DNA of 64,000 nt from contig NZ_CP042913.1 of NCBI RefSeq assembly GCF_008065115.1, forward strand, positions 2,206,338 to 2,270,337, given 5' to 3'. The notes beneath the pieces are model-generated. The model was not told the DNA's origin. It searched no databases and saw nothing but the letters and a program-made list of their open reading frames with translations. This document shows, in pieces, positions 1-64,000 of this stretch. The position numbers and the translations under genes are program-made. This DNA comes from Bythopirellula goksoeyrii. GTDB lineage: Bacteria > Planctomycetota > Planctomycetia > Pirellulales > Lacipirellulaceae. Position 1 is the stretch's first letter. The number at the start of each line of letters is the position of its first letter.

Positions 1-1
1 T

Positions 2-289
2 GTTCGCCAGAACCGGCAAATTGAGTTAAGCGAAATGGCGGGTAAGCAACTCGTGTTTGTCGACTACGAAACGGGCCACGATCCCTTGCAGGAATGGGTC
101 TACAATCAGGCCGACATCGATGCTTCCAAGGTCGTATGGGCCCGCAGTATGTCAGAGGAGGAAGACCTCGAATTGCGAGAGTTTTTCTCCGATCGCAAGG
201 CGTGGCGTTTATCAGCCGATGCCGATTCGCCGAACTTGCGACCGTGGAATTACCCGCAGGTAAAATTGGATATCACAGCAAGCCGCTAA
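2..289 (+). CDS. C-terminal end of a GT-C-type membrane protein (truncated by window edge)
   Basis: The frame is open from base 2, so only the last 95 residues of a gene that starts upstream are present; the ATG at 35 is internal. The tail matches the last ~75 residues of the next gene (380-1960) nearly word for word: both carry a VYN-ADIDA block, then VWAR-MS, then FF-DRK. That tail lies after the last membrane segment of the neighbour and is probably a soluble extracytoplasmic domain. The two genes are therefore a tandem duplication. The function is taken from the neighbour and is inference. Confidence 0.75.
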   Translation, partial: VRQNRQIELSEMAGKQLVFVDYETGHDPLQEWVYNQADIDASKVVWARSMSEEEDLELREFFSDRKAWRLSADADSPNLRPWNYPQVKLDITASR

Positions 290-379
290 ACTAGGTCACC
301 GAATGTAAGGGTGATACTTGCACCTGCGGGTCTGCACTATTGATACTTTTCAAAGCTCTCAACTCAATAAACCATCACC

Positions 380-1960
380 ATGCCCAATTCTAGCAGTCAA
401 CACTGGCTTCCACGGTTAGCTCATTGCGTGCTCCATAGCCGCACTGCCGCGGTTTGTGCGGTCGGTGCGTTGAGTCTGATGATCGGCACACTGTTCGTGT
501 TGGTGCGTTTTCCACAGCCAGGAGCCCATGACGAGTTCAGCTATCTCTTGGCCGCAGATACGTTCCTGGAAGGGAGGCTCGCAAATCCTCCACATCCTTT
601 CTGGCAGCATTTCGAGACAATCCATGTCATCCAACAACCAACCTATGCTTCGAAGTACCAACCCGGCCAAGGACTCCTGCTCGCTTTGGGGACACTCCTG
701 GGCGGGTTTCCTGCTGCTGGGGCAGTGATCGGAACTGCTCTCGCGACTGCCGCAGTTTGCTGGATGCTAGGAGGTTGGCTACCCAATCGGTGGGCACTAG
801 TCGGCGGACTCTTTGTAGCCCTCAATCAGTCGATTGTTCTCAATTGGACACTCAGCTATTGGGGCGGGTCGCTGCCGCTTCTAGGCGGCGCATTGATGTT
901 CGGAGCAATGCCACGACTCCTGCGAAGTCCTAGAGCACGCGACGCAATCCTGCTGGCAGGAGGAGCAATCGTGTTGGCCGCCACAAGGCCGTATGAAGGA
1001 TTTCTTGTCGGCATTGTGATCTCGATCGCGTTGGCTTGGCAATTATTCGTCGAGCAGCGATTCCCTTGGCGAACAACACTCCAGAAGATTGTGCTTCCTG
1101 CCACACTCGTCTTGGCGGTGGGCTTGGCCGGACTTGCAACCTACAACAACGCGACGACAGGTTCGCCCTTCACGCTTCCCTATAGTGTTCATGAAGCAAC
1201 CTACGGCTACAGCCCTTTATTTCTTTGGCAAAGCACCCCCGAAGAACCTGCCTATCGCCATGAAGCATTGCGCGAGTATCAGACGGGTTGGGGAATTCAA
1301 GATTATGAGCAGCAACGCACACTTTCAGGTTTCTTCCGGGCGAAAGTCGCGGGATTGCGAAACCTAGGAAGTTTCTATCTCGGTGGGCCACTCGCAATTT
1401 CTCTCCTGGCGATACCTTGGACTCTCAAGAATCGTCATTTGCGATTCGTTTGGATTACTCTGGCCGTGTTCTTGCTAGCCGAACTTGCCGTCCCTTGGAT
1501 GTATCCCCATTACTACGCTCCGATTGCCCCGCTCTTGTTCTTGATTGTTGTCGAGGGTTTGCGCTATCTCAGGGCTAGCATGCATCAATATCCCAAAATG
1601 CGCTGTGTGGTTCCAATTCTTCTGGTCTGGCAAGTGGCGCTGCTCGGGCTTCTGTTGGGAGAATACGTTGGATGGCAGGCTGATGGCACGCGCTGGGAGC
1701 GGGCTCGCGTAGTAGCCCAACTCAAGGCCACTCCAGAAAAAGACTTGGTCATGGTGCGATATGGTAGCGACCACGATCCCAATGCCGAGTGGGTTTACAA
1801 TCGAGCCGACATCGACGCGGCGGACATCGTTTGGGCTCGTGAGATGAGTCCTCAGGATGATAGGCGGCTTGTCGGCTTTTTCGGCGATCGCAAGGTGTGG
1901 CTCCTCGAGGCTGATGCCCCGGAACCTGCGGTTGTGCCTTACGACGATTCGAATCGCTAG
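380..1960 (+). CDS. Polytopic membrane protein, GT-C / PMT-like glycosyltransferase
   Basis: A 526-residue protein with a cytoplasmic N-terminus, a first membrane helix at about residues 22-43, then an Asp-Glu pair (D51-E52, in the context HDEFSY) in the first outer loop, followed by roughly ten more hydrophobic segments up to about residue 435 and a soluble C-terminal tail. An acidic pair in the first extracytoplasmic loop is the catalytic signature of GT-C enzymes that use polyprenyl-phosphate sugars (ArnT/PMT/GT39 group). The acceptor cannot be told. The gene follows a truncated paralogue by 90 bp and converges on kdsB, with which it overlaps by 4 bp at the stop codons. An envelope or exopolysaccharide role fits the neighbours kdsB and glmS but is inferred. 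Confidence 0.7.
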   Translation: MPNSSSQHWLPRLAHCVLHSRTAAVCAVGALSLMIGTLFVLVRFPQPGAHDEFSYLLAADTFLEGRLANPPHPFWQHFETIHVIQQPTYASKYQPGQGLLLALGTLLGGFPAAGAVIGTALATAAVCWMLGGWLPNRWALVGGLFVALNQSIVLNWTLSYWGGSLPLLGGALMFGAMPRLLRSPRARDAILLAGGAIVLAATRPYEGFLVGIVISIALAWQLFVEQRFPWRTTLQKIVLPATLVLAVGLAGLATYNNATTGSPFTLPYSVHEATYGYSPLFLWQSTPEEPAYRHEALREYQTGWGIQDYEQQRTLSGFFRAKVAGLRNLGSFYLGGPLAISLLAIPWTLKNRHLRFVWITLAVFLLAELAVPWMYPHYYAPIAPLLFLIVVEGLRYLRASMHQYPKMRCVVPILLVWQVALLGLLLGEYVGWQADGTRWERARVVAQLKATPEKDLVMVRYGSDHDPNAEWVYNRADIDAADIVWAREMSPQDDRRLVGFFGDRKVWLLEADAPEPAVVPYDDSNR

Positions 1961-2751
1961 GCCACGAGCGGTAGTCTAGCTTGATGCCGGGCAACAAAAG
2001 CAGCGTAGTCTTCTGGGGTGTCGATGCCACGAGTTGCATGATCGATCTGGCCGATGAGAATCGCTTCACCCTGCTCAAGAATGCGGAGTTGTTCGAGTTT
2101 CTCGATCTGTTCGGTTCTGCCCACAGGCAAACCTGCAAACCTCAGTAGAAGCTCTCGGCGGTAGGCATAGATACCAATGTGCAGAAAAAAAGTTGCCGGC
2201 TCCGCAGTAACTAGTGAATCGTGCCACTCGCGAGGATGCGGGATCGGGCTGCGACTGAAATACATCGCTCGCCCTTGATTGTCGAACACCACCTTCACAG
2301 CCGCCGGATCTTCCAAGGACTCACGGTCGCGAATTGGTGCGGCCAAGGTGGCCATCGCACACTCGGGATGCGATTTGAGCAAACTTGCTAATTGATCGAT
2401 AGCCTGGGGATCGGTCTCCGGTTCATCTCCTTGCAGATTGATAATGATCTCAGCGTTGGGAATCGCCCGGGCGACCTCCGCGACGCGATCGGTACCGCTG
2501 GGGCAATCGTTGCTAGTCATCACAACCTCAGCGCCAAATCGCCGGGCCTCTGTGGCAATGTCCTCATCGTCGGTGGCGATGTACACAGCATCTAAATTCT
2601 TGGCCTCGCGGGCAGCGGAGTAAGTGTGTTCCAGGAGAGTCTTGCCCGTTTCCCTTAGCAGCATCTTATCGCGAAGCCGAGTCGATTGGCGGCGGGCAGG
2701 GATAACCAGGATGCACTTTTCGTTCGATTTGCGAAGTGTCGAAGCAGTCAT
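1957..2751 (-). CDS. kdsB: 3-deoxy-manno-octulosonate cytidylyltransferase (CMP-KDO synthetase)
   Basis: KdsB activates KDO with CTP to give CMP-KDO for lipopolysaccharide inner-core synthesis in the cytoplasm. The 264-residue product (ATG at 2751; a TTG six bases upstream is possible) has the family N-terminal nucleotide-binding motif IPARRQSTRL followed by the lysine of DKML, the TDDEDI segment, the CPSGTDR motif and the NLQGDEP motif that binds metal and CMP. Length matches the usual ~250 residues. It stands alone on the minus strand, tail to tail with the membrane glycosyltransferase gene. Its presence indicates an LPS-type outer membrane. Confidence 0.93.
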   Translation of the reverse strand: MTASTLRKSNEKCILVIPARRQSTRLRDKMLLRETGKTLLEHTYSAAREAKNLDAVYIATDDEDIATEARRFGAEVVMTSNDCPSGTDRVAEVARAIPNAEIIINLQGDEPETDPQAIDQLASLLKSHPECAMATLAAPIRDRESLEDPAAVKVVFDNQGRAMYFSRSPIPHPREWHDSLVTAEPATFFLHIGIYAYRRELLLRFAGLPVGRTEQIEKLEQLRILEQGEAILIGQIDHATRGIDTPEDYAAFVARHQARLPLVA

Positions 2752-2983
2752 GAACAAGATCCCAAACGTCCAAGGGAGAAAGTTTCCTTAGCCGGAAGCA
2801 CACGCCTCCAGGCAAGCCAGCGAAAAATAACGAATTCGCGCTCTTGCATCTACGGCAATCCGAAGCTTTCTACTCGTCTGCCGTGGTTGAAATTGGAGCA
2901 AGGTGCTAAGATTCAAATGCTATCTCCGCAACTCCCGGGGTCTGCTAGCAGAGAGTGCTTCACTTTCCTTATCGAGAAAACAT

Positions 2984-4849
2984 ATGTGTGGAATTGTTGG
3001 TTACATCGGTCAAGGCCAGGCGGCTGAGTTTCTGTTGGATGGGTTGCGCCGGCTCGAATATCGCGGCTACGATAGTTCGGGTATTGCTACCGTCGAAGAC
3101 GGGGAACTCGATGTCGCCAAGGCCGCAGGTCGAGTGGAAGAGCTAGCCGCTCTGCTGAAAATGCGGCATCACAATGGTTCCGTAGGCATCGGCCATACCC
3201 GTTGGGCAACCCATGGTCCTGCTACCGACATCAATGCTCATCCCCACCTCGGCGGCGATCAGATCCTCGCCTTGGTTCATAATGGAGTCATCGAGAATTT
3301 TCGCGCGATCAAGGATCGACTGATCGACAAGGGTTACGAGTTTCAGTCGGCCACCGACACGGAGGTTGTCGCTCAACTCCTGGCCTACGAACTGGAGAAA
3401 GTTTCCGATGAGACCCTAGATAGCGAAGACCCACTGGCCCCGGTGATCCAAGCGGTACAGAAATCACTTGCCAAATTGCGGGGAACTTATGGACTCGCCG
3501 TCATCTTCCGCGATTGGCCTCATGTGATCGTCGCCGCTCGTTTGGGTAGCCCCTTGGTGATCGGCGTAGGCGAAGGTGAAAACTTCATCGCCAGCGATAG
3601 CTCTCCTCTGGCCGGTCGTACGAAGAAAATCGTTTACTTGGCGGATAATGAAATTGCACTGGTCACCACCGACACGATTCGTGTGATTCATCGCGATTCG
3701 GGAGACGTGGCCCATGACGTACAGACTCTTGATATCGATGCCACGGAAGTCGATCTCAATGGCTTTCCTCACTACATGCTCAAGGAAATCTACGAGCAAC
3801 CCGAAACGGTCCGCAATGCAATGCGTGGCCGACTTGACAAAGATTCGGCGACGGCCGTCTTCGGCGGGCTGAACTTGACCCCCAATCAGTTACAGTCCGT
3901 GAAGCGGATGGTACTGACTGCCTGTGGTACGAGTTGGCATGCCGCATTAGTGGGGGAATACATGATCGAGACGCTCGCACGTATTCCAGTCGAAGTGGAG
4001 TACGCCAGCGAGCTGCGCTATCGCAATCCGCCCCTCGACGATCAGACGTTGTTGTTCGCCCTCACCCAAAGCGGCGAGACGATTGACACCCTCGCAGCAC
4101 TGAGGGAAATGAAACGCAAGGGGCATCCCACAATGTCGATCTGCAATGTCGTGGGAAGCACGATTGCCCGCGAGGCGGACGGCGGGATCTACCTCCATGC
4201 CGGGCAGGAAATCGGTGTCGCCAGCACCAAGGCATTTACGGCCCAGTGCGTAGTGATGTCGTTGTTGGCCCTTTACTTTGGTCGCTTGCATCACCTGAGC
4301 TACGAAAGTGGCCTGCGAATCATTGAAGAACTCGAACGGCTACCCGATCAGGTCGAACGGGCTTTGGAAACCAACAGCCACGCCCGCCGCATCGCGGAGA
4401 AATATGCCAACTGCAACAATTTCCTCTACCTTGGTCGGCAATACAATTTTCCCACAGCCCTGGAAGGAGCCCTCAAGCTCAAGGAAATTAGCTATATCCA
4501 CGCCGAGGGTTACCCAGCCGCGGAAATGAAGCATGGTCCGATTGCGCTGGTTGACGAGAACACCCCCAGCGTGTTTATCGTGCCGCAGGGAGCCGTCTAC
4601 GACAAAGTGTTAGCCAACATCGAAGAGATCAAGGCCCGTCGCGGCCCCGTGATCGCCATCGTGGATGACGACGACAGCCGCGTTGCCGAACTTGCGGACG
4701 ACGTGATCCACATCCCCCCCGTGACCGATTTCCTGCAGCCCATTGTAGCCTCAGTACCTCTGCAACTGCTGGCCTACCACATCGCCATCGCCCGCGGCTG
4801 CGATGTCGATAAACCGCGGAATCTGGCCAAGAGCGTGACGGTGGAGTGA
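2984..4849 (+). CDS. glmS: Glutamine--fructose-6-phosphate aminotransferase (isomerizing)
   Basis: GlmS makes glucosamine-6-phosphate from fructose-6-phosphate and glutamine, the first step to UDP-GlcNAc for peptidoglycan and LPS. The start is the ATG at 2984 because the mature enzyme must begin Met-Cys-Gly-Ile-Val-Gly with Cys2 as the glutaminase nucleophile; the 27-residue upstream extension in the same frame is rejected. The product has 621 residues: an N-terminal class II amidotransferase domain (GHTRWATHG, HNGVIEN) and two SIS domains (TACGTS and SQSGET phosphosugar-binding motifs), ending in the family-typical AKSVTVE. No ribozyme of glmS type is evident in the 230-base leader. Confidence 0.97.
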   Translation: MCGIVGYIGQGQAAEFLLDGLRRLEYRGYDSSGIATVEDGELDVAKAAGRVEELAALLKMRHHNGSVGIGHTRWATHGPATDINAHPHLGGDQILALVHNGVIENFRAIKDRLIDKGYEFQSATDTEVVAQLLAYELEKVSDETLDSEDPLAPVIQAVQKSLAKLRGTYGLAVIFRDWPHVIVAARLGSPLVIGVGEGENFIASDSSPLAGRTKKIVYLADNEIALVTTDTIRVIHRDSGDVAHDVQTLDIDATEVDLNGFPHYMLKEIYEQPETVRNAMRGRLDKDSATAVFGGLNLTPNQLQSVKRMVLTACGTSWHAALVGEYMIETLARIPVEVEYASELRYRNPPLDDQTLLFALTQSGETIDTLAALREMKRKGHPTMSICNVVGSTIAREADGGIYLHAGQEIGVASTKAFTAQCVVMSLLALYFGRLHHLSYESGLRIIEELERLPDQVERALETNSHARRIAEKYANCNNFLYLGRQYNFPTALEGALKLKEISYIHAEGYPAAEMKHGPIALVDENTPSVFIVPQGAVYDKVLANIEEIKARRGPVIAIVDDDDSRVAELADDVIHIPPVTDFLQPIVASVPLQLLAYHIAIARGCDVDKPRNLAKSVTVE

Positions 4850-4983
4850 ATTTGAAAAAATGGGCTGGCTAAGTTCCGATTCAATCTATTTCCCACTGTT
4901 GAATCTTGTTGCCCGGCGACTGGCGCCATACCGCCTTGTGTCGAGAGTGTCTTAATTGCTGGCTCTAAACTCTCGGCTCTCAA

Positions 4984-7497
4984 CTACAACGCCACATCGC
5001 GCCATGCGATCTCCCCCGGCTCTACGGTCCACCCAAGGCCAAAGTAACCAGCGGCACGCACATCATCATCTCCCTCCGTGAGACTGTCGGCACTCAACAG
5101 CAACAAATCGGGGAAATTCGTGCCGTTGACGAAGTACGGCAGGCGATCGGTGGCCCGCATGCCGGTGATTCCTGTGCCACTTACCACGCCGACTACGGCA
5201 GTCGCACTCCGGCGGCGTGGTCGGACAAACACGCAAGCTAGATCATCGCCAAGCTCGGGTCGGCGATCGATGGTCACGCTCCCCTTACGAGTTTGCACGG
5301 GCGAAGTTGATAAAAGTCGCGGCCAGGCGGAGTTGGTGTCGGCGTTGCCGTAGAGCAGTACGTTCCGGTTTGGTTCAATGGTGGGATCAAACTCAGTGTC
5401 GGCCACGACCTCCAGCGACCCGTTGGTGCGAACGAGCCAAGTTTCGGCGTCGTAACGAGCCTTGGCCAACGCCCAGGCGTTTTCCTCATCAGTGCCGTGA
5501 GTGCCGTAGACGAGAGTCGGCTCGTGGGCGAACACACTGCGAAAACCACCGTAGCGCTGAGGTTGTTTGAGCACCCTCGGCAATTCTGGCGCGGGATGCC
5601 AGCCGAATTGGTCACGCACAAACAGGAGTTCTCCGGTTTCCACTCTGAACTGCCCGATTGCCTCGCCATCGAGGGCGACTTCTACCTCCGTGCCATTCTC
5701 TAAGTGATCGACTGCAATCGCCAACGCCGCAACGTTCGACGTGAGCCCCAAAAATAGTTTCTGCTCGGCATCGTATCGTACCGCGGCTCGGCTCAAGGAA
5801 CCCTGCTCAATTTGTTGCAGTACGGTAAGCCATTGAACCTGCGAGACTTTCCCCGGATCGAAGGTAACACAATCAGCAAGTTCCACCTCTGTGGGAAGTG
5901 GAGCCGTTTGTTCGTGACAAAACCTCAGCAACTCCTCATTAGCGGCTTTTAGATTTGCTTCTGTAAAATCCGACCGCTGGCGAAATACAAAATCTGAGTG
6001 GAACAACGCCAAGGTTTGGGCGATCTCTCGGGAGTCGTCGGTAGACCTCTCGATTCGTGGTCCGATGCTTTCGAGCAGAATTCCCGCATTGGCCGTGTTC
6101 ACCAAAAGTGGAGCCAGTTCCCCAGTGGCTTGGATTCTTGATAGCATCGCTTGAATAGGAGTCTGTTCTTCGCTCGCACGCGGTTCATTCGCTGCGTATT
6201 CCAGCCAGGCATTGGTGGGTGCCAAGGCCGCCCAGCGGTTGGGCGACGTGCTCCCCAGCCGAATGACTCCATGCCCTCCCGTTCCTGTGCCCCGCAACCA
6301 CACGCGGCGTGGGTCGAACGCAGCATGCTGGGCTGCATCGTCGAGTGATTCAAGTACATCGGTCGCCGACCAGTCTTCCCAATCACACCCTGCAGTTCGC
6401 CGACCAGTCGGTGCGAGAGTCGAAATCGAGGACTGCGGTTCATAGTGGGCAAGGTGATGTCCGCCTGCTTCGTTGGCATTGTGCAGGGTCACGAGCATCC
6501 CCCGCGGCAAGATGGGTGATTCACTCCCCGGATCCGAGACCGCGTGAGCCGGGAGGATATCGTATGCCTGGACACTCTGGTCCAACTGACTGCGAAACGT
6601 ACGTGTCTGCAGTTGCTCTTTGCCGACCAGAGCCAATTCGATCGAAAGTTTCCCTAGGGGTGCCGTACCTTGTTGTGTCTGTTCGTTTAAAGTCAGCTCT
6701 ACTGGGATCTTCGTTGATAATTCTAACTGCTTGGTAGTCCGTGGATCGAGCGGAATGGCTACTTTACGGATGCCTAGCGGTGGAATACTGCCCACTTTGG
6801 TAATCAAGGAACTTCCTGAATCAAGCGAAGCGGTTGCCTGGCAATCGTTGAGTGCATCTTCGCGACAGTTCACCAATAAGACACCGAGCCACAGTGGGCT
6901 CGTTTCACCTTCGATGAGCGAAGGCAATGTCAGGTCGCGTTGTTCGAAGAAGACCTCTCGCTGAGGCTTGAGCACTTCTGCTCGCACTTTGCCAGCTGCG
7001 CAATGGAACAGCAGTTCATTTTTTCCTGCTCGTAAGACAATTGGCACAATGGTCTGTCCCGTGAGATATGGATCACCAACCCGCGGTTCGCCGTTGACGA
7101 ACACCATCGCATGGCCCGAAGCCTCCAGCAAGACCACTTGCCGTTGTGGAGAAGTGACTTCGGCAAATGCGTATCCTCCCCGTAGAGAGGAGTGTTCGAG
7201 CCAGCCAGTGGAATCGGCCCGAGCTACGTTCCAGGCGAGCGCCCGTCCACCGTGGCCCACAATGGTGTCACCCGCCTGGGGTGTTCTCCAAGTATCTTTG
7301 GCAACCGCTGCTTGCAGAGGATCAACATGAATCGGAACCCGGCCATACCGACCCACAGCGGGCAGGACCAGAAACTCGGAAAGAACCAAAGGTTCTTCCG
7401 TAAAAGTTTCAGCGGGCAACGGAAGAGCCATTTGCCCCGTTTGCAGCAGAGTCAGGGGTATCACAACGTGACGAAGAAAACTTGTGCATTTGTCCAT
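4984..7497 (-). CDS. Large secreted protein with degenerate prolyl-oligopeptidase/esterase-like domain
   Basis: The frame is open from 7641, but the first 48 codons run through a palindromic repeat (7553-7615), so the ATG at 7497 is preferred; it starts a plausible signal peptide (MDKCTSFLRHVVIPLTLL). About 837 residues. The middle part (around 6190-6400 in DNA) matches alpha/beta-hydrolases of the prolyl oligopeptidase type: a Trp-Asp-rich stretch, a helix, then RRVWLRGTGTGGHG and an APTNAW segment. In active relatives the elbow is GHSMGGHG; here the serine position is Gly, so the site is probably inactive. The N-terminal half looks like beta-sandwich. No substrate can be proposed. It stands alone between convergent glmS and the divergent exporter genes. 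Confidence 0.7.
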   Translation of the reverse strand: MDKCTSFLRHVVIPLTLLQTGQMALPLPAETFTEEPLVLSEFLVLPAVGRYGRVPIHVDPLQAAVAKDTWRTPQAGDTIVGHGGRALAWNVARADSTGWLEHSSLRGGYAFAEVTSPQRQVVLLEASGHAMVFVNGEPRVGDPYLTGQTIVPIVLRAGKNELLFHCAAGKVRAEVLKPQREVFFEQRDLTLPSLIEGETSPLWLGVLLVNCREDALNDCQATASLDSGSSLITKVGSIPPLGIRKVAIPLDPRTTKQLELSTKIPVELTLNEQTQQGTAPLGKLSIELALVGKEQLQTRTFRSQLDQSVQAYDILPAHAVSDPGSESPILPRGMLVTLHNANEAGGHHLAHYEPQSSISTLAPTGRRTAGCDWEDWSATDVLESLDDAAQHAAFDPRRVWLRGTGTGGHGVIRLGSTSPNRWAALAPTNAWLEYAANEPRASEEQTPIQAMLSRIQATGELAPLLVNTANAGILLESIGPRIERSTDDSREIAQTLALFHSDFVFRQRSDFTEANLKAANEELLRFCHEQTAPLPTEVELADCVTFDPGKVSQVQWLTVLQQIEQGSLSRAAVRYDAEQKLFLGLTSNVAALAIAVDHLENGTEVEVALDGEAIGQFRVETGELLFVRDQFGWHPAPELPRVLKQPQRYGGFRSVFAHEPTLVYGTHGTDEENAWALAKARYDAETWLVRTNGSLEVVADTEFDPTIEPNRNVLLYGNADTNSAWPRLLSTSPVQTRKGSVTIDRRPELGDDLACVFVRPRRRSATAVVGVVSGTGITGMRATDRLPYFVNGTNFPDLLLLSADSLTEGDDDVRAAGYFGLGWTVEPGEIAWRDVAL

Positions 7498-7552
7498 GCT
7501 GTCGGTTGTAACCTTTGTCGCGGTGGTTTCCCAGGGCGTATCTTCTTCGTCC

Positions 7553-7615
7553 TTCCCGCACAGGCGGGAACCCAGCAATTGGAGGTGAAATCTAGATTCC
7601 CGCCTGCGCGGGAAT
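7553..7615. repeat. REP-like double hairpin
   Basis: Two small perfect hairpins: arms 7553-7559/7564-7570 (TTCCCGC, 4-base loop) and 7596-7603/7608-7615 (ATTCCCGC, 4-base loop). The inner arms 7563-7570 and 7597-7604 are also complementary, so the pair can form one larger structure. This is the layout of REP/REPIN elements, and the same core occurs widely in bacterial genomes. It lies upstream of the preferred start of the minus-strand gene and would encode the RRRESR-like segment if the longer start were used. Confidence 0.7.
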
Positions 7616-7731
7616 GACGCTCTGCATCCATCTACATTCAATGCTCAAGGCGCTGTAGTTTCACTGCATAATTCAAGCTAAGATCAAAGTATCTGATTCC
7701 ATGGAAAAATCTTAAGCGAGAATCCCGCATC

Positions 7732-8883
7732 ATGGCAGCACGAATTCTGGCAATTCTCTTGGTTGTTGTGTTGCTGACTGGCCTGATTGCTTACAGCAAA
7801 TTGCGTCCCGAGTCGAATCACGTGTCCGGTTTCATCGAAGCGGAGGAAATTCGTTTGGGGTCGCGGGTCGGTGGCCGCGTGCAAGAGGTGCTTGTCGAAG
7901 AGGGCGCCGCAGTCAAGGCGGGTCAGTTACTGGTGCGGCTCGAACCCTTCGACTTGGAACAGCAACGCGAGGAGGCCAGGGCCAACCTTGTTGCCCGCGA
8001 AGCTGATTTGACACGGCTCGAAGCCGGCAATCGCGAGGAAGAAATCGGCCAGGCGAAGGCCCGTTACGAACAGCTGCAAGCAAAGTTGGATCAACTCGTG
8101 GCTGGGGCTCGGAAACAGGAAATCGATGCCTCCCGTGCGAGGTTGAAAGTCGCAGAAGCGGAGATGCGGCTGGCGACTCAAAATTTCAACCGCACTCAAG
8201 CTTTGGCCAATACCAATGCGATTACCAAGGAAGAATTTGATCGCGCGGCAGAGAGTCTCGAATCGGCAAAGGCCACCGTTTTATTGCGCGGGGAAGAGTT
8301 GAGCTTGATCGAGGCAGGCACGCGCGAAGAAGAAATTCGAGCGGCCCAGGCCCAAGTCGAAGAAGCTCGGCTTGCCTGGCAACTCGCGCAGAAGGGATTT
8401 CGCAGTGAGGAAATTGCGGCAGCTAAGGCGGCGCGGGATTCTGCCGCGGCCAGTTTGGCGGCGATCGGCGATCGGCTCTCTGAGCTTACGATCAAGAGTC
8501 CTGTCAACGGGATGGTCGAGGCCCTGGAACTTCAACCGGGCGACCTCGTTGCAGCAGGTGCGCCTGTCATGTCGGTGCTCGACAACAGTCACTACTGGGT
8601 TCGGACCTACGTCCCCCAGAAATGGATGGATTTAAAACTGGGGCAAGCGGTCGAAGTGACTGTTGACAGCATGCCCAATCGGCGTTTTGCAGGCGAAGTG
8701 ACCTTTATCTCGCGTCGCGCCGAATTTACGCCCAGCAACGTGCAGACTCCCGAGGAGCGTTCCAAACAAGTGTTTCGCATCAAGGTGACGCTCAAGGAGG
8801 GACTCGATGTGCTGCGACCAGGAATCTCGGCGGACGTCTGGCTTGATCGAGTGCCAGGAAAAGCGGAGAAGCCCACGCAATGA
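7732..8883 (+). CDS. HlyD-family membrane fusion protein
   Basis: Periplasmic adaptor of an ABC efflux system (YbhG/EmrA-like). The 383-residue product has one N-terminal membrane anchor (residues 4-22), a biotinyl-lipoyl-like half-domain (SGFIEAEEIRLGSRVGGRV then VKAGQLLVRLEP), a long alpha-helical hairpin rich in Ala, Glu and Gln (about residues 75-250, with repeated GxREEEI turns), the second lipoyl half (TIKSPVNGMVEAL-PGDLV) and a beta-barrel domain. It overlaps the next gene by 4 bp (ATGA), so the two are translationally coupled and should work together. The substrate is unknown; drugs or lipophilic compounds are common for the family. Confidence 0.88.
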   Translation: MAARILAILLVVVLLTGLIAYSKLRPESNHVSGFIEAEEIRLGSRVGGRVQEVLVEEGAAVKAGQLLVRLEPFDLEQQREEARANLVAREADLTRLEAGNREEEIGQAKARYEQLQAKLDQLVAGARKQEIDASRARLKVAEAEMRLATQNFNRTQALANTNAITKEEFDRAAESLESAKATVLLRGEELSLIEAGTREEEIRAAQAQVEEARLAWQLAQKGFRSEEIAAAKAARDSAAASLAAIGDRLSELTIKSPVNGMVEALELQPGDLVAAGAPVMSVLDNSHYWVRTYVPQKWMDLKLGQAVEVTVDSMPNRRFAGEVTFISRRAEFTPSNVQTPEERSKQVFRIKVTLKEGLDVLRPGISADVWLDRVPGKAEKPTQ

Positions 8884-11102
8884 GCGATCAGTCTTCCGCT
8901 GTCGTCATTGATGTCCATGAGTTAAGTCGTTCCTTCGGCGAACTGGTTGCCGTGCGCGACGTCAGCTTCCAGGTCCAGCGGGCATCGATCTTTGGGCTAC
9001 TTGGTCCTAACGGCAGCGGCAAATCGACCATCATCCGCATGTTGCTGGGTATTCTTTCTCCCACGTCCGGCTCGGCAAATGTCCTGGGCTACGACGCCGA
9101 GCGCGATGCCGAACAGATCAAGCGGCGTGTCGGCTACATGTCGCAACAGTTCAGCCTCTATGCGGACCTCTCGGTTCGAGAAAACATCGAGTTCTATGGC
9201 CGCATCTACGGGCTCTCCAGCGACCGCATTGCCGAGCGGCAAGCAGTGGTGCTCGGCCTCACCGGATTGGAAGATCGACTCGACCAATTGGCGGGCACGC
9301 TTTCCGGCGGCTGGAAGCAACGGCTCGCCTTGGCCTGTTCGCTTATTCACGATCCGGAGATCTTGTTTCTCGACGAACCTACGGCGGGAATCGACCCCGT
9401 GGCACGCAGGCAACTGTGGGACCTGTTGTTCGAGCTTTCTGGTCGTGGGGTCACGCTGTTTGTCACCACGCACTATATGGACGAGGCGGAACGCTGCACG
9501 GACGTGGGCTACATTTACATGTCCCAGCTCTTGGTGCTGGGCAAACCGTCCGACTTGAAGTCGCTCCCCGCTGTGTCCCCTGCTGGCTCTCGCCGCTACG
9601 AGCTGCGAGTTCCTCGACCAGCGGAACGGCTTTCCGAGATTCGCAAGCTCGACGGTGTCCGTGATGCGACCCTCTTTGGCGAGACAGTCCACGTGATGGT
9701 CGATGAACATCTCACGCCTAAGAATCTCGCTGCCGAACTATCGACCTCGGTAGACGAAGCCGACATCCGTGAGGTGCCGCCAACACTAGAGGATGTGTTT
9801 GTCACGCTCACGAAAAATGCGCAAGAAGACACGGTTCCTCCAGAGCCAATTGTTCCAGCCCCCGACAACGCCCAGGGATTGACGGTATCTCAAAAAGTTG
9901 GCCTGGGCGTTGTCCCACCTGAAGCACCTGCTCCTCCAACGAAACGCAGCCGTCCCTTTGCAGGTTTGCTAGCCATCCTGGTGAAAGAGTTCTATCACAT
10001 CCGCAGGCAACCCTCGACCATCTTCTTCATGTTGGTCGTGCCCGTAATGCAGACGATCATCTTTGGTTACGCCATCGATATCCAGGTCGAACACATCCCG
10101 ATGGTCGTTTTCAATATGGATGGCCGTCAGCCGAGCCAGCAGCTTGTTGATTCGTTTGTCAACACACGGCGGTTCGATACAGTTGCCTATGTCGAAGACG
10201 ATGATACCTTCCATCACTGGATGGCCACCGGCGATGCGAAAGTCGGGATGAAAATCCCGCCGTACTATTCCGACCGGCTGCTTCGCGGAGAGCAAGTCGA
10301 GGTGCAGGTACTTATCGACGGCAGCGATTCCCAGGTCGCGACCACGGCCCTCAACACGTCGCAATTATTGGGCGTCAACCTCTCGCTCCAATTGGCCAAG
10401 CAGAAGGCCGAGGCAGTCCAATTGGCCCCTGCCCGCGATCCCACCGGAAAAGCAGATCTGCCGATCGATATCCGTCCGCGACTCTTGTACAATCCCGACC
10501 TCGAGAGCGATCACTTCTTCGTCCCCGGACTGGTCGGCATCATTCTGCAGCTGGTGACCTTGTTTCTCACTTCGTTCGCGATCGTCCGCGAGCGGGAACT
10601 GGGCACGCTGGAGCAACTCTTTGTCACCCCCGTGAGCCGCGCGGGTTTGCTCTTGGGCAAACTGATTCCCTATGCCATCGTGGGATTTATTGAGACACTG
10701 ATCATGCTCACCGTGATGATCTATCTGTTCGGCGTGCCGATCCGCGGTAGCGTGGGTCTGTTGTTGTCGCTTTCGATGCTGTTTATGGTCTGCTCGCTGG
10801 GTCTGGGATTGCTGGTCTCGACCATTGCCAAGAGTCAGGTCGAGGCCGTGCAATTCGCTTTCATTGTGATGCTCCCCTCGGTGCTCCTCTCGGGATTTGT
10901 GTTCCCCCGCAGCCAGATGCCTTTGCCGATTTACCTTATTACGTTTGCCATCCCCGCGACGTACTTTATCGAAATCCTGCGCGGCATCGTTCTGCGGGGT
11001 GCCGGCCTAATGGACCTCGTGCCGATGGTCACCGGGCTGACGATCTGCGCTATCGTGGTCCTCACCATCAGTGTCACCCGCTTTAGAAAACAGTTAGAAT
11101 AG
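8880..11102 (+). CDS. ABC exporter: ATPase fused to ABC-2 permease
   Basis: A 740-residue fusion. Residues 1-310 are an ABC ATPase: Walker A GPNGSGKST (42-50), signature LSGGWKQRL, Walker B LFLDEPTAGID and H-loop TTHYMDEAE. A Pro-rich linker (~310-360) leads to an ABC-2 permease with one N-terminal helix, a large extracytoplasmic loop (FNMDGRQPSQQLVDSF onward) and five C-terminal helices including the conserved region beginning FVTPVSRAGLLLGK. In YbhFSR-type systems these are separate proteins; here one chain carries both, so a homodimer would form the exporter. It starts inside the stop of the HlyD-type gene. No outer-membrane channel gene is adjacent. Confidence 0.9.
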   Translation: MSDQSSAVVIDVHELSRSFGELVAVRDVSFQVQRASIFGLLGPNGSGKSTIIRMLLGILSPTSGSANVLGYDAERDAEQIKRRVGYMSQQFSLYADLSVRENIEFYGRIYGLSSDRIAERQAVVLGLTGLEDRLDQLAGTLSGGWKQRLALACSLIHDPEILFLDEPTAGIDPVARRQLWDLLFELSGRGVTLFVTTHYMDEAERCTDVGYIYMSQLLVLGKPSDLKSLPAVSPAGSRRYELRVPRPAERLSEIRKLDGVRDATLFGETVHVMVDEHLTPKNLAAELSTSVDEADIREVPPTLEDVFVTLTKNAQEDTVPPEPIVPAPDNAQGLTVSQKVGLGVVPPEAPAPPTKRSRPFAGLLAILVKEFYHIRRQPSTIFFMLVVPVMQTIIFGYAIDIQVEHIPMVVFNMDGRQPSQQLVDSFVNTRRFDTVAYVEDDDTFHHWMATGDAKVGMKIPPYYSDRLLRGEQVEVQVLIDGSDSQVATTALNTSQLLGVNLSLQLAKQKAEAVQLAPARDPTGKADLPIDIRPRLLYNPDLESDHFFVPGLVGIILQLVTLFLTSFAIVRERELGTLEQLFVTPVSRAGLLLGKLIPYAIVGFIETLIMLTVMIYLFGVPIRGSVGLLLSLSMLFMVCSLGLGLLVSTIAKSQVEAVQFAFIVMLPSVLLSGFVFPRSQMPLPIYLITFAIPATYFIEILRGIVLRGAGLMDLVPMVTGLTICAIVVLTISVTRFRKQLE

Positions 11103-11132
11103 CCGCTTGCGGCTTTGCGGCGACGGCGGCCT

Positions 11133-12065
11133 TCACACTCGATCAAGAATCTCCACCGGCAATTCCGGCGTTGCCCCCTGCACTGAAGCGACAAAGGCCC
11201 CCACACGATTGGCGAGAGCGACGATTTCAGCGAGCGGTTTTTCCAATAGCAGCCCGACTATCAGCGCCGCACAGCACGAATCTCCCGCTCCAACACTGTC
11301 TGCCTGAGGCTGTCGCGGATACTTTGGCACTTTCCCTTCGACTCGCTCGTCAGCTGAATAGAGGACCGTCCCCGCTTCGCCTCGGGTGAGGGCAACCACG
11401 GATAGGTCAAACCGCTCGCGTATACCCGCTACCTGTTCGTCGACGCTAAGATTACGTGATTCCAGCTGCAGCAACTCGCCGATCACCGTGAGTTCTTCTT
11501 CATTGAGCTTCAAGACGTTAGCCGCCTGTAGGCTGCTTTCGATTACCTCTGCCGAATAGAACTGCTGCCGAAGATTGGTGTCGCACACTCGCAAGGCATG
11601 TTTGGCCGTATCGAGAAACTGCTGAATCGACTTGCGACTCGTCGGCGATCGTTGGGCCAAGGTCCCAAAGCAAACGGCCGAACACTTCCCTGCCAATTCA
11701 GAGAGCGAGTCAGTGAATTCGATCCGATCCCAGGCAACATTCTCTGTGATCTCGTACTCAGGGTGCCCAGCGGCATCGACTGTTACTTGCACCGTCCCCG
11801 TCGGCAAATCAGCGAGAACCGCCAGATGTTCGGTAGTCATCCTCCGCGAAGCAAGTTCCTTCTTCAGACGCTCGCCGAGGGGATCATCCCCAATGGCGCT
11901 GGCAATTACCCCATGACAATTCTTGTGACGCAAGAGTTGATTCGCATGCACCGCCAGGTTCACCGGCGCCCCACCCAGCACAGCCCGCTCGCCAAAGCAA
12001 TCAAACAGCGCTTCGCCCAAGCCAACGACTGTGTAGGGACCAGTGCTATGAGGAATATGCGACAC
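11133..12065 (-). CDS. PfkB-family sugar kinase (fructokinase-like)
   Basis: Cytoplasmic sugar kinase of the ribokinase/PfkB family, 310 residues. Seen in the sequence: N-terminal GLGEALFDCF and LGGAPVNLAVHANQL (sugar-binding, GGA-x-N signature), and the C-terminal signature DSVGAGDSCCAAL, where GAGD provides the anion hole and catalytic Asp (the usual residue after GAGD-x is Phe, here Cys). The N-terminus resembles bacterial fructokinases, but sugar specificity cannot be fixed. It is convergent with the ABC exporter gene (30-bp gap) and separated by 112 bp from the PEP-CTERM gene to its right, so it may be the last gene of that transcript or alone. Confidence 0.82.
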   Translation of the reverse strand: MSHIPHSTGPYTVVGLGEALFDCFGERAVLGGAPVNLAVHANQLLRHKNCHGVIASAIGDDPLGERLKKELASRRMTTEHLAVLADLPTGTVQVTVDAAGHPEYEITENVAWDRIEFTDSLSELAGKCSAVCFGTLAQRSPTSRKSIQQFLDTAKHALRVCDTNLRQQFYSAEVIESSLQAANVLKLNEEELTVIGELLQLESRNLSVDEQVAGIRERFDLSVVALTRGEAGTVLYSADERVEGKVPKYPRQPQADSVGAGDSCCAALIVGLLLEKPLAEIVALANRVGAFVASVQGATPELPVEILDRV

Positions 12066-12177
12066 GCTACTTGGCGGTTTAGGCTAGAAGTCTGCTCCGC
12101 GGTACGTCCGCGGAGATACGCAGTTCTTCAGCATACCACAAACTAGCTATCAGCTTTAGGCCTCGAATTCGTGGATT

Positions 12178-13590
12178 CTATCGACGAGTTCGGAAGCAGC
12201 CCAAGCCGACCAACCCCATGCCAACTAACAGCATCGCGGCGGGCTCTGGAACAGCCTGTGCGGCAGCCTGTAGTGCGCCACCATTGTACTGAGCTTGCCA
12301 AGCGGCAAGCAAAGCGGAGCTCAAAGGCGGAGTCGTCCCACCGCGTTGCCAAACGAGGAAGTCGCGACCGTCAACATCGCCGTCATTGTCGAAATCACCG
12401 CTGATTCCTAACGACGCAGGCACGATATTACCAGTCACGACGGCGCCCGTATCGGCGTTGCGATACTGGAAATTGAGCGAGTTTATGTCGCCACCCACTT
12501 TGAAGGCGTTGCCAAGCATCTCCGTGCGATTGGCGTTGCCGGCAAATACAGAATTTCCTAAGAGAAACCGCTCGGCAAGCACCTTGTCAGTGGATCCAGG
12601 AGCCTCGTCCCACGTTTCACCAGGGCCATCGCCTAGAGTTGTGCCTCCATCGGGGCCATCGACCGGATCGACGAGTGGATTCTTGTCACTCAAACTATCC
12701 CATCCGGCGAAATTCAAATCGCCACTGAGTGTAGAACTTGTGATCGTGTAAGCATCCATCTCAATGGTAGACGAGGTATCATTGGTAATCTGCATCAGGC
12801 CAGTAGTGGCATCGACCTGCAAAGTGAGTTTATCGGGATTCAAATTCGTTGGATTTGTGTCGGTAAGATAGATACGATCGATGTCAAAGAATTCCCCCGT
12901 GCCACCAAAATTATTATTAACTGTAAGGCGAAGATTGTTCCCATCCCGCCCAGCAGCGTGAGGTGCCGTCCCCAGTAGATTGAAAGGTCCCGCATTATCT
13001 TTGTAGTAAACGGAGTACTCTTCGGAGTCCTCGTCAATTTCCAATACTACGGTGAAGGGAGTTGCTCGGCTGAGTGTAAGTGGCAGCGGACCGAACTCTG
13101 GAGCACCTGTGGTGAGCCTTCCCACAAGTTCGATGCCGCCCGCTGGATTGCGCTGGATGTTCGCTTGTCCCACAATCTCACTACCTTGGAGATTGTCGTT
13201 ATTGATAAATGCGAAACGTACTTCTTCTAGTTCAGCGGCGTCAAATTCTGACGGGCCAACAAGAGAAGAGAAGTTCCAACCAGACATTTCAGCTACGAGC
13301 CACGACTTGCCACTGGTGACGTTGGCAATATCCAGATAATTGGTTCCAAATTCATTATTAGCTTTCTGAATGCGGTATTTCCCATTTTGGATTGAGGAAC
13401 CTGTCATATCAGCAGTATCTTCTAGCCACATGTTGCCAGTATTCACGTTGTTTGTGGCTCCATCGAGCAGTGTGCCATTCGAATCGTCAAATAAGAATTC
13501 TTCAAGAATCGCGGCGTTTGTCGTGCTGCTGGCGATCAGCAGGGCCGCCACTGCCAGACATAGGGAAATTGGTCGAAAGGTGTATTTCAT
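12178..13590 (-). CDS. Alternative internal gene: second PEP-CTERM protein of the fused frame
   Basis: An independent start for part 2 is likely: ATG at 13590, preceded by AGAGGAACTTACC (a good Shine-Dalgarno at 7-8 bases), and followed by a classic signal peptide (MKYTFRPISLCLAVAALLIA, then a SSTTNAA cleavage region). The product has 470 residues: a beta-rich domain, a DGPDGG acidic loop, one dockerin-like Ca-binding repeat and a C-terminal PEP-CTERM anchor. The domain matches part 1 of the same frame and the protein at 18693-19496 (shared NN-EFG-NY-DI and FxxDRI-L motifs), so three paralogues occur in 7 kb. Confidence 0.6.
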   Translation of the reverse strand: MKYTFRPISLCLAVAALLIASSTTNAAILEEFLFDDSNGTLLDGATNNVNTGNMWLEDTADMTGSSIQNGKYRIQKANNEFGTNYLDIANVTSGKSWLVAEMSGWNFSSLVGPSEFDAAELEEVRFAFINNDNLQGSEIVGQANIQRNPAGGIELVGRLTTGAPEFGPLPLTLSRATPFTVVLEIDEDSEEYSVYYKDNAGPFNLLGTAPHAAGRDGNNLRLTVNNNFGGTGEFFDIDRIYLTDTNPTNLNPDKLTLQVDATTGLMQITNDTSSTIEMDAYTITSSTLSGDLNFAGWDSLSDKNPLVDPVDGPDGGTTLGDGPGETWDEAPGSTDKVLAERFLLGNSVFAGNANRTEMLGNAFKVGGDINSLNFQYRNADTGAVVTGNIVPASLGISGDFDNDGDVDGRDFLVWQRGGTTPPLSSALLAAWQAQYNGGALQAAAQAVPEPAAMLLVGMGLVGLGCFRTRR

Positions 13591-15108
13591 GGTAAGTTCC
13601 TCTTTGGGAGTAGGTATTTCGCTGTTGCTATGTCCAGGGTTTTGTGTGACTCGTCGGCGCCGGCTTGCGAGTAACAAAGTACTTACTGTCAACAGTAGGG
13701 CTGTGCTTGGTTCGGGTACGCCAGCAATTGCTGCCTCGAAAGCTGGCAATCCATGGATTGCCACATAAGCATCTTTGAAGATAGAAAAGTCGATAATGTT
13801 GTTGAAGCCATCATTGTTGAGATCTCCGGCTTGATACGCTTGCACCTCGGACAACCCCGCTAGGTTTGTTTCAGCCCCTGCATTGAAAGTCGTCCAGTCG
13901 GCCACAGTTAGCATGCCATCGAAATTCAAGTCTCCCACTTGGAATCGTTTCCCACCGTTGCCAACGAAATTGACGTTTGCCTTGCGGGTAATTCCGCCAT
14001 CAAAATTAAGAGTGATCTCCAAATCTTCAATCGGGCTCTTGATCCAGGGACCGCTCCCTTGGCTCAAGACGACCATTTGATTGTTGCTCAGGTTTCCGCC
14101 ATTGCCACCAATGACGCCTTCGCTCAAATCGAAAGCAGTAGTCGAAGTCTTCGACCACGCTCCATCAATGTCGACGCTTCCATTTTGAGGAGCCTGATCA
14201 TAGTTATCTGTCACTGACTTCCAGTTCGCTGCATTCAGGGCACCTGCTTCCGAAGTGATCGAATACGACCGCAGTCCGCTCAATGCTAGCCCTGTCGTAT
14301 TTTTAAGCGTCATTACGCCAGTGATACGATCCACCTCTAGTGTCATGAGGTCATTCAATGGATTCGCGTCGGAAAGGGCAATTCGGTCGATCGAGAAGAA
14401 CTCGTCAAGAGTACTGCCAAAATTGTTGTTCACTGTAAAACGCATCGAATTCCCATTGCGGTCTGGTGAAATAGGAGCCGCGCCTAGAGCCTGAGAAGGA
14501 TTCGATCCATCTTTATAAAAGACTTTATACGTATTCGAGGTCTTGTTGAGTTCCAAAACCATCGTGAATGGAGAGGTTTGGGTTGTACTAAGCGTGGCAC
14601 GACTGGAGATATCACTTGAACCTACACCAATCGCCGTTCCGCGAAGTTCGATGTCCCCAGTATCCGTATTTCGGTCGATACGGACTTGCGATGTCACCGA
14701 ACTTCCACTGTTGCCGGTGTCGTCGTCCAAGAAATCAAATCGTATCTCCTCACCTTCTCCCACAACGCTGTCGTAAAAATCCCAGCCTGACATCCGCACG
14801 ACGATATAGCGACTCCCAACAGTAGAGGAAGTAATGTTATCAATCTGCAGATAATTGCTGGCAATATTGTCGCTGAATTTAGTAATGCGAAAATTCCCTG
14901 CACCGTCCGTAAAAGATTCAGTCAGGGCGTTCGATTGGTCCCACACTTGACCGCCAGGATTGCCTGTGTTGGCAGCCTGAAATAACTCGGCGCCTGCACC
15001 GCCAGTAAACTCGAACGCATGGAAATCGACCCCATGCGATGGCTGACAAAAAAGTAACGCACTGGAAATCGCCACACTTGCGAATTGGAACAATTGATTG
15101 CGAGACAT
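12178..15108 (-). CDS. Double-length PEP-CTERM protein (two exported proteins fused in one frame)
   Basis: One uninterrupted 976-codon frame holding two complete exported proteins in series. Part 1 (residues 1-506): signal peptide, a beta-rich domain, paired dockerin-like repeats (GDLNFDGMLTVADW and GDLNNDGFNNIIDF), then a full sorting signal VPEPSTALLL, a hydrophobic helix and RRRR. A 20-residue tail follows, then Met507 with a second signal peptide. Part 2 (507-976): the same beta-rich domain, one dockerin-like repeat (GDFDNDGDVDGRDF) and VPEPAAMLLV, helix, RTRR end. A terminal tripartite signal is normal for exosortase substrates, so an internal one is odd. Part 1 has a clear Shine-Dalgarno (AAGGAG) and follows the M14 peptidase gene by 10 bp. 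Confidence 0.8.
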   Translation of the reverse strand: MSRNQLFQFASVAISSALLFCQPSHGVDFHAFEFTGGAGAELFQAANTGNPGGQVWDQSNALTESFTDGAGNFRITKFSDNIASNYLQIDNITSSTVGSRYIVVRMSGWDFYDSVVGEGEEIRFDFLDDDTGNSGSSVTSQVRIDRNTDTGDIELRGTAIGVGSSDISSRATLSTTQTSPFTMVLELNKTSNTYKVFYKDGSNPSQALGAAPISPDRNGNSMRFTVNNNFGSTLDEFFSIDRIALSDANPLNDLMTLEVDRITGVMTLKNTTGLALSGLRSYSITSEAGALNAANWKSVTDNYDQAPQNGSVDIDGAWSKTSTTAFDLSEGVIGGNGGNLSNNQMVVLSQGSGPWIKSPIEDLEITLNFDGGITRKANVNFVGNGGKRFQVGDLNFDGMLTVADWTTFNAGAETNLAGLSEVQAYQAGDLNNDGFNNIIDFSIFKDAYVAIHGLPAFEAAIAGVPEPSTALLLTVSTLLLASRRRRVTQNPGHSNSEIPTPKEELTMKYTFRPISLCLAVAALLIASSTTNAAILEEFLFDDSNGTLLDGATNNVNTGNMWLEDTADMTGSSIQNGKYRIQKANNEFGTNYLDIANVTSGKSWLVAEMSGWNFSSLVGPSEFDAAELEEVRFAFINNDNLQGSEIVGQANIQRNPAGGIELVGRLTTGAPEFGPLPLTLSRATPFTVVLEIDEDSEEYSVYYKDNAGPFNLLGTAPHAAGRDGNNLRLTVNNNFGGTGEFFDIDRIYLTDTNPTNLNPDKLTLQVDATTGLMQITNDTSSTIEMDAYTITSSTLSGDLNFAGWDSLSDKNPLVDPVDGPDGGTTLGDGPGETWDEAPGSTDKVLAERFLLGNSVFAGNANRTEMLGNAFKVGGDINSLNFQYRNADTGAVVTGNIVPASLGISGDFDNDGDVDGRDFLVWQRGGTTPPLSSALLAAWQAQYNGGALQAAAQAVPEPAAMLLVGMGLVGLGCFRTRR

Positions 15109-15118
15109 GGATAGCTCC

Positions 15119-16645
15119 TTAATGACCTAGGAAACTGATGGGTTGTCGAATGGGTCTCAACAGTGGAACACTGCCAAGCAAAAGTAACGGGATCAATAAC
15201 GAATTCGGCTCCGGCACTTCAGCAACGAGCGCCTGGAAACCGGCAAGACCATAGACGGCGATGTATTCGTTTTTGAAGATACCAAAATCAACAAGGTTAT
15301 TGAAACCATCTCCGTTCAGGTCGCCAGCCGCATAAGCGTCAATTGTCGAGAGTACGGACAGATTGGTTTCGGCGCCGGCAAGGAATTTTGTCCAATCCTG
15401 AGCGTTGAATTGGCCATCGAAATTCAGATCCAAAGGAACAACAAAAGCTTGTTCAAAGGCGAGGCCAAAGTTGCGTCCCAGCGCGAGGAAACGGTCGACG
15501 TTCTCGCCCGCCAGAAAACGAGTTTCGAACGTCGCTGAGAATTCAGCATTGAGATGGTCACGTCCAAACTTGGCGCCCGTGTCATCAATCAACGATGCGC
15601 CGCCAGTGATTACGTTCGGTTCTAAAGAAAGGAGATTCAACCACATCGGATCTGATTGATAGGCTGGTAAAAGCAGTCCATGATGATAGGCATACGTATC
15701 GTTCACAGTCGAATGAAAATCGAGCAGGTAGTCCACATCGCCTCCCGTGTCGGCTATCAACGCATCCCCTACGACTTCGATATCATCCAGATTGTTGTAG
15801 TTAGGGGGTACCCAGTACCGATTGGGGTCGAGTGATTCTCGCTGAACTGTGCTGCGATTGTACCCTGCAAAACGACCGTCAGGATTCCCCATAGGATAGA
15901 CGTAAAAATCAGCGTACTTGCGCAGCAGGGCTGCTTCTAATTCGTCACTCACAAGAAAATCCACGAGTCCCTCTAGATTGAAGTTCCCCAGGGTTTCGTT
16001 GGAGTGAACTCCGCTTACCAGGGCGACTTTCTTCTTGACTGCCGCCCCCGTAGGATCGGAAATCTTGTAACCATACATGTCCTGCGGCGCAACGGTGCGA
16101 CCCAGATCATCGATTCCCCCTGGTGATTGGCCGATCACCAAGGAGCTGTTGCCACTGAGGGTTGGACTTACCCAGGGACTAGAGACTAGCTCCGCGGTAT
16201 GATTAGCCGTTCGGGCGGCGGGGTAGGGGAGTCCATAGGCAACCCAGACCTGGTCTTGAGAGAAGGCACTATCGTTGGAAAACGTAAATGTATCTGCACT
16301 GCTATTGCGGACATTATTGTCGAAGAAACTCCAATTCTCCTGATCGTAGCTGTAAACCATTTCATGGCCGTTGAGACTGCTGCCACCCGTGTTGAAATCA
16401 TCGTCGATCTGAAATATTGGCTGGAGTCCATTGACACCACTGGCGGAGAAATACAACCACTTCCACTGCCCCGGATTGTAGTTGTCTCGACCTGCCAACT
16501 GCACCTGACTGCCAACCACGGATGAGTTGGCTTCATCCAGCCCGCCGTGATCAAAATCACCATCGAGCATGATAACAGCCCGAGCGCTGGTGCCCAGCAA
16601 GAGAAACATCCCCACACACGCAATTAATCGAACTGGCAAATACAT
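15119..16645 (-). CDS. Exported M14-family zinc carboxypeptidase with dockerin-like repeats and PEP-CTERM anchor
   Basis: A 508-residue exported peptidase. Signal peptide 1-23; an N-terminal region of about 180 residues without a clear match; then the M14 domain with zinc ligands His214 and Glu217 (HSNE), substrate-binding NPDGR (254-258), third zinc ligand His311 (DFHST) and the catalytic Glu374 in FETRF. All key residues are present, so it should be active. Next come two dockerin-like Ca-binding repeats (FDGQFNAQDW and GDLNGDGFNNLVDF), and finally VPEPNSLLIP, a hydrophobic stretch and a basic end, i.e. an exosortase sorting signal. It precedes the double PEP-CTERM frame by 10 bp and is probably co-transcribed with it. 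Confidence 0.85.
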   Translation of the reverse strand: MYLPVRLIACVGMFLLLGTSARAVIMLDGDFDHGGLDEANSSVVGSQVQLAGRDNYNPGQWKWLYFSASGVNGLQPIFQIDDDFNTGGSSLNGHEMVYSYDQENWSFFDNNVRNSSADTFTFSNDSAFSQDQVWVAYGLPYPAARTANHTAELVSSPWVSPTLSGNSSLVIGQSPGGIDDLGRTVAPQDMYGYKISDPTGAAVKKKVALVSGVHSNETLGNFNLEGLVDFLVSDELEAALLRKYADFYVYPMGNPDGRFAGYNRSTVQRESLDPNRYWVPPNYNNLDDIEVVGDALIADTGGDVDYLLDFHSTVNDTYAYHHGLLLPAYQSDPMWLNLLSLEPNVITGGASLIDDTGAKFGRDHLNAEFSATFETRFLAGENVDRFLALGRNFGLAFEQAFVVPLDLNFDGQFNAQDWTKFLAGAETNLSVLSTIDAYAAGDLNGDGFNNLVDFGIFKNEYIAVYGLAGFQALVAEVPEPNSLLIPLLLLGSVPLLRPIRQPISFLGH

Positions 16646-16674
16646 GTAGGTTAGGAAGCGTATGAAAGAAATAA

Positions 16675-16791
16675 ATGGAACGCGGACAAACGCTGATTCA
16701 GCAGATCTGCGCGGATTCGAGAAACAACGGTCATTCTTACCCGCGTCAATCCGCTGTATCTGCGTTCATCTGTGTTCTATTTCTTCTAAAC
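16675..16791. repeat. Imperfect inverted repeat, family A (copy 1)
   Basis: The left half (GGAACGCGGACAAACGCTG... GCGCGGATT) is an imperfect reverse complement of the right half (CCGCGTCAATCCGC... GTTCATCTGTGTTCTATTT). A second member lies at 47412-47514 with the same core words (GCGGACAA, GCGGAT, CCGCGTTCATCTGTG). It fills the gap between the GGT gene stop and the start of the M14 peptidase gene. No protein is encoded. It looks like a dispersed noncoding repeat, not a terminator. Confidence 0.6.
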
Positions 16792-16843
16792 CTCTTACCT
16801 CCGTTTGCTTATGTGCATGATATGTGCAAGCCGAGCTTGTATT

Positions 16844-18532
16844 CTAATCTCCCGCGACGAAGTTTGTGCGTCTGGGGTCGGCGACTCCAATTAATTTGCC
16901 GGTTTCCGCAATCTCGATCGCATTGCCGCCCCCGAAGTAATGACCGTTGCGGGGATAGCGTTTCGTTTTCCATCCCAGGCCTGCCAACTCTTGATCCCAG
17001 CTTGCCGGGGCGTCCTTCTCAAACTCCATCAAGTTGAACGGTTGCTTAGCGGTCACGGGCCGCATGAGATGGAATCGGGGCGCTGCAAATGTCTCTTTCA
17101 AGCTTTGTCCACGATCAAAAAACTGCCAGAGTAATTGGGTCGTCGTGGTAGGAATACGCTGGCCGCCGGGGATCCCCAGCGTTAGCACTGCCCGATCTCC
17201 TTGGGTGACAAGAATTGGCGCAATCGTGCTACGCGCTCGTTTGCCGGCACCCACATGATTCACGTTTTCTGGATCATGCGTAGAAAAATTACTCATGCTG
17301 TCGTTGAGTAGGAACCCTGTTCCAGGGGCCACGACCGCGGCCCCAAAATGAAGACTCAGCGATTGGGTGAGGCTCACCATATTGCCTGCTGAGTCGGCGA
17401 CGACCAAATGCGTGGTGCTGGCCGCCGGCAAACCGTCAGCTGCAGCGTCAACTTTTTCAGTCTTCGGATACGGATTCTGGGGATCAACCTGGCTGGCTGC
17501 CGCAGCTAGCCGTTCAGCAGCCTGCTGGGTGAGCATAGCCTCGGCATCGCTCGGGGAAGTGTCGGCATCCGCCAGTTCGGCTTGAATCTGTGGATAGAGG
17601 CACAGTAAGGTTCGCCCCATTCGATTTGCATAAGTCAGAAAGCTTGCGTCGGCACCCAGAGGTGGTTGTTGTTCCATGGCCTTGAGTACAGCAAGCACCG
17701 TTGCTCCACCTGTCAGTGGTGGTGGGCAGGAATAAATTCGATATCCCCGGTACTCAACCGAAAGTGGCTCGCCGAAATCGGCTTGATAGTTGCGGAAATC
17801 ATCGACTGACATCGCCGCGCCTGCCTTCTGGGCAGCACGGACAATGTTTTTGGCCGTCGTCCCTTCATAAAATGCCCGCCCACCTTCATTCGCTATCACA
17901 CGGAGTGTCGCTGCCAGGTCGGCGTTCTTGAGTCGCGCACCAATCGGTGGGAGCTCTCCCTCATACAGATAGAGGTCCGATGCCTCGGGATCTTTTTGCA
18001 AGTCTGAGACATGCGACTTGTAGAGGCCCTGCATTGTCGCATCGATCTCGATGCCGTCTTCGGCCAACTGAGCGGCTGGCTCAACTAAACTCTGCCAGGG
18101 TTTCGACCCCCACCGTTCATAGGCTTCATCAAGCCCGGCAACCAGCCCCGGCACTCCCACGGACTTGTAGCCAATCTTACGTTCTGCAGAGGAGAGTTGG
18201 GTAAACTCTTTTGGATCCAAATCAGCCGGCGAAGTACACAGTGCCACAATGGAATACACTTTCCCTGTGGCCGCTTCGCGATAGAGAAGTATCAGCTTGC
18301 CACCCAAGCCAGAGCCATAGGGTTCGGCAACCCCCACGGCCAATGAAGTTGCGATAGCGGCGTCTATGACGTTCCCCCCATCGCGAAGCACTTCCAGTCC
18401 GATGGTGGTCGCAGCCTCGTGCCCACTGGCAACGGCATACTTCTCAGCCTCAATGACCTGCTGTGCGGAGGCTGTCGCGTCGGTCAGGGCGACCGCTAAT
18501 AAGACCACCAATGGTAATCTTGAATACTCCAT
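16844..18532 (-). CDS. ggt: Gamma-glutamyltranspeptidase
   Basis: Ggt cleaves and transfers the gamma-glutamyl group of glutathione and related compounds, normally in the periplasm after export. 562 residues, close to the usual 560-580. Signal peptide MEYSRLPLVVLLAVALTDATASA; large-subunit start ASGHEAAT-GLEVLRDGGNVIDAAIA; LGVAEP-like GVAEPYGSGLGG motif; autoprocessing site at Thr373 (TTHLVVAD), which becomes the N-terminal nucleophile of the small subunit; SLTQSL and NDSMSNF downstream; the glycine pair in IPGGQR. It begins 160 bp from the PEP-CTERM gene 18693-19496 on the same strand, with a terminator-like hairpin and a perfect inverted repeat between, so it is probably a separate transcript. 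Confidence 0.92.
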   Translation of the reverse strand: MEYSRLPLVVLLAVALTDATASAQQVIEAEKYAVASGHEAATTIGLEVLRDGGNVIDAAIATSLAVGVAEPYGSGLGGKLILLYREAATGKVYSIVALCTSPADLDPKEFTQLSSAERKIGYKSVGVPGLVAGLDEAYERWGSKPWQSLVEPAAQLAEDGIEIDATMQGLYKSHVSDLQKDPEASDLYLYEGELPPIGARLKNADLAATLRVIANEGGRAFYEGTTAKNIVRAAQKAGAAMSVDDFRNYQADFGEPLSVEYRGYRIYSCPPPLTGGATVLAVLKAMEQQPPLGADASFLTYANRMGRTLLCLYPQIQAELADADTSPSDAEAMLTQQAAERLAAAASQVDPQNPYPKTEKVDAAADGLPAASTTHLVVADSAGNMVSLTQSLSLHFGAAVVAPGTGFLLNDSMSNFSTHDPENVNHVGAGKRARSTIAPILVTQGDRAVLTLGIPGGQRIPTTTTQLLWQFFDRGQSLKETFAAPRFHLMRPVTAKQPFNLMEFEKDAPASWDQELAGLGWKTKRYPRNGHYFGGGNAIEIAETGKLIGVADPRRTNFVAGD

Positions 18533-18547
18533 CTCTTGTCCCTTAGA

Positions 18548-18599
18548 GTAGCACGCCTCTCCGAGTCATAATTGGTTACGACTCGGAGAGGCGTGCTAC
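18548..18599. repeat. Perfect 20-bp inverted repeat
   Basis: Arms 18548-18567 and 18580-18599 are perfectly complementary over 20 bases (core CACGCCTCTCCGAGTC), with a 12-base AT-rich loop. No T-tract follows on either strand, so it is not a standard terminator. It lies just upstream of the ggt start and resembles dispersed palindromic elements of planctomycete genomes. Confidence 0.8.
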
Positions 18600-18624
18600 A
18601 ATGTGCCTACCTCAAAATGGAAAA

Positions 18625-18660
18625 GGGGCTTCGAGCAGTTGCACGAAGCCCCGATTTTTA
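18625..18660 (-). terminator. Bidirectional intrinsic terminator
   Basis: Nine-base perfect stem (GGGGCTTCG at 18625-18633 with CGAAGCCCC at 18644-18652) and a 10-base loop, flanked by four A residues on the left and a GATTTTTA run on the right, so U-tracts follow in both directions. It lies 33 bp past the stop of the minus-strand PEP-CTERM gene (18693). Confidence 0.8.
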
Positions 18661-18692
18661 AAGCAACAATGAAATTAATGTAGCTCAACGTC

Positions 18693-19496
18693 CTAGCCGC
18701 GTTGGCGACGTCCTACCAAGCCAACGAAGCCAAATAGCAAAAGACTCATTGTGGCTGGCTCAGGAATAATATGTGACACCGCGAAGCGTTCGATCAAGAG
18801 CCTGTCGCCGGTAAAGTCTTCGTTGATAACTAAGCGAACAGATTCAATCCCCCGCGTAGGATCCAATGCACCAACGCCGGCAGAAACAAATGAAGTGCCA
18901 TTGTCAGACGAATAGAGCAATTCCATTGTGCTGGCGCTCAGATTTACGTCGAGCATGGTCAACAACTGCCCGCTACTTCCCAGAGTAACGGTAGATGTGT
19001 CGGTGGCGCCAGTACCAACAGCATTGCCCACAAGTTCCACTTCCGTCGCAGAAGTGCGAGTAAAAAAGATCTCACCCGTGACAAAGGTCGAGCGAGGATC
19101 GAACTGGATAAGCGAAAGACGGAACTCTTCATCTTGTGCTGAGTCATAGACGTTCTCATCGAACGCCCACTGAACATCGAATAGCCCAATGACTCGCCCT
19201 GAAGTAATTCCAGCAATATCTACGTAGTTGCTTCCAAACTCCGTATTGTTCTTTCCCGAAGCATCAAGGTGTCCTGAGCCATCGGTGACGACTAGGTCAT
19301 TGTCTGTATCTACATCAAACATGAGCCCACCCGCGGCAGAGTTGGCAGCGCTTTGAATCTGCGTGCCAAGTGTATCATCAAACTGGAAGTCGGTGACGAT
19401 CACGCCACTGTTAAAGTCGTCCAAGATGGTGGCCTGCGCCGAGGTGGCGAAGCTTAAGACGACACAAGCGATTGCAAGAGTACTTAACTGCTTCAT
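18693..19496 (-). CDS. PEP-CTERM exported protein
   Basis: 267 residues: signal peptide MKQLSTLAIACVVLSFATSAQA, a beta-rich domain, then IIPEPATMSLLLFGFVGLV and GRRQRG, the tripartite exosortase sorting signal. The domain is a paralogue of both halves of the fused frame at 12178-15108 (shared FDD-GT, NNTEFGSNYVDIAGITSG, DEEFR and VRLVINEDFTGD-F-I-R segments), but it lacks dockerin-like repeats. A strong Shine-Dalgarno (AAGGGGA) precedes the ATG at 19496. Function unknown; a surface or matrix role is an inference from the sorting signal. Confidence 0.82.
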   Translation of the reverse strand: MKQLSTLAIACVVLSFATSAQATILDDFNSGVIVTDFQFDDTLGTQIQSAANSAAGGLMFDVDTDNDLVVTDGSGHLDASGKNNTEFGSNYVDIAGITSGRVIGLFDVQWAFDENVYDSAQDEEFRLSLIQFDPRSTFVTGEIFFTRTSATEVELVGNAVGTGATDTSTVTLGSSGQLLTMLDVNLSASTMELLYSSDNGTSFVSAGVGALDPTRGIESVRLVINEDFTGDRLLIERFAVSHIIPEPATMSLLLFGFVGLVGRRQRG

Positions 19497-19901
19497 TAGA
19501 CATTCCCCTTAGATGTGAGGTACTTTATCCGGCCCAACCGACCTACGGATGGGGCGGGAACCAAAAGTGCATAGAACTTTGACTCACCCTGCAGTCTACC
19601 CACCCTCTTGAGAAAATGCCAAGAAAATCACGGAGAAAAAGTCGAAAATCTGTCCTAACTGAGATTGATAGTGACTCTTCGGAAACGCCGAAGTCACCTC
19701 GAAAGACTTCTAGGAGGAGCCTTACGGCTTTCCCCCACACTCGATTCAGAATCGTGCCAGAAGAGTTTTGCAAAACAATGTCCCTTCTCGACAAAGGGAA
19801 TTGATTTAGATGGGGTAAACTATTACAATTCAGGGTGGTACACACTTCGGCCAAACTGCTGCACTGGCCGATCCTACACGTTCTATTGGGGAGATATCGT
19901 G
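19497..19901. other. Intergenic region between divergent genes
   Basis: 405 bp separating the minus-strand PEP-CTERM gene from the plus-strand DUF1559 gene; it must hold both promoters. Short frames on both strands here have no Shine-Dalgarno and no recognisable content. I see no repeat or RNA structure that stands out. Confidence 0.5.
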
Positions 19902-20978
19902 ATGGTTCGCCGCAATACCCGTTCTCACTGCGCGTTTACTTTGGTTGAGCTGTTGGTGGTCATTGCCATCATCGGCGTCTTGGTTGCCCTGCTGTTGCCT
20001 GCCATTCAGGCTGCCCGCGAAGCGGCCCGCCGCGCTCAGTGTACCAATAACCTGCACAATATCGGCTTGGCGGTCCACAACTACGCCAGCGCCCGCAATA
20101 CACTTCCTCCAGGCGACGTCCGCGATCCAACTTTCAACGGCGGTACGCAGGTCAAATCGATGTATAGCTGGATCACATTGATCATGCCCTACATCGAAGA
20201 GGCCAACGCCCACGGTGTGATGGACTGGACCCAGGGTTTGGAATTGAATCAAAGTGCTATCAATCCGGCACATCACATCTTCATCAAGACCTTTGCCTGC
20301 CCCTCAGAAATTAACCAGGCTTCTGAAATTGGCATTGTGAATCCCTTCTATGGAGCCCGAGGCAACTACGTAGGCAACGCGGGATTGGGATGGTTCTGGG
20401 CTGAAGATGTCTCTCCCAACGACCAACTCGCTGGCTGGCTGGCAGACACGAGTGCAGGTGGAAACCCTTTGAAAGCAAGACCTAGTACCTCCGCGACGGG
20501 AATTCATATGACGGGTTTAGGTTCTTTTGTGGTCAGTTCTGTCGACCCAGTGAAAGGCAGAAGATTCAGCGAATTCACTGATGGCACCAGCAATACCGCG
20601 GCGGTGAGTGAGTTGCGGCTGGTCCCCGATTTGGATACGCGTGGAGCCATGCACTTTGGACCCGCTTCCCTTTACATGCATGACTGGGTGCCCAACGTCC
20701 CATCAGGGCAATTGAATACGCTGAACGGCTTCAAAGCGGAAGATTGGACACGTTATTGCGATCGACTTGGCCTCCCCAGAGAAATTGCTCCTTGCAAGCA
20801 AGCCTCGGACGGTTGGAAGGGACTATGGCAACATTCAGCCCGCAGTTATCATACTGGCGGAGTCAATCTAGCTATGGCGGATGGATCGACAAAGTTCATC
20901 TCCAATGATACTGATCTCTTGGTGTGGATGGCGCTCGGCACCTCCGATGGTGGGGAAGTCGTTGATTCCTCTTTCTAA
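19902..20978 (+). CDS. DUF1559 protein with pilin-type N-terminal cleavage/methylation motif
   Basis: A 358-residue planctomycete-type protein. The preferred start is ATG 19902 (GTG three bases earlier is possible), behind GGGGAGA; the frame extends upstream to 19665 but without family similarity. The N-terminus is a type IV pilin/pseudopilin prepilin motif: basic leader, then FTLVELLVVIAIIGVLVALLLP with Glu at +5, followed by AREAARRAQCTNNL. The rest carries DUF1559 hallmarks (HNYA-A-NTLPPG, F-DGTSNT-AVSE) and ends with H-GG-N-AMADGS and FIS-D. Such proteins occur in many copies per planctomycete genome; their function is not settled. The lipoprotein gene starts 8 bp after its stop. Confidence 0.92.
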   Translation: MVRRNTRSHCAFTLVELLVVIAIIGVLVALLLPAIQAAREAARRAQCTNNLHNIGLAVHNYASARNTLPPGDVRDPTFNGGTQVKSMYSWITLIMPYIEEANAHGVMDWTQGLELNQSAINPAHHIFIKTFACPSEINQASEIGIVNPFYGARGNYVGNAGLGWFWAEDVSPNDQLAGWLADTSAGGNPLKARPSTSATGIHMTGLGSFVVSSVDPVKGRRFSEFTDGTSNTAAVSELRLVPDLDTRGAMHFGPASLYMHDWVPNVPSGQLNTLNGFKAEDWTRYCDRLGLPREIAPCKQASDGWKGLWQHSARSYHTGGVNLAMADGSTKFISNDTDLLVWMALGTSDGGEVVDSSF

Positions 20979-20985
20979 GGATAGC

Positions 20986-21447
20986 ATGAAGCTAGGCAGA
21001 TCAATCGAGTTAGCACGGCGTGTTATCGCGACAGGATTTCTAGGCGCCTTCTGCGCAACTTTAGGCTGCGGTCCAAGCGGGCCTCCCCGTTTTGCTGTTA
21101 GTGGGCAGGTCACTTACGATGGCCAGCCCGTAACCAATGGGTCGATCAGCTTCGCTCCTGCGGATTCTAGTGAGGGCAAGGGTGTTGCGGCAGACCTCAT
21201 CGATGGGCACTATGAATTCCCGCGCAAACAAGGACCTACTGCTGGTACCTACCAAGTCTGGATCGAAGCCCAGCAACCCAGCGGCAAGAAGATCCCTAGC
21301 GAGGATGGCTCGCCTCCCGCGGACCAATTGGTTCAATACATTCCTGCAGTCTACAACTCCCGTAGTACGCTCCAAGCGGAGATCACCGAAGATCGCGAAG
21401 ATCTCGACTTTAATCTCGAAAAAGTCGAGCCAGCACGCCGACGTTAA
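20986..21447 (+). CDS. Small lipoprotein with carboxypeptidase-regulatory-like (transthyretin-like) domain
   Basis: 153 residues beginning at ATG 20986. The signal peptide ends in a lipobox (AFCATLGC), so Cys is probably lipidated and the protein membrane-anchored. After it come FAVSGQVTYDGQPVTNGSI, a beta-strand pattern, GTYQVWIEA and a C-terminal acidic segment. This is the usual small lipoprotein partner of DUF1559 genes in planctomycetes, with a CarboxypepD_reg-like Ig fold. It lies 8 bp downstream of the DUF1559 gene, so one operon is clear. Function unknown. Confidence 0.85.
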   Translation: MKLGRSIELARRVIATGFLGAFCATLGCGPSGPPRFAVSGQVTYDGQPVTNGSISFAPADSSEGKGVAADLIDGHYEFPRKQGPTAGTYQVWIEAQQPSGKKIPSEDGSPPADQLVQYIPAVYNSRSTLQAEITEDREDLDFNLEKVEPARRR

Positions 21448-21938
21448 TAAGCCTTTCGCCGCGCCGCGACTGACACTCTTCCAAAGAACTGCTGCTCGAC
21501 ACGAAGCGAATCGAGCTCTTCGCAACGCCTACAGACTCCATCCCTCTTCTTCCCGAGACTTCCTGGCCCAAGAATCGTTGTAGAGCCAAGCCCCCTGTGT
21601 AGCGATAATGGTTCTCGCGGCAAATTCCACGCGGATCTTGCTCCAAGTCAAGTCATACGTGGCCAAATTAGAAATCTGGGAGAGTAAATTCAGAGCATAG
21701 TGCTTACTCTACTCGCGTATCCACACTTAAAAATTCGAGAAATCTTGCAGATGAACCGTCCAAAATAGAGCGAGATTTGCACGTCGAAGTGGGGCCCCCT
21801 CTAACTCGTGCAAAAGCAAATTGCCAGTTACCAAGAATCACCCAGTTTTGGTGCTGCAGCAATGAATAGTGGGCGGCTATATTGCACCGCACCAAGTTTC
21901 CCAAGTTCTAGCTAACCACGAACCCGAAAGACCCTGAT
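21448..21938. other. Noncoding gap
   Basis: 491 bp between the lipoprotein gene and the EIIA-SLC4-type transporter gene. The overlapping short frames on both strands have no start signals or motifs. No hairpin with a T-tract was found. It presumably holds the transporter promoter. Confidence 0.45.
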
Positions 21939-23981
21939 TTGAAGCGATTGTTGGAAGCATGTGACGACGGTCTCTTGATGCTCGATGTTTCGGCAACGAG
22001 TCTTGACGACACGATCCAGCAAATGGTGGACATGCTGATCCGCACGGGGGCGCTCTCGGCGACCGATGCTCCCAAGATGCTTGCCGCCCTCAGGAATCGT
22101 GAGAAGCTGGCCGCTTCTGCCATCGGCCATTCGGTGGCGGTACCGCATTCTTATCTTTCTTGCATCGAAGAGCCGAAGATTGTGATTGCTCGGCTCAAGC
22201 ACGCAATCAACGCCGGTGCCCCCGACGGGGTTCCTACGAGGTTCGTGTTTCTGCTTGTGGGGCCGACCGATGCTACGGCAGAACATCTTGATTCCTTAGC
22301 AAGTGTCGCCCGGTTGATGTCGGATGGCGAGTTCCGCTACCAAGCCCAAATCGCCAAGACACCCGAGGATTTTCGAGCAGCAGTGGCTTCCAGGATCGAA
22401 GGAGAAGTCGCCCCGGCGGTTCCCGTCGATTCTAGCGAAGGGCTGCAATATAGTGGCCGGCTCTTCGGAGGATTGTTGGCGGACATTCGCCGCCGATTGC
22501 CTTACTATGCGAGCGATTTTCGAGATGGCTTGAATCGCAAGTGCGTCGCTTCGACGTTGTTCCTCTTCTTTGCTTGCATGGCACCCACGATCATCTTCGG
22601 TGGTCTCATGGGAAAGTTGACTGAAGACCACATCGGTGCTGTGGAACTGATCGTCGCGACCGCTTTCTGTGGAATCGTCTATGCCCTGTTCGCGGGACAA
22701 CCGCTTGCTCTCATCGGCGGTACAGGGCCGATGCTCGCTTTCACAGCGATTCTTTATACCTACTGCGATACACACGACATCCCATTTTTACCTGCCTATA
22801 CTTGGGTGGGTATTTGGACGGCCGTCTTCGTTGTGATCATGTCCGTCACGGATGCCAGTTGCCTGATGCGATTCTTTACCCGGTTTACTGACGAAATTTT
22901 TGCTGCCCTGATATCACTGATTTTTATCTCTGAAGCCGTCAAAAACTTGATCGCCATTTACGACCGAGTCCCGGAGGGAAATTCCCAGGGTTATGGCGTA
23001 GCCAACCTGTCTCTGCTCCTGGCGTTGGGGACTTTCTATGTGGCGATGAGTTTGAGCCGCTTTCGACATAGTCATCTCCTCTTGCCGGCAGTACGGGAGT
23101 TTTTCGCAGATTTTGGGCCGACCATTGCCATCGCTTCTATGGCCGCGATTGCTTACTTCGCACGAGATGTTACCCCCTTGGAACCGTTGCCAGCTCCTTC
23201 AGTTTTTGGAACCACCTCCGGACGTCCTTGGCTGGTGCCCTTCCTGGACGCTCCTAACTGGCTCATCTGGGGTACGATTGCCCCTGGCCTATTGAGTAGC
23301 GTCTTGGTATTTCTGGACCAGAATATCACGGTGCGACTCGTAAACAGCCCCGATAACCGTCTGAAGAAGGGTTCGTCCTACCATCTCGATTTGGGCATTG
23401 TGGGCGTCTTGATCGCAATTTGCTCAATCTTTGGTTTGCCGTGGTTAGTTGCCGCTACGGTCCGTTCGCTGAATCACTTGCGCAGCCTGGCCACCTCGGA
23501 AGAGGTGATCGATAAAAGGGGCGTATCGCACACCCAGATCCTTCACGTACGAGAAAATCGCATTACAGGTGTTTCGATCCATCTTCTTATTGGAATGTCA
23601 TTGCTGTTGTTGCCTGCCTTGCACTACATTCCCTTGGCAGTCCTGTTCGGGCTCTTCCTGTACATGGGGGTCGTTTCGATGAGAGGGAACCAGTTCTTCC
23701 AACGCATTGGACTCTGGCTCACGGACCCAGCGCTATATCCCTCGACCCACTATGTTCGACGGGTATCGAAAAAGACGTTGCACCTCTTCACGTTAATCCA
23801 GTTCGCCTGCCTCGTAGTGCTGTGGATCATAAAGAGTAGTGCCGCCGGGATTCTGTTCCCGTTGTTTATCGCCCTGTTGGTCCCTTTTCGATACACGCTC
23901 GGCTATCTGTTTAGTGAAAAGGATCTAGCCGTCTTAGATGCTGAGGAGAATCCAATCGAGGAAGAAGAAACCTGGTCGTAG
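21939..23981 (+). CDS. SLC4-type bicarbonate transporter with N-terminal PTS EIIA domain
   Basis: 680 residues. Residues 1-155 form a PTS EIIA (fructose/mannitol-type) domain with the phospho-acceptor His in GHSVAVPH (His70; His64 is also present) and an LVGPTDAT-HLDSLASVARLM segment. Residues ~195-660 form a 12-14-helix transporter of the HCO3-cotransporter (band 3/SLC4) family: FRDGLNRKCVASTLFLFFACMAP-ITFGGLM-like start, GQPLALIGGTGPMLAF, and the TM8-10 region with FLDQNITVRLVNSP. The cytoplasmic domain of animal band 3 has an EIIA-like fold, so the architecture is known, though a bacterial copy with the His kept is notable. The only start codon between the upstream stop (21909) and the domain is TTG 21939. 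Transport of bicarbonate is inferred from family and neighbours. Confidence 0.85.
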   Translation: MKRLLEACDDGLLMLDVSATSLDDTIQQMVDMLIRTGALSATDAPKMLAALRNREKLAASAIGHSVAVPHSYLSCIEEPKIVIARLKHAINAGAPDGVPTRFVFLLVGPTDATAEHLDSLASVARLMSDGEFRYQAQIAKTPEDFRAAVASRIEGEVAPAVPVDSSEGLQYSGRLFGGLLADIRRRLPYYASDFRDGLNRKCVASTLFLFFACMAPTIIFGGLMGKLTEDHIGAVELIVATAFCGIVYALFAGQPLALIGGTGPMLAFTAILYTYCDTHDIPFLPAYTWVGIWTAVFVVIMSVTDASCLMRFFTRFTDEIFAALISLIFISEAVKNLIAIYDRVPEGNSQGYGVANLSLLLALGTFYVAMSLSRFRHSHLLLPAVREFFADFGPTIAIASMAAIAYFARDVTPLEPLPAPSVFGTTSGRPWLVPFLDAPNWLIWGTIAPGLLSSVLVFLDQNITVRLVNSPDNRLKKGSSYHLDLGIVGVLIAICSIFGLPWLVAATVRSLNHLRSLATSEEVIDKRGVSHTQILHVRENRITGVSIHLLIGMSLLLLPALHYIPLAVLFGLFLYMGVVSMRGNQFFQRIGLWLTDPALYPSTHYVRRVSKKTLHLFTLIQFACLVVLWIIKSSAAGILFPLFIALLVPFRYTLGYLFSEKDLAVLDAEENPIEEEETWS

Positions 23982-24030
23982 GAGAGAGCTATTAGTCGTT
24001 CGCTACTGGCCAGACAGTTCTCTTCCTGAG

Positions 24031-25992
24031 CTAACTACTAGCTGCTAGCTGTTTCCCTTCATCCTTACGCTCGGATTCGTCTTTCTTAATGCGTGCCATG
24101 CGGTCGAATCGCGAGTGGAGCGAACCCCAATCGATGACTAGGTTTCCCTTGCCAGATTCATGCCGTTTAGCCCAGTTCATTAAGAGATCAAGACAGGCGT
24201 GATCGATATAGTCTAGATAGGAAAAGTCCACATGGAGATCCACATCTTCAGGAACCTTCTCCAGCATGGCGGCCAGCTTCGGCAAACGGATGAAAGTTGC
24301 CGACCCTTTTAGCATCAATACGGCTGTTTTTTCACCATTTTCACCCATCGAAAGTTCTGTTTCCAAGTGGGAAAAAGTGTAAAGAATCTTCAGAGCCGAG
24401 AGAGCAATTCCTACTAGTACACCGGTGAGCAAGTCGGTGAACACAATTGTCCCCACTGTGGCGGCATAGATGGCAACTTCCCCCCAACCATATTCACGCA
24501 GCTTAACGATTGCTTTAACATTAATGAGCTTGTAGCCAATGTAAACAAGCATGGCCGCAAGGCTCGAAGTGGGGATCAACCGCAATAAGAACGACAGTGC
24601 GCTGACAAATAACAAGAGCCAAAAGCCGTGGAGGACTGCCGACAGACGCGTTTTGCCACCTGCCTGGATGTTGGCCGAGCTACGAACAATGACTCCCGTC
24701 ATCGGCAAGGCGCCTACTAATCCACAAAGCACGTTGCCCACCCCTTGGGCAAAGAGTTCACGATCATAGGAGGTACGTGACTCTTGCTGCATCTGGTCGA
24801 CAGCCGTCGCACAGAGCAGCGTCTCGGCACTGGCGACCACAGCGATCAAGATGGCCGCCTTCGCCAGTTCAGCCCAGGGAGCATTGCTGAGCATCGCAAG
24901 ATTAGGAAACCTTACATCCTCCCAAAGGTTGTCGGGGATCTCGACATACAACACGGGAATAACGAACACGGTTGCTAAAATTGTAGCAAGTATGATGGCA
25001 ACCAGGGGTGCCGGCACAACTTTGAGGGCTTTGGGAGCAGACGCCTGCCAGAGAAGGATCGTCATAATAGTCACGACCCCCAACGCAGCGGCCAGATGAT
25101 GGTTCTTGAGATTCGCCAGCAAATTGTCGAACGCCAAAATGCTTTCCTTTTGCAATGTTAATGCTTCATTCAGCGTGCCGTCTTGCATGCCTGCCAGCGC
25201 AGCCTCGCTCTGGGTAAGGGCTTCGGCCGTGGCGGCCTGAATCCGTTGCGAGCGTTTGCTTCCTTCGGTGATTGTTTCAAGTCGCTGAACCTGGCTTGTG
25301 AGTGCCTTCAAATGCTCGACCAGGTTTTGCTGTTGATCGACAAGTTCAGGCATGGTGACTGCTGGCGGCTCAGCGTCTTCTGCCACAGAGGGTTCAGCTC
25401 CAGGAACGTGCGGGGCGTGCTCGGCAAGCCGCTCTTGGATGTTCACTTGACGCCGATGGAGCTCTCCTACTTCATGGAGAAGATCGGAGCGAAGCTCACG
25501 AACCTCAACCGGCGCGAACTGCGGCATGGCTAGACTCTTGCCGATGGCTTGAGGGATAGTCGCTAAATTCTGAGCCCCTGTCCCCTTGGGTTTGTCGTCG
25601 ATCATCACATGAAACTGGCTTGCCAGAATTAAAAAACCGATCCCTGCGAGCATCCCCTGAATCACCGCTGGAGAAACAGCACGAAACCATTGACCCCATC
25701 TCAGTAAACCTGCCACGACCTGGATCGCTCCACCCAGCAGCACGGCCAACCCCAGCATTTCGAGGCCAATCGTTTGGATAATCTCATAAACAATCACTGT
25801 AAGCCCCGCCGCAGGGCCACTCACTTGCAGAGGACAACCTGCGATGGAGCCCACAACAAGTCCGCCAATGATGCCTGTAATCAGCCCCGCTGCCACGGGT
25901 GCGCCTGAGGCAATCGCAATACCCATGCACAACGGCAGGGCTACGAGAAAGACGACAATCGAGGCGAGGAAATCTTGCTTGAATCTAAACAT
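24031..25992 (-). CDS. SulP-family anion (bicarbonate/sulfate) transporter with STAS domain
   Basis: 653 residues. SulP membrane domain at about 8-130 and 295-530 (PLCMGIAIASGAPVAAGLITGIIGG, QVSGPAAGLTVIV, ASAETLLCATAVDQMQ), and a C-terminal STAS domain (~545-640; FSYLDYIDHACLDLL). Between two membrane segments, residues ~131-298 form a long hydrophilic insertion with heptad-like Leu/Gln/Glu pattern (ELRSDLLHEVGELHRRQ, DQQQNLVEHLKALTSQVQRL), probably a coiled coil; other SulP proteins have a much shorter loop here. The carbonic anhydrase gene lies 78 bp upstream on the same strand, which favours bicarbonate as substrate. It converges on the EIIA-SLC4-type gene. Confidence 0.88.
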   Translation of the reverse strand: MFRFKQDFLASIVVFLVALPLCMGIAIASGAPVAAGLITGIIGGLVVGSIAGCPLQVSGPAAGLTVIVYEIIQTIGLEMLGLAVLLGGAIQVVAGLLRWGQWFRAVSPAVIQGMLAGIGFLILASQFHVMIDDKPKGTGAQNLATIPQAIGKSLAMPQFAPVEVRELRSDLLHEVGELHRRQVNIQERLAEHAPHVPGAEPSVAEDAEPPAVTMPELVDQQQNLVEHLKALTSQVQRLETITEGSKRSQRIQAATAEALTQSEAALAGMQDGTLNEALTLQKESILAFDNLLANLKNHHLAAALGVVTIMTILLWQASAPKALKVVPAPLVAIILATILATVFVIPVLYVEIPDNLWEDVRFPNLAMLSNAPWAELAKAAILIAVVASAETLLCATAVDQMQQESRTSYDRELFAQGVGNVLCGLVGALPMTGVIVRSSANIQAGGKTRLSAVLHGFWLLLFVSALSFLLRLIPTSSLAAMLVYIGYKLINVKAIVKLREYGWGEVAIYAATVGTIVFTDLLTGVLVGIALSALKILYTFSHLETELSMGENGEKTAVLMLKGSATFIRLPKLAAMLEKVPEDVDLHVDFSYLDYIDHACLDLLMNWAKRHESGKGNLVIDWGSLHSRFDRMARIKKDESERKDEGKQLAASS

Positions 25993-26070
25993 CGTTGAAT
26001 CGGTCCGGGTGAAGGCAATTGGTCTCTTGAGTGGCGAGTAAGTAACCTGGCGAAAAGGATGCTGGGACTA

Positions 26071-27075
26071 CTAAGCAGCGGAACGGATTTTTTCTTGATC
26101 GTGCGTAGCTGAATCCTCCCGAGGAAGGTCCAAACGGCCAGAGGAGTACTCACCCTGGAGGTGAGCAGCACGCACTGTACCAAGCAGCCCGAAAAATACG
26201 CTGGTCACAAATAAAGCGTCAAGCGACGCAGGAAGCGTAAAGAACATGTTGAGTACTAGTCCGCAAAGACCAATCCCCAAGCAAATCAAAGCGGCACCAA
26301 AACAAATCTGCGATTCGTGGTCTTGAGCAACTCGGCGTAACAACGGTGTAGAGGCTGAATGTTTCGAACTCATGCATGGACTCCAGAAAAAAAGATGAAA
26401 TCGTGATAGATCAAATGGTATGCAAAATGCCTGTTCGCTCCTGGGACCCAAGGCTGCTTCATCGAGCGGAACAAAATGTTCTTGATCAGGCTGATAGAAA
26501 AATACCTGGCCAGTTTCGAACTTGTAGACCCAGCCGTGAAGTCGCACATCACCCCGATTCAAAGCCCATGCAACCGTAGGATAAGTGCGGAGACTCTCCA
26601 GTTGCACGAGAACATTGATCTCTACAGCTGCGGTGAGCAGTGTCTGAGAGTCTGTGATGTGGGAGTCGTTCTCCTTGATAATGCGCGCCGTTGATTCAGC
26701 CTGGCCAAACCGCGAATTGACTGCTGGCAAATCCGGAAGTTGATCCGGGGGCAAGAGGCCGTTCAGCGCTGCGCATTGCGAATGCCCGCAGATTATGATG
26801 TCTTTGATATTCAGCACGCCGATTGCGTATTTAAACGTAGAAGCTTCGCCCCTAGCAACTGTTCCATAGGCTGGAACGAAGTTGCCCGCATTGCGAACAA
26901 TAAACAATTCGCCAGGGTCAGTTTTTGTAATCAGATTGGGTACAATGCGCGAGACGGAGCAAGTGATAAACAGTGCCAGTGGCTGTTGACCATTGGCCAA
27001 TCCCTCCAAGAGAAGTTGCTGTGAGGTAAAAGTATCTTGCTGAAATTGGCAAACTCCTTTGACGAATTTCTTCAT
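26071..27075 (-). CDS. Beta-carbonic anhydrase domain fused to a C-terminal membrane domain
   Basis: 334 residues. Residues 1-~205 are a beta-class carbonic anhydrase (CO2 + H2O to bicarbonate): zinc ligands Cys39, His98 and Cys101 (GHSQCAAL) are present, as is RNAGNFVP. The motif that should read Cys-x-Asp-x-Arg is Cys39-Ser-Val41-Ser-Arg43: the Asp of the catalytic Asp-Arg dyad is Val (codon GTC, one base from GAC). Residues ~235-334 contain two membrane helices (ICFGAALICLGIGLCGLVL and ALFVTSVFFGLLGTV). Met235 (ATG at 26373) is preceded by CTGGAGT and could be the start of a separate small membrane protein; a seven-T run precedes it. Upstream partner of the SulP gene. Confidence 0.82.
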   Translation of the reverse strand: MKKFVKGVCQFQQDTFTSQQLLLEGLANGQQPLALFITCSVSRIVPNLITKTDPGELFIVRNAGNFVPAYGTVARGEASTFKYAIGVLNIKDIIICGHSQCAALNGLLPPDQLPDLPAVNSRFGQAESTARIIKENDSHITDSQTLLTAAVEINVLVQLESLRTYPTVAWALNRGDVRLHGWVYKFETGQVFFYQPDQEHFVPLDEAALGPRSEQAFCIPFDLSRFHLFFWSPCMSSKHSASTPLLRRVAQDHESQICFGAALICLGIGLCGLVLNMFFTLPASLDALFVTSVFFGLLGTVRAAHLQGEYSSGRLDLPREDSATHDQEKIRSAA

Positions 27076-27240
27076 GACGTTTACTCAGAAGTGAATGGCT
27101 TGCACATCTCGACAGCCAAAGCCAATACTTGTCTGGACTACTTCTCAGGCAGAAGAACGCTGCTAATGCGAAAGGCCAATCGATGTCTACGATTAACTGC
27201 AAGAAAGCGAGCAGCTTGGCATAGATCACTATGCACAGTC

Positions 27241-27570
27241 TTAGCAGCGCAATGGAGCGCAGAGCTCATTCGAAAGACAGTGTCCCACCAGTGCCCGAGG
27301 TAGACGCGGAGCAACAGGCTTGAATCCCTGGTCGAAAGTAAGTGTACGGCACGAGGGACAATAAGTGCGGATTCGCACCAGACGAAACTCCACCCCAACG
27401 ACCTCACCGAGCGAAGAGCTATCCTCAGACGAAACGGGCGAGCCACAATTATTGTGCGATTCTGCAGTTAGCACCGGACCGGTCATCATAAGCAAAGCCG
27501 CTGCAAACACGCTCCCCAAAACCAATCGCGTGACTGACTGGAAGCTTCGAGATGGTCTTCGTACAAACAT
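27241..27570 (-). CDS. Possible small exported Cys-rich protein
   Basis: A 109-residue frame with a believable signal peptide (RLVLGSVFAAALLMMTGPVLTA) and a mature part with a CPSC pair and two more Cys near the end. No family is recognised. It lies 165 bp upstream of the carbonic anhydrase gene on the same strand and could be its first operon gene. No clear Shine-Dalgarno precedes the ATG. Could be a chance frame. Confidence 0.35.
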   Translation of the reverse strand: MFVRRPSRSFQSVTRLVLGSVFAAALLMMTGPVLTAESHNNCGSPVSSEDSSSLGEVVGVEFRLVRIRTYCPSCRTLTFDQGFKPVAPRLPRALVGHCLSNELCAPLRC

Positions 27571-27789
27571 AATGAAAGATCATCATGGAATGGAGGGAAA
27601 TGCAATTACTGGCGAATTCATTATCGTTTTTTCCACTCGCTGCGTCCAGAGCGAACTGAAGGGTAAAATCAGACATTTCGCCTGACCACACCTGGCCAAG
27701 GAGACCTCTCGACCACACACAGCTTGCTCGGACAGGATCAGGAAGGGGTATCCTCCGAAAGCAACCCGGACTAAAAATAGAGAACACGA

Positions 27790-27862
27790 GCCCCCGTAGC
27801 TCAGGGGATAGAGCGACGGTTTCCTAAACCGCAGGTCGCAGGTTCGAATCCTGCCGGGGGTA
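27790..27862 (+). tRNA. tRNA-Arg (anticodon CCU)
   Basis: A 73-base cloverleaf: acceptor GCCCCCG with CGGGGGT and discriminator A; D-arm GCTC/GAGC with AGGGGATA loop; anticodon arm (C)GGT-TTCCTAA-ACC(G), giving anticodon CCT that reads AGG; T-arm GCAGG-TTCGAAT-CCTGC. The 27-43 pair is A/C, a mismatch. CCA is not encoded. Confidence 0.95.
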
Positions 27863-27991
27863 TTTTGTTATAACTTCGGTCGAATGGATTGTTTGTGTTG
27901 CCGTTCAATATCGCGGCACTGGAGCAACGGCGTAGGTGATATCTTAACTTCACTCATTCTACACTGGATACGCAATCTTTGGAGATTTGAA

Positions 27992-28642
27992 ATGAACTAT
28001 TTGAAAGTCGTTACTTTTACATTGGCCCTAGTTGCATTGGCTTACGGTGTTTGCGCTGAGGAAGATCGCCAGCTCAAAGTCTCCTTATTCAATGGCGAGT
28101 CGCTCGATGGTTGGCAGCAACGAAATGGAACGGCATCGTATCGTGTTGAAGATGGCATGATTGTTGGAAAAACTAACGAAGGAAGTCCTAACTCGTTTCT
28201 TTGCACGACGAAGGATTATGGTGATTTTGAATTGAGTTTCGAAGTGAAAGTCGATGATCCGTTAAACTCGGGCGTCCAGATACGCTCCAAGTGCGAAGGC
28301 GATACACCGGAAGGCCGAGTGCATGGCCCACAGGTAGAGATTGCCACCAACGGCACGGCGGGCTTCATCTATGGCGAGGCCCTCGACACCGGCTGGCTCA
28401 GCGAAGACCGTAGTGATAAGCAGGCTCAAGAAGCCTTCAAGAAGGGCGAGTGGAACCAATACCGCGTAGTTGCCAAGGGGAAGACGATTCAGACGTGGAT
28501 CAATGGAGTACCCGTTGCAGACCTTGTCGACGAGAAAAGCGGCATGGCTAGTGGATTCATCGGACTCCAAGTTCACCAAATTGGCAAGGGAACTGGTCCC
28601 TACGAAGTGCGTTGGCGCAACCTCGAGCTGACCGAACTTTAA
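27992..28642 (+). CDS. DUF1080 exported protein (3-keto-disaccharide hydrolase-like)
   Basis: 216 residues from ATG 27992, behind TTTGGAGA. A signal peptide (MNYLKVVTFTLALVALAYGVCA) is followed by a concanavalin-like domain with DUF1080 hallmarks: SLFNGESLDGWQQ, FLCTTKDYGDFELSFEVK, NSGVQIRS, HGPQVEI, GEWNQYRVVAKG-IQTWINGVPVADL and GFIGLQVH. The family is abundant in planctomycetes, and some members hydrolyse 3-keto-glycosides; a periplasmic carbohydrate role is likely but not proven. It lies 129 bp after the tRNA and 295 bp before the PIG-L gene. Confidence 0.88.
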   Translation: MNYLKVVTFTLALVALAYGVCAEEDRQLKVSLFNGESLDGWQQRNGTASYRVEDGMIVGKTNEGSPNSFLCTTKDYGDFELSFEVKVDDPLNSGVQIRSKCEGDTPEGRVHGPQVEIATNGTAGFIYGEALDTGWLSEDRSDKQAQEAFKKGEWNQYRVVAKGKTIQTWINGVPVADLVDEKSGMASGFIGLQVHQIGKGTGPYEVRWRNLELTEL

Positions 28643-28937
28643 CCCGGGGAAATGGAGTTAGCTGCTAACTGGTAGATGACCACCCTCCCGCAGGAAGTGA
28701 TCTCTCAAGCTCCGGCGCATCACTTTGTTGGAAGCTCTTTTATGAAGTTGCTTGATTAACACTATTGCGTAGGTATTCAGGGAATGACACTCGAAAAATC
28801 CATTACGTCATAGACTATGTACAGAATGGGTGGTCACATGCAAGAATCGCTATTCGTCTACGTTCATATTCCGATTCAGTTCGAGTCGAGGTACACAGGC
28901 ACTTCAATGTCGTTGTCCACAGGTGGCGCAAAAATTC

Positions 28938-29702
28938 ATGACATCAAAATCTTCTCCGAGGCGAGTAGCCCTGGCATTTCTGGCCCATCCCGACGATGCG
29001 GAGATGTTCTGCGCAGGCACTCTCTTGCGCCTCGCTGAGCTGGGCTGGGAAATCCACATTGCAACCGCCACTCCTGGGGATTGTGGATCGGCTACCATGT
29101 CGAGGGATGAGATCGCCGAGATTCGTCGTGCCGAAGGCGCGGCGGCCGCCAAGGTTCTCGGTGGTACCTACCACTGCGTAGAAGAACGTGATTTGAATGT
29201 TGTTTTCGATAAGCCGACGAATCGAAAAGTGATCGATTTGTTCCGCCAGATTGCCCCCTCGCTAGTCTTCACTCATCCGCTCTTCGACTACATGCTCGAT
29301 CACGAGCAAGTGCATCAATTGGCGAGGAGTGCCGCATTCGGCTATTCCGCTCCCAATGGGTCGTCATTGCCGTTAGTCGCAGGATCCATGATTCCCTGGC
29401 TCTACTACTGTGATCCCATTGAAGGATGTGATCCCTATACGAGAGAAGTTGCGAGCCACACGGTGTGTGTCGACATCACCGAGGTGATAGAGCGAAAGAG
29501 TGAGATGCTTGCCAGCCATGCTTCGCAACGTGAGTGGCTCCGAGCCCACCATGGGATGGATGAATACATCGAGACCATGAAGCGGTTAGGTGCGATGCGA
29601 GGCCAAGAAATTGGCAGTTCCTATGCGGAGGCTTTCACTCAACATCGAGGACATCCCTATCCCCAATCCGATTTGCTTCGCGAACTTCTAGGAGAAAAAT
29701 AG
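28938..29702 (+). CDS. PIG-L (LmbE) family zinc deacetylase
   Basis: 254 residues from ATG 28938 (the frame extends upstream but without family similarity). The N-terminal motif FLAHPDDAE (His17, Asp19, Asp20) and the downstream DHEQVHQL (third zinc ligand) mark a PIG-L-type N-deacetylase, which removes acetyl from N-acetylglucosamine-containing substrates such as GlcNAc-PI, GlcNAc-malate, GlcNAc-inositol or chitooligosaccharides. The next gene (NagB-like) starts at the base after its stop codon, so the two are tightly coupled; together with the aldolase-like gene they suggest deacetylation followed by deamination/isomerisation of an amino sugar. The exact substrate is unknown. Confidence 0.87.
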   Translation: MTSKSSPRRVALAFLAHPDDAEMFCAGTLLRLAELGWEIHIATATPGDCGSATMSRDEIAEIRRAEGAAAAKVLGGTYHCVEERDLNVVFDKPTNRKVIDLFRQIAPSLVFTHPLFDYMLDHEQVHQLARSAAFGYSAPNGSSLPLVAGSMIPWLYYCDPIEGCDPYTREVASHTVCVDITEVIERKSEMLASHASQREWLRAHHGMDEYIETMKRLGAMRGQEIGSSYAEAFTQHRGHPYPQSDLLRELLGEK

Positions 29703-30629
29703 GTGGGCCGTCCCCTTAGTAAGGTTGCCCCCGAGTGGTGGGATTACACAACCCTTGATCTGGCAATCCTCGAAGACGCGGCTCGGCTTACTGCCGCTGA
29801 TTTGGTGGGACTTTCGCGCGACGGTTTTGAAGTCGTTATTTACGATACCTTGGAAGAATTCTTCTGTGCCGAGGCATTGGAGTATATCCAGGCCTGGCAG
29901 CAAGCAACTCCTGACAATCCGGCAGGCATTTGCGGTCCGATTGGACCTACTGAGCAACTCCCCTTGGTAGCCAAGATCGTCAACGAACTTGGTTTGAAAC
30001 TTCATAACGCCCATTTCTGGGGCATGGATGAATGGATCGAGGACGGTAAGCCGGTAGCCACTGATCACCCCCTTTCCTTCGCCAAAGCCGATATGGAACT
30101 GTGCTTTGATCGCATTCGTCCTGAGTTGCTGATGCCGACAGGAAACATCCACTTCCCGACAGATTTAGAAGCATATTCCAAGAGTTACGACGCCGTTCGC
30201 TGCGTGTTAATGCAAGGAGGGCAGGGCGAAGTCAAGCACTGGGCCTTCAACGATCCCCCCAAACGCAATGGCCCCTACCAGGACCAGCCTCCCTCGCCGG
30301 AAGAGTATCGCCAGCTAGGGACTCGCATTACCGATCTGCACCCCATGACGGTCATTCAGAACGCGCGAACCTCGGGCGGTGGGTACGTCCCCCAAGTCCC
30401 GACCTGTGCAGCCACCGTGGGCCCTGTCGAGACCTGGAAAGCAGAAACTGTTTCGATCTGGCATCCTGGCCATCACGACAATCCGTTCGGCATGCGCTTG
30501 ACAGCCCTCATGATCAGTAAGCAAATCCCCGATAGTTCGGTCCCAATGTCGCTGCTGGCGGACCATCCTCAGGTCAGGTTCAATTATTATCGCGGTGGTA
30601 TTGGTACCGTTGAGGCGGAGATGCACTAA
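29703..30629 (+). CDS. NagB-like glucosamine-6-phosphate isomerase/deaminase family protein
   Basis: 308 residues with a GTG start abutting the PIG-L stop codon. The fold family is shown by the block [26 protein letters not shown] (phosphate-binding loop), HFWGMDEW (Asp109-Glu110, matching the LDEY of NagB) and [13 protein letters not shown] at 173-185. In NagB the last motif is GxGxDGHIAFNEP; His179 is kept, but the position of the catalytic Asp141 of E. coli NagB is Val177 and Glu148 is Asp184. So it is a divergent member that may act on another substrate or by another mechanism. It is about 40 residues longer than E. coli NagB. Followed after 30 bp by the aldolase-like gene. Confidence 0.78.
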
Positions 30630-30659
30630 CAGGACCAAACAGCCTAATGAAAGATAAGG

Positions 30660-31715
30660 ATGGCTAAAACACTCGACGAAAAACTATCACGCATCGCTGC
30701 AGACCCGTCCTGCGATGATTTTATCGTGGCGGATGCCAAGGACGCCGACATGGCATTCGGCATCTCCGCGCCAGGTCGGCGCCGAAATCCCACAAATAGC
30801 GAATCAGAGTTTCTCACGCTTGCAGATTACCACGCAACGATTTGTGAAATAGTCGAACAAGGTCTCGTTGATATTATGCTGATGAGTGTCAACACGAGCG
30901 CTCGCCTGACGATCGCAAAGCGACTCTTTGAGAAGAGTCCCGTTACACCAGCGATCCGAGCCAATGACACAACCGACATTTGGCTGGCAGGGGGAGTGGG
31001 TGCTTACGGAACACAGCCCTCGCTGTCCTTTCGCTCGGCAACCATCGATCATGCGATGTGTGGCCATGCGAACTGCACCCCCGAAGAGCGCCGCTTGGGT
31101 GCCGATTTGGGTCTCTATTCGATCACGTTCAACAATGACGCGACCCTAGATCGCCTGGCTCTAGAAGCCTATCGGGCATTTCGAATCGAGGCTGAGGAGA
31201 AGGGATTTCGCCATTTCCTGGAAGTCTTTCCTCCCAATGCGTGTACGAATCTTGCCGCAGAGGATGTCCCCAGGTTCGTCAATGATTCGATCGCCCGTGC
31301 ACTGGCCGGTGTTCCTCCCACTGCCCGACCGATCTTTCTCAAGATTCCCTATTTCGGCCCCGAACCGATGGCGGAACTAGTGACGTACGATCCTTCTCTC
31401 GTCGTAGGAATCTTGGGAGGGTCGGCAGGAACAACCTATGACGCTTTTCAAATGTTGTGGGAAGCCAAGCAGCATGGTGCTCGTGCAGCCTTGTTTGGTA
31501 GAAAGATTAACAATGCAGAGCATCAGCTTTCATTCATAAGGCAATTGAGAGCGCTGGCGGATGGACAGGCCAAACCAGAAGATGCAGTTCGAGCGTATCA
31601 TACTGAATTGGGAGAAATGGGTATTCGACCGGATCGAGACTTAGAGACAGATCTAAAGCCAACTTCCTCAACGCTCAGCTATGCAGGTTCGACTGGACGG
31701 ACCACTGTGAAGTAA
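30660..31715 (+). CDS. DeoC/LacD-family aldolase-like protein
   Basis: 351 residues. It has the features of a TIM-barrel aldolase-like family (DeoC/LacD group): DYHATICEIVEQGLVDIMLMS, AIRANDTTDIWLA, FRSATIDHAMCGH, FRHFLEVFPPNA, RPIFLKIPYFGPE with a Lys in the place of a Schiff-base lysine, and VVGILGGSAGTTYDAF-ML as a phosphate-binding strand-loop. The reaction is not known from sequence. It is the third gene of an operon-like set with a PIG-L deacetylase and a NagB-like protein, so cleavage of a phosphorylated keto sugar at the end of an amino-sugar pathway is a reasonable guess. A hairpin follows at 31723-31749. Confidence 0.72.
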   Translation: MAKTLDEKLSRIAADPSCDDFIVADAKDADMAFGISAPGRRRNPTNSESEFLTLADYHATICEIVEQGLVDIMLMSVNTSARLTIAKRLFEKSPVTPAIRANDTTDIWLAGGVGAYGTQPSLSFRSATIDHAMCGHANCTPEERRLGADLGLYSITFNNDATLDRLALEAYRAFRIEAEEKGFRHFLEVFPPNACTNLAAEDVPRFVNDSIARALAGVPPTARPIFLKIPYFGPEPMAELVTYDPSLVVGILGGSAGTTYDAFQMLWEAKQHGARAALFGRKINNAEHQLSFIRQLRALADGQAKPEDAVRAYHTELGEMGIRPDRDLETDLKPTSSTLSYAGSTGRTTVK

Positions 31716-31722
31716 AGCAAAA

Positions 31723-31760
31723 CGACCCCGACCAAATTGGTCGAGGTCGCCAAGTCTTTT
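31723..31760. terminator. Putative bidirectional terminator between convergent genes
   Basis: Two 5-bp stems (CGACC/GGTCG outer, GACCA/TGGTC inner) separated by a 2x2 internal loop, spanning 31723-31749, followed on the plus strand by GTCTTTTATTTC and on the minus strand by TTTTGCTTT. It sits between the stops of the aldolase-like gene and rpoD. Confidence 0.6.
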
Positions 31761-31777
31761 ATTTCTATCGGACTGGT

Positions 31778-33511
31778 TTAGGCAGCGGCCAGTTCTTCGA
31801 TTACGGGAGCCGTATCCCAGACTTCTTCTTCTGCCAGGACTGGGCTGTCGGCTACATATTCGCTGAGTTCGCTACTCCGTACGGGGTTCTGCAATTTCGA
31901 AACTGCTTTGGCCTCGATCTGACGTACCCGTTCGCGAGTCACTTTGAAGATGCGGCCGACTTCCTCGAGTGTATAACAGTAGCCATCAGCCAAGCCGTAG
32001 CGCAGCCGCACGATTTCCCGCTCTCGATAGGTAAGCGTCTTCAAGAGTTCGTCGATTTTCTCACGAAGTAGCCCATTGTTGGCCAACTTCAGTGGATTGT
32101 CTGAATGAGAATCTTCCACAAATTCACCAAAGCTGCAATCATCTCCCTCGCCTATGGGGCGGTCGAGACTTACTGGAGTACGGCCGATATCTAGTACGTG
32201 CAGACTTTCATCGAGGTCGATACCCGCCGCCAAAGCGGTTTCTTCGTGCGTCGGCATGCGGCCCATCTCATGTTGAAGTCGCTTGGCCGTTTGCTGCAGC
32301 TTGCTCAGGACATCGATCATATGAACTGGGATGCGAATCGTGCGGGCTTGATCGGCGATGGCTCGCGTAATCGCCTGGCGAATCCACCAAGTAGCATAAG
32401 TGGAAAACTTGAATCCACGTCGATATTCGTATTTATCGACCGCTCGCATCAAACCTGTGTTGCCTTCTTGGATCAAATCCAAAAAGCTCATACCGCGGTT
32501 ACGGTATTTCTTGGCGATGGAAACGACCAATCGCAAGTTGCCGCTGGAAAGTTCGCGCTTCACTCGCTCAAATTCCTTCAATTGCTTGCGAAGCAATTGG
32601 CAGCGATTCCGCAAGCTCTGAGGTGATTCGAGTGTGCGGAGCATCAGTTCCTTCAATTCGCGGCGGACAGGTTCCATGCGTGCCACCGAGGCATTTTCGG
32701 CTTTCAATTGCTGGAGATGGCTCTGCAAGCGGTCCATCCTTTGGGAAAGTTCCTCAATGACTTTCATCATCGGTTGCACCCGACGGGTGCGCAGACTCAT
32801 TTCCTCGACCAAGTGCAGCATCTTACGACGGCGACTTATGTAGCGAGCCCTGGCTGCTTGCTTTTCTTCGGCGGGTGCCAGCCGGTTGATCAGAATGGCA
32901 AAATCCAGCTGTTGTTGTCCCATCAGGTGCGTTAACGTGGGAAGGTTAATCGGCATCCGCTTGGAAACTTGCTCTTTGGTCAGCCGTTCGGTGAGCGAGA
33001 CCTTAATCGTGCGATCGAAGGGAAGTTCTCCGGCATGCACTTTCTGTAGTACCTCAACTGTGTTGGCCAAAGCACAGAATGAACGCAAGAGATTGCGGCG
33101 GAATCGCTTGCGTGTGAGTTCGATCTTCTTGGCCAAGATGATTTCCTCTTCTCGATTTAACAAGGGAATCCGGCACATCTGCGACAAGTACATTCTTATC
33201 GGATCATCGGTCAGCTTGGGAAGCTCATCCGTGTACATGGCTTCTCGGTCGCCGAGAACCACATCTTCTGAATAGCGAGGACTTCCTTCGCCTTCAACAA
33301 AATCAATTTTGAGAGTGTCCACTAGGTCAAGCAGACGATCGACATGCACCGAGTCGGCACATTCATCCGGCAGATGAGAATCGGCCTGCTGATAGGTCAG
33401 AAAACCTTGAGTCTTGGCTAAAGTAACAAGCTCGGCAAAAGAAATCTTGGTAACGGGCGAGCTTTGGGATTCGTTGGGTTTCGTAGCGTTTGATTTCGTA
33501 GCTTGGGTCAT
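31778..33511 (-). CDS. rpoD: Primary RNA polymerase sigma factor (sigma-70)
   Basis: 577 residues. Region 1.1-like N-terminus; region 1.2 [22 protein letters not shown]; a non-conserved helical segment of about 200 residues rich in Arg and Gln; region 2 [57 protein letters not shown] (quoted as region 2.1-2.4; shown here only to identify it by its FSTYATWWI core), region 3 VHMIDV and region 4 with the helix-turn-helix [21 protein letters not shown]. Only housekeeping sigma factors have this full set. It lies 65 bp downstream of dnaG on the same strand, the classic dnaG-rpoD arrangement. The C-terminus is extended by about 30 residues past the usual end. Confidence 0.95.
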
Positions 33512-33576
33512 CGAAAACTCCTCCTACACTTCCTGTGTTTGGGAAAAAGTTGCAGCGGGGAACCGAGTCAGACATC

Positions 33577-35463
33577 TCACCCATCCGTGGGTGCGTAACC
33601 TGCCTGTCGGCGTTGGGATTCATCCTTTCTTTTCAGGTCCTGAAAAATAGCGCTAAGAGCCAGGTCTTCGTCACCTGGATTAAGTGTTTTCTGAGATATT
33701 TCAGTTACAGCCGCCTGATGGCGGACCGATTGCTTTTGCTTGGCTAGCAAAGCCAACAAGTCGCTTACACGTTGCTGGAGATCGCTTTCGGCTTTCTCGC
33801 GGCCTGATTCGTCGCAATCCACCAACAGATTCTTCACAGCTGCTTCGTCACTGGCTAGCATTAGTTGATCGAAAGTTGGGATTTGACCGGCGTGCATCAG
33901 TTCGAGCGAAGTCTCGAAAATTTCACGGCATACATCATGCGGGATGTCTTGTTCTGTGAGGTGATCGGACAATTCGGCAAGTACGTTCGGATGGTGAATT
34001 ATCATCTCCACGAGTTCGCGCTCCCAAGCGGCGAGGGGAGTTGCCTTTTCGTGAGTGGGAGCGTCTTGATCTTGTGAGCGCCGCGTAGGGTGAGAGCTAT
34101 GATCTTGTCGAACTGCTGCCAAACGGGATCGAAGTGTTCCTTCGCCAACGACGAATTGTCGCGAGAGACGCGACAAGACTTGTTGTTCACGAAGAAGTGC
34201 CCTCGAAGTAGAACGAGCGCTGGTCGGCAGCGCGCGAGCGAGCGTACCGAGTAGCTCTTCCACTGCCAGTGCAGAGCGATGAGTGCCAGGGGCTGATGCC
34301 AATCCTTTGGTCACAGCGTCAATCTTATAATCGAGGGCGTCGAGTGATTTGTTAAGCCTTTGTTGAAAGGCCTCGCTTCCTTGCGATGAAATAACATCAC
34401 ATGGATCGGCCCCTGTTGGCAAGCTCAAAATTCGTAAATCTATCTCATGAGCTACAAAGAGTGCTAGCAAGTCGTCCAGGATCTGCAATGTGCGACGCTG
34501 CCCTGCTTCATCCCCATCGAGTACTAGCGTGATGCTATCAGTGAACCGACGTACCAAGGGGATATGTTTCTCACCGAGAGCAGTGCCCAACACAGCTACC
34601 GCATTATTAATCCCGTACTGATGGGCCATAATCACGTCAGTGTAGCCCTCCATCACTACGAGGCCTTGCTCCTTGGAAATCGCATCCCGTGCTAGATCGA
34701 GTGCGTAGAGTTGTGTCCCTTTGCTGAACAGCGGCGTCTCGGGGCTATTGATGTACTTGGCCTCGGTCCGTTCGGGACTGCTACTGACAGCCCCAGGGAG
34801 AACACGCCCACCGAAGGCGATGGGACGCGCTAGAGCATCTCGGATCGAGAACAACAGCCGCCCTCGAAATCGGTCGTAGAATCCTCCCGAATCCCGGCGC
34901 AGCACCAGCCCTACGCGTTCGAGAACTTCCCCAGAAAATTCTGCCGCCTGGGCTCGACGCAGGAGCCAATCCCATTCTTCTGGCGAATAACCGAGATGAA
35001 AACGTTCCACACTTTCACTATTGATTCCGCGGTCGGCAAGATACTGCCGGGCACCCTCTGCCGCGGGATCATGCAGCAAGCACTGATGAAACTCACGCTC
35101 AGCCCATGCCATCACTGCGAGCAGATTACGGCGATCGAACTGACTAGGCTGACCGGAGTTCTTCGTCGGAGTCAACGCAATTCCCGCCCGTTCGGCCAGC
35201 ATTTCCAGAGCTTCGCGGAACTCCAATCCCTCGGTTCGCATGATAAAGCTGAAGACGTCACCACCAATGTCGCAGACATAGCACTTGAAGGACTGACGCT
35301 CGGGGTTTACTTGCAGACTGGGGCGCGAATCATCGTGCCAGGGGCAGAGGCCGACGAAATTGCGCCCCTGACGACGCAGAGCCATATAGCCCCCGATCAG
35401 GTCGACGATGTCGACGGCCTGACGAACTTGTTCTTTCGCATCCTGCAAATCATTGAGTGGCAC
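33577..35463 (-). CDS. dnaG: DNA primase
   Basis: DnaG makes RNA primers at the replication fork. 628 residues with a GTG start at 35463. N-terminal CHC2 zinc finger (CPWHDD-SLQVNPERQSFKCYVC: Cys, His, Cys, Cys), RNAP-basic core (FHLGYSPEEW, GGRVLP-AKYINSPETPLFSKG), TOPRIM domain with VVMEGYTDVI and the LVLDGDEAG acidic motif, and a C-terminal DnaB-interacting region that is poorly conserved. Upstream of rpoD, with the htrA-type gene 117 bp further upstream on the same strand. A hairpin-like GC-rich palindrome (35508-35528) lies in that gap without a T-tract. Confidence 0.95.
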   Translation of the reverse strand: MPLNDLQDAKEQVRQAVDIVDLIGGYMALRRQGRNFVGLCPWHDDSRPSLQVNPERQSFKCYVCDIGGDVFSFIMRTEGLEFREALEMLAERAGIALTPTKNSGQPSQFDRRNLLAVMAWAEREFHQCLLHDPAAEGARQYLADRGINSESVERFHLGYSPEEWDWLLRRAQAAEFSGEVLERVGLVLRRDSGGFYDRFRGRLLFSIRDALARPIAFGGRVLPGAVSSSPERTEAKYINSPETPLFSKGTQLYALDLARDAISKEQGLVVMEGYTDVIMAHQYGINNAVAVLGTALGEKHIPLVRRFTDSITLVLDGDEAGQRRTLQILDDLLALFVAHEIDLRILSLPTGADPCDVISSQGSEAFQQRLNKSLDALDYKIDAVTKGLASAPGTHRSALAVEELLGTLARALPTSARSTSRALLREQQVLSRLSRQFVVGEGTLRSRLAAVRQDHSSHPTRRSQDQDAPTHEKATPLAAWERELVEMIIHHPNVLAELSDHLTEQDIPHDVCREIFETSLELMHAGQIPTFDQLMLASDEAAVKNLLVDCDESGREKAESDLQQRVSDLLALLAKQKQSVRHQAAVTEISQKTLNPGDEDLALSAIFQDLKRKDESQRRQAGYAPTDG

Positions 35464-35580
35464 GATTGGTCATCCGTGATAGGTGGCTAAAGGGATTAAT
35501 AGCTTAGCCGGTCCGCCACGCGGTCCGGAAGTTCCGAAAGCAAGTGTGCATTCGGCTAGGCTTGGTACTTGGACAGTGAG

Positions 35581-36816
35581 CTAAAGCGATTCATTCTGCG
35601 GCCGCGCACCTACCTTCACCTGGACGGTCAGTCGCTTGATACCGTCACGATTCTGACGGATCAGATCTACCGGCACGGTCGTACCGATTGGAGTCGCAGC
35701 AATGGCTCGGCTCAAAAGGGTTGGATCAGAATATTCCTCGCCGTTCCATGTTAGCAGGACATCTCCCAATTCGATCCCGGCATCTTCTGCAGGTGTGTCA
35801 TCGCGGATGTCGGCTACCAGTACCCCCTGGTCTTTTTCCAAGCCTAAGAGTCGTGCCACAGGATCGGGGACCAACCGGGGACCAACTCCCAGATATCCAC
35901 GATCCACATGTCCCACTTTTCGAAGTTGCTCATAGCTGGCTTGAGCGATGGAACTGGGGATCGAGAAGCTGATTCCCTGATAGGTATTGCCGTAAATAGC
36001 TGTATTGATGCCAATGATCTTGCCTTCGACGTTCACCAAGGGACCGCCACTGTTACCAGGGTTAACTGCTGCATCGGTTTGCAAAAACTCCTGATAGATC
36101 GAACTTCGTTCTGTGGAGACTCCGGGGTCTCGCGCGGTGGTGATCCCCCGGCGATTCTTGGCACTAAGAATTCCAAAAGTGATGCTTTTCTGAAATCCAA
36201 AGGGACTGCCCAAGGCCCAGACCCATTCGCCAACATTTAGGTTGTCGCTATCGCCCCATTGGGCAGCGTGCAAATCGTCAAGTTCTGTCTTCAATACTGC
36301 AACGTCGACTAGCGGGTCGCTGCCGATGACACTTGCCGGTCCACGGCGGCCATCGCTCAATTGAACTTCCAGCGATCCGACTCCTTCAACCACATGATAA
36401 TTGGTGACGATATAACCGGCCTCGTCTACAATCACACCGGCTCCTTGGCCCATGTCTCTTCCACGATGAGTACGAATATGAACGACACTGGGGCTGACAT
36501 AATCGAACAACATTCGCGAGGCATCGTTAAGCTGCATCAGATCGAGCTGATGGATATTGTCGCTGGCGACATCGAACTTCGCTCGCTCCTCAGCTTCAAC
36601 CAGCGCATACTGGATTCTACCAGCAAGGGAAGGTGCAATCAGCAACGCCATGAGGATGCCAAAGATCCACAATAAACGACGTAGCCGCGAGAGATCCTTC
36701 TGGGTGACCAACTGATCGGCAGGCACAGTTTCGGCCAGCAGCGACGGAGTCGTCTGATTACGAACTTCGACAACCGGTAAAGCACCGAATTCATCACTAT
36801 GTGGTTCTTGCTGCAT
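35581..36816 (-). CDS. HtrA/DegP-type serine protease with PDZ domain
   Basis: 411 residues. A cytoplasmic N-terminus of about 45 residues, one membrane helix (LLWIFGILMALLIAPSLAG), then a periplasmic trypsin-like domain with full triad His141 (TNYHVV), Asp171 (DPLVDVAVLK) and Ser256 (NPGNSGGPL), followed by a single PDZ domain (RGYLGVGPRLVPDP to about 395, with GVLVADIRDDTPAEDAGIELGDVLLTW as its binding groove region, core GIELGDVLL). The anchor and single PDZ make it DegS-like in layout. A role in envelope protein quality control is inferred from the family. It is divergent from aat (124-bp gap). Confidence 0.9.
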   Translation of the reverse strand: MQQEPHSDEFGALPVVEVRNQTTPSLLAETVPADQLVTQKDLSRLRRLLWIFGILMALLIAPSLAGRIQYALVEAEERAKFDVASDNIHQLDLMQLNDASRMLFDYVSPSVVHIRTHRGRDMGQGAGVIVDEAGYIVTNYHVVEGVGSLEVQLSDGRRGPASVIGSDPLVDVAVLKTELDDLHAAQWGDSDNLNVGEWVWALGSPFGFQKSITFGILSAKNRRGITTARDPGVSTERSSIYQEFLQTDAAVNPGNSGGPLVNVEGKIIGINTAIYGNTYQGISFSIPSSIAQASYEQLRKVGHVDRGYLGVGPRLVPDPVARLLGLEKDQGVLVADIRDDTPAEDAGIELGDVLLTWNGEEYSDPTLLSRAIAATPIGTTVPVDLIRQNRDGIKRLTVQVKVGARPQNESL

Positions 36817-36940
36817 GGTATAGAAGCCTGGGAAATCTGGAGTTGCAACTCAAATGCCATTTCCGGCGCACATCACGCGGTCGGCGCACAGCACGCGGCC
36901 TACGGTTTCATTATACTAGTTTTTTCGCTTTTGTATCCCA

Positions 36941-37639
36941 GTGAGCGAATTTCAAGCATTTTCGAACGTGAAAGCGTACCGCATTTTTCCCATGCCCCCG
37001 AAATACTTCCCGAATCCAGCAGAGTCCTCCGCTGACGGCCTGGTAGCTGTAGGAGGGGATCTTGCGCCTGAGCGGCTTTTGGACGCATACAGTCATGGGA
37101 TATTTCCTTGGCCTATGGATGATTTTGAGCCGCATGTGTGGTGGTCACCTGATCCTCGAGCGGTATTGCCGCTTGATGGATTTCGTGCCTCGAGGCGACT
37201 CTTGCGGCGAGTTCGTTCGGGACAGTTCACGACTACCTTCGACAAGGAGTTCGGCGAAGTAATGCGGGCTTGCGCAACTGGCCCTGGGCGTGCGGGTGGC
37301 ACTTGGATTACTCCTGACATGATTGAGGGCTATTGTGAACTTCACCGACTTGGTCACGCCCACAGCGTCGAAGTGTGGCAGGCCGATAAACTCGTCGGCG
37401 GTGTTTATGGCGTAAGCGTTGGAGGGCTGTTTGCTGCCGAGAGTATGTTCCATCGAGAGCGAGATGCCTCGAAGGTCGCACTTTTCCGTTTGGTCGAACA
37501 TCTCAATGCCCGCGGCTACCAACTGCTCGACGTCCAGCAGTGGACTTCGCACACGGGAAGTTTGGGGGTGATTGAGATACCGCGGAGTGAGTATCTGCAA
37601 AGGCTGGTAGAGGTTGTTGATCTGCCGGTGACGTTTTAA
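36941..37639 (+). CDS. aat: Leucyl/phenylalanyl-tRNA--protein transferase
   Basis: Aat adds Leu or Phe to proteins with N-terminal Arg or Lys, marking them for ClpAP (N-end rule). The 232-residue frame begins at GTG 36941; GTG 36968 or ATG 36992 would also give a full domain, which begins FPNPAESSADGLVAVGGDL. Family motifs: GIFPWP, WWSPDPRAVL, TFDKEF--VM-AC, TWITPDMIEGYCELHRLGHAHSVE (core TWITPDMI), GGVYGVSVGGLFAAESMFHRERDASK (core AAESMFHR), and DVQQWTSHTGSLGVIEIPRSEY (core HTGSLGV). Single gene, divergent from the htrA-type gene. Confidence 0.93.
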   Translation: MSEFQAFSNVKAYRIFPMPPKYFPNPAESSADGLVAVGGDLAPERLLDAYSHGIFPWPMDDFEPHVWWSPDPRAVLPLDGFRASRRLLRRVRSGQFTTTFDKEFGEVMRACATGPGRAGGTWITPDMIEGYCELHRLGHAHSVEVWQADKLVGGVYGVSVGGLFAAESMFHRERDASKVALFRLVEHLNARGYQLLDVQQWTSHTGSLGVIEIPRSEYLQRLVEVVDLPVTF

Positions 37640-37674
37640 TTGATTCACCACCATTCGAGGTAAAGTTTTCAGTT

Positions 37675-38078
37675 CTATGGGGCAGACCAATCTTCGATTT
37701 TTAGATTTTGGACGCGTAAGAATTCACGCGTGTTGGAAGTAACAAGTGTCACTCCATGAGAGCGGCAGATGGCGGCTATCTGAAGATCATTGGGACCGAT
37801 AAACAACCGATTAATTCGAGTTCATGACGTAGTAAGGCGTAGTGCCAGGCAGCGGTATCGTCGAACGGAAGTGAAGCGAACTGGGAAAACAATTCTTGGA
37901 GTACTGCCAGTCGCTGGTCGGTTCTTCCGTACTTTTGAGCTCCATGCTAAAGCTCGGCCTTGACAACGGACCACAAGAAGATTTGATCTGAAGAATGACT
38001 AAGCAAAGTATGCTCAAGTAAGCTGTCAGGATATTTGAGCAGATTAATCCAGACATTCGTGTCGGGGAGCCAAGGCAT
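37675..38078 (-). pseudogene. Decayed VapC-type PIN-domain toxin
   Basis: Read from ATG 38078 the frame gives MPWLPDTNVWINLLK (the first PIN Asp and Asn), then AEL followed by an amber stop at 37949-37947. Past the stop, the same frame continues as HGAQKYGRTDQRLAVLQELF and FDDTAAWHYALLRHELEL; a one-base deletion near 37797-37805 then shifts the frame, after which GPNDLQIAAICRSHGV-LVTSNTREF-RVQNLKIEDW restores the C-terminal PIN acidic residues. The total span (~134 codons) equals a normal VapC. The start overlaps the stop of the antitoxin gene (TAATG). One nonsense and one frameshift mutation make it inactive. Confidence 0.85.
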
Positions 38079-38314
38079 TACCAATCCTCTCGCTGTTGAA
38101 GCTCTCCCTGCGAAGGACGCTCAAATGCTTCCGTTCCCCAATGCGCCCGAAGACTTTCAAAAAATCCTTTCGGTAAAAAGTTGTCACTTTTCATCGATTC
38201 GGAATGAACTGACCCAGGTAGTGGTCTGATTTCCACCTGAGTTCCATCTGGCCAATCAATCGAGCCGGGTAACTCGATGCGGCCTGCCTGAAAAGTTGCG
38301 GTAATGATTTGCAT
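38078..38314 (-). CDS. Putative VapB-type antitoxin (orphaned)
   Basis: 78 residues: MQIITATFQAGRIELPGSIDWPDG, QVEIRPL, then a Ser/Lys-rich linker and PKGFFESLRAHWG followed by a Gln-rich end. The N-terminal beta-hairpin resembles AbrB/AF2212-like DNA-binding antitoxins, and the C-terminal part would wrap the PIN toxin. Its stop overlaps the toxin start. With the toxin broken it is an orphan, and its own frame is intact. Confidence 0.65.
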   Translation of the reverse strand: MQIITATFQAGRIELPGSIDWPDGTQVEIRPLPGSVHSESMKSDNFLPKGFFESLRAHWGTEAFERPSQGELQQREDW

Positions 38315-38439
38315 AGGGAATCGCGGATAAGAGGAATTATACTATAGTTCAATAAATTCTATTCTAGCATAGTCGTAGTATCTTGGGTACTGTCCAGGCC
38401 ACGGGATTGCACTGAATTGTTTCGGTTGCAAAAGTGATT

Positions 38440-39351
38440 TTAAGCAATCAGAGGCCGCAAAACATTATGGCTAATCTTCAGCGATTGTAGGCGTCGTTCG
38501 ACTGAGCCTTCAAAGGATTCGTCTTCTACCTCAACACAGACGGGACCATCGTACCCCACGTCCGTGAGTGCCGCGATCCAGCGACCCCAATCGATGTCTC
38601 CCAAACCGGGGATCTTGGCAGTGCTACGCTCCATGGGGAGTGCGAGCGAACCGACTTCGTCAAGTTGGTCGAGATTCACACGCATATCCTTAGCGTGAGT
38701 ATGAAAGATTCGACTGCCAAACTCTTTGATCGGAGCAATGGGGTCCATCAACTGCATCTCCAAATGCGATGGATCATAGTTTAGGCCAAAGTTCGCCGAC
38801 GGAATCGCTTCAAACATCCGCCGCCAAATGGCTGGAGTGCGAGCCAGATTCAAGCCAGAGGGCCAAGTGTTCTCGAACAGCATCGGGCAATTTTCAATGC
38901 CAATACGAATGTTCTTATCTTCGGCATACTTGATCAGAGCTGGCCAGACCTCAGTGAACTTTCTGAAATTCTCCTCTAGCGGTAAGTTCTGATTCGCTCC
39001 GATAAATGAATTGACATTGTCCAAACCTAGCTTGACTGCGGCGTCGATTACCTTGGGGATATGTTCGATGGCGGCGCGGGCCTGCTCTTCGTTAGCCGAC
39101 AGTGGCACAGAGTAATAGCCCAAGGCCGAGATGCCCACGCCATACTTTTCGCAGAGCGCTCTCACATCGTCCGCTTGCGACTGAGAAAACTCGGTCACGT
39201 CGATGTGCATCACACCGCCATGCTTGCGATCGGGTCCCCCGGGGGGCCAGCACATGACTTCGACGCAGTCGTAGCCGATGTCGCGGGCATGCCGGAGGAC
39301 TTCTTCGAGGGATAAATCACCAAAGATGGCGCTGACAAATCCGAGTTGCAT
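38440..39351 (-). CDS. Sugar phosphate isomerase/epimerase (xylose isomerase-like TIM barrel)
   Basis: 303 residues, AP-endonuclease-2-like TIM barrel. Motifs: [32 protein letters not shown] at the first strand (core [13 protein letters not shown]), [20 protein letters not shown] with metal ligands Asp and His, [10 protein letters not shown], and [30 protein letters not shown] (core GDIDWGRW) with the last Glu ligand. The metal-binding set is complete, so it is probably an active isomerase, epimerase or dehydratase on a sugar or inositol derivative. No partner gene is adjacent, so the substrate is unknown. Confidence 0.87.
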   Translation of the reverse strand: [303 protein letters not shown]

Positions 39352-39979
39352 ATTTGGTCCGTGGTTAGTTGTCCGTTGCCAGTTGTGGAGAGTCGAGAGC
39401 TGAGAGTCAAGAGCCAGAATGATTGTCTCTTGACTCTAGTCTCTCGAATCTTGACTCGTATCATAACAAATCAGGAGGCACATATTCTATTAGGATCTGG
39501 AGGGCTGATGAATAGTCTGCGCGCAGGTTGAGCGCGGGGTGGGGAATTGTTTTTGTCATTTTGTGCGAAAACTTTGTTTCAAAACAAAACTATTCGTTTC
39601 ACCCCTTGTTTTATAGAGTCTGCACAATAGTTTTGAAAACAAAACCTCCTCTCACGCCGGAAAAAACTCCCTTCAAAGCATGCATCAGCCGAACATGTTA
39701 GCACACGGTTAGCGTTGGCACCTTTCACGCAGCACTGGATGAACCGATCGCTAGCGGGATGCGGCTGATTTGGCAGCGGATTTCCTGCTCTGAGTGCGGG
39801 TGGTTAACAAGTAGCCTTAAGGGACATTATGCCAAATAGAGTGGCACATTTTCTACAAGAAAATGTGGGCCAGTCCAAGAAGTAATCTCTCGCAAAGGCG
39901 CAAAGGCGCAATGCAAAACGGAGATTGGAGCCGAGGGGCGTATTCCGGAACAAGCCTTGTCAGTTCCGGCATGAAGCTA
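39352..39979. other. Noncoding region with duplicated element copy A and palindrome
   Basis: 628 bp without a gene. It holds copy A of a 265-bp direct repeat (39392-39656), then an AT-rich stretch, and a perfect palindrome at 39845-39867 (CACATTTTCT, loop ACA, AGAAAATGTG). The part after 39658 resembles 42192-42465 more weakly (GTGGCACA-TTTCTAC, GGCCAG, TCTCGCA-AGGCGC). Confidence 0.7.
39392..39656. repeat. 265-bp direct repeat, copy A
   Basis: Aligns without gaps to 41927-42191 (offset 2535) with about seven differences, all near the ends; the central ~210 bases appear identical. It contains a 9-bp inverted repeat (AAAACTATT at 39586-39594, AATAGTTTT at 39626-39634) and a self-complementary GTCAAGAG/CTCTTGAC pair near its start. 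It lies downstream of the first repeat-protein gene. Confidence 0.88.
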
Positions 39980-41788
39980 CTAACGAATCCGCCGGGGGAG
40001 CAGGGCCTGGAGGCAGAGGGCGAGTAGTGCTGCGGTGGCGGGTTCGGGGACAACAGTTGCAGCCGAGAAAGTGGGTGAATTAAAACCATAGTTAAGTTGC
40101 CAATTCACAAGGTCGCCGACTGCGGGATTGCGTTGCCAAGCCAGGAAGTCCCGGCCATCCACGTCACCGTCTAGATCGAAGTCACCGGGTTCAGGTAGAA
40201 CCGCGACTCGGTTGGAGACGAAAATACCCGAAGTTCCATCAGTGAACTGTGCACTGAAGGCGAGCTGGCCGACGTCGTTGAAGCCCGACGGGCGGCCGTC
40301 CTCGTTGCCGGTGTTCGTGGCCACACTGAAGGAGGAGATCGTCCGCAGGTCGTTGACCAGCGGGTCGTCGTTGACGTCGATTACGTTGCCTTCACGTACG
40401 ATTTCAACAAGCTGGCCGTTGCGGTCTGTTGCGTAGAGGCCGAAGTCGTTGGTCGAGTTCACGCCCGGACCAGCGAGAATGTTTTCGAACGCGGTCTGCC
40501 CTGCGGCATTTAACATAGGGGAAAGGAAAAATCTGAGAACGACACCGGGATTGGCGCCAGGGGCCTGACTGCCCGCTCGAGCAACTTCGGCTAACGTGCC
40601 GGTTCCATCACTGTAGATGGCATAATCGTTCAACGAGTTCAAACCAGTGCCGGTCAGACGGCTGCCGAATGCGGTCTGTCCCGCAGCATTTATCACAGGA
40701 GCAGAAAAGCCGACGAAAACGACGCCTTGGCCGCCGCTGGGTGCTTGGTTCCCTGCGCGGGCTACCTCTTCCAGTGAGCCTCTCCATCCGCTGTAAATGC
40801 CGCTGTTGTTCGTCGAGTCCACACCCGGACCTGTGAGGAAACCTCTGAACGCAGTCTGCCCCGCAGAATTAAGCACGGGGGAGGTGGAGTCAGGGAAACT
40901 GAACACAACTCCGGGGGCGGCTCCGGGTGCTTGGTTACCCTCGCGAGTGACTTCTGCCAGAGTACCGCCAACTTGGCTATAAATTCCGGAATTGTTCGCT
41001 CCATTTACTCCTGTGCCACTCAGTTCCCCGAAGAAAGCGATTCGCCCAGTGGAGTTTAGCACAGGGTCGGAGAAGCCTCTGAACACCACTCCAGCACCTG
41101 CGTCGGGGGCTTGATTGCCAGCACGGGCAACCTCGGCCAGTGTGCCTCCTCGCTGACTATAGATTCCCTCGTCGTTAGTTGAAATCACCCCTTCTCCGTT
41201 GAGCTCGGCTCGGAACGCGGTCTGCCCAGGAGAATTTAGTACAATCGAGGGAACACTGAAGTAGAAAAAGAACTTGACACCAGGATTGGCGCCAGGAACC
41301 TGACTGCCCCCTCGGGCAACTTCGACTAAAGTGCCGGTTCCATCGCTGTAAATGGCATACTCATTCGTAAAGTTCACGCCCGGACCAGCGAGAAAGTTGC
41401 GGAATGAGGTGTGACCTGCGGCATCTAACAAAGGGGGATAGAAGGGTCCGAATACTACACCGGGGTTAGCGCCGGGGGCCTGATTGCCCTCACGGGCAAC
41501 TTCACGCAGCGTGCCGCCCTCCTCAAGGTAGATGCCGGAGTCATTCGTCGAGTCCACACCAGAGCCAATGAGACCGCCGACAAACGCGGTCTGTCCGGCG
41601 GCGTTTAGCGCCGGAGGCGCAACGGAGCCGCCGAACCGGACTCCAGGCTCGGCACCTGGTACCTGGTGGCCGGTGAGGGCAACGGTTCGCAGGTCTCCGT
41701 CGGCTTGGGCGGTGAGGGCCAGACAAAACGAAATGGCCAAGGTCGTCGCAGTCAACAACGCGCGGCGGAAGTTTGAAACGAAGAGCAT
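39980..41788 (-). CDS. Exported 60-residue-repeat protein with dockerin-like module and PEP-CTERM anchor (paralogue 1)
   Basis: 602 residues. Signal peptide to AQADGDLRTVALTG, then seven clear repeats of about 60 residues with consensus G-QAPGA-PGVVF--F--P-LNAAGQTAF (gap) L-GPGV-STN--GIYS--GTL-EVAR, and a divergent eighth (IDVNDDPLVNDLRTIS to GIFVSN). Seven or eight four-stranded units suggest a beta-propeller, though this is inference. After it come a single dockerin-like module (GDFDLDGDVDGRDFLAWQR), a linker, VVPEPATAALLALCL and a basic RRIR end. I believe this repeat type is catalogued as DUF7453. It is a tandem paralogue of 42466-44166. Confidence 0.82.
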   Translation of the reverse strand: MLFVSNFRRALLTATTLAISFCLALTAQADGDLRTVALTGHQVPGAEPGVRFGGSVAPPALNAAGQTAFVGGLIGSGVDSTNDSGIYLEEGGTLREVAREGNQAPGANPGVVFGPFYPPLLDAAGHTSFRNFLAGPGVNFTNEYAIYSDGTGTLVEVARGGSQVPGANPGVKFFFYFSVPSIVLNSPGQTAFRAELNGEGVISTNDEGIYSQRGGTLAEVARAGNQAPDAGAGVVFRGFSDPVLNSTGRIAFFGELSGTGVNGANNSGIYSQVGGTLAEVTREGNQAPGAAPGVVFSFPDSTSPVLNSAGQTAFRGFLTGPGVDSTNNSGIYSGWRGSLEEVARAGNQAPSGGQGVVFVGFSAPVINAAGQTAFGSRLTGTGLNSLNDYAIYSDGTGTLAEVARAGSQAPGANPGVVLRFFLSPMLNAAGQTAFENILAGPGVNSTNDFGLYATDRNGQLVEIVREGNVIDVNDDPLVNDLRTISSFSVATNTGNEDGRPSGFNDVGQLAFSAQFTDGTSGIFVSNRVAVLPEPGDFDLDGDVDGRDFLAWQRNPAVGDLVNWQLNYGFNSPTFSAATVVPEPATAALLALCLQALLPRRIR

Positions 41789-42465
41789 GTAATATGTTCT
41801 TTTAATGTTCCAGTATGATAGAGGGGAAATTAGGGAAACGTATGGTTGCTATTGTAACCGATGCGGTTCAGCCTCGTGCCTGGAGTTTGGTAGTTTTTCG
41901 ACATTTTTTTCGTGCCTTCAAAGAAAGTCGAGAGCTTAGGGTCAAGAGCCAGAATGATTGTCTCTTGACTCTAGTCTCTCGAATCTTGACTCGTATCATA
42001 ACAAATCAGGAGGCACATATTCTATTAGGATCTGGAGGGCTGATGAATAGTCTGCGCGCAGGTTGAGCGCGGGGTGGGGAATTGTTTTTGTCATTTTGTG
42101 CGAAAACTTTGTTTCAAAACAAAACTATTCGTTTCACCCCTTGTTTTATAGAGTTTGTTCAATAGTTTTGAAAACAAAATCTCCTCTTACGACGACTGAA
42201 CTCCCAGTTTCAACTTGCTGTGCGAACGGAATACTATATTCCGCATACCCCATTATCTCAAATCGGGTGGCACAATTTCTACGAGAAAATCTGGGCCAGG
42301 TCAGGAATTGTTTCTCGCAGAGGCGCGGAGACGCGGAGCAAGAAGGTGATTAGAGTAGGTGGATGGTAGGCCCGTATCCGCAGATGCGGATAAGCATGAC
42401 GTAGGGTGGGCATCGCCCACCAACATGAATAGAGCAAAAATGAAGTTTGGTGGGCAGTGCCCACC
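41789..42465. other. Noncoding region between the two paralogues, with element copy B
   Basis: 677 bp. From left to right: the promoter region of paralogue 1 (41789-41926), which matches the region upstream of paralogue 2 (44167-44330; shared ATTGTAACCGATGCGGTT and CGTGCCTTCAAAGAAAGTCG), repeat copy B (41927-42191), a degenerate copy of the 39845 palindrome near 42270, and a REP-like pair beginning at 42401. No gene is supported. Confidence 0.7.
41927..42191. repeat. 265-bp direct repeat, copy B
   Basis: Partner of 39392-39656. The first ~23 bases (GTCGAGAGCTTAGGGTCAAG, then AG) occur a third time at 44308-44330, upstream of the second paralogue, marking the duplication boundary. A 47-codon plus-strand frame is shared by copies A and B only because the DNA is the same. 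Confidence 0.88.
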
Positions 42466-42469
42466 CTAC
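42401..42469. repeat. REPIN-like inverted repeat pair
   Basis: Arms 42401-42423 and 42447-42469 are complementary over 23 bases with two mismatches (cores GTAGGGTGGGCA and TGCCCACCCTAC); each arm is itself a short hairpin (GTGGGCA-CGCCCAC type). The stop codon of paralogue 2 (42466-42468) lies inside the right arm. Confidence 0.75.
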
Positions 42470-44166
42470 TTGCTGTGCCGTCGGGGAATAAGTGCGGAAA
42501 GGCAGAGGGCGAGGAGCGCTGCTGTAGTGGGCTCGGGGATGGCGACGCGGTTGGAGACGAAGATGCCTTCTGTGCCATCAGTGAAGGTAGCTCTGAAGGC
42601 GAGCTGTCCGTGGTCGTTGAAGCTTGACGCGCGCCCATCTTCGTTTCCGGTCTTGTTAAGGACGCTTAGCAGGGAGATCGTTCTCAGATCGTCAATCAGT
42701 GGGTCGTCGTTGACATCGATGAGATCTCCTTCGCGCACAATCTCGATGAGCAAGCCGTCGCGCGTTGTGGCGTAGATGCCAAGGTCATTAGCAAAGCTCA
42801 CACCCGAGCCGGAAAGGTACGCACTGAAAGCGGTCTGTCCCGCACCGTTTAGTACAAGGGAGCCTAAATCAAAATGACTGAACGTCACTCCGGGATTGGC
42901 ACCGGGAACTTGGTTGTCCTCGCGGGCCACTTCGGCGAGCGTGCCACTCCCTTCGCTATAAATGGCCTCGTTGAAAAAGACTCCCGGACCTCTGATGCGA
43001 CCCTGGAACGCAGTCTGTCCTGTAGAGTTGATTACAGGGTCAGAAAAAAAGCTGGAGAACACGACACCGGGACTCGCGCCAGGTGCCGGATTGCCTGCAC
43101 GGGCCACTTCTGTCAAAGGGCCTCTGCCCTCACTGTAAATGCCAGTGTTGCTTAATCCGTTCACGCCCGGGCCAGTGAGGACGCCGAAGAAAGCAGTTTG
43201 CCCCGCGGCATTGAGCACGGGCACGCTGCTGATCCCGAGGTTGCTGTTGAAGCCGCTGAACACGACGCCGGGGTCGGCACCGGGGGCTTGATTGCCCTCT
43301 CTTATAACCTCGGTCAGCGGAACGCCCTCATTTTTATAGATGGCGGAGTCGGTATTTGAATTCACGCCCGGGCCGGCAAGTACGCCAATGAACACAGTTT
43401 GGCCCGTGGCGTTCAGCAAGGGGAGTTCGAAGCTGCTGAAGAAGATGCCGGGATCGGCTCCGTGGGCTTGATCGCCGGCGCGTGCCACCTCGGCCAGGGA
43501 GCCGTTTCCACCGCTGTAGATACCGATGCCATTTGTCGAGTTCACTCCCATGCCAGTGAGAGTTCCGCTGAATGCAGTGTGCCCCGAGGTGTTAAGCACG
43601 GAGAGGTTGAGAAAGCTGAGGCCGCTAAAGACAGAACCAGGGTCGGCACCCGGGGCTTGGTTGCCTGCACGGGCCACTTCGAAAAGTGAGTGACCTCCCT
43701 CGATGTAAATCCCGATCCCATTCGTCGAGCTTACACCAGGACCCGCTAGAAAGCTACCAAACGCGGTTTGCCCCGCAGCACTTAAGACGGGGGATCGCAG
43801 GCCGCTGAACACAACACCAGAGTCCGCGCCAGGAGCTTGGTCGCCCTTGCGAGCGACTTCGGCTAGAGTGCCTTTCCCCTCACTGTAGATGCCATCGTCG
43901 TTCGTCGAGTTCACGCCTGGGCCGGTGAGTTGCCCAAAGAATGCAGTCTGACCCATAGCGTCGATCATGGGAGGAACGCCTGCACCTATGCCGAAGCTTG
44001 GGAAGCTGCTAAACACGACCCCGGGGTCAGCGCCGGGGGCTTGGTCGCCGGTGAGGACGACGGTTCGCAGGTCGCCGTCGGCTTGGGCGATCGGGGTCAG
44101 ACATAGCGAACAAGCCATGGTGACCGTTATAGAATATGTTCTGCTTGAAAGTGAACTGAAGAGCAT
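42466..44166 (-). CDS. Exported 60-residue-repeat protein with PEP-CTERM anchor (paralogue 2)
   Basis: 566 residues from ATG 44166, chosen because AAAGAGGAGATTTGGC precedes it and the signal peptide then aligns with that of paralogue 1 (both run into AQADGDLRTV-LTGDQ/HQ); the frame is open 40 codons further up. It has seven repeats of about 60 residues of the same type and the same divergent eighth, but goes directly from GIFVSNRVAIPEP to the anchor TTAALLALCLSALIP with RRHSK: the dockerin-like module of paralogue 1 is absent. The last codons and stop lie in a REPIN-like element. Function unknown; cell-surface location is inferred from the sorting signal. Confidence 0.82.
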   Translation of the reverse strand: MLFSSLSSRTYSITVTMACSLCLTPIAQADGDLRTVVLTGDQAPGADPGVVFSSFPSFGIGAGVPPMIDAMGQTAFFGQLTGPGVNSTNDDGIYSEGKGTLAEVARKGDQAPGADSGVVFSGLRSPVLSAAGQTAFGSFLAGPGVSSTNGIGIYIEGGHSLFEVARAGNQAPGADPGSVFSGLSFLNLSVLNTSGHTAFSGTLTGMGVNSTNGIGIYSGGNGSLAEVARAGDQAHGADPGIFFSSFELPLLNATGQTVFIGVLAGPGVNSNTDSAIYKNEGVPLTEVIREGNQAPGADPGVVFSGFNSNLGISSVPVLNAAGQTAFFGVLTGPGVNGLSNTGIYSEGRGPLTEVARAGNPAPGASPGVVFSSFFSDPVINSTGQTAFQGRIRGPGVFFNEAIYSEGSGTLAEVAREDNQVPGANPGVTFSHFDLGSLVLNGAGQTAFSAYLSGSGVSFANDLGIYATTRDGLLIEIVREGDLIDVNDDPLIDDLRTISLLSVLNKTGNEDGRASSFNDHGQLAFRATFTDGTEGIFVSNRVAIPEPTTAALLALCLSALIPRRHSK

Positions 44167-44443
44167 GCCAAATCTCCTCTTTGATGTTTCCGCATGGTGG
44201 AGCGGGCAAATCAGTGCGAACGCATGGTAGCTATTGTAACCGATGCGGTTTAGCCTCGTACCTGGCGTTGGGTAGTTTTTCGGCATTTTTTTCGTGCCTT
44301 CAAAGAAAGTCGAGAGCTTAGGGTCAAGAGTCTAGAGCCGAAGCAGTGGGTATGAGATTTTTTTGAATTTTTGGGTCATTTTGAGATCAACTCATCGACT
44401 ATCTTCTTGTTGATACCAATTCATTCTTCCGAAGGAGAGTCCC

Positions 44444-44950
44444 GTGGCGAGTGAAACCCAGCCCGATTGGGCCTGTTTGGTCGATAAACACGCTGAACGG
44501 GTATTCAGGATTGCCTATAGAATTCTCGGTTCCGTTCAAGATGCCGAGGATGTTTCGCAAAATGTCTTCAGTGAGGCGGTCAAACTGCATGCGGCGGGGC
44601 CCATCCAAAGTTGGCTTGGACTGTTTGTGCGTCTTGCTTCATTGAGGGCTTTGGACATGCGGCGAAGTCGCCGGAGTGTGCTGCAACTGATCGAAAGCGA
44701 TCGGGCCACCCAGAGCGGGCCTGCCGAGGAGGCCATTGGTGCTGAGCTCGCCGTCTGGCTCCGCGAAGCAACTAGTCGCTTGCCGGATCAACAGGCAGCC
44801 GTGTTTTCATTGACTTACTATGAACATCTCGATCGAGGCACTATTGCCGAGGTCTTAGAGATTGAACCCGAGGCTGTTTCGACATGCCTCTACAAGGCAC
44901 GCAAACGGCTAAGATCTGAACTGCAAGTCTTAGATGGAGGAACAGAATAA
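44444..44950 (+). CDS. ECF-type RNA polymerase sigma factor
   Basis: 168 residues, GTG start at 44444 behind GAAGGAGAG. Region 2: HAERVFRIAYRILGSVQDAEDVSQNVF; region 4: LPDQQAAVFSLTYYEHLDRGTIAEVLEIEPEAVSTCLYKARKRL, quoted only by its ends LPDQQAAVF and YKARKRL. There is no region 1 or 3. The next gene starts at the stop codon (TAATG), so sigma factor and membrane partner are co-translated. The stimulus is unknown. Confidence 0.9.
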   Translation: MASETQPDWACLVDKHAERVFRIAYRILGSVQDAEDVSQNVFSEAVKLHAAGPIQSWLGLFVRLASLRALDMRRSRRSVLQLIESDRATQSGPAEEAIGAELAVWLREATSRLPDQQAAVFSLTYYEHLDRGTIAEVLEIEPEAVSTCLYKARKRLRSELQVLDGGTE

Positions 44951-46143
44951 TGTCTGAAAATATCCCTGCAAATGATTCAGCTCTCGACTTGGATCCAGAA
45001 CTGCAAGCGGCCGTGTCAGCGGTTCTTTCCGAGCCGATTGACCTCGCTGCGATCGAGCGGATCAAAGCAAAAGCGAAACAGCTTTCGCCTCGTTCTGAAA
45101 GACGACGAACTGCATCGGAATCGAGTTCTTCGCGGCGTACCTGGGTTTCAATGGCGTTGGCCGCCAGCTTGTTATTGGCGATCGGTATTGCCGTGCTCTC
45201 GCCCTCGACGAACTCTGCGTTTGGCCAGGTCATGAAACAGCTTCGCGAAGCTGGTGCGTTTCGCTATGTTTATCTGCTTTACATGGACGATTCGGAGCAA
45301 CCCATCGAGAGCACCGTGATGGTGGCTGAGAACGGGCGGCAGCGTCACGAATTGTTGCAAACGGTTTCGATCTCAGATGCCTTTGGAGTTCCGCGTTTGA
45401 CACTGCTAACGGATACACAAACGGCAATTGTTCCTACTCCTGTGGAGCGTAAGAATCCTCCGACCAATGAAACTATTCTGGATTGGTTTGAAAAGTTACG
45501 TAACCATTCAGGCAAGCCGGAGCGGCGTTTGGATCGTAAGGAACTCGACGGTCGTACTGTTGATGGCTTTGTAGCCAAGGTTCAGCATCAGGAATATGTC
45601 TTGTGGATCGACGTGGCAACGAACGAACTGGTTCAAATCGAGTTCGGACCCTTGGTTAAGGGGACAAAGATCCGGCAGATCGTAATGAAAGACTTCCAAT
45701 TCAACCAGGAGTTTGAACAATCACTTTTCAGTCTGGAGGTTCCTCCTGGGTATCGCATCCAGAAACTGAAAAGCATCACAGAAGCCACGGGTGGCGAACA
45801 AAGTATCATCTCTGCTTTGAAAGGTTATCTCAAACTCTCAGAAGGTAAATTTCCTGATAGCATCACTGATTGGGGGGAATGGGCAGTCTTGTTTTCACGG
45901 GATGGAGAGTTGTCGGACGAGGACACCCAAGTGATGGGACATTTAGGCGCTATCACACCATTCCTGGTAACCAAGTCGTCCACCGACTACGAATATCTTG
46001 GCAAGGGAAAAACGACCGATGGCCAGCCCTCGATCGTATTCTGGTGGCGCAATGAGGAAGGGATCATTCGAGCAATCAATTCCGATCTCACGGTGACTGA
46101 GGTTGAGGAAGGAGATCTTCCTCAGAGTAACGAGACCCCGTAA
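44950..46143 (+). CDS. Membrane-anchored anti-sigma-type regulator with LolA-like periplasmic domain
   Basis: 397 residues. A cytoplasmic N-terminus of about 65 residues with an LDPELQAAVSAVL-IDLAAIERIK helix region, one membrane helix (WVSMALAASLLLAIGIAVL), and a periplasmic part. That part begins SAFGQVMKQLREAGAFRYVYLL, then has DRKELDGRTVDGFVAK, YVLWIDVATNELVQIEF and FSLEVPPGYRI, the pattern of LolA/LppX-like outer-membrane lipoprotein carrier folds seen in sigma-partner proteins of planctomycetes. A zinc anti-sigma motif (HxxxCxxC) is not present. Control of the preceding ECF factor is inferred from the TAATG overlap and layout. Confidence 0.72.
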   Translation: MSENIPANDSALDLDPELQAAVSAVLSEPIDLAAIERIKAKAKQLSPRSERRRTASESSSSRRTWVSMALAASLLLAIGIAVLSPSTNSAFGQVMKQLREAGAFRYVYLLYMDDSEQPIESTVMVAENGRQRHELLQTVSISDAFGVPRLTLLTDTQTAIVPTPVERKNPPTNETILDWFEKLRNHSGKPERRLDRKELDGRTVDGFVAKVQHQEYVLWIDVATNELVQIEFGPLVKGTKIRQIVMKDFQFNQEFEQSLFSLEVPPGYRIQKLKSITEATGGEQSIISALKGYLKLSEGKFPDSITDWGEWAVLFSRDGELSDEDTQVMGHLGAITPFLVTKSSTDYEYLGKGKTTDGQPSIVFWWRNEEGIIRAINSDLTVTEVEEGDLPQSNETP

Positions 46144-46222
46144 ATGACTATGCTCGATTACTTGGATCGTGATCTCAGTAGTGGAAGGAACCGTCTCGCA
46201 CCCAAAGCGGTTTGATCTGAAT

Positions 46223-47371
46223 TCAGCGTACGGATTCAAACGCTTGCTGCAGATCAGCTTGGAGATCGTCAAGAGCCTCCAGGCCAACCGAGAGGCGGAT
46301 CAGGCCGTCGGTGATCCCGTGTTTGGCTCGGTCAGCAGCATCATAGCTGGCGTGGGACATGGAAGCGGGTTGTTCGATGAGCGATTCTACGGCGCCCAGG
46401 CTGACGGCCAGTTGGAAGAGCTTGGTTGCTTGGACGAACTCTTTGGTTTGCTCGAAGTTGCCTTTGAGTTCAAAGGTGAGCATTCCGCCGAAGCCACTGT
46501 CCATTTGTTTTTTAGCAATCTCGTGGCCGGGATGCTCGGGTAATCCGGGGTAGAGCACACGATTGACCTGCGGATGGGAATCGAGCCACTCGGCCAGGGC
46601 GAGGGCGGTGCGGCTCTGCTCGCGGACTCGCAACTCCAAAGTCTTCAAACCGCGCGAACACAAGAAGCATTCGAGTGGTCCCATAATGGCCCCGGTGGCG
46701 TTCTGCACAAAGTATAATTCGTCGCGAAGGGCTTGGTCGCGCATCACCAGCGCGCCACCCATGAGATCGCTGTGTCCGCCGAGGTATTTGGTTGCCGAGT
46801 GCATCACGATATCGGCCCCCAATTCCAGTGGTCGCGAAAGCACGGGTGTGGCAAACGTGCTGTCGACGCCCAATAGTGCTCCGTGCTCATGGGCGATCTC
46901 GGCACAGGCGGCAATATCGGTGATCGACATTCGCGGGTTGCCGGGGGTCTCGATCCAGACGAGTTTCGTCTTCTCAGTAAAGGCCTGCTGGAGATTCTCC
47001 GGATTGGTGGTGTCGACCAAAGTGATGGTGATGCCCGCTCGATTGGCTACTTTGTGAAACAGGCGATAGCTGCCACCGTAGATATCGCTGCCGGCGACAA
47101 TATGATCCCCCGAGCGGAGCATGGCTGTGACACAGTGGGTAGCGGCCATGCCACTGGCAAAGGCGAGTGCGCCGCTGCCAGCTTCGAGTGAGGCAAGCGT
47201 AGCTTCCAATGCTTTACGGGTAGGATTTCCACTCCGCGAGTAGTCGAACTCGCCCCATTCGCCCGCGCCAGGTTGCACAAACGTGGAAGCGACATGGATT
47301 GGCGGCACCACAGCCCCTGTCGTAGGACAGCGTTCATTGCCAACATGGATAGCCCGAGTTCGGAATTGCAT
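46223..47371 (-). CDS. Cys/Met-metabolism PLP enzyme (cystathionine gamma-lyase/synthase type)
   Basis: 382 residues, fold-type I PLP enzyme. Seen: DYSRSGNPTRKALE (Tyr and Arg that bind the phosphate of the neighbouring subunit's PLP), ALAFASGMAA, GSDIYGGSYRLF, ETPGNPRM, LGVDSTFATP, PLP lysine Lys195 in SATKYLGGHSD, and EQPASMSHA at the end. It may use cystathionine (gamma-lyase) or an O-acylhomoserine (gamma-synthase or sulfhydrylase); sequence alone does not settle this. It lies 170 bp downstream of a second enzyme of the same family, separated by a family A repeat. Confidence 0.85.
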   Translation of the reverse strand: MQFRTRAIHVGNERCPTTGAVVPPIHVASTFVQPGAGEWGEFDYSRSGNPTRKALEATLASLEAGSGALAFASGMAATHCVTAMLRSGDHIVAGSDIYGGSYRLFHKVANRAGITITLVDTTNPENLQQAFTEKTKLVWIETPGNPRMSITDIAACAEIAHEHGALLGVDSTFATPVLSRPLELGADIVMHSATKYLGGHSDLMGGALVMRDQALRDELYFVQNATGAIMGPLECFLCSRGLKTLELRVREQSRTALALAEWLDSHPQVNRVLYPGLPEHPGHEIAKKQMDSGFGGMLTFELKGNFEQTKEFVQATKLFQLAVSLGAVESLIEQPASMSHASYDAADRAKHGITDGLIRLSVGLEALDDLQADLQQAFESVR

Positions 47372-47411
47372 GTGAGTTGAGGGTTGAGTGTTTAGTGTTG
47401 AGGGTCAGGAA

Positions 47412-47514
47412 GAAATTAGCCGCGGACAAGCGCGGATTAATCGGATAGACGCGGATTTGTAAAATAAGAGTCCGCGAAAATCCGCAAAATCCGCGTTCAT
47501 CTGTGGCCTATTTC
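47412..47514. repeat. Imperfect inverted repeat, family A (copy 2)
   Basis: The left half (AGCCGCGGACAAGCGCGGAT) and right half (AATCCGCGTTCATCTGTGGC) are imperfect reverse complements, matching the element at 16675-16791 in core words and layout. It lies between the two trans-sulfuration genes. No T-tract follows. Confidence 0.6.
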
Positions 47515-47541
47515 CTTTACTCAACTTTCAACACTGCACCC

Positions 47542-48792
47542 TCAACTCCTCAGCGCTTGCTCTAGGTCTGCGATCAGATCTTCGCTGTTCTCGATGCCGC
47601 AGGAGAGCCGGATCATATTGTCGGGGATGCCATATTCGCGGCGTTCTTCGGGGGTGCATTGGTAGTAGCTCATCACTAAGGGTTGTTCGATGAGCGATTC
47701 GACGCCACCCAGGCTTGGTGCAATTCGCGGAATCTTTACCGCGTCGACGATGTTGGCCGTCTCACGCCAGTCAGCATCCTTTACAAAGAAAGTAATCAGT
47801 CCACCGAAACCGCGCATCGTTTCTTGAGCGATTTCATGATACGGATGCGAGGCCAAACCAGGATACAATACCCGCTCGATGCGAGGATGATTCTCCAAAA
47901 ACTCGGCAACACGCTGACCATTCTCATTGTGCCGCTGCATACGGAGCTCAAAGGTCTTTAAGCCTCGTGAAAGGAGGTATACGTTTTGGGGACCATTGAC
48001 GGCTCCCATGATCCCGCGGAGCTTGCGTACGGGTTCCAGCTTGTCCTTCTTGCCCATGATAGCACCAGCCAGCAGATCGTTGTGCCCACCCAGATACTTC
48101 GTCGCGGAGTGGAGCACGTAGTCGATCCCGGCTGAGATTGGACGCAAGTTGTAAGGCGTTGCCAAGGTGGCATCGATGAGTGTTTCGACTCCGTATTCCT
48201 TTCCAATCTGCGCAAACCGTTCCAAGTCGACGCAGCTCATGTGCGGATTGGTTGGTGACTCGCTTACCAAGAGCTTTGTGTGTGGATTGATGGCTGCTTC
48301 CATCGCTTCATAATCGCAGGCACGAACCTGCCGCGTCACCACACCAAACCGCGAGAGATGTTTAGTACAAAACTCACGGCTGCGATGGTAACATTCGTCG
48401 AAGAAGATGACTTCATCGCAGGCGCTGAGCTTCGTCATCAAGAGGCCCACAAAGGCTGCCATGCCACTCGAATAGAGTATGGCATCTTCGGCCCCTTCGA
48501 GTGCGGCCAATTTGCGTTCGACGACCCTTTCTCCCGGGTTGCCGTAGCGGCCATATTCCTCACGAGCCTGGTTCTGCTCGATGTAGTTGATCACCGCCTG
48601 CGTATCGGTGAATGTGTAAGTCGAGGCACAAAAAATCGGATCGGTGATCGAGTCCCCCGGCTTTTGCCGCGCTTCGCCGGCGTGGACAGAGAGCGTGGAG
48701 AAATCTTCCCCAAAGCCCTCTGCGGGTTCGCGAGGCGTGTGGTCCGATGTTCCTGCATTCTTCGGAGGATTTGACATTTCAACGTGACTCAT
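47542..48792 (-). CDS. Cystathionine gamma-synthase-type PLP enzyme under SAM-II control
   Basis: 416 residues from ATG 48792. The frame is open to 48942, but that extension runs through the terminator hairpin and is rejected. Motifs: EYGRYGNPGERVVE (PLP phosphate contacts), ILYSSGMAA, SESPTNPHM, LIDATLATPYN, PLP lysine Lys232 in SATKYLGGHND and GGVESLIEQP. The enzyme would join cysteine (or sulfide) to an activated homoserine in methionine synthesis. The riboswitch, which senses S-adenosylmethionine in known members, and the terminator in its leader support a biosynthetic role, i.e. MetB/MetZ rather than a lyase. Confidence 0.88.
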   Translation of the reverse strand: MSHVEMSNPPKNAGTSDHTPREPAEGFGEDFSTLSVHAGEARQKPGDSITDPIFCASTYTFTDTQAVINYIEQNQAREEYGRYGNPGERVVERKLAALEGAEDAILYSSGMAAFVGLLMTKLSACDEVIFFDECYHRSREFCTKHLSRFGVVTRQVRACDYEAMEAAINPHTKLLVSESPTNPHMSCVDLERFAQIGKEYGVETLIDATLATPYNLRPISAGIDYVLHSATKYLGGHNDLLAGAIMGKKDKLEPVRKLRGIMGAVNGPQNVYLLSRGLKTFELRMQRHNENGQRVAEFLENHPRIERVLYPGLASHPYHEIAQETMRGFGGLITFFVKDADWRETANIVDAVKIPRIAPSLGGVESLIEQPLVMSYYQCTPEERREYGIPDNMIRLSCGIENSEDLIADLEQALRS

Positions 48793-48856
48793 GGTTCTTC
48801 TTGCTAGGCTTGGGGTAGGTGGTGTCCTTGGCGGCCACTGCCGTAATCGGTTGCCA

Positions 48857-48894
48857 ATAAAAAAAGCCGCACATACTCTCGGTAAATGCGGCTT
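48857..48894 (-). terminator. Intrinsic terminator in the leader of the cystathionine synthase gene
   Basis: On the minus strand: AAGCCGCA, a 15-base loop, TGCGGCTT, then a U-tract (stem 48864-48871 with 48887-48894; run of A on the plus strand at 48859-48865). It lies 65 bp upstream of the start codon and 84 bases downstream of the SAM-II aptamer, as expected for a transcription-attenuating riboswitch. A second hairpin (GCAAGC ... GCTTGC) lies between them and could act as part of the expression platform. Confidence 0.82.
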
Positions 48895-48977
48895 GATACA
48901 AGCAAGCTTCGTTAGGTTGTTGCTGCTTGCATTAAGTCTCAATAACTGAGAATACGCGCCAGCAGGCTAATGTCACT

Positions 48978-49020
48978 GGCTCTTTAGCAGTTTCGGCTGC
49001 AAGCGGCCACAAATCCCGAG
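48978..49020 (-). promoter_or_regulatory. SAM-II riboswitch aptamer
   Basis: On the minus strand the leader begins TCGG, GATTTG, GGCC, GCTTGCAG, CCGA, AACTGC, TAAAGAGCC. This matches the SAM-II (metA motif) pattern in order and spacing: P1 by TCGG with CCGA; the conserved GAUUUG of loop 1; the conserved CUUGCAG; and a downstream GCUAAAG. The two pseudoknot helices can form (GCAG with CTGC; GGC with GCC). Known SAM-II RNAs turn off methionine-pathway genes when S-adenosylmethionine is high. A good promoter ends two bases before it and a terminator follows. Confidence 0.85.
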
Positions 49021-49028
49021 TTGCCTTA

Positions 49029-49057
49029 AGTTTACGTCTAGACGCACCTGATTGCAA
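49029..49057 (-). promoter_or_regulatory. Sigma-70-type promoter of the SAM-II leader
   Basis: On the minus strand: -35 TTGCAA (49057-49052), 17-base spacer, -10 TAAACT (49034-49029). The predicted start, about 49022, is just before the first base of the aptamer, which fits a riboswitch transcript closely. Confidence 0.65.
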
Positions 49058-49268
49058 CCTGAATTGCTAGCGGAGGCCAAAACCTGCGGTTCATTGCACT
49101 CATGGAGGCAGTTCTTTGAGGGCATTTAGTATCCAAGAAGTGATTTATGAGATTGCCCAATCACTGCTGTCACCCCTTCGCTGATCTTGACCGTCGGCCT
49201 GCTGCTTGGGACGATTCCCGCCCCGTAATCCGTTCCCGCTTCTGCACCTCACTCAACTGGTAATCGTT

Positions 49269-49910
49269 ATGCGTGCGCAAATTGCTCGTCGGCAGAGGGT
49301 CTCTCTCTTTATGTTATTGATTGTCGGTGTTTCCTCTCTTGGATGCCGGTCGCCCTACTACGCCGACCGAGGTGCCGGTTTGGGTGCTTTAGCCGGCGCA
49401 GGTGCGGGCGCGATCATTGGCGACGCAACTGGCGGCAACGCCGGAACCGGTGCCCTGATTGGTGCCGGACTTGGCGCAGTAACAGGAGGCGTCGTGGGTT
49501 CTGAGATGGACGCCATGCAGGCGCAGAACCGTGCAGAGATTGCCGCACAGATGGGACGCCAAATTCCGGTCGGTGCCGCCTCGATCGAAGAGGTCGTCGC
49601 GATGACCAACTCGGGAGTCGATCCGTCGCTGATTCAGAACTATGTCCGTACTTCAGGAATGTCTCGTCCGGTCACGGCGGCCGACGTGATTTATCTCCAC
49701 AACCAGGGTGTCGCCACGAACGTAATTCAAATCATGCAAACCCCCCCGGCGCCGGTGGCACTGGCCCAAGGACCCCCAGTAGTCGTAGAGGAACATTACT
49801 ATGGTGGCCCCGCCTGGGGTCCGCCACCATGCTGGGGCCCCGGTTACGGCTACTACCGCGGTCCACGCTGTGGGGCGAGGACGAGCTTTGGGGTGACGGT
49901 GGTAAAGTAG
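49269..49910 (+). CDS. Glycine-zipper lipoprotein
   Basis: 213 residues from ATG 49269. Signal peptide with lipobox VSSLGC, then a Gly/Ala-rich glycine-zipper pair (GAGLGALAGAGAGAIIG and GTGALIGAGLGAVTGGVVG), a central helical domain (ASIEEVVAMTNSGVDPSLIQNYV, quoted by its core TNSGVDPSLI) and a C-terminal Pro/Gly/Tyr-rich tail. Glycine-zipper lipoproteins are usually in the outer membrane or periplasm. Function unknown. The divergent gene to its left is the SAM-II-controlled one. Confidence 0.82.
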   Translation: MRAQIARRQRVSLFMLLIVGVSSLGCRSPYYADRGAGLGALAGAGAGAIIGDATGGNAGTGALIGAGLGAVTGGVVGSEMDAMQAQNRAEIAAQMGRQIPVGAASIEEVVAMTNSGVDPSLIQNYVRTSGMSRPVTAADVIYLHNQGVATNVIQIMQTPPAPVALAQGPPVVVEEHYYGGPAWGPPPCWGPGYGYYRGPRCGARTSFGVTVVK

Positions 49911-49938
49911 AGAAGATCTTGCTATTTCAAGAGTTGGG

Positions 49939-50211
49939 TTACAGGTTAGAGAGAAGTTTATCGTACTCGGCATGAGTGCCAATGAAAAACCAAATGACTT
50001 TGTCTGCGGACTCTCTCACGCACACCGCACGATAGGATTCGGTCACTCGAATTGACCAAAGCGATTGACTTGTTTGCAATCGTTTAAATTGCAATCCTGG
50101 GTGTGAAGAGTCTGTTTGAAAACGACGATAAGCAGCCCGTGCCCGCTCCTGAACTGACTTGGGCAGCTTGTCAAAATCCCGACGAAATCCGGGTGTGAGC
50201 TTTGATATCAC
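49939..50211 (-). CDS. RelE/ParE-type toxin
   Basis: 90 residues: FRRDFDKLPKSVQERARAAYRRF, LQFKRLQTSQSLWSIRVTESYRAVC, VIWFFIGTHAEYDKLL. This is the RelE/ParE fold (core SLWSIRVTESYRAV), with a basic face and the final aromatic/His region. It overlaps the antitoxin gene by 4 bp. Whether it cuts mRNA (RelE/HigB) or acts on gyrase (ParE) cannot be told. Confidence 0.85.
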   Translation of the reverse strand: MISKLTPGFRRDFDKLPKSVQERARAAYRRFQTDSSHPGLQFKRLQTSQSLWSIRVTESYRAVCVRESADKVIWFFIGTHAEYDKLLSNL

Positions 50212-50426
50212 AGCTTGTCCGGGTCTAGAGTCTCACACTCGCCTCGATGTTCGGCTTCCAATACATCTGCTACTAGAGCTGAAATCTTGTCGGCGTGCTC
50301 GGCAGTAGACTGTTGCCAACGCTCATCCTCTTCCATTTCGAAGATTAACATTTGGGCGAGCAATTCCTGCCTATCTTCAGGAATCTTCTTTAGCCGTTCG
50401 ATTGCTTGTTCCAGGGATTTCGTCAT
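50208..50426 (-). CDS. Antitoxin of the RelE/ParE-type pair
   Basis: 72 residues, upstream of and overlapping the toxin by 4 bp (ATGA type). An N-terminal helix (SLEQAIERLKKIPEDRQELLAQML, core RLKKIPEDRQ) followed by an acidic, mostly helical C-terminus. No DNA-binding motif is obvious, so autoregulation is unproven. Confidence 0.8.
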   Translation of the reverse strand: MTKSLEQAIERLKKIPEDRQELLAQMLIFEMEEDERWQQSTAEHADKISALVADVLEAEHRGECETLDPDKL

Positions 50427-50549
50427 ACTCTGATTATACCACGCTCAGGGAAGTGGACCAAGAAGAACCCACGGCATTCGCTGAGGGCTAGGTTGCTGAT
50501 TTAGCGCTGCCCCTTCCCAATTCGTGACTTTCCCACCAAACTGCTCAAT

Positions 50550-51809
50550 ATGCGAGCAGAAGTCATCTCCATCGGCGACGAAATCACCACTGGCCAGCGG
50601 CTTGATACCAATAGCCAATGGCTTAGCCAGCAACTGACGCAACTTGGCTGTGAAGTCGCTTTTCACACTACCGTCGGTGACGAACTCGAAGACAACATCG
50701 CCGTCTTGTGTGTGGCCATCGAGCGGGCAGATGTGATTGTCATGACAGGTGGACTTGGCCCGACTGCTGATGATCTGACGCGGGAGGCGATCGCCGCAGC
50801 CACAGGAACGACGCTCGTGCGAGATGCCCAGTCACTGGCACATATTCAGAATCTCTACGCAAGCCGCGGACGTGAAATGCCCGAGCGGAATCAGGTGCAG
50901 GCCGACTTCCCCGCAGGATCACGACCGATTCCCAATTTCCATGGAACGGCCCCAGGTATTGAAATGTTGGTCGAACGCACGGGTCGAGAACCATGCGGCT
51001 TGTTCGCCTTGCCTGGGGTGCCGGTTGAAATGCATGAGATGTGGGCCAATACCGTTGCGGAAAGAATCGGCCAACTTCAACAAGTGCAAACTGTAATTCG
51101 CCACCGCCGAATCAAATGTTTTGGCCTCGGCGAGAGCCAACTCGAAGCGATGCTTCCCGATCTGATTCGGCGGGGTCGTGAACCGAAGGTGGGTATTACC
51201 GTGAGTGACGCGACAATCACGCTCCGCATCACGGCGACCGCCGACAAGGAAGAAACGTGTCTTGCGACGATGGAACCAACGATCACAGTGATTCGTGAAT
51301 CGCTCCGTGAAGTAGTTTTTGGTGAAGAAGACGATGAACTGGAGCATGTTGTCTTGCGACTACTCAAACAGCGAGGCAAGACTCTTGCCGTCGCAGAATG
51401 GGCCACCGCAGGTCGAATCGCCGAGTGGCTTCAGGCGGTCGATGGCCATAGCAATGTATTTGTCGGCGGAATGACTATCAACGATCGTGCCGATCTCGAT
51501 TCTATGTCAACCTCGGCTGAATTGAACGCCGAGATCGAGGATCACGAACCGGCCGTCGCCGCCGTAATGGCAGAATTGGTAAGACATCGGTTGCGTGCGG
51601 ACTATGGGTTGTCGGTTGCGGCCTATCCGCCCGATCCCTATCGGGCGGATTCACACGTTTGCATGGCACTGGCTACAGAAGAGCGCACACACAAATGGCG
51701 ATTCGGCTGCGCCAGTCATCCTGCAATCTTGCAGGCTCGCACTGCTAAACAGGCCTTGAACGCATTGCGACTTGAATTGCTGAAGCTTGGTAGGGATGAC
51801 GCTACTTAG
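50550..51809 (+). CDS. cinA: CinA-like protein with degenerate amidase domain
   Basis: 419 residues. N-terminal COG1058/MoCF-like domain (ISIGDEITTGQRLDTNSQWLSQ, VIVMTGGLGPTADDLTREA, FALPGVPVEMHEMW) with ADP-ribose-type pyrophosphatase activity in known CinA, then a connecting KH-like region (FGLGESQLE, VGITVSDATITLRITA) and a C-terminal domain where active members have AESCTGG with the catalytic Ser of nicotinamide-nucleotide amidase. Here the segment is AEWATAG: the Ser position is Trp284. The amidase is probably inactive. The next gene, 21 bp on, is NAD synthetase, an NAD-metabolism context that fits the family. Confidence 0.88.
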   Translation: MRAEVISIGDEITTGQRLDTNSQWLSQQLTQLGCEVAFHTTVGDELEDNIAVLCVAIERADVIVMTGGLGPTADDLTREAIAAATGTTLVRDAQSLAHIQNLYASRGREMPERNQVQADFPAGSRPIPNFHGTAPGIEMLVERTGREPCGLFALPGVPVEMHEMWANTVAERIGQLQQVQTVIRHRRIKCFGLGESQLEAMLPDLIRRGREPKVGITVSDATITLRITATADKEETCLATMEPTITVIRESLREVVFGEEDDELEHVVLRLLKQRGKTLAVAEWATAGRIAEWLQAVDGHSNVFVGGMTINDRADLDSMSTSAELNAEIEDHEPAVAAVMAELVRHRLRADYGLSVAAYPPDPYRADSHVCMALATEERTHKWRFGCASHPAILQARTAKQALNALRLELLKLGRDDAT

Positions 51810-51830
51810 CCCGCTGCGTATATTTGAGGC

Positions 51831-53813
51831 ATGAATCAGATTCGCCTTGCCTCTGCTGCGCTCAACCAAACCCCGCTTGCATGGGACGTTAATCGTTCAA
51901 ATATTGTTGCCGCTTTAGAGGCAGCACGAGTGGCAGACGTCTCCTTGCTCTGTTTGCCCGAGTTGTGCATCAGTGGCTATGGTTGCGAAGATGCTTTTTT
52001 CGCACAGGGCGTTCAGCAAACGTCGCTCGATATGCTCGCCGAGATATTGCCCGCTACGAAGGGGCTCGCCGTTGCGCTGGGTTTGCCGCTCGTGGTTGAG
52101 GAGCAAATCTTCAACGCCTGTGCATTTGTCTGCGATGGGCGACTGATCGGGTTCGTCGCCAAGCAGTGCCTTGCCGGAGACGGCATCCACTACGAACCAC
52201 GCTGGTTCAAGCCATGGCCCGTCGGAAAAGTGAGCGAGGTTGATTGCCTTGGCAATGAGTATCCTGTTGGCGATCTGATGTTTGAATGCGGAGGCATCAA
52301 GATTGGCATGGAAATCTGCCGCGATGCGTGGGTTGCTCAGCGGACCGGCAAACGACTTGCAGTGCGGGGGGCAGACATCATCCTCAATCCCAGTGGGAGC
52401 CATTTTGCCTTCGCGAAACAAGAAATTCGCCGTGACATTGTACTCCGCGGTAGTCGCGAGTTTCATGTCAGCTACGCATACACCAATCTGTTAGGGAACG
52501 AAGCAGGCAATGTGGTTTACGATGGTGGCACACTAATTGCTACACGCGGTGAACTGGTTGCCGTAGGGCCGAGATTTTCTTTCGAGGACTATGCCCTGGC
52601 ACATGCCGACATTGATGTGGACGCCACACGAGCCGATCGAGCCGCCGCAAAATTGCCCATCATTGAGCTTGATGGCACGACACTCGACTGCGACTTTCAC
52701 CTTTCCCCCCCTGAAAAGGAAATTGAACCAACTCAACCGAGTCCTTGGGACGCTTCACCTCCTCCCAAAGAAGAGGAATTTGCTCGCGCGGTCGCGCTGG
52801 GTTTGTTTGATTACCTGCGAAAGAGCAGGGCAGGGGGGCTCGTGATTTCGCTTAGTGGTGGTGCCGACTCTGCCACGGTCGCGACGATGGCTTGGTTGAT
52901 GGTGAAGTTTGGAGTAGCAGAGTTGGGTTGCCAGAGTTTCGCCAGGAAATTGTCGCAGATGTCACGGCTCTCTGAAGCGAGCCGTGCCGACGATTTGGTG
53001 GGGGAGCTACTCACATGCGCCTATCAGGCGACCCGCAATAGTGGCGATGTCACACGTCATGCAGCCCGTTATGTCGCTAAGTCTATAGGTGCTAAATATT
53101 TTGAGTGGAATGTCGACACCATGGTGGATGCCTATGTCGAAACGGTTTCACAAGTCGTCGGCCGACCACTAACTTGGGAACAAGACGACACGGCTCTGCA
53201 GAATATTCAGGCCCGCGCTCGTGCTCCCGGAGCCTGGCTACTCGCTAACCTCAGCGGCTCTTTGCTGCTGACCACGAGCAATCGCAGCGAGGCCGCCGTC
53301 GGCTATGCCACGATGGATGGCGACACCGCCGGAGGACTTGCCCCCATCGCCGGTATCGACAAGGCCTATTTACTTGAATGGCTCAAGTGGATGGAGTCCA
53401 CTGGCCCCGAAGGGGTCGGCCCGTTGGGAGCACTCTCAGTGATCAATGCCCAGCAGCCGACGGCTGAGTTGCGTCCAGCCTCGGAGGGACAAACTGATGA
53501 AGGGGACCTGATGCCCTATCGGGTACTCGACGCAGTCGAGAGGGCCGCGATTCGAGATAAGCTCATGCCAGTTGAAGTATTTCAATCGGTGCGAGAACTA
53601 TTCCCTGAGTACACGCCCGAGCAACTTGGCACCTGGGTCGAACGTTTTTTCCAGCTCTGGTGTCGCAATCAATGGAAACGCGAACGTTATGCCCCGTCGT
53701 TCCATCTTGACGACGAAAACCTCGACCCCAAGAGTTGGTGCCGCTTTCCGATTCTCTCCGGTGGCTTCGAACGCGAACTCGCCGAACTACGCGAATATAT
53801 TTCGAATTGTTAG
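51831..53813 (+). CDS. nadE: Glutamine-dependent NAD(+) synthetase
   Basis: 660 residues. N-terminal nitrilase-type glutaminase domain with triad Glu44 (LPELCISGYG), Lys111 (FVAKQCL) and Cys163 (MEICRDAW); C-terminal synthetase domain with the P-loop SLSGGADSATVA and the LLTTSNRSEAAVGYATMDGDTAGGLAPI block (core TTSNRSEAAVGY) for deamido-NAD. It makes NAD from deamido-NAD, ATP and glutamine. The 660 residues are close to the length of other glutamine-dependent enzymes. It lies 21 bp after cinA and is probably co-transcribed. Confidence 0.95.
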   Translation: MNQIRLASAALNQTPLAWDVNRSNIVAALEAARVADVSLLCLPELCISGYGCEDAFFAQGVQQTSLDMLAEILPATKGLAVALGLPLVVEEQIFNACAFVCDGRLIGFVAKQCLAGDGIHYEPRWFKPWPVGKVSEVDCLGNEYPVGDLMFECGGIKIGMEICRDAWVAQRTGKRLAVRGADIILNPSGSHFAFAKQEIRRDIVLRGSREFHVSYAYTNLLGNEAGNVVYDGGTLIATRGELVAVGPRFSFEDYALAHADIDVDATRADRAAAKLPIIELDGTTLDCDFHLSPPEKEIEPTQPSPWDASPPPKEEEFARAVALGLFDYLRKSRAGGLVISLSGGADSATVATMAWLMVKFGVAELGCQSFARKLSQMSRLSEASRADDLVGELLTCAYQATRNSGDVTRHAARYVAKSIGAKYFEWNVDTMVDAYVETVSQVVGRPLTWEQDDTALQNIQARARAPGAWLLANLSGSLLLTTSNRSEAAVGYATMDGDTAGGLAPIAGIDKAYLLEWLKWMESTGPEGVGPLGALSVINAQQPTAELRPASEGQTDEGDLMPYRVLDAVERAAIRDKLMPVEVFQSVRELFPEYTPEQLGTWVERFFQLWCRNQWKRERYAPSFHLDDENLDPKSWCRFPILSGGFERELAELREYISNC

Positions 53814-53850
53814 CCGCGATGCGAAGCGCCAGCGCAGCAGAGCGAGTCTT

Positions 53851-55974
53851 TCAACGCGCCACCAACCGCCAGCAGCGATGAATCCGCTTGTTGCGAAAGT
53901 CTTCTGGCACGGTTTGCTTGCTAATCTCACGAATCGCAACACCCTTTAGTGCTGCTTCGTCGAGCTTGAATCTTCGTGAATTGGTGGAGAAATAGATCAC
54001 ACCTTCCGGTGCCATGTGCTCTATCAGCTTGTTGAGTAGCGGAACGTGCCCCAGTTGCACATCCCAGTCGTGCTCCAATCGCTTGCTGTTGGAGAATGTG
54101 GGCGGATCGACGACTGCTAGATCAAATTTCTCGTCCGGTTTCAAATCAGATAGAAACTCTTCCGCATCGGCTCGGATGAATCGATGCTGCGGACCTGCCA
54201 GGCCGTTGAGTTGCAAGTTCTCGACGGCCCAGTCGAGATAGTTTGCCGATAGATCGACTGAAGTCGTCGAGGCAGCGCCACCAACCGCGGCATACACGGT
54301 GAAGGCTCCCGTGTAGCAGAACAGATTGAGAAACCGTTTTCCTGCTGCCGTCTTACGAACCATCTCGCGAGTGATACGGTGATCGAGAAACAGGCCCGTG
54401 TCGAGATAATCCGACAGGTTCACCTTGAACTTGAGGCCTCCCTCGGTGACCGTCAGGATTTCCTGACGATCACTCACTCGCTCATACTGGGAGGTCCCCC
54501 GTTGCCGGGCGCGGTGTTTCAGGAAGACTGCCTCGCGCGGCACATCGAGTGCTTCAGCAGCAGTGCGGCACATCAAGTCAAGCCAGTCGGCATGTTCAGC
54601 GGCAGTACGTTCATGCGGGCGCTCGATTTCCGCAAGATGCAGTGCATCTTCATAGCGATCAACGACCAGCGGAACTTCAGGAATGTCACGCTCATAGAGT
54701 CGATAACAGGTGATCCCGCGCTTGGTAGGCCAGCGCCGCAGATGCCGGGCAAGCTTCTTAAGTCGATTGGCAAATTCTTCGGCCTGTCGCCGAGCCTCGT
54801 CTCGCAAACCACCGAATGCCGGTGCTTCTGCTGGCTGTGTGTACTGCGAGTCTTTCGGTGGTCGCGGCCCGTAAAACTGATAGTAAGTGCAGGCGATTTT
54901 TCCGTTGTACAACTTGCGACGGCGATCTGCTTCCTGGCCAACCAGTTGCTCCAGGTCTTCGCGAGCTGAGAGAATGTAGTGCGACCACGACTTCAATCCT
55001 CGCAGCACCTCGGGAAACGTGCGATAGAGTTCCGCGACTTCTCGTTCCTCTCCCATGCGAAGTCCGTACGGTGGGTTCATGATTGTGCAGCCGAACTGCC
55101 GCTTGCTGGTGAGATCCGCAAACGCTCGTTGCTGAAAATGGACATCTTCCGCGACCTCAGCTTGCTCGGCATGATAGCGGGCCAGGCTCAGCGTTTCAGA
55201 ATCGATGTCCGTGCCCATCGGCCGCTCTTCCAAGTTCGGCAAGATCAAGTCGGCGGCTTCCTCCCGGGCTATCCGCCAGGGTTCGCCGGGAAACGTTGGC
55301 CATTGCTCGGCAGCAAACACACGATTGCGTCCCGGGGCCATGCGCCGCGCAAGCATGGCTGCCTCAATGATTATTGTCCCGGTGCCACAGAATGGATCGA
55401 CAAGTGGTCGCTCGGGCTTCCAGAAACTTAATTGAACCAAGGCAGCTGCCAACGTTTCACGGAGTTGCGCTGGCCCGGCCAACTTGCGATAGCCACGCTT
55501 GTGCAATCCCTCGCCGGATGTATCGATCGACAAGGTTGCTTCGTCGTCGAGTATCGCTATCTCCACCGGGACCGGTGGGCCGGTCTCGGGAAGCTCGGGG
55601 AATTGGTTCAGCAGTCGCTGGACGATTGCTTTCTTCACAGTCCGTTGAACTGCCGGAACACTCGATAGCTGAGACTTGTGCGAACGACCGCGAACCAGGA
55701 TTGCCGCCTCGACGTGAATCCATTCTTCCCAGGACAACTCAGTGGCAGTGTCGAATAAGGCATCGAAGTCTGGCGAGGAGAACTTTGCCAACTGCAAGAG
55801 GATCCGATCCGCCGAGCGCAACCAAAGATTTGAGCGACAGATCGCCGCTTCGTCGCCGTCGAACTCGATTCGCCCCGGCCGTGCAACGCGGCCCTCATAG
55901 CCCAGGGTAGCCAGTTCCCGCACGACGACGGCTTCGAGCCCAAAGGCAGCAGTGGCAACAAGTTGGAAAGACAT
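53851..55974 (-). CDS. rlmKL: Bifunctional 23S rRNA methyltransferase (m2G2445 and m7G2069 type)
   Basis: 707 residues from ATG 55974 (an open frame 14 codons further up is not conserved). N-terminal THUMP domain (SFQLVATAAFGLEAVVVREL), then an RlmL-type Rossmann methyltransferase with motif LVDPFCGTGTIIIEAA, and MNPPYGLRMGEE as the amino-methyl N-P-P-Y motif; then the C-terminal RlmK half with FLNLFCYTGAFTVYAA and VVDPPTFSNSKRLEHDWDVQ (core DPPTFSNSK). The order is the same as in E. coli RlmKL (702 residues). It lies 67 bp downstream of the zinc-finger gene. Confidence 0.93.
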   Translation of the reverse strand: MSFQLVATAAFGLEAVVVRELATLGYEGRVARPGRIEFDGDEAAICRSNLWLRSADRILLQLAKFSSPDFDALFDTATELSWEEWIHVEAAILVRGRSHKSQLSSVPAVQRTVKKAIVQRLLNQFPELPETGPPVPVEIAILDDEATLSIDTSGEGLHKRGYRKLAGPAQLRETLAAALVQLSFWKPERPLVDPFCGTGTIIIEAAMLARRMAPGRNRVFAAEQWPTFPGEPWRIAREEAADLILPNLEERPMGTDIDSETLSLARYHAEQAEVAEDVHFQQRAFADLTSKRQFGCTIMNPPYGLRMGEEREVAELYRTFPEVLRGLKSWSHYILSAREDLEQLVGQEADRRRKLYNGKIACTYYQFYGPRPPKDSQYTQPAEAPAFGGLRDEARRQAEEFANRLKKLARHLRRWPTKRGITCYRLYERDIPEVPLVVDRYEDALHLAEIERPHERTAAEHADWLDLMCRTAAEALDVPREAVFLKHRARQRGTSQYERVSDRQEILTVTEGGLKFKVNLSDYLDTGLFLDHRITREMVRKTAAGKRFLNLFCYTGAFTVYAAVGGAASTTSVDLSANYLDWAVENLQLNGLAGPQHRFIRADAEEFLSDLKPDEKFDLAVVDPPTFSNSKRLEHDWDVQLGHVPLLNKLIEHMAPEGVIYFSTNSRRFKLDEAALKGVAIREISKQTVPEDFRNKRIHRCWRLVAR

Positions 55975-56041
55975 AAAGGGAATTGGGAATGCGGAATTCG
56001 GATTGCGAAATGTCAATGATGACAGACTCGTTCCGCATCGC

Positions 56042-56521
56042 CTAGAGCCGGCACGCGGGTTGCCCTGTGCAGAACTGCTTGTAGCGTGTCACGCCGCCAC
56101 TCTGACTGACCCGCATTTCTAAGAGAGACCCACACTTCGGGCAGTATTCTACTGCCGAGGGTTCTAGGCCGCGATCCTCAGCATCTTGGCAGGTAACACA
56201 ACGGCGAGCCGAGGGAAAGATTTCCAGCCGCTCAGGTGGCACGGGTTTGCGGCAGATTTCACAGATCGCCGCTTGTTGCCAGTCGTCAGCATCTGCGGAG
56301 CTGCTCACATCGTCCGCCTCGACGATGGCTAAGCCCGCGGCGTGGCATTGATCACAAGTCAGCCGCGCGAGATTGGTGTGAACCAGCTCGTCCACCAGAT
56401 CATCCGGTGGATGCGGAGCTCGCCGTAGTAGACCTAACTTCCGTAGCCTGCGGGCTAGTTCGTCGTGGCTGCACACGGTTCGCCAGCCACAGTCGGGGCA
56501 TGCCAATGCTTTGCCATCCAT
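56042..56521 (-). CDS. Small multi-zinc-ribbon protein (DksA/TraR-like)
   Basis: 159 residues with four Cys pairs: CPDC at the N-terminus, CDQC, CEICRKPVPPERLEIFPSARRCVTCQ (the C4 finger of the DksA/TraR type) and CPKC near the C-terminus with a later single Cys. Zinc binding is likely; the target is unknown. The 5-prime end lies 29 bp from the stop of the beta-helix gene on the same strand, and rlmKL follows. Confidence 0.75.
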   Translation of the reverse strand: MDGKALACPDCGWRTVCSHDELARRLRKLGLLRRAPHPPDDLVDELVHTNLARLTCDQCHAAGLAIVEADDVSSSADADDWQQAAICEICRKPVPPERLEIFPSARRCVTCQDAEDRGLEPSAVEYCPKCGSLLEMRVSQSGGVTRYKQFCTGQPACRL

Positions 56522-56550
56522 TCAACATTCCCGCGAGATTGTGTGACGAC

Positions 56551-59500
56551 TTATGGCGTCGGCTGCAAGACGGGGGGGGCGATATTGTTAATCACACCGT
56601 TCGTGCTAACAGTGCCTACGTTGTTGTCACCCGCGATGGTATCTACAGAGTCCACCAGGTTGAATGTTCCTGCCGTATTGTCTAGCTGGAAGGTTACAGT
56701 TCCGCCTTGGGCTGTGTTGTCGCGCAGGTCCAGGTTGACAGTCGCTGCAGCATTGTTGACCTCGATGGCGAATGGATCTCCAGCTGCATTCGTGCTGATA
56801 AATCGGTTGTTGTCTCCGATAGGTGGCGTAAGTGGATCCGAGTTGTTTTGCAATATGCCGATCGTGCCACTAAACTCAGTTCCACCTGCGACTAAAATGT
56901 CAACCGTGGCATCAGCGCTGTTGCTATTAAACACATTGTTCTGAACCAAGAATCGTACGTCTCCGATAGCCGCATCTAGGGTCGCTTCCAGGGCTTGATC
57001 GTTACCTGCCACAATATTGCTATTAGTCATGGTAAAGTCAACGCGATTAGCATTGCCATTGGTGTCGAACAAGATACCTTCCTGGGTAATGCCACTGATA
57101 TCGACGTTGTTCATCGTCAGATCAAACTGGCCCGAACCCGTAGCCGACACATTCACACCACGGTCGCCGGACTCTACAGTTACAGAACCCAGAGTAACAT
57201 CGGAAACGGATGCATTGCCGTGAGTGATATTTACAGCGTCGTTGCCGGAAGAGTTGATAGTCACTCCGTTGACTGTCGCACTGCGGGCATTGGCGATTTG
57301 AACGCCAACACCAGTGCCTGTGTCGACGGTGTGCGTACCATTGACAATTGTCGAGCCGTTACCACTAATGAGAATGCCTCGACCAGATGTCGTATCGATG
57401 TCCAACTCGCTCCCAGGAGCAAAGCTGATGGTATTGGCCGCACTATTGCCAGTGATGGTCAGCGCGTCGTTGGCACCCGTATTGAGTGTCGAATCGCCAT
57501 TCATGTTAATCGAGCCACCCGTGTTACTATCCAGCGAGATACCCTCACCCGTGTCGTTGATTTCGCTATTAACATTCACGATACCAGCTGTGAGACCATG
57601 AACTCGCAAGGAGCGTCCGGCCGTATTCGTGATATCGCCGTTGACGATAGCCGTGGCGTTTCCTTCGATATCGACCGAGGTGCCTGTGCCACCGGTGATA
57701 TCCGCATCGATTGCCACATTGGTGTTCTGTCCCGTCAGATGCACACCGCTCCCACTGGTTGTATCTAGATCGATACTGCCAGCGTTTGAGAAATTGACTG
57801 TGGAGCCATTGTTGTTGTCAATCGTGATCGCGTCGTTGGCACCCGTGTTGAAGGTCAAATCGCCGGTCACATTCACCGTGCCACCCGTGTTGTCGGCGAT
57901 TCGCATGCCCATGGCATTGTCCGTGGTATCGCTGTTGTAGGTGATGACTCCACCGGTGCGGTTGACTACTTCCAGAGAGCGTCCTGCACCATTGGCCGTC
58001 ACTTCGGTATCTACTGTGATATCGTTGGTCCCTCCGTCGACGAACACACCTCGTCCCGTGGTCGTGATCGAACCCGGATCGCTCGTATCAGCACCCACAA
58101 CAACATCGCCTGTTCCTGTCAAATCGACGAGGGAAACGCTATCTTCTGTGCCGGCAGTGACGGTCACTTTATCAACGGAGATCCCTGCCGCATCGACCTC
58201 GACGTCGTTCATGCTGAGTGCCGCACCGCTTACGGTACTGATTTCCGTATCTCCCGTAATCGCAACCGTGCCTTTGTTCTGAGCGACATATCCGCTACCT
58301 GTGCCAGTCGCAGCCAATGTCATCCCATTGATCGTCGTGGTCGAGCCGTCATTATTATTTATGAAGACTGCATCTCCGGAACCGGAGGTCGAAGCATCGA
58401 GATCGTTGAAGATGTTCGTGCCTCCAGTGTTTTGCTCGACATTGACAGCATTGCCATCGACCGCCGAGGCAACCAGATCCGAGGCCGTAATCGTGCCATC
58501 CGAATTGTTGTTGATGTCGAGGCCGTTGGCAGTGCCAGAGGTCGTAATCTGCACACCAGCCAAGGAAACGGCATCCGTTGCTTCGTCCTGATTCATGATT
58601 TCCATACCGACACCCGCATTGGCCGAGTTGTCGATCGTGACATTATTGACGGCTACGTTGGCCACATTGTCGATACTGATGCCCGTACCATCAGACCGGA
58701 TCACGCCACCATCGCCGGGGTCCGTGCCGCCACCGATCGTGACCAAGCCGGTGCCTTCGAGATTTGCCAACCTGACACCTTCGTTGGTAGCTCCATCCGT
58801 GTTGACCGTATCAAACGTGATTCCACCGGTCCCGACATCCATCCCGTCGATGTCGATCGCTGTTCCTGTGCCAGTGGCTGTTACGGCATTGGTTCCATTG
58901 GCACTTGTGACGATTAGCGTTCCATCATTGGCGGCCAGGAAGCCTGTGCCATCCACAGAATTGATGAGCAGATCAGCGAATTGGTAGGTGACGTCTTCGT
59001 CGGTACCGTCGATATCGACACCATTGCCTGTGCCAGAGGCATTCACGGTCAGCAAACCGTCAAACCGAATCGTTGACGGCGTCGCTGCGTCGGCATTGTT
59101 GTTCATGATCGTGAGCGCATTGACATCGGCATCAGTGGTGAGATTGAGCTCGTTAGAAAAGGCGATGTTGGCATCTGTGTTGTCATGAATGAATACACCT
59201 GTTCCGCCAGTGGTGGTAATCATTCCGCCGTAGGCAATTATGCCCCCGGTGCGATTTTCGATCTCTAAAGCGCGGCCCACGGAGGTTGTTATAATCGGAT
59301 TCAGGTTCATCCCATCTGTGCCACCGTTGATATAGAATGCCGTAACACCGGCATCATCGATCGTGACCGTGTTTTCAACTACAGCAGTCCCCGTGATATC
59401 GGTGAATGAGATACCCATACCAGTCGGTGTGTCGATATCGAGATTCGCCAATTGGGGAGCGTTCACTGCATTAGCTACGATGGCATTCGTGCCACCCACG

Positions 59501-60876
59501 ATATTGAAGTTATTGATCTGATTGTCGTTTGCCAGCGTGAAGACGTCGCCCACGCCATTGATAATCGGCGCAGGAGCACTTCCAGCACCTGGAGAGGTTT
59601 CTGGCAAGACAAGCGTGCCTACTTCCACACTGTCGACGGTATGGGTGACCATGTCGCCATCTTGATTCACGCCTTCGCCGAGAACTTTGACATTATCAAG
59701 TGCCGTGAAATTCCCGCTAAGTACCGAGTTGGAATGCACGTAGACGTACGAGCCTTCCGATTGGGCACCAGGTCCGCCAGGACCAGGGCCTTGGGCTTCG
59801 GCGAGAGTGGTATAAGGATTCTCGATTGTACCATCTCCTCCCAGAGCCGCATTGCTATCGACGTGGATGAAGTTGAACAACTCGTCTGTATCAGCGTCGG
59901 TCAAAGCATCGCCTGCTCCACGGGTTGAGACCGATGACGTCGTCGCGATAAAGTCGTTGCGCCAGACCGGTTCGCGGAACCGATCTGCCAGAATTCCACA
60001 AGGCGCATTGCCACTGTGGGTACGTCCAACGAACCAGGTAATTCCAAACATCACATTCGTGTCGTAGATGTCGTCCTCGGTCACTTGCAAGCTGAGCGCC
60101 AGGTCAGGCAGTGCATAACCTCGCACTCCAGCGCGCACGCCAGTAGCATCGGTACCGCCACTGCCAAGATAGTACACGCCCATCAGTGCCCACGCGTCGA
60201 GGTTGCCCACTCGCTTGGCCGCCTCTGCATCAACAACCGAATAGGCAGTATCAGTAACGACCGATTCGATTCCAGAATAGAGTTCGTTCCCTTGGAAGAT
60301 GGGTGCGTCGAAATCAATGAGTTTGGCGTCCCCCGTCTGAGTGCGACTCAGTGGGAAAGTACCGTTCAAACGCAAGTCGTATGCTTCGCCTAAGGACTCA
60401 AGCCCGAATCCAAGCGCCGTGAAAAAGTTGTCTGCATCCGTGCTTTGGCCATCTGTCCAGAAACTCATACCCAAGATACGTTCTGGATCGAAGGTGCTGT
60501 TGAAATCGACCATCTCACGATAGCCAACACCCAAATTGAAACCACCGCCAAAATCCTCGCTGAGAGTTCCAGCTGCATCGACGAACCAGACCGCGTTGTC
60601 CAAAGGGAACACGGGCATTGTGCCCAGCCTGACGACTCCCGTCTCGGTACCATAGCCTTGAGTATGGTAGTCAAAGCGCAGGGGAGTCCCCAAGGAACGG
60701 TTGAGGTAGCTTCCGGAACTGGTGTAGCTGACCGGAGTCACGGCCCCAGCTCCTGCGGAGGCTCCATCAGCCGGCATGACCTGCGCAGAGAGACTGCCGC
60801 TGGAACTGCATATTGAGAGCAGTATGACGACGTGTGCAAACCAGTTACTCAGCAAGAGGCGAGTTGTAATCCTCAT
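56551..60876 (-). CDS. Giant surface protein: inverse-autotransporter-like barrel plus parallel beta-helix
   Basis: 1441 residues. Signal peptide (ANWFAHVVILLSICSSSGSLSAQ-like region); residues ~45-300 resemble an inverse autotransporter beta-barrel (FNLGVGYREM, ILGMSFWTDGQST, ALGFGLESLGEAYDLRLNGTFPLS) as in intimin/invasin; then a short linker and about 1100 residues of right-handed parallel beta-helix with strong Asn/Thr/Gly repeats (GIFV-DNT-, ITVDNNNGSTVNFS). In inverse autotransporters the C-terminal passenger is exported through the N-terminal barrel. No PEP-CTERM tail is present, consistent with membrane anchoring by the barrel. A cell-surface adhesin or enzyme scaffold is inferred; no catalytic residues were recognised. 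Confidence 0.8.
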   Translation of the reverse strand: MRITTRLLLSNWFAHVVILLSICSSSGSLSAQVMPADGASAGAGAVTPVSYTSSGSYLNRSLGTPLRFDYHTQGYGTETGVVRLGTMPVFPLDNAVWFVDAAGTLSEDFGGGFNLGVGYREMVDFNSTFDPERILGMSFWTDGQSTDADNFFTALGFGLESLGEAYDLRLNGTFPLSRTQTGDAKLIDFDAPIFQGNELYSGIESVVTDTAYSVVDAEAAKRVGNLDAWALMGVYYLGSGGTDATGVRAGVRGYALPDLALSLQVTEDDIYDTNVMFGITWFVGRTHSGNAPCGILADRFREPVWRNDFIATTSSVSTRGAGDALTDADTDELFNFIHVDSNAALGGDGTIENPYTTLAEAQGPGPGGPGAQSEGSYVYVHSNSVLSGNFTALDNVKVLGEGVNQDGDMVTHTVDSVEVGTLVLPETSPGAGSAPAPIINGVGDVFTLANDNQINNFNIVGGTNAIVANAVNAPQLANLDIDTPTGMGISFTDITGTAVVENTVTIDDAGVTAFYINGGTDGMNLNPIITTSVGRALEIENRTGGIIAYGGMITTTGGTGVFIHDNTDANIAFSNELNLTTDADVNALTIMNNNADAATPSTIRFDGLLTVNASGTGNGVDIDGTDEDVTYQFADLLINSVDGTGFLAANDGTLIVTSANGTNAVTATGTGTAIDIDGMDVGTGGITFDTVNTDGATNEGVRLANLEGTGLVTIGGGTDPGDGGVIRSDGTGISIDNVANVAVNNVTIDNSANAGVGMEIMNQDEATDAVSLAGVQITTSGTANGLDINNNSDGTITASDLVASAVDGNAVNVEQNTGGTNIFNDLDASTSGSGDAVFINNNDGSTTTINGMTLAATGTGSGYVAQNKGTVAITGDTEISTVSGAALSMNDVEVDAAGISVDKVTVTAGTEDSVSLVDLTGTGDVVVGADTSDPGSITTTGRGVFVDGGTNDITVDTEVTANGAGRSLEVVNRTGGVITYNSDTTDNAMGMRIADNTGGTVNVTGDLTFNTGANDAITIDNNNGSTVNFSNAGSIDLDTTSGSGVHLTGQNTNVAIDADITGGTGTSVDIEGNATAIVNGDITNTAGRSLRVHGLTAGIVNVNSEINDTGEGISLDSNTGGSINMNGDSTLNTGANDALTITGNSAANTISFAPGSELDIDTTSGRGILISGNGSTIVNGTHTVDTGTGVGVQIANARSATVNGVTINSSGNDAVNITHGNASVSDVTLGSVTVESGDRGVNVSATGSGQFDLTMNNVDISGITQEGILFDTNGNANRVDFTMTNSNIVAGNDQALEATLDAAIGDVRFLVQNNVFNSNSADATVDILVAGGTEFSGTIGILQNNSDPLTPPIGDNNRFISTNAAGDPFAIEVNNAAATVNLDLRDNTAQGGTVTFQLDNTAGTFNLVDSVDTIAGDNNVGTVSTNGVINNIAPPVLQPTP

Positions 60877-61210
60877 GCAATGCTTCTCCTGTCAGGCTCG
60901 ATCGCGACTTCTCTGTGTGCAGTTCTCAGCGCGCATATCTGATGCGGAGAAGTGTTTCAATACTTCTCGCAGCCCATGTGCGCGTACTGTGCCCCACGAG
61001 GTATCACCCATCGAGACAATAATCATGCGAAGATAAGTTGGTAGTAGAAGAGATTCACGCCTCGGACGATTCGAGGCGGGTGGAATCGTAGAAAGTGGCC
61101 CTTAGCGCCGCAATAGCAGTTATTGCCGCTCCCAGAAATTTTTCCCGGCGCATGAAAAACGCCCAGGGATTGCAATCCCTGGGCGTTCAACGGTGAAATC
61201 GAGAGCCGAT
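60877..61210. other. Intergenic gap with terminator
   Basis: 334 bp upstream of the giant surface-protein gene. The only clear element is the palindrome at 61158-61187. The promoter of the surface protein must lie in the rest; no strong match was seen. Confidence 0.5.
61150..61187 (-). terminator. Intrinsic terminator after the cyclophilin gene
   Basis: A perfect 30-base palindrome at 61158-61187 (AACGCCCAGGGATTG with its complement), followed on the minus strand by TTTTTCATG. It lies 23 bp past the stop of the cyclophilin gene. Confidence 0.85.
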
Positions 61211-62035
61211 TTAAGCGGTGCGCTTGCGATTTCGCAGCGCTAGCATCATCATTGCGCCCGCTGCTAGCAGTAAAGTGTTAGGTTCTGGCACTGCGAGGTC
61301 TGTAGCAGTCGAAGCCGCCGGGCCACCACTACTCGAACTTGCCGCTGAGGAATTCGCAGCTGGTGAACTAGAAGCAATAATCGCCTCCGGAGTCGGGACA
61401 ACAAATGCCCGTTCGATGATTACCAGATGGTTATCTTGCAGCACAGGAATATTGATAGCCCCGAGATTGCCGCCACTTGGATCGAGGTTCTGCTGAGGAA
61501 GCGCCATGATTAGATTGACGGTTTCCATATTCACAATTTCAGCAAAAGGGACGAATCCTGAGTCATCCAGGAAGTCGTTGGTATCATTGAGATTAATGAA
61601 AAAGCTGCTCGTCCCCGAATTAGGATTCGTGGGATTACCACTCAATGCCAGAGAAACGGTTCCTCGCGTGTTGGAGAGACCTCCGAGATCAAAATCGACC
61701 TGGCCATCGCCATCTTCGTCTACGATTACCGGATCAAAGGTTGGCACCGAGGGGAACTCATTGAAACTTTCCGGAAGCGACAAAGTATTTGCCTGAAAGC
61801 CACCCATTTGCAATACAAAATTGGTTGCAGCACGGTTGATCACGGTCGTGTCATAACGTCCCGCATTTACGTAAGCAAGGATGTTGTCCACGTTCCCTTG
61901 CAGGAACGGATTTCCCGTTGGGTTGAGTCTCATATCAAACGTACCAACGTTCGTATCAAAACGAATCGTCTGGGCCGAAAGATTTGTGGTGGCAAATAGA
62001 CCGAGGGCAAGAGCCCAAGCTAGGTGTCGAATCAT
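61211..62035 (-). CDS. Exported cyclophilin-type peptidyl-prolyl isomerase with PEP-CTERM anchor
   Basis: 274 residues from ATG 62035 (a GTG at 62047 is the other possibility). Signal peptide (MIRHLAWALALGLFATTNLSAQ); cyclophilin core NRAATNFVLQMGGF (the catalytic Arg of FHR is present, though His is Asn), NTRGTVSLALSG and SSFFINLNDTNDFLD; a low-complexity Ser/Ala linker (~220-245); and VPEPNTLLLAAGAMMM with a basic RNRKRTA end. It would help fold proteins outside the cytoplasm; the sorting signal puts it on the envelope. Cyclophilins with a PEP-CTERM anchor are uncommon elsewhere. A terminator follows. Confidence 0.85.
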   Translation of the reverse strand: MIRHLAWALALGLFATTNLSAQTIRFDTNVGTFDMRLNPTGNPFLQGNVDNILAYVNAGRYDTTVINRAATNFVLQMGGFQANTLSLPESFNEFPSVPTFDPVIVDEDGDGQVDFDLGGLSNTRGTVSLALSGNPTNPNSGTSSFFINLNDTNDFLDDSGFVPFAEIVNMETVNLIMALPQQNLDPSGGNLGAINIPVLQDNHLVIIERAFVVPTPEAIIASSSPAANSSAASSSSGGPAASTATDLAVPEPNTLLLAAGAMMMLALRNRKRTA

Positions 62036-62137
62036 GGGGGGTTTCACCAGGGTGAGGAAAGAGGTCTCTCGATTGTTCCGATACCTCCACCCTATTCACG
62101 ACTACAGAAAACGTCAAGAAAATTGCCGCTTCTGAAT

Positions 62138-62220
62138 GAGCCGGGCCGTCCCCGGCCCCGGTCTTTTCCGACATCTGGCACAAACAGAAATATCCAAATT
62201 GGTCGGGGCCGGCCCAGCTC
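62138..62220. repeat. REPIN-like GC-rich inverted repeat
   Basis: Left arm 62138-62159 (GAGCCGGGCCGTCCCCGGCC) and right arm 62201-62220 (GGTCGGGGCCGGCCCAGCTC) are complementary with about three mismatches, 41 bases apart; the arms are themselves partly palindromic. It ends 8 bp before the purU stop. Confidence 0.65.
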
Positions 62221-62227
62221 TCCTTAT

Positions 62228-63082
62228 TCATGAATTCGCTACAATCCGATTGAAATGCAGTCGCACCTCTCCGGCGACCACCCGTCTGACACCTTCCACG
62301 AGACACGCCGGTTCATTTTCTTCCTGGCCGCGGCGGACAATTTCGTCAATCGACGTCCCAGGCGACACACTGAAAGTCGATTGGTTGATAATCTGATTCC
62401 CCGCATCCAGTTCCGGAATGATGAAGTGGCATGTCGCCCCGTAGGTGAGCATCCGCACGGCGTAGGCATCGTGATAAGGTCGCATTCCTGGAAAGCTCGG
62501 AAGCAAGCCATGGTGCAAATTGATAATCCGCCCGCCGGCATACTTCCATACGCTGGCAGGTGGCAAAATCCGCATATACCTAGCTAGCACCACGTAGTCG
62601 ATGTTCTGCTCGTCGCAGATTGAGACCAGACGCTCGTCGTCGGCATTGCCCTGGTCGTCTCCGATGGTGAACCATGGCACGTCAAACTCTTCTGCCAAGG
62701 ACCGACAGGCCTGACGATTGCTAATCATCACCGCCGCTTCGGCATTAATTAGCCCGTTATGAATTGCTGTCAATACTGCCCGAGGCGTTTCGGTGCGATA
62801 GGTTGCGCAGATTGCTAGCCGAGGCTTACGACCGACAATATCCGGCGACCAGGTACGAATAGAAAGACCGGTACGGTCACTAATATCTGCTGCCGCCGCG
62901 TGGAGTTCGTCCGCTCGTCCAGGGGCCAATTCAACCCGCGTGAGCATCGAGAAGAGCGATTCTTCGTCGTGATCGAACATCTGGATTTCCGAGATGTTTG
63001 CTCCCAATTCCGTCACGCAGTGGACGATGGGGTCGGCCAAGCCACGATGATCTGGCCCAACGGCGGTGATGATGTATTGCAT
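62228..63082 (-). CDS. purU: Formyltetrahydrofolate deformylase
   Basis: PurU hydrolyses 10-formyl-tetrahydrofolate to formate and tetrahydrofolate, feeding PurT-type purine synthesis and balancing one-carbon pools. 284 residues. N-terminal ACT domain (ITAVGPDHRGLADPIVHCV), then the formyltransferase fold: ISNRQACRSLAEEFDVPW, VLARYMRILPP, INLHHGLLPSFPGMRPYHDAY and GATCHFIIPELDAGNQIINQ, matching the N-[IL]-H-H-x-x-LP-x-F and DxG-x-I-I-x-Q motifs with the catalytic His and Asp. Lone gene. Confidence 0.93.
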   Translation of the reverse strand: MQYIITAVGPDHRGLADPIVHCVTELGANISEIQMFDHDEESLFSMLTRVELAPGRADELHAAAADISDRTGLSIRTWSPDIVGRKPRLAICATYRTETPRAVLTAIHNGLINAEAAVMISNRQACRSLAEEFDVPWFTIGDDQGNADDERLVSICDEQNIDYVVLARYMRILPPASVWKYAGGRIINLHHGLLPSFPGMRPYHDAYAVRMLTYGATCHFIIPELDAGNQIINQSTFSVSPGTSIDEIVRRGQEENEPACLVEGVRRVVAGEVRLHFNRIVANS

Positions 63083-63407
63083 AGGAAAGCGTCACTAATT
63101 GATATCACTAGTTTATTGAGACGGGGTTAACTCAGCATAATTCATCGTCGTTGGCATGTCAGCGGGGAAACACAAAGTAGGAGGCACCCTCTGTGTGCAG
63201 TTTGGAATCAAGCTACATCACAGGGAATGTGACTGCTAGTTTAACCGCTACAACTTGGACAATCCTCATCCAAATAATTTGCGATCCCTCATTCTAAGAC
63301 CTAACCTTTCATGGGTTTTTTCCCTACCGCTACTGCGGACATCGCCCCCGTTGTCCACTGTCAGTACTAGCAGTACCCCGCCGTTCCCACCTACCCCACA
63401 ATTGCAC
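63083..63407. other. Intergenic region between divergent genes
   Basis: 325 bp separating purU (minus) and the truncated winged-helix gene (plus). No gene, hairpin with a T-tract or repeat is seen; it should hold two promoters. Confidence 0.5.
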
Positions 63408-64000
63408 ATGAACACTCCCGCAGAAACTCTCGATATGGCTTCCTCCGATGAGTCGCACTCAGACCCTTCCAGCAACAATCTCGAAGCACTGCTGGATCGC
63501 ATCAACCGGCTTGCGAGTGGCGAGGAAGCGGTTGAAGCGCAACCTGAACAACGAGCTGTAACTGAGCAATCTCAGGTCGCTCCAGAGAGACCACGCCCCA
63601 TCGTTGTTCCTCCGGTCCACAATTTCGAAGATGCAGGCAGAGAGCGCAAAGAGTGGTGTCCTCCGGAGCCCAAAACACTAGCTCAAGCAGGGATCAGCGA
63701 AGGCCAACTCGAACACTTGGCCATTAAATGCCTGGGGGCATGTGGGGACTGCTCAGGTCACGAACTCGCCGAACACCACACGGTTCCCTTCCGTTTGATC
63801 GAACCTGTCCTGGCGACGTTGAAGCAAGCTCAGTTGGTCGCTTACCGCGGATCGGCTCCGATGAACGATTATGTTTATCAGCTTACCGAAATGGGCCGGG
63901 AGCAGGCGAAAAAGCTGACCGAGTATTGTAGCTATTTCGGCGCCGCGCCTGTTCCCCTCGAACACTACATCGAAAGTGTCGCCGAGCAGACACTCACCAA
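63408..64000 (+). CDS. Winged-helix protein, N-terminal part (truncated by window edge)
   Basis: The frame is open from ATG 63408 to the end, 197 codons. It begins with an acidic, Pro-rich disordered segment (SSNNLEALLDRINRLASGEEAVE, core NNLEALLDRI), then a winged-helix-like region (AGISEGQLEHLAIKCLGACGDCSGHELAEHHTVPF, core SGHELAEHH) and a segment NDYVYQLTEMGREQAKKLTEYC followed by YFGAAPVPLEHYI. In planctomycetes this N-terminus typically precedes an AAA-type ATPase domain, but that part lies outside the window, so the assignment is inference. Confidence 0.6.
   Translation, partial: MNTPAETLDMASSDESHSDPSSNNLEALLDRINRLASGEEAVEAQPEQRAVTEQSQVAPERPRPIVVPPVHNFEDAGRERKEWCPPEPKTLAQAGISEGQLEHLAIKCLGACGDCSGHELAEHHTVPFRLIEPVLATLKQAQLVAYRGSAPMNDYVYQLTEMGREQAKKLTEYCSYFGAAPVPLEHYIESVAEQTLT

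Follow-up and report, generated by a model that had tools for sequence, protein, structure and literature searches.

The leader of the cystathionine gamma-synthase (CGS) gene in Bythopirellula goksoeyrii is very likely a SAM-sensing transcriptional OFF switch, built on a compact aptamer related to SAM-II and controlling CGS. It lies on the minus strand of the window, the whole 64,000-nucleotide stretch of contig NZ_CP042913.1 that was analysed and from whose first base positions are counted. Sequence comparison indicates that the element is very probably a compact SAM-II-kind variant with SAM-II-like function, widespread in the Pirellulales. It falls outside the Rfam families RF00521 (SAM-II) and RF01726 (SAM-II long loop) by their cut-offs, and it is not SAM-V (RF01826). 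The parts of the leader, followed by the two genes behind it, are as follows.

49052..49057, minus strand: -35-like box TTGCAA, seen in the sequence, T peaking at -42/-41 in the set of 72 copies
49029..49034, minus strand: -10-like box TAAACT after a 17-base spacer, with an A/T-rich stretch from -19 to -13 across 72 copies
48978..49019, minus strand: compact SAM-II-type aptamer of 42 nt from P1 to P2a, from the alignment of 72 copies and a score of 73.3 bits with R1, a model whose training set includes this copy
49016..49019, minus strand: P1 5' strand UCGG, partner of 48996-48993, with covariation at the third pair
49010..49015, minus strand: L1 GAUUUG, which by homology supplies the third strand of the SAM triplex and matches the RF00521 consensus exactly
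49006..49010, minus strand: GYGGC switching segment, formed by the end of L1 and the P2a 5' strand, with the terminator 5' arm as alternative partner
48997..49003, minus strand: CUUGCAG, P2b 5' strand, of which CUUGCA is fixed by the search pattern and the last G is kept in at least 90% of 72 copies
48993..48996, minus strand: P1 3' strand CCGA, seen in the sequence, with covariation at the third pair
48978..48990, minus strand: CUGCUAAAG (48990-48982) followed by AGCC, comprising the P2b 3' strand and the P2a 3' strand GCC
48864..48894, minus strand: intrinsic terminator hairpin with 5' arm AAGCCGC, -15.7 kcal/mol
48859..48865, minus strand: U tract of 7 T, from the sequence and terminator calling
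47542..48792, minus strand: CGS gene, plant-type, 416 aa, with ATG at 48792, from Cys_Met_Meta_PP and a PDB match
46223..47371, minus strand: gene for a second PLP enzyme, cystathionine gamma/beta-lyase-like by sequence comparison

The leader reads TTGCAA-17-TAAACT, then UCGG GAUUUG U GGCCGC UUGCAG CCGA AA CUGC U AAAG A GCC, and about 85 bases after the aptamer come the hairpin AAGCCGCAUUUACCGAGAGUAUGUGCGGCUU, seven U in all and then the ATG at 48792 (minus). The original prediction had listed P1, GAUUUG, CUUGCAG, GCUAAAG and both pseudoknot pairings as aptamer parts, and all are present on the minus strand where it had put them. The terminator that it placed after the aptamer is also there, as a GCCGC...GCGGC hairpin with seven T (48865-48859), as are the boxes of a promoter with a 17-base spacer just before the aptamer. 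These boxes match 8/12 in the window, below the cut of the mechanical promoter scan, and that scan of the window listed neither the leader promoter (TTGCAA/TAAACT) nor the leader terminator. The promoter is supported at group level by the T peak at -42/-41 and the A/T-rich stretch from -19 to -13, counted relative to GATTTG in 72 copies, and transcription would be expected to start near 49022 (minus). The mechanical scan returned a promoter-like site at 48976-48949, which falls within the leader and was put down to chance.

The three SAM-II motifs, searched as a gapped pattern, were found in 72/97 genomes (the window's own and 96 relatives), and the reversed control pattern in 1/97. The pattern fixes GATTTG, CTTGCA and GCTAAAG in these first 72 copies, so that their lack of variation carries no weight on its own, and the circular argument from an invariant ligand site was replaced by a gene-anchored count. 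Of the top 30 CGS loci, retrieved via the protein, the exact three-motif core lies upstream of 28, and the two loci without it have fewer than 100 upstream bases present. The ligand-site motifs GAUUUG, CUUGCA and GCUAAAG are present in the window and in those 28 loci, which keep exactly the motifs containing the residues equivalent to U9, U10, U20, U47, A48 and A50, according to a mapping based on the SAM-V structure study (PMC6061858) and Rfam's SAM_V consensus. By the same two sources, L1 GAUUUG is equivalent to the third strand of SAM-V and SAM-II, and the SAM-contacting U and A were placed by homology in the segment of CUGCUAAAG and AGCC (48978..48990, minus).

The 72 copies align nearly gap-free. 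The informative positions that never vary are GGCCG, GCC, a single C in P1 and the C that precedes UGCUAAAG; at least 90% of the copies also keep the P1 GG and the additional P2b bases. The 3' segment has an invariant leading C and an invariant GCC, a U after the leading C in at least 90% of the 72, and A or U, once C, as the base preceding GCC. R1, our own model built from the 72 copies, finds exactly one copy per genome in 76/97 genomes at E 0.01 or better, a count of copies that, like the others here, includes related genomes. The predicted SAM-II-type element in a planctomycete is by this measure widespread in the Pirellulales. No element was found in G047, G048 and G065 (loci L119, L122 and L121), in which the gene and 0.9-1.1 kb upstream are present. 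In three genomes of one family, G053, G082 and G090, the R1 matches are about 30-43 bases longer than the others (L120 723-814 in G053; G082:C21:71432-71536; G090:C388:3519-3623), and in G053 the extra bases lie in L3, hairpin-like by eye, where SAM-V has P3. A second GATTTG...GCTAAAG match in G063 was taken as chance.

The first helix of the aptamer is short. Contiguous P1 pairs number two in 39, three in 58, four in 44, more in 10 and fewer in 5 of 156 copies, so that P1 is mostly 2-4 bp (141/156); it is 4 bp in the window and only 2 bp in 28 of the 72 aligned copies. The third P1 pair is standard in 112/156 (mostly A-U, C-G and U-A), against a mean of 65.4 (sd 5.8, maximum 88) in 2000 shuffles that ignore relatedness, and the fourth and fifth pairs do not clearly exceed their shuffles. 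P1 contains GG/CC in most copies and, by eye, ACC/GGU in the Oligoflexales copy L192. L3 comprises 2-7 bases in the 72 aligned copies. P2b (UUGCAG/CUGC-U-AA) carries one A-U and one G-C pair more than the RF00521 consensus, and P2a is GGC/GCC. By eye, P2 is complementary in 71/72 copies (L080 departs) and almost never varies, and L192 keeps P2a through a one-base shift. Because they hardly vary, P2a and P2b gain almost no support from covariation, and homology is what argues for them. Just after the aptamer GCC and before the terminator, a further hairpin (AUCGC...GCGAU and variants) can be seen by eye in many copies, and is perhaps a spacer bringing the antiterminator strands together.

A strict caller placed a terminator between aptamer and gene in 56/72 copies and in 47/82 usable new copies, the latter being loci L119 upward minus any sharing 20 upstream bases and the motif with the first 72. 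It called none in 16/72 and 35/82, several of which look like terminators by eye. The 5' arm contains GCCGC in 49/56 leader terminators compared with 10/116 other terminators of the loci, and the same arm recurs in 35/47 terminators of the new copies. With wobble allowed, the terminator 5' arm makes five pairs with the aptamer's own GYGGC in 93/103 leaders, the corresponding complementarity of control terminators being 50/350 (GCGGC) or 61/350 (GTGGC). GCCGC itself forms 84 of the 103 arms, and of the 19 others nine pair and ten do not. Eight of the nine pair via C-to-U changes and the ninth, L236, via GCCAC opposite a U-type aptamer; in L111, one of the ten, a GCCAC arm opposite a C-type aptamer makes a mismatch.

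When transcripts ending just before the terminator 3' arm were folded, the pairing probability between aptamer and 5' arm exceeded 0.5 in 52/56, part of which reflects plain G+C-richness since grafted control hairpins pair likewise in 264/560. Full-length ligand-free folds favour the terminator in 38/56 leaders and give the window leader a terminator probability of 0.01; the folds, like the terminator caller, ignore the pseudoknot. Because GYGGC consists of the end of L1 and a P2a strand, SAM-stabilised folding and antitermination are mutually exclusive on paper. The complete attenuator of the original prediction is upheld, in sequence and in folding, by this combination of a terminator with a mutually exclusive antiterminator. 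Pairing of the aptamer's GGCCGC with the terminator 3' arm is also possible on paper, and the 5' arm, which is made first, was preferred. Among the 49 GCCGC arms, which were chosen for their leading G, the base opposite that G in the 3' arm is C in 26 cases and T in 23, a weak hint that the 3' arm drifts more than the 5' arm, favouring pairing by the latter.

The proposed mechanism would begin with RNA polymerase initiating a few bases upstream of P1. At low SAM the small pseudoknot would open and GYGGC (49010-49006) would pair with GCCGC (48892-48888) of the terminator 5' arm, so that the terminator could not form and the CGS gene would be read, probably with the lyase gene behind it. With ample SAM, the ligand would sit in the GAUUUG.UUGCA/UGC-U-AA triplex, P2b and P2a (GGC/GCC) would be locked and GYGGC would be unavailable, allowing the GCCGC...GCGGC-U7 hairpin to form and transcription to end about 70 bases before the start codon. 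The double role of GYGGC agrees with the report that SAM-II acts via its distal pseudoknot (PMC2258182), a source according to which the SAM-II transcription mechanism was without experimental proof as of 2007. The mechanism likewise agrees with the OFF switch at transcription that was predicted for the metZ SAM-II of S. meliloti, for which in vivo support came in 2022, with no antiterminator mapped in the available text of that study (PMC9373788).

The element was originally named a SAM-II riboswitch, of which the functional SAM-II-type reading stands by comparison and strict Rfam SAM-II membership does not. The covariance-model check with RF00521 gave 18.0 bits at the site, not significant and below its 36-bit cut-off (E 0.067 over 301 bases; genome-wide E 0.34, with another genomic place reaching 17.9 bits). 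Its alignment matches all conserved motifs there, and the score is low because of a shorter P1 and the absence of about nine loop positions. RF00521 was over its cut-off in 0/97 genomes, and the matches listed among them, true site or not, all reach at most 24.3 bits. RF01726 (cut-off 44 bits) had no match listed at the site and was over cut-off in 0/97 genomes, and RF01826 (cut-off 41 bits) gave no match at the site. RF00521 was set aside as a whole-genome detector, as scores of 15-24 bits mix true and false sites and control genomes also match; its matches L002-L004 in the window's own genome lie where an R1 search found nothing. A SAM_V match of 22.3 bits (L036) is located elsewhere in the genome and not at the leader, and served for the SAM_V consensus.

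The element shares with SAM-II (RF00521) the motifs GAUUUG, CUUGCA and GCUAAAG, a predicted H-type pseudoknot with P1, P2a and P2b, and a downstream methionine gene. A terminator lies downstream, as it most often does in SAM-II of alpha- and beta-proteobacteria (PMC2258182). It differs in having a P1 of mostly 2-4 bp where the RF00521 consensus has six pairs, an L3 of 2-7 bases, a P2b longer by A-U and G-C and a nearly invariant P2a GGC/GCC, and in occurring mainly in Pirellulales. The resemblance to SAM-V comprises the same pseudoknot plan and ligand site, along with P1 and P2 lengths unlike those of SAM-II (PMC6061858, PMC2704228). However, the SAM-V core is AUUGUG...CACUAAAAAGGAG whereas the window core is CUUGCAG...CUGCUAAAG, four bases separate CC from CUGC in the window copy where SAM-V carries P3, and a terminator follows this copy whereas SAM-V is translational.

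A phylum-wide sample held the pattern in 11/392 genomes, comprising 9/12 of the window's order and 2/380 of the rest, so the element is not phylum-wide by pattern; the two matches outside the order have long spacers and were taken as chance. In a contig scan of named species at least 118 stretches match the pattern. Among the matches listed, 111 are labelled Pirellulales or other planctomycetes, with Bythopirellula, Lacipirellula, Blastopirellula, Adhaeretor, Rubripirellula, Botrimarina, Aeoliella, Thermogutta and many MAGs among the labels, and seven are others: the Oligoflexia MAGs L192 and L236, a Candidatus Kutchimonas MAG (L217), the Rickettsiales-labelled L219, and L209, L221 and L238, labelled only 'bacterium'. 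L219 is probably a repeat of another copy, from a mis-binned planctomycete contig, and was not among the seven odd-labelled copies compared. In both Oligoflexia MAGs the compact element comes with a terminator (L236 306-339, minus; L192 3064-3095, plus). By eye, the L236 copy reads into a CGS-like N-terminus; the L192 copy follows ThiF/rhodanese and PALP-family genes (Pfam), and its contig ends after the copy. Either horizontal transfer or shared descent may account for these copies.

The copy in Candidatus Kutchimonas, which we take to be a member of the Gemmatimonadota, links the compact element to recognised families. Found via GATTTGYGGCCGCTTGCA at L217 2009-2070 (minus), it has a five-pair P1 and a long L3, passes RF01726 with 46.7 bits (cut-off 44) and falls just below RF00521 with 34.6 (cut-off 36). 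The 18-base core GATTTGTGGCCGCTTGCA is identical in the window and in L217, and the planctomycete core therefore occurs in a recognised SAM-II aptamer. As to the long-loop family (RF01726), L217, with the core of the window, passes its model, and G053, G082 and G090 have their longer matches, whereas the loops of the compact element are mostly short. The known range of SAM-II comprises alpha-, beta- and gamma-proteobacteria and Bacteroidetes (PMC2258182), and an RF00521 SAM-II from a deep-sea metagenome is placed under Alphaproteobacterium (PMC3101246). The phylum of L217 is absent from these ranges as given in the available text of the papers cited. The literature search returned no report of a planctomycete SAM-II in the article texts within its scope, supplements such as the SAM-II additions of PMC2864571 lying outside it.

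These comparisons bear on two class assignments. The element may, as a tentative proposal short of an even chance, form a separate minimal SAM riboswitch class of about 42 nt, with a P1 of mostly 2-4 bp and a transcript starting at P1, Pirellulales-wide at one copy per genome and also present in Oligoflexia together with a CGS-like gene. The antiterminator would be the third-strand/P2a segment of the SAM pocket itself, so that ligand site and switch share bases, and this double duty would freeze the sequence and hide the element from covariance searches. Alternatively, and as a serious possibility at below-even probability, it is ordinary SAM-II for which the Rfam model is too narrow, the differences in P1, L3 and P2b lying within the class. 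Core motifs identical to the RF00521 consensus argue for this, as does the bridging L217 copy, with its long P1 and the same 18-base core passing RF01726, while the low ceiling of the RF00521 matches listed in 97 genomes, the short P1 and L3 and the additional A-U and G-C pairs of P2b weigh against it.

Gene context supports the predicted control of CGS. A CGS relative, 63-100% identical to the window enzyme, lies directly downstream on the same strand in 147/156 distinct copies listed, its start (equivalent to the window CGS start) at a median of 156 bases after the core. Eight of the nine remaining copies, L236 among them, have at most 305 bases after the motif; after the ninth, L217, comes another methionine gene, for a homocysteine S-methyltransferase carrying an MTHFR domain (Pfam). 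The CGS of the window belongs to the Cys/Met PLP family, with tobacco cystathionine gamma-synthase as its best PDB match (353 bits, next 287). The gene after it is cystathionine lyase-like (46223..47371, minus) and is probably in the same operon, and a second, more distant relative adjoins CGS in many related genomes. A profile search did not find MetA (PF04204) in the genome, and MetX is represented by only a 20.8-bit trace against a cut-off of 500, below which the controls likewise fall. The CGS substrate may be O-phosphohomoserine, as in plants.

This context also bears on the improbable reading that a SAM-II-like aptamer here binds another ligand, such as S-adenosylhomocysteine, methionine or a polyamine. 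SAM-I variants that have come to sense spermidine are on record (PMC10853860), but their SAM-contacting residues are changed, whereas the SAM-II motifs are unaltered in all 28 gene-anchored copies and a methionine-synthesis gene follows in 147/156 copies. Near-perfect sequence conservation with little P2 covariation could also mark the site of an RNA- or DNA-binding repressor protein and no riboswitch, a reading made very unlikely by the SAM-II core motif match, the covariation in P1, a location that the predicted transcript would include and the complementarity with the arm of the terminator. An effect of SAM at translation, as in metX SAM-II and SAM-V, is established for some SAM-II members and has been suggested for SAM-V (PMC6061858), but it is hardly to be expected in a leader where a terminator stands between the ATG and an aptamer that ends about 185 bases upstream of it (the median over 147 copies being 156 bases).

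Several other features were noted in the window. A tRNA at 27790-27862 (plus, 66.6 bits) is its sole Rfam match over cut-off. A DUF7453-family repeat protein with, by eye, a PEP-CTERM-like tail is encoded at 42466-44286 (minus). The region 44444-46143 (plus) holds an ORF for a sigma-70-type factor (Pfam; regions 2 and 4, ECF-like), and the ORF directly after it has no Pfam match and one membrane span by eye, and is perhaps an anti-sigma partner.

The SAM-sensing OFF switch proposed here would extend the range of SAM-II to a system that is widespread in a planctomycete order and was missed by the Rfam models. Its combination of a short-P1 aptamer with terminator-arm complementarity would make the SAM-II transcription mechanism directly testable, and the element may provide a means of reading methionine control in Pirellulales.
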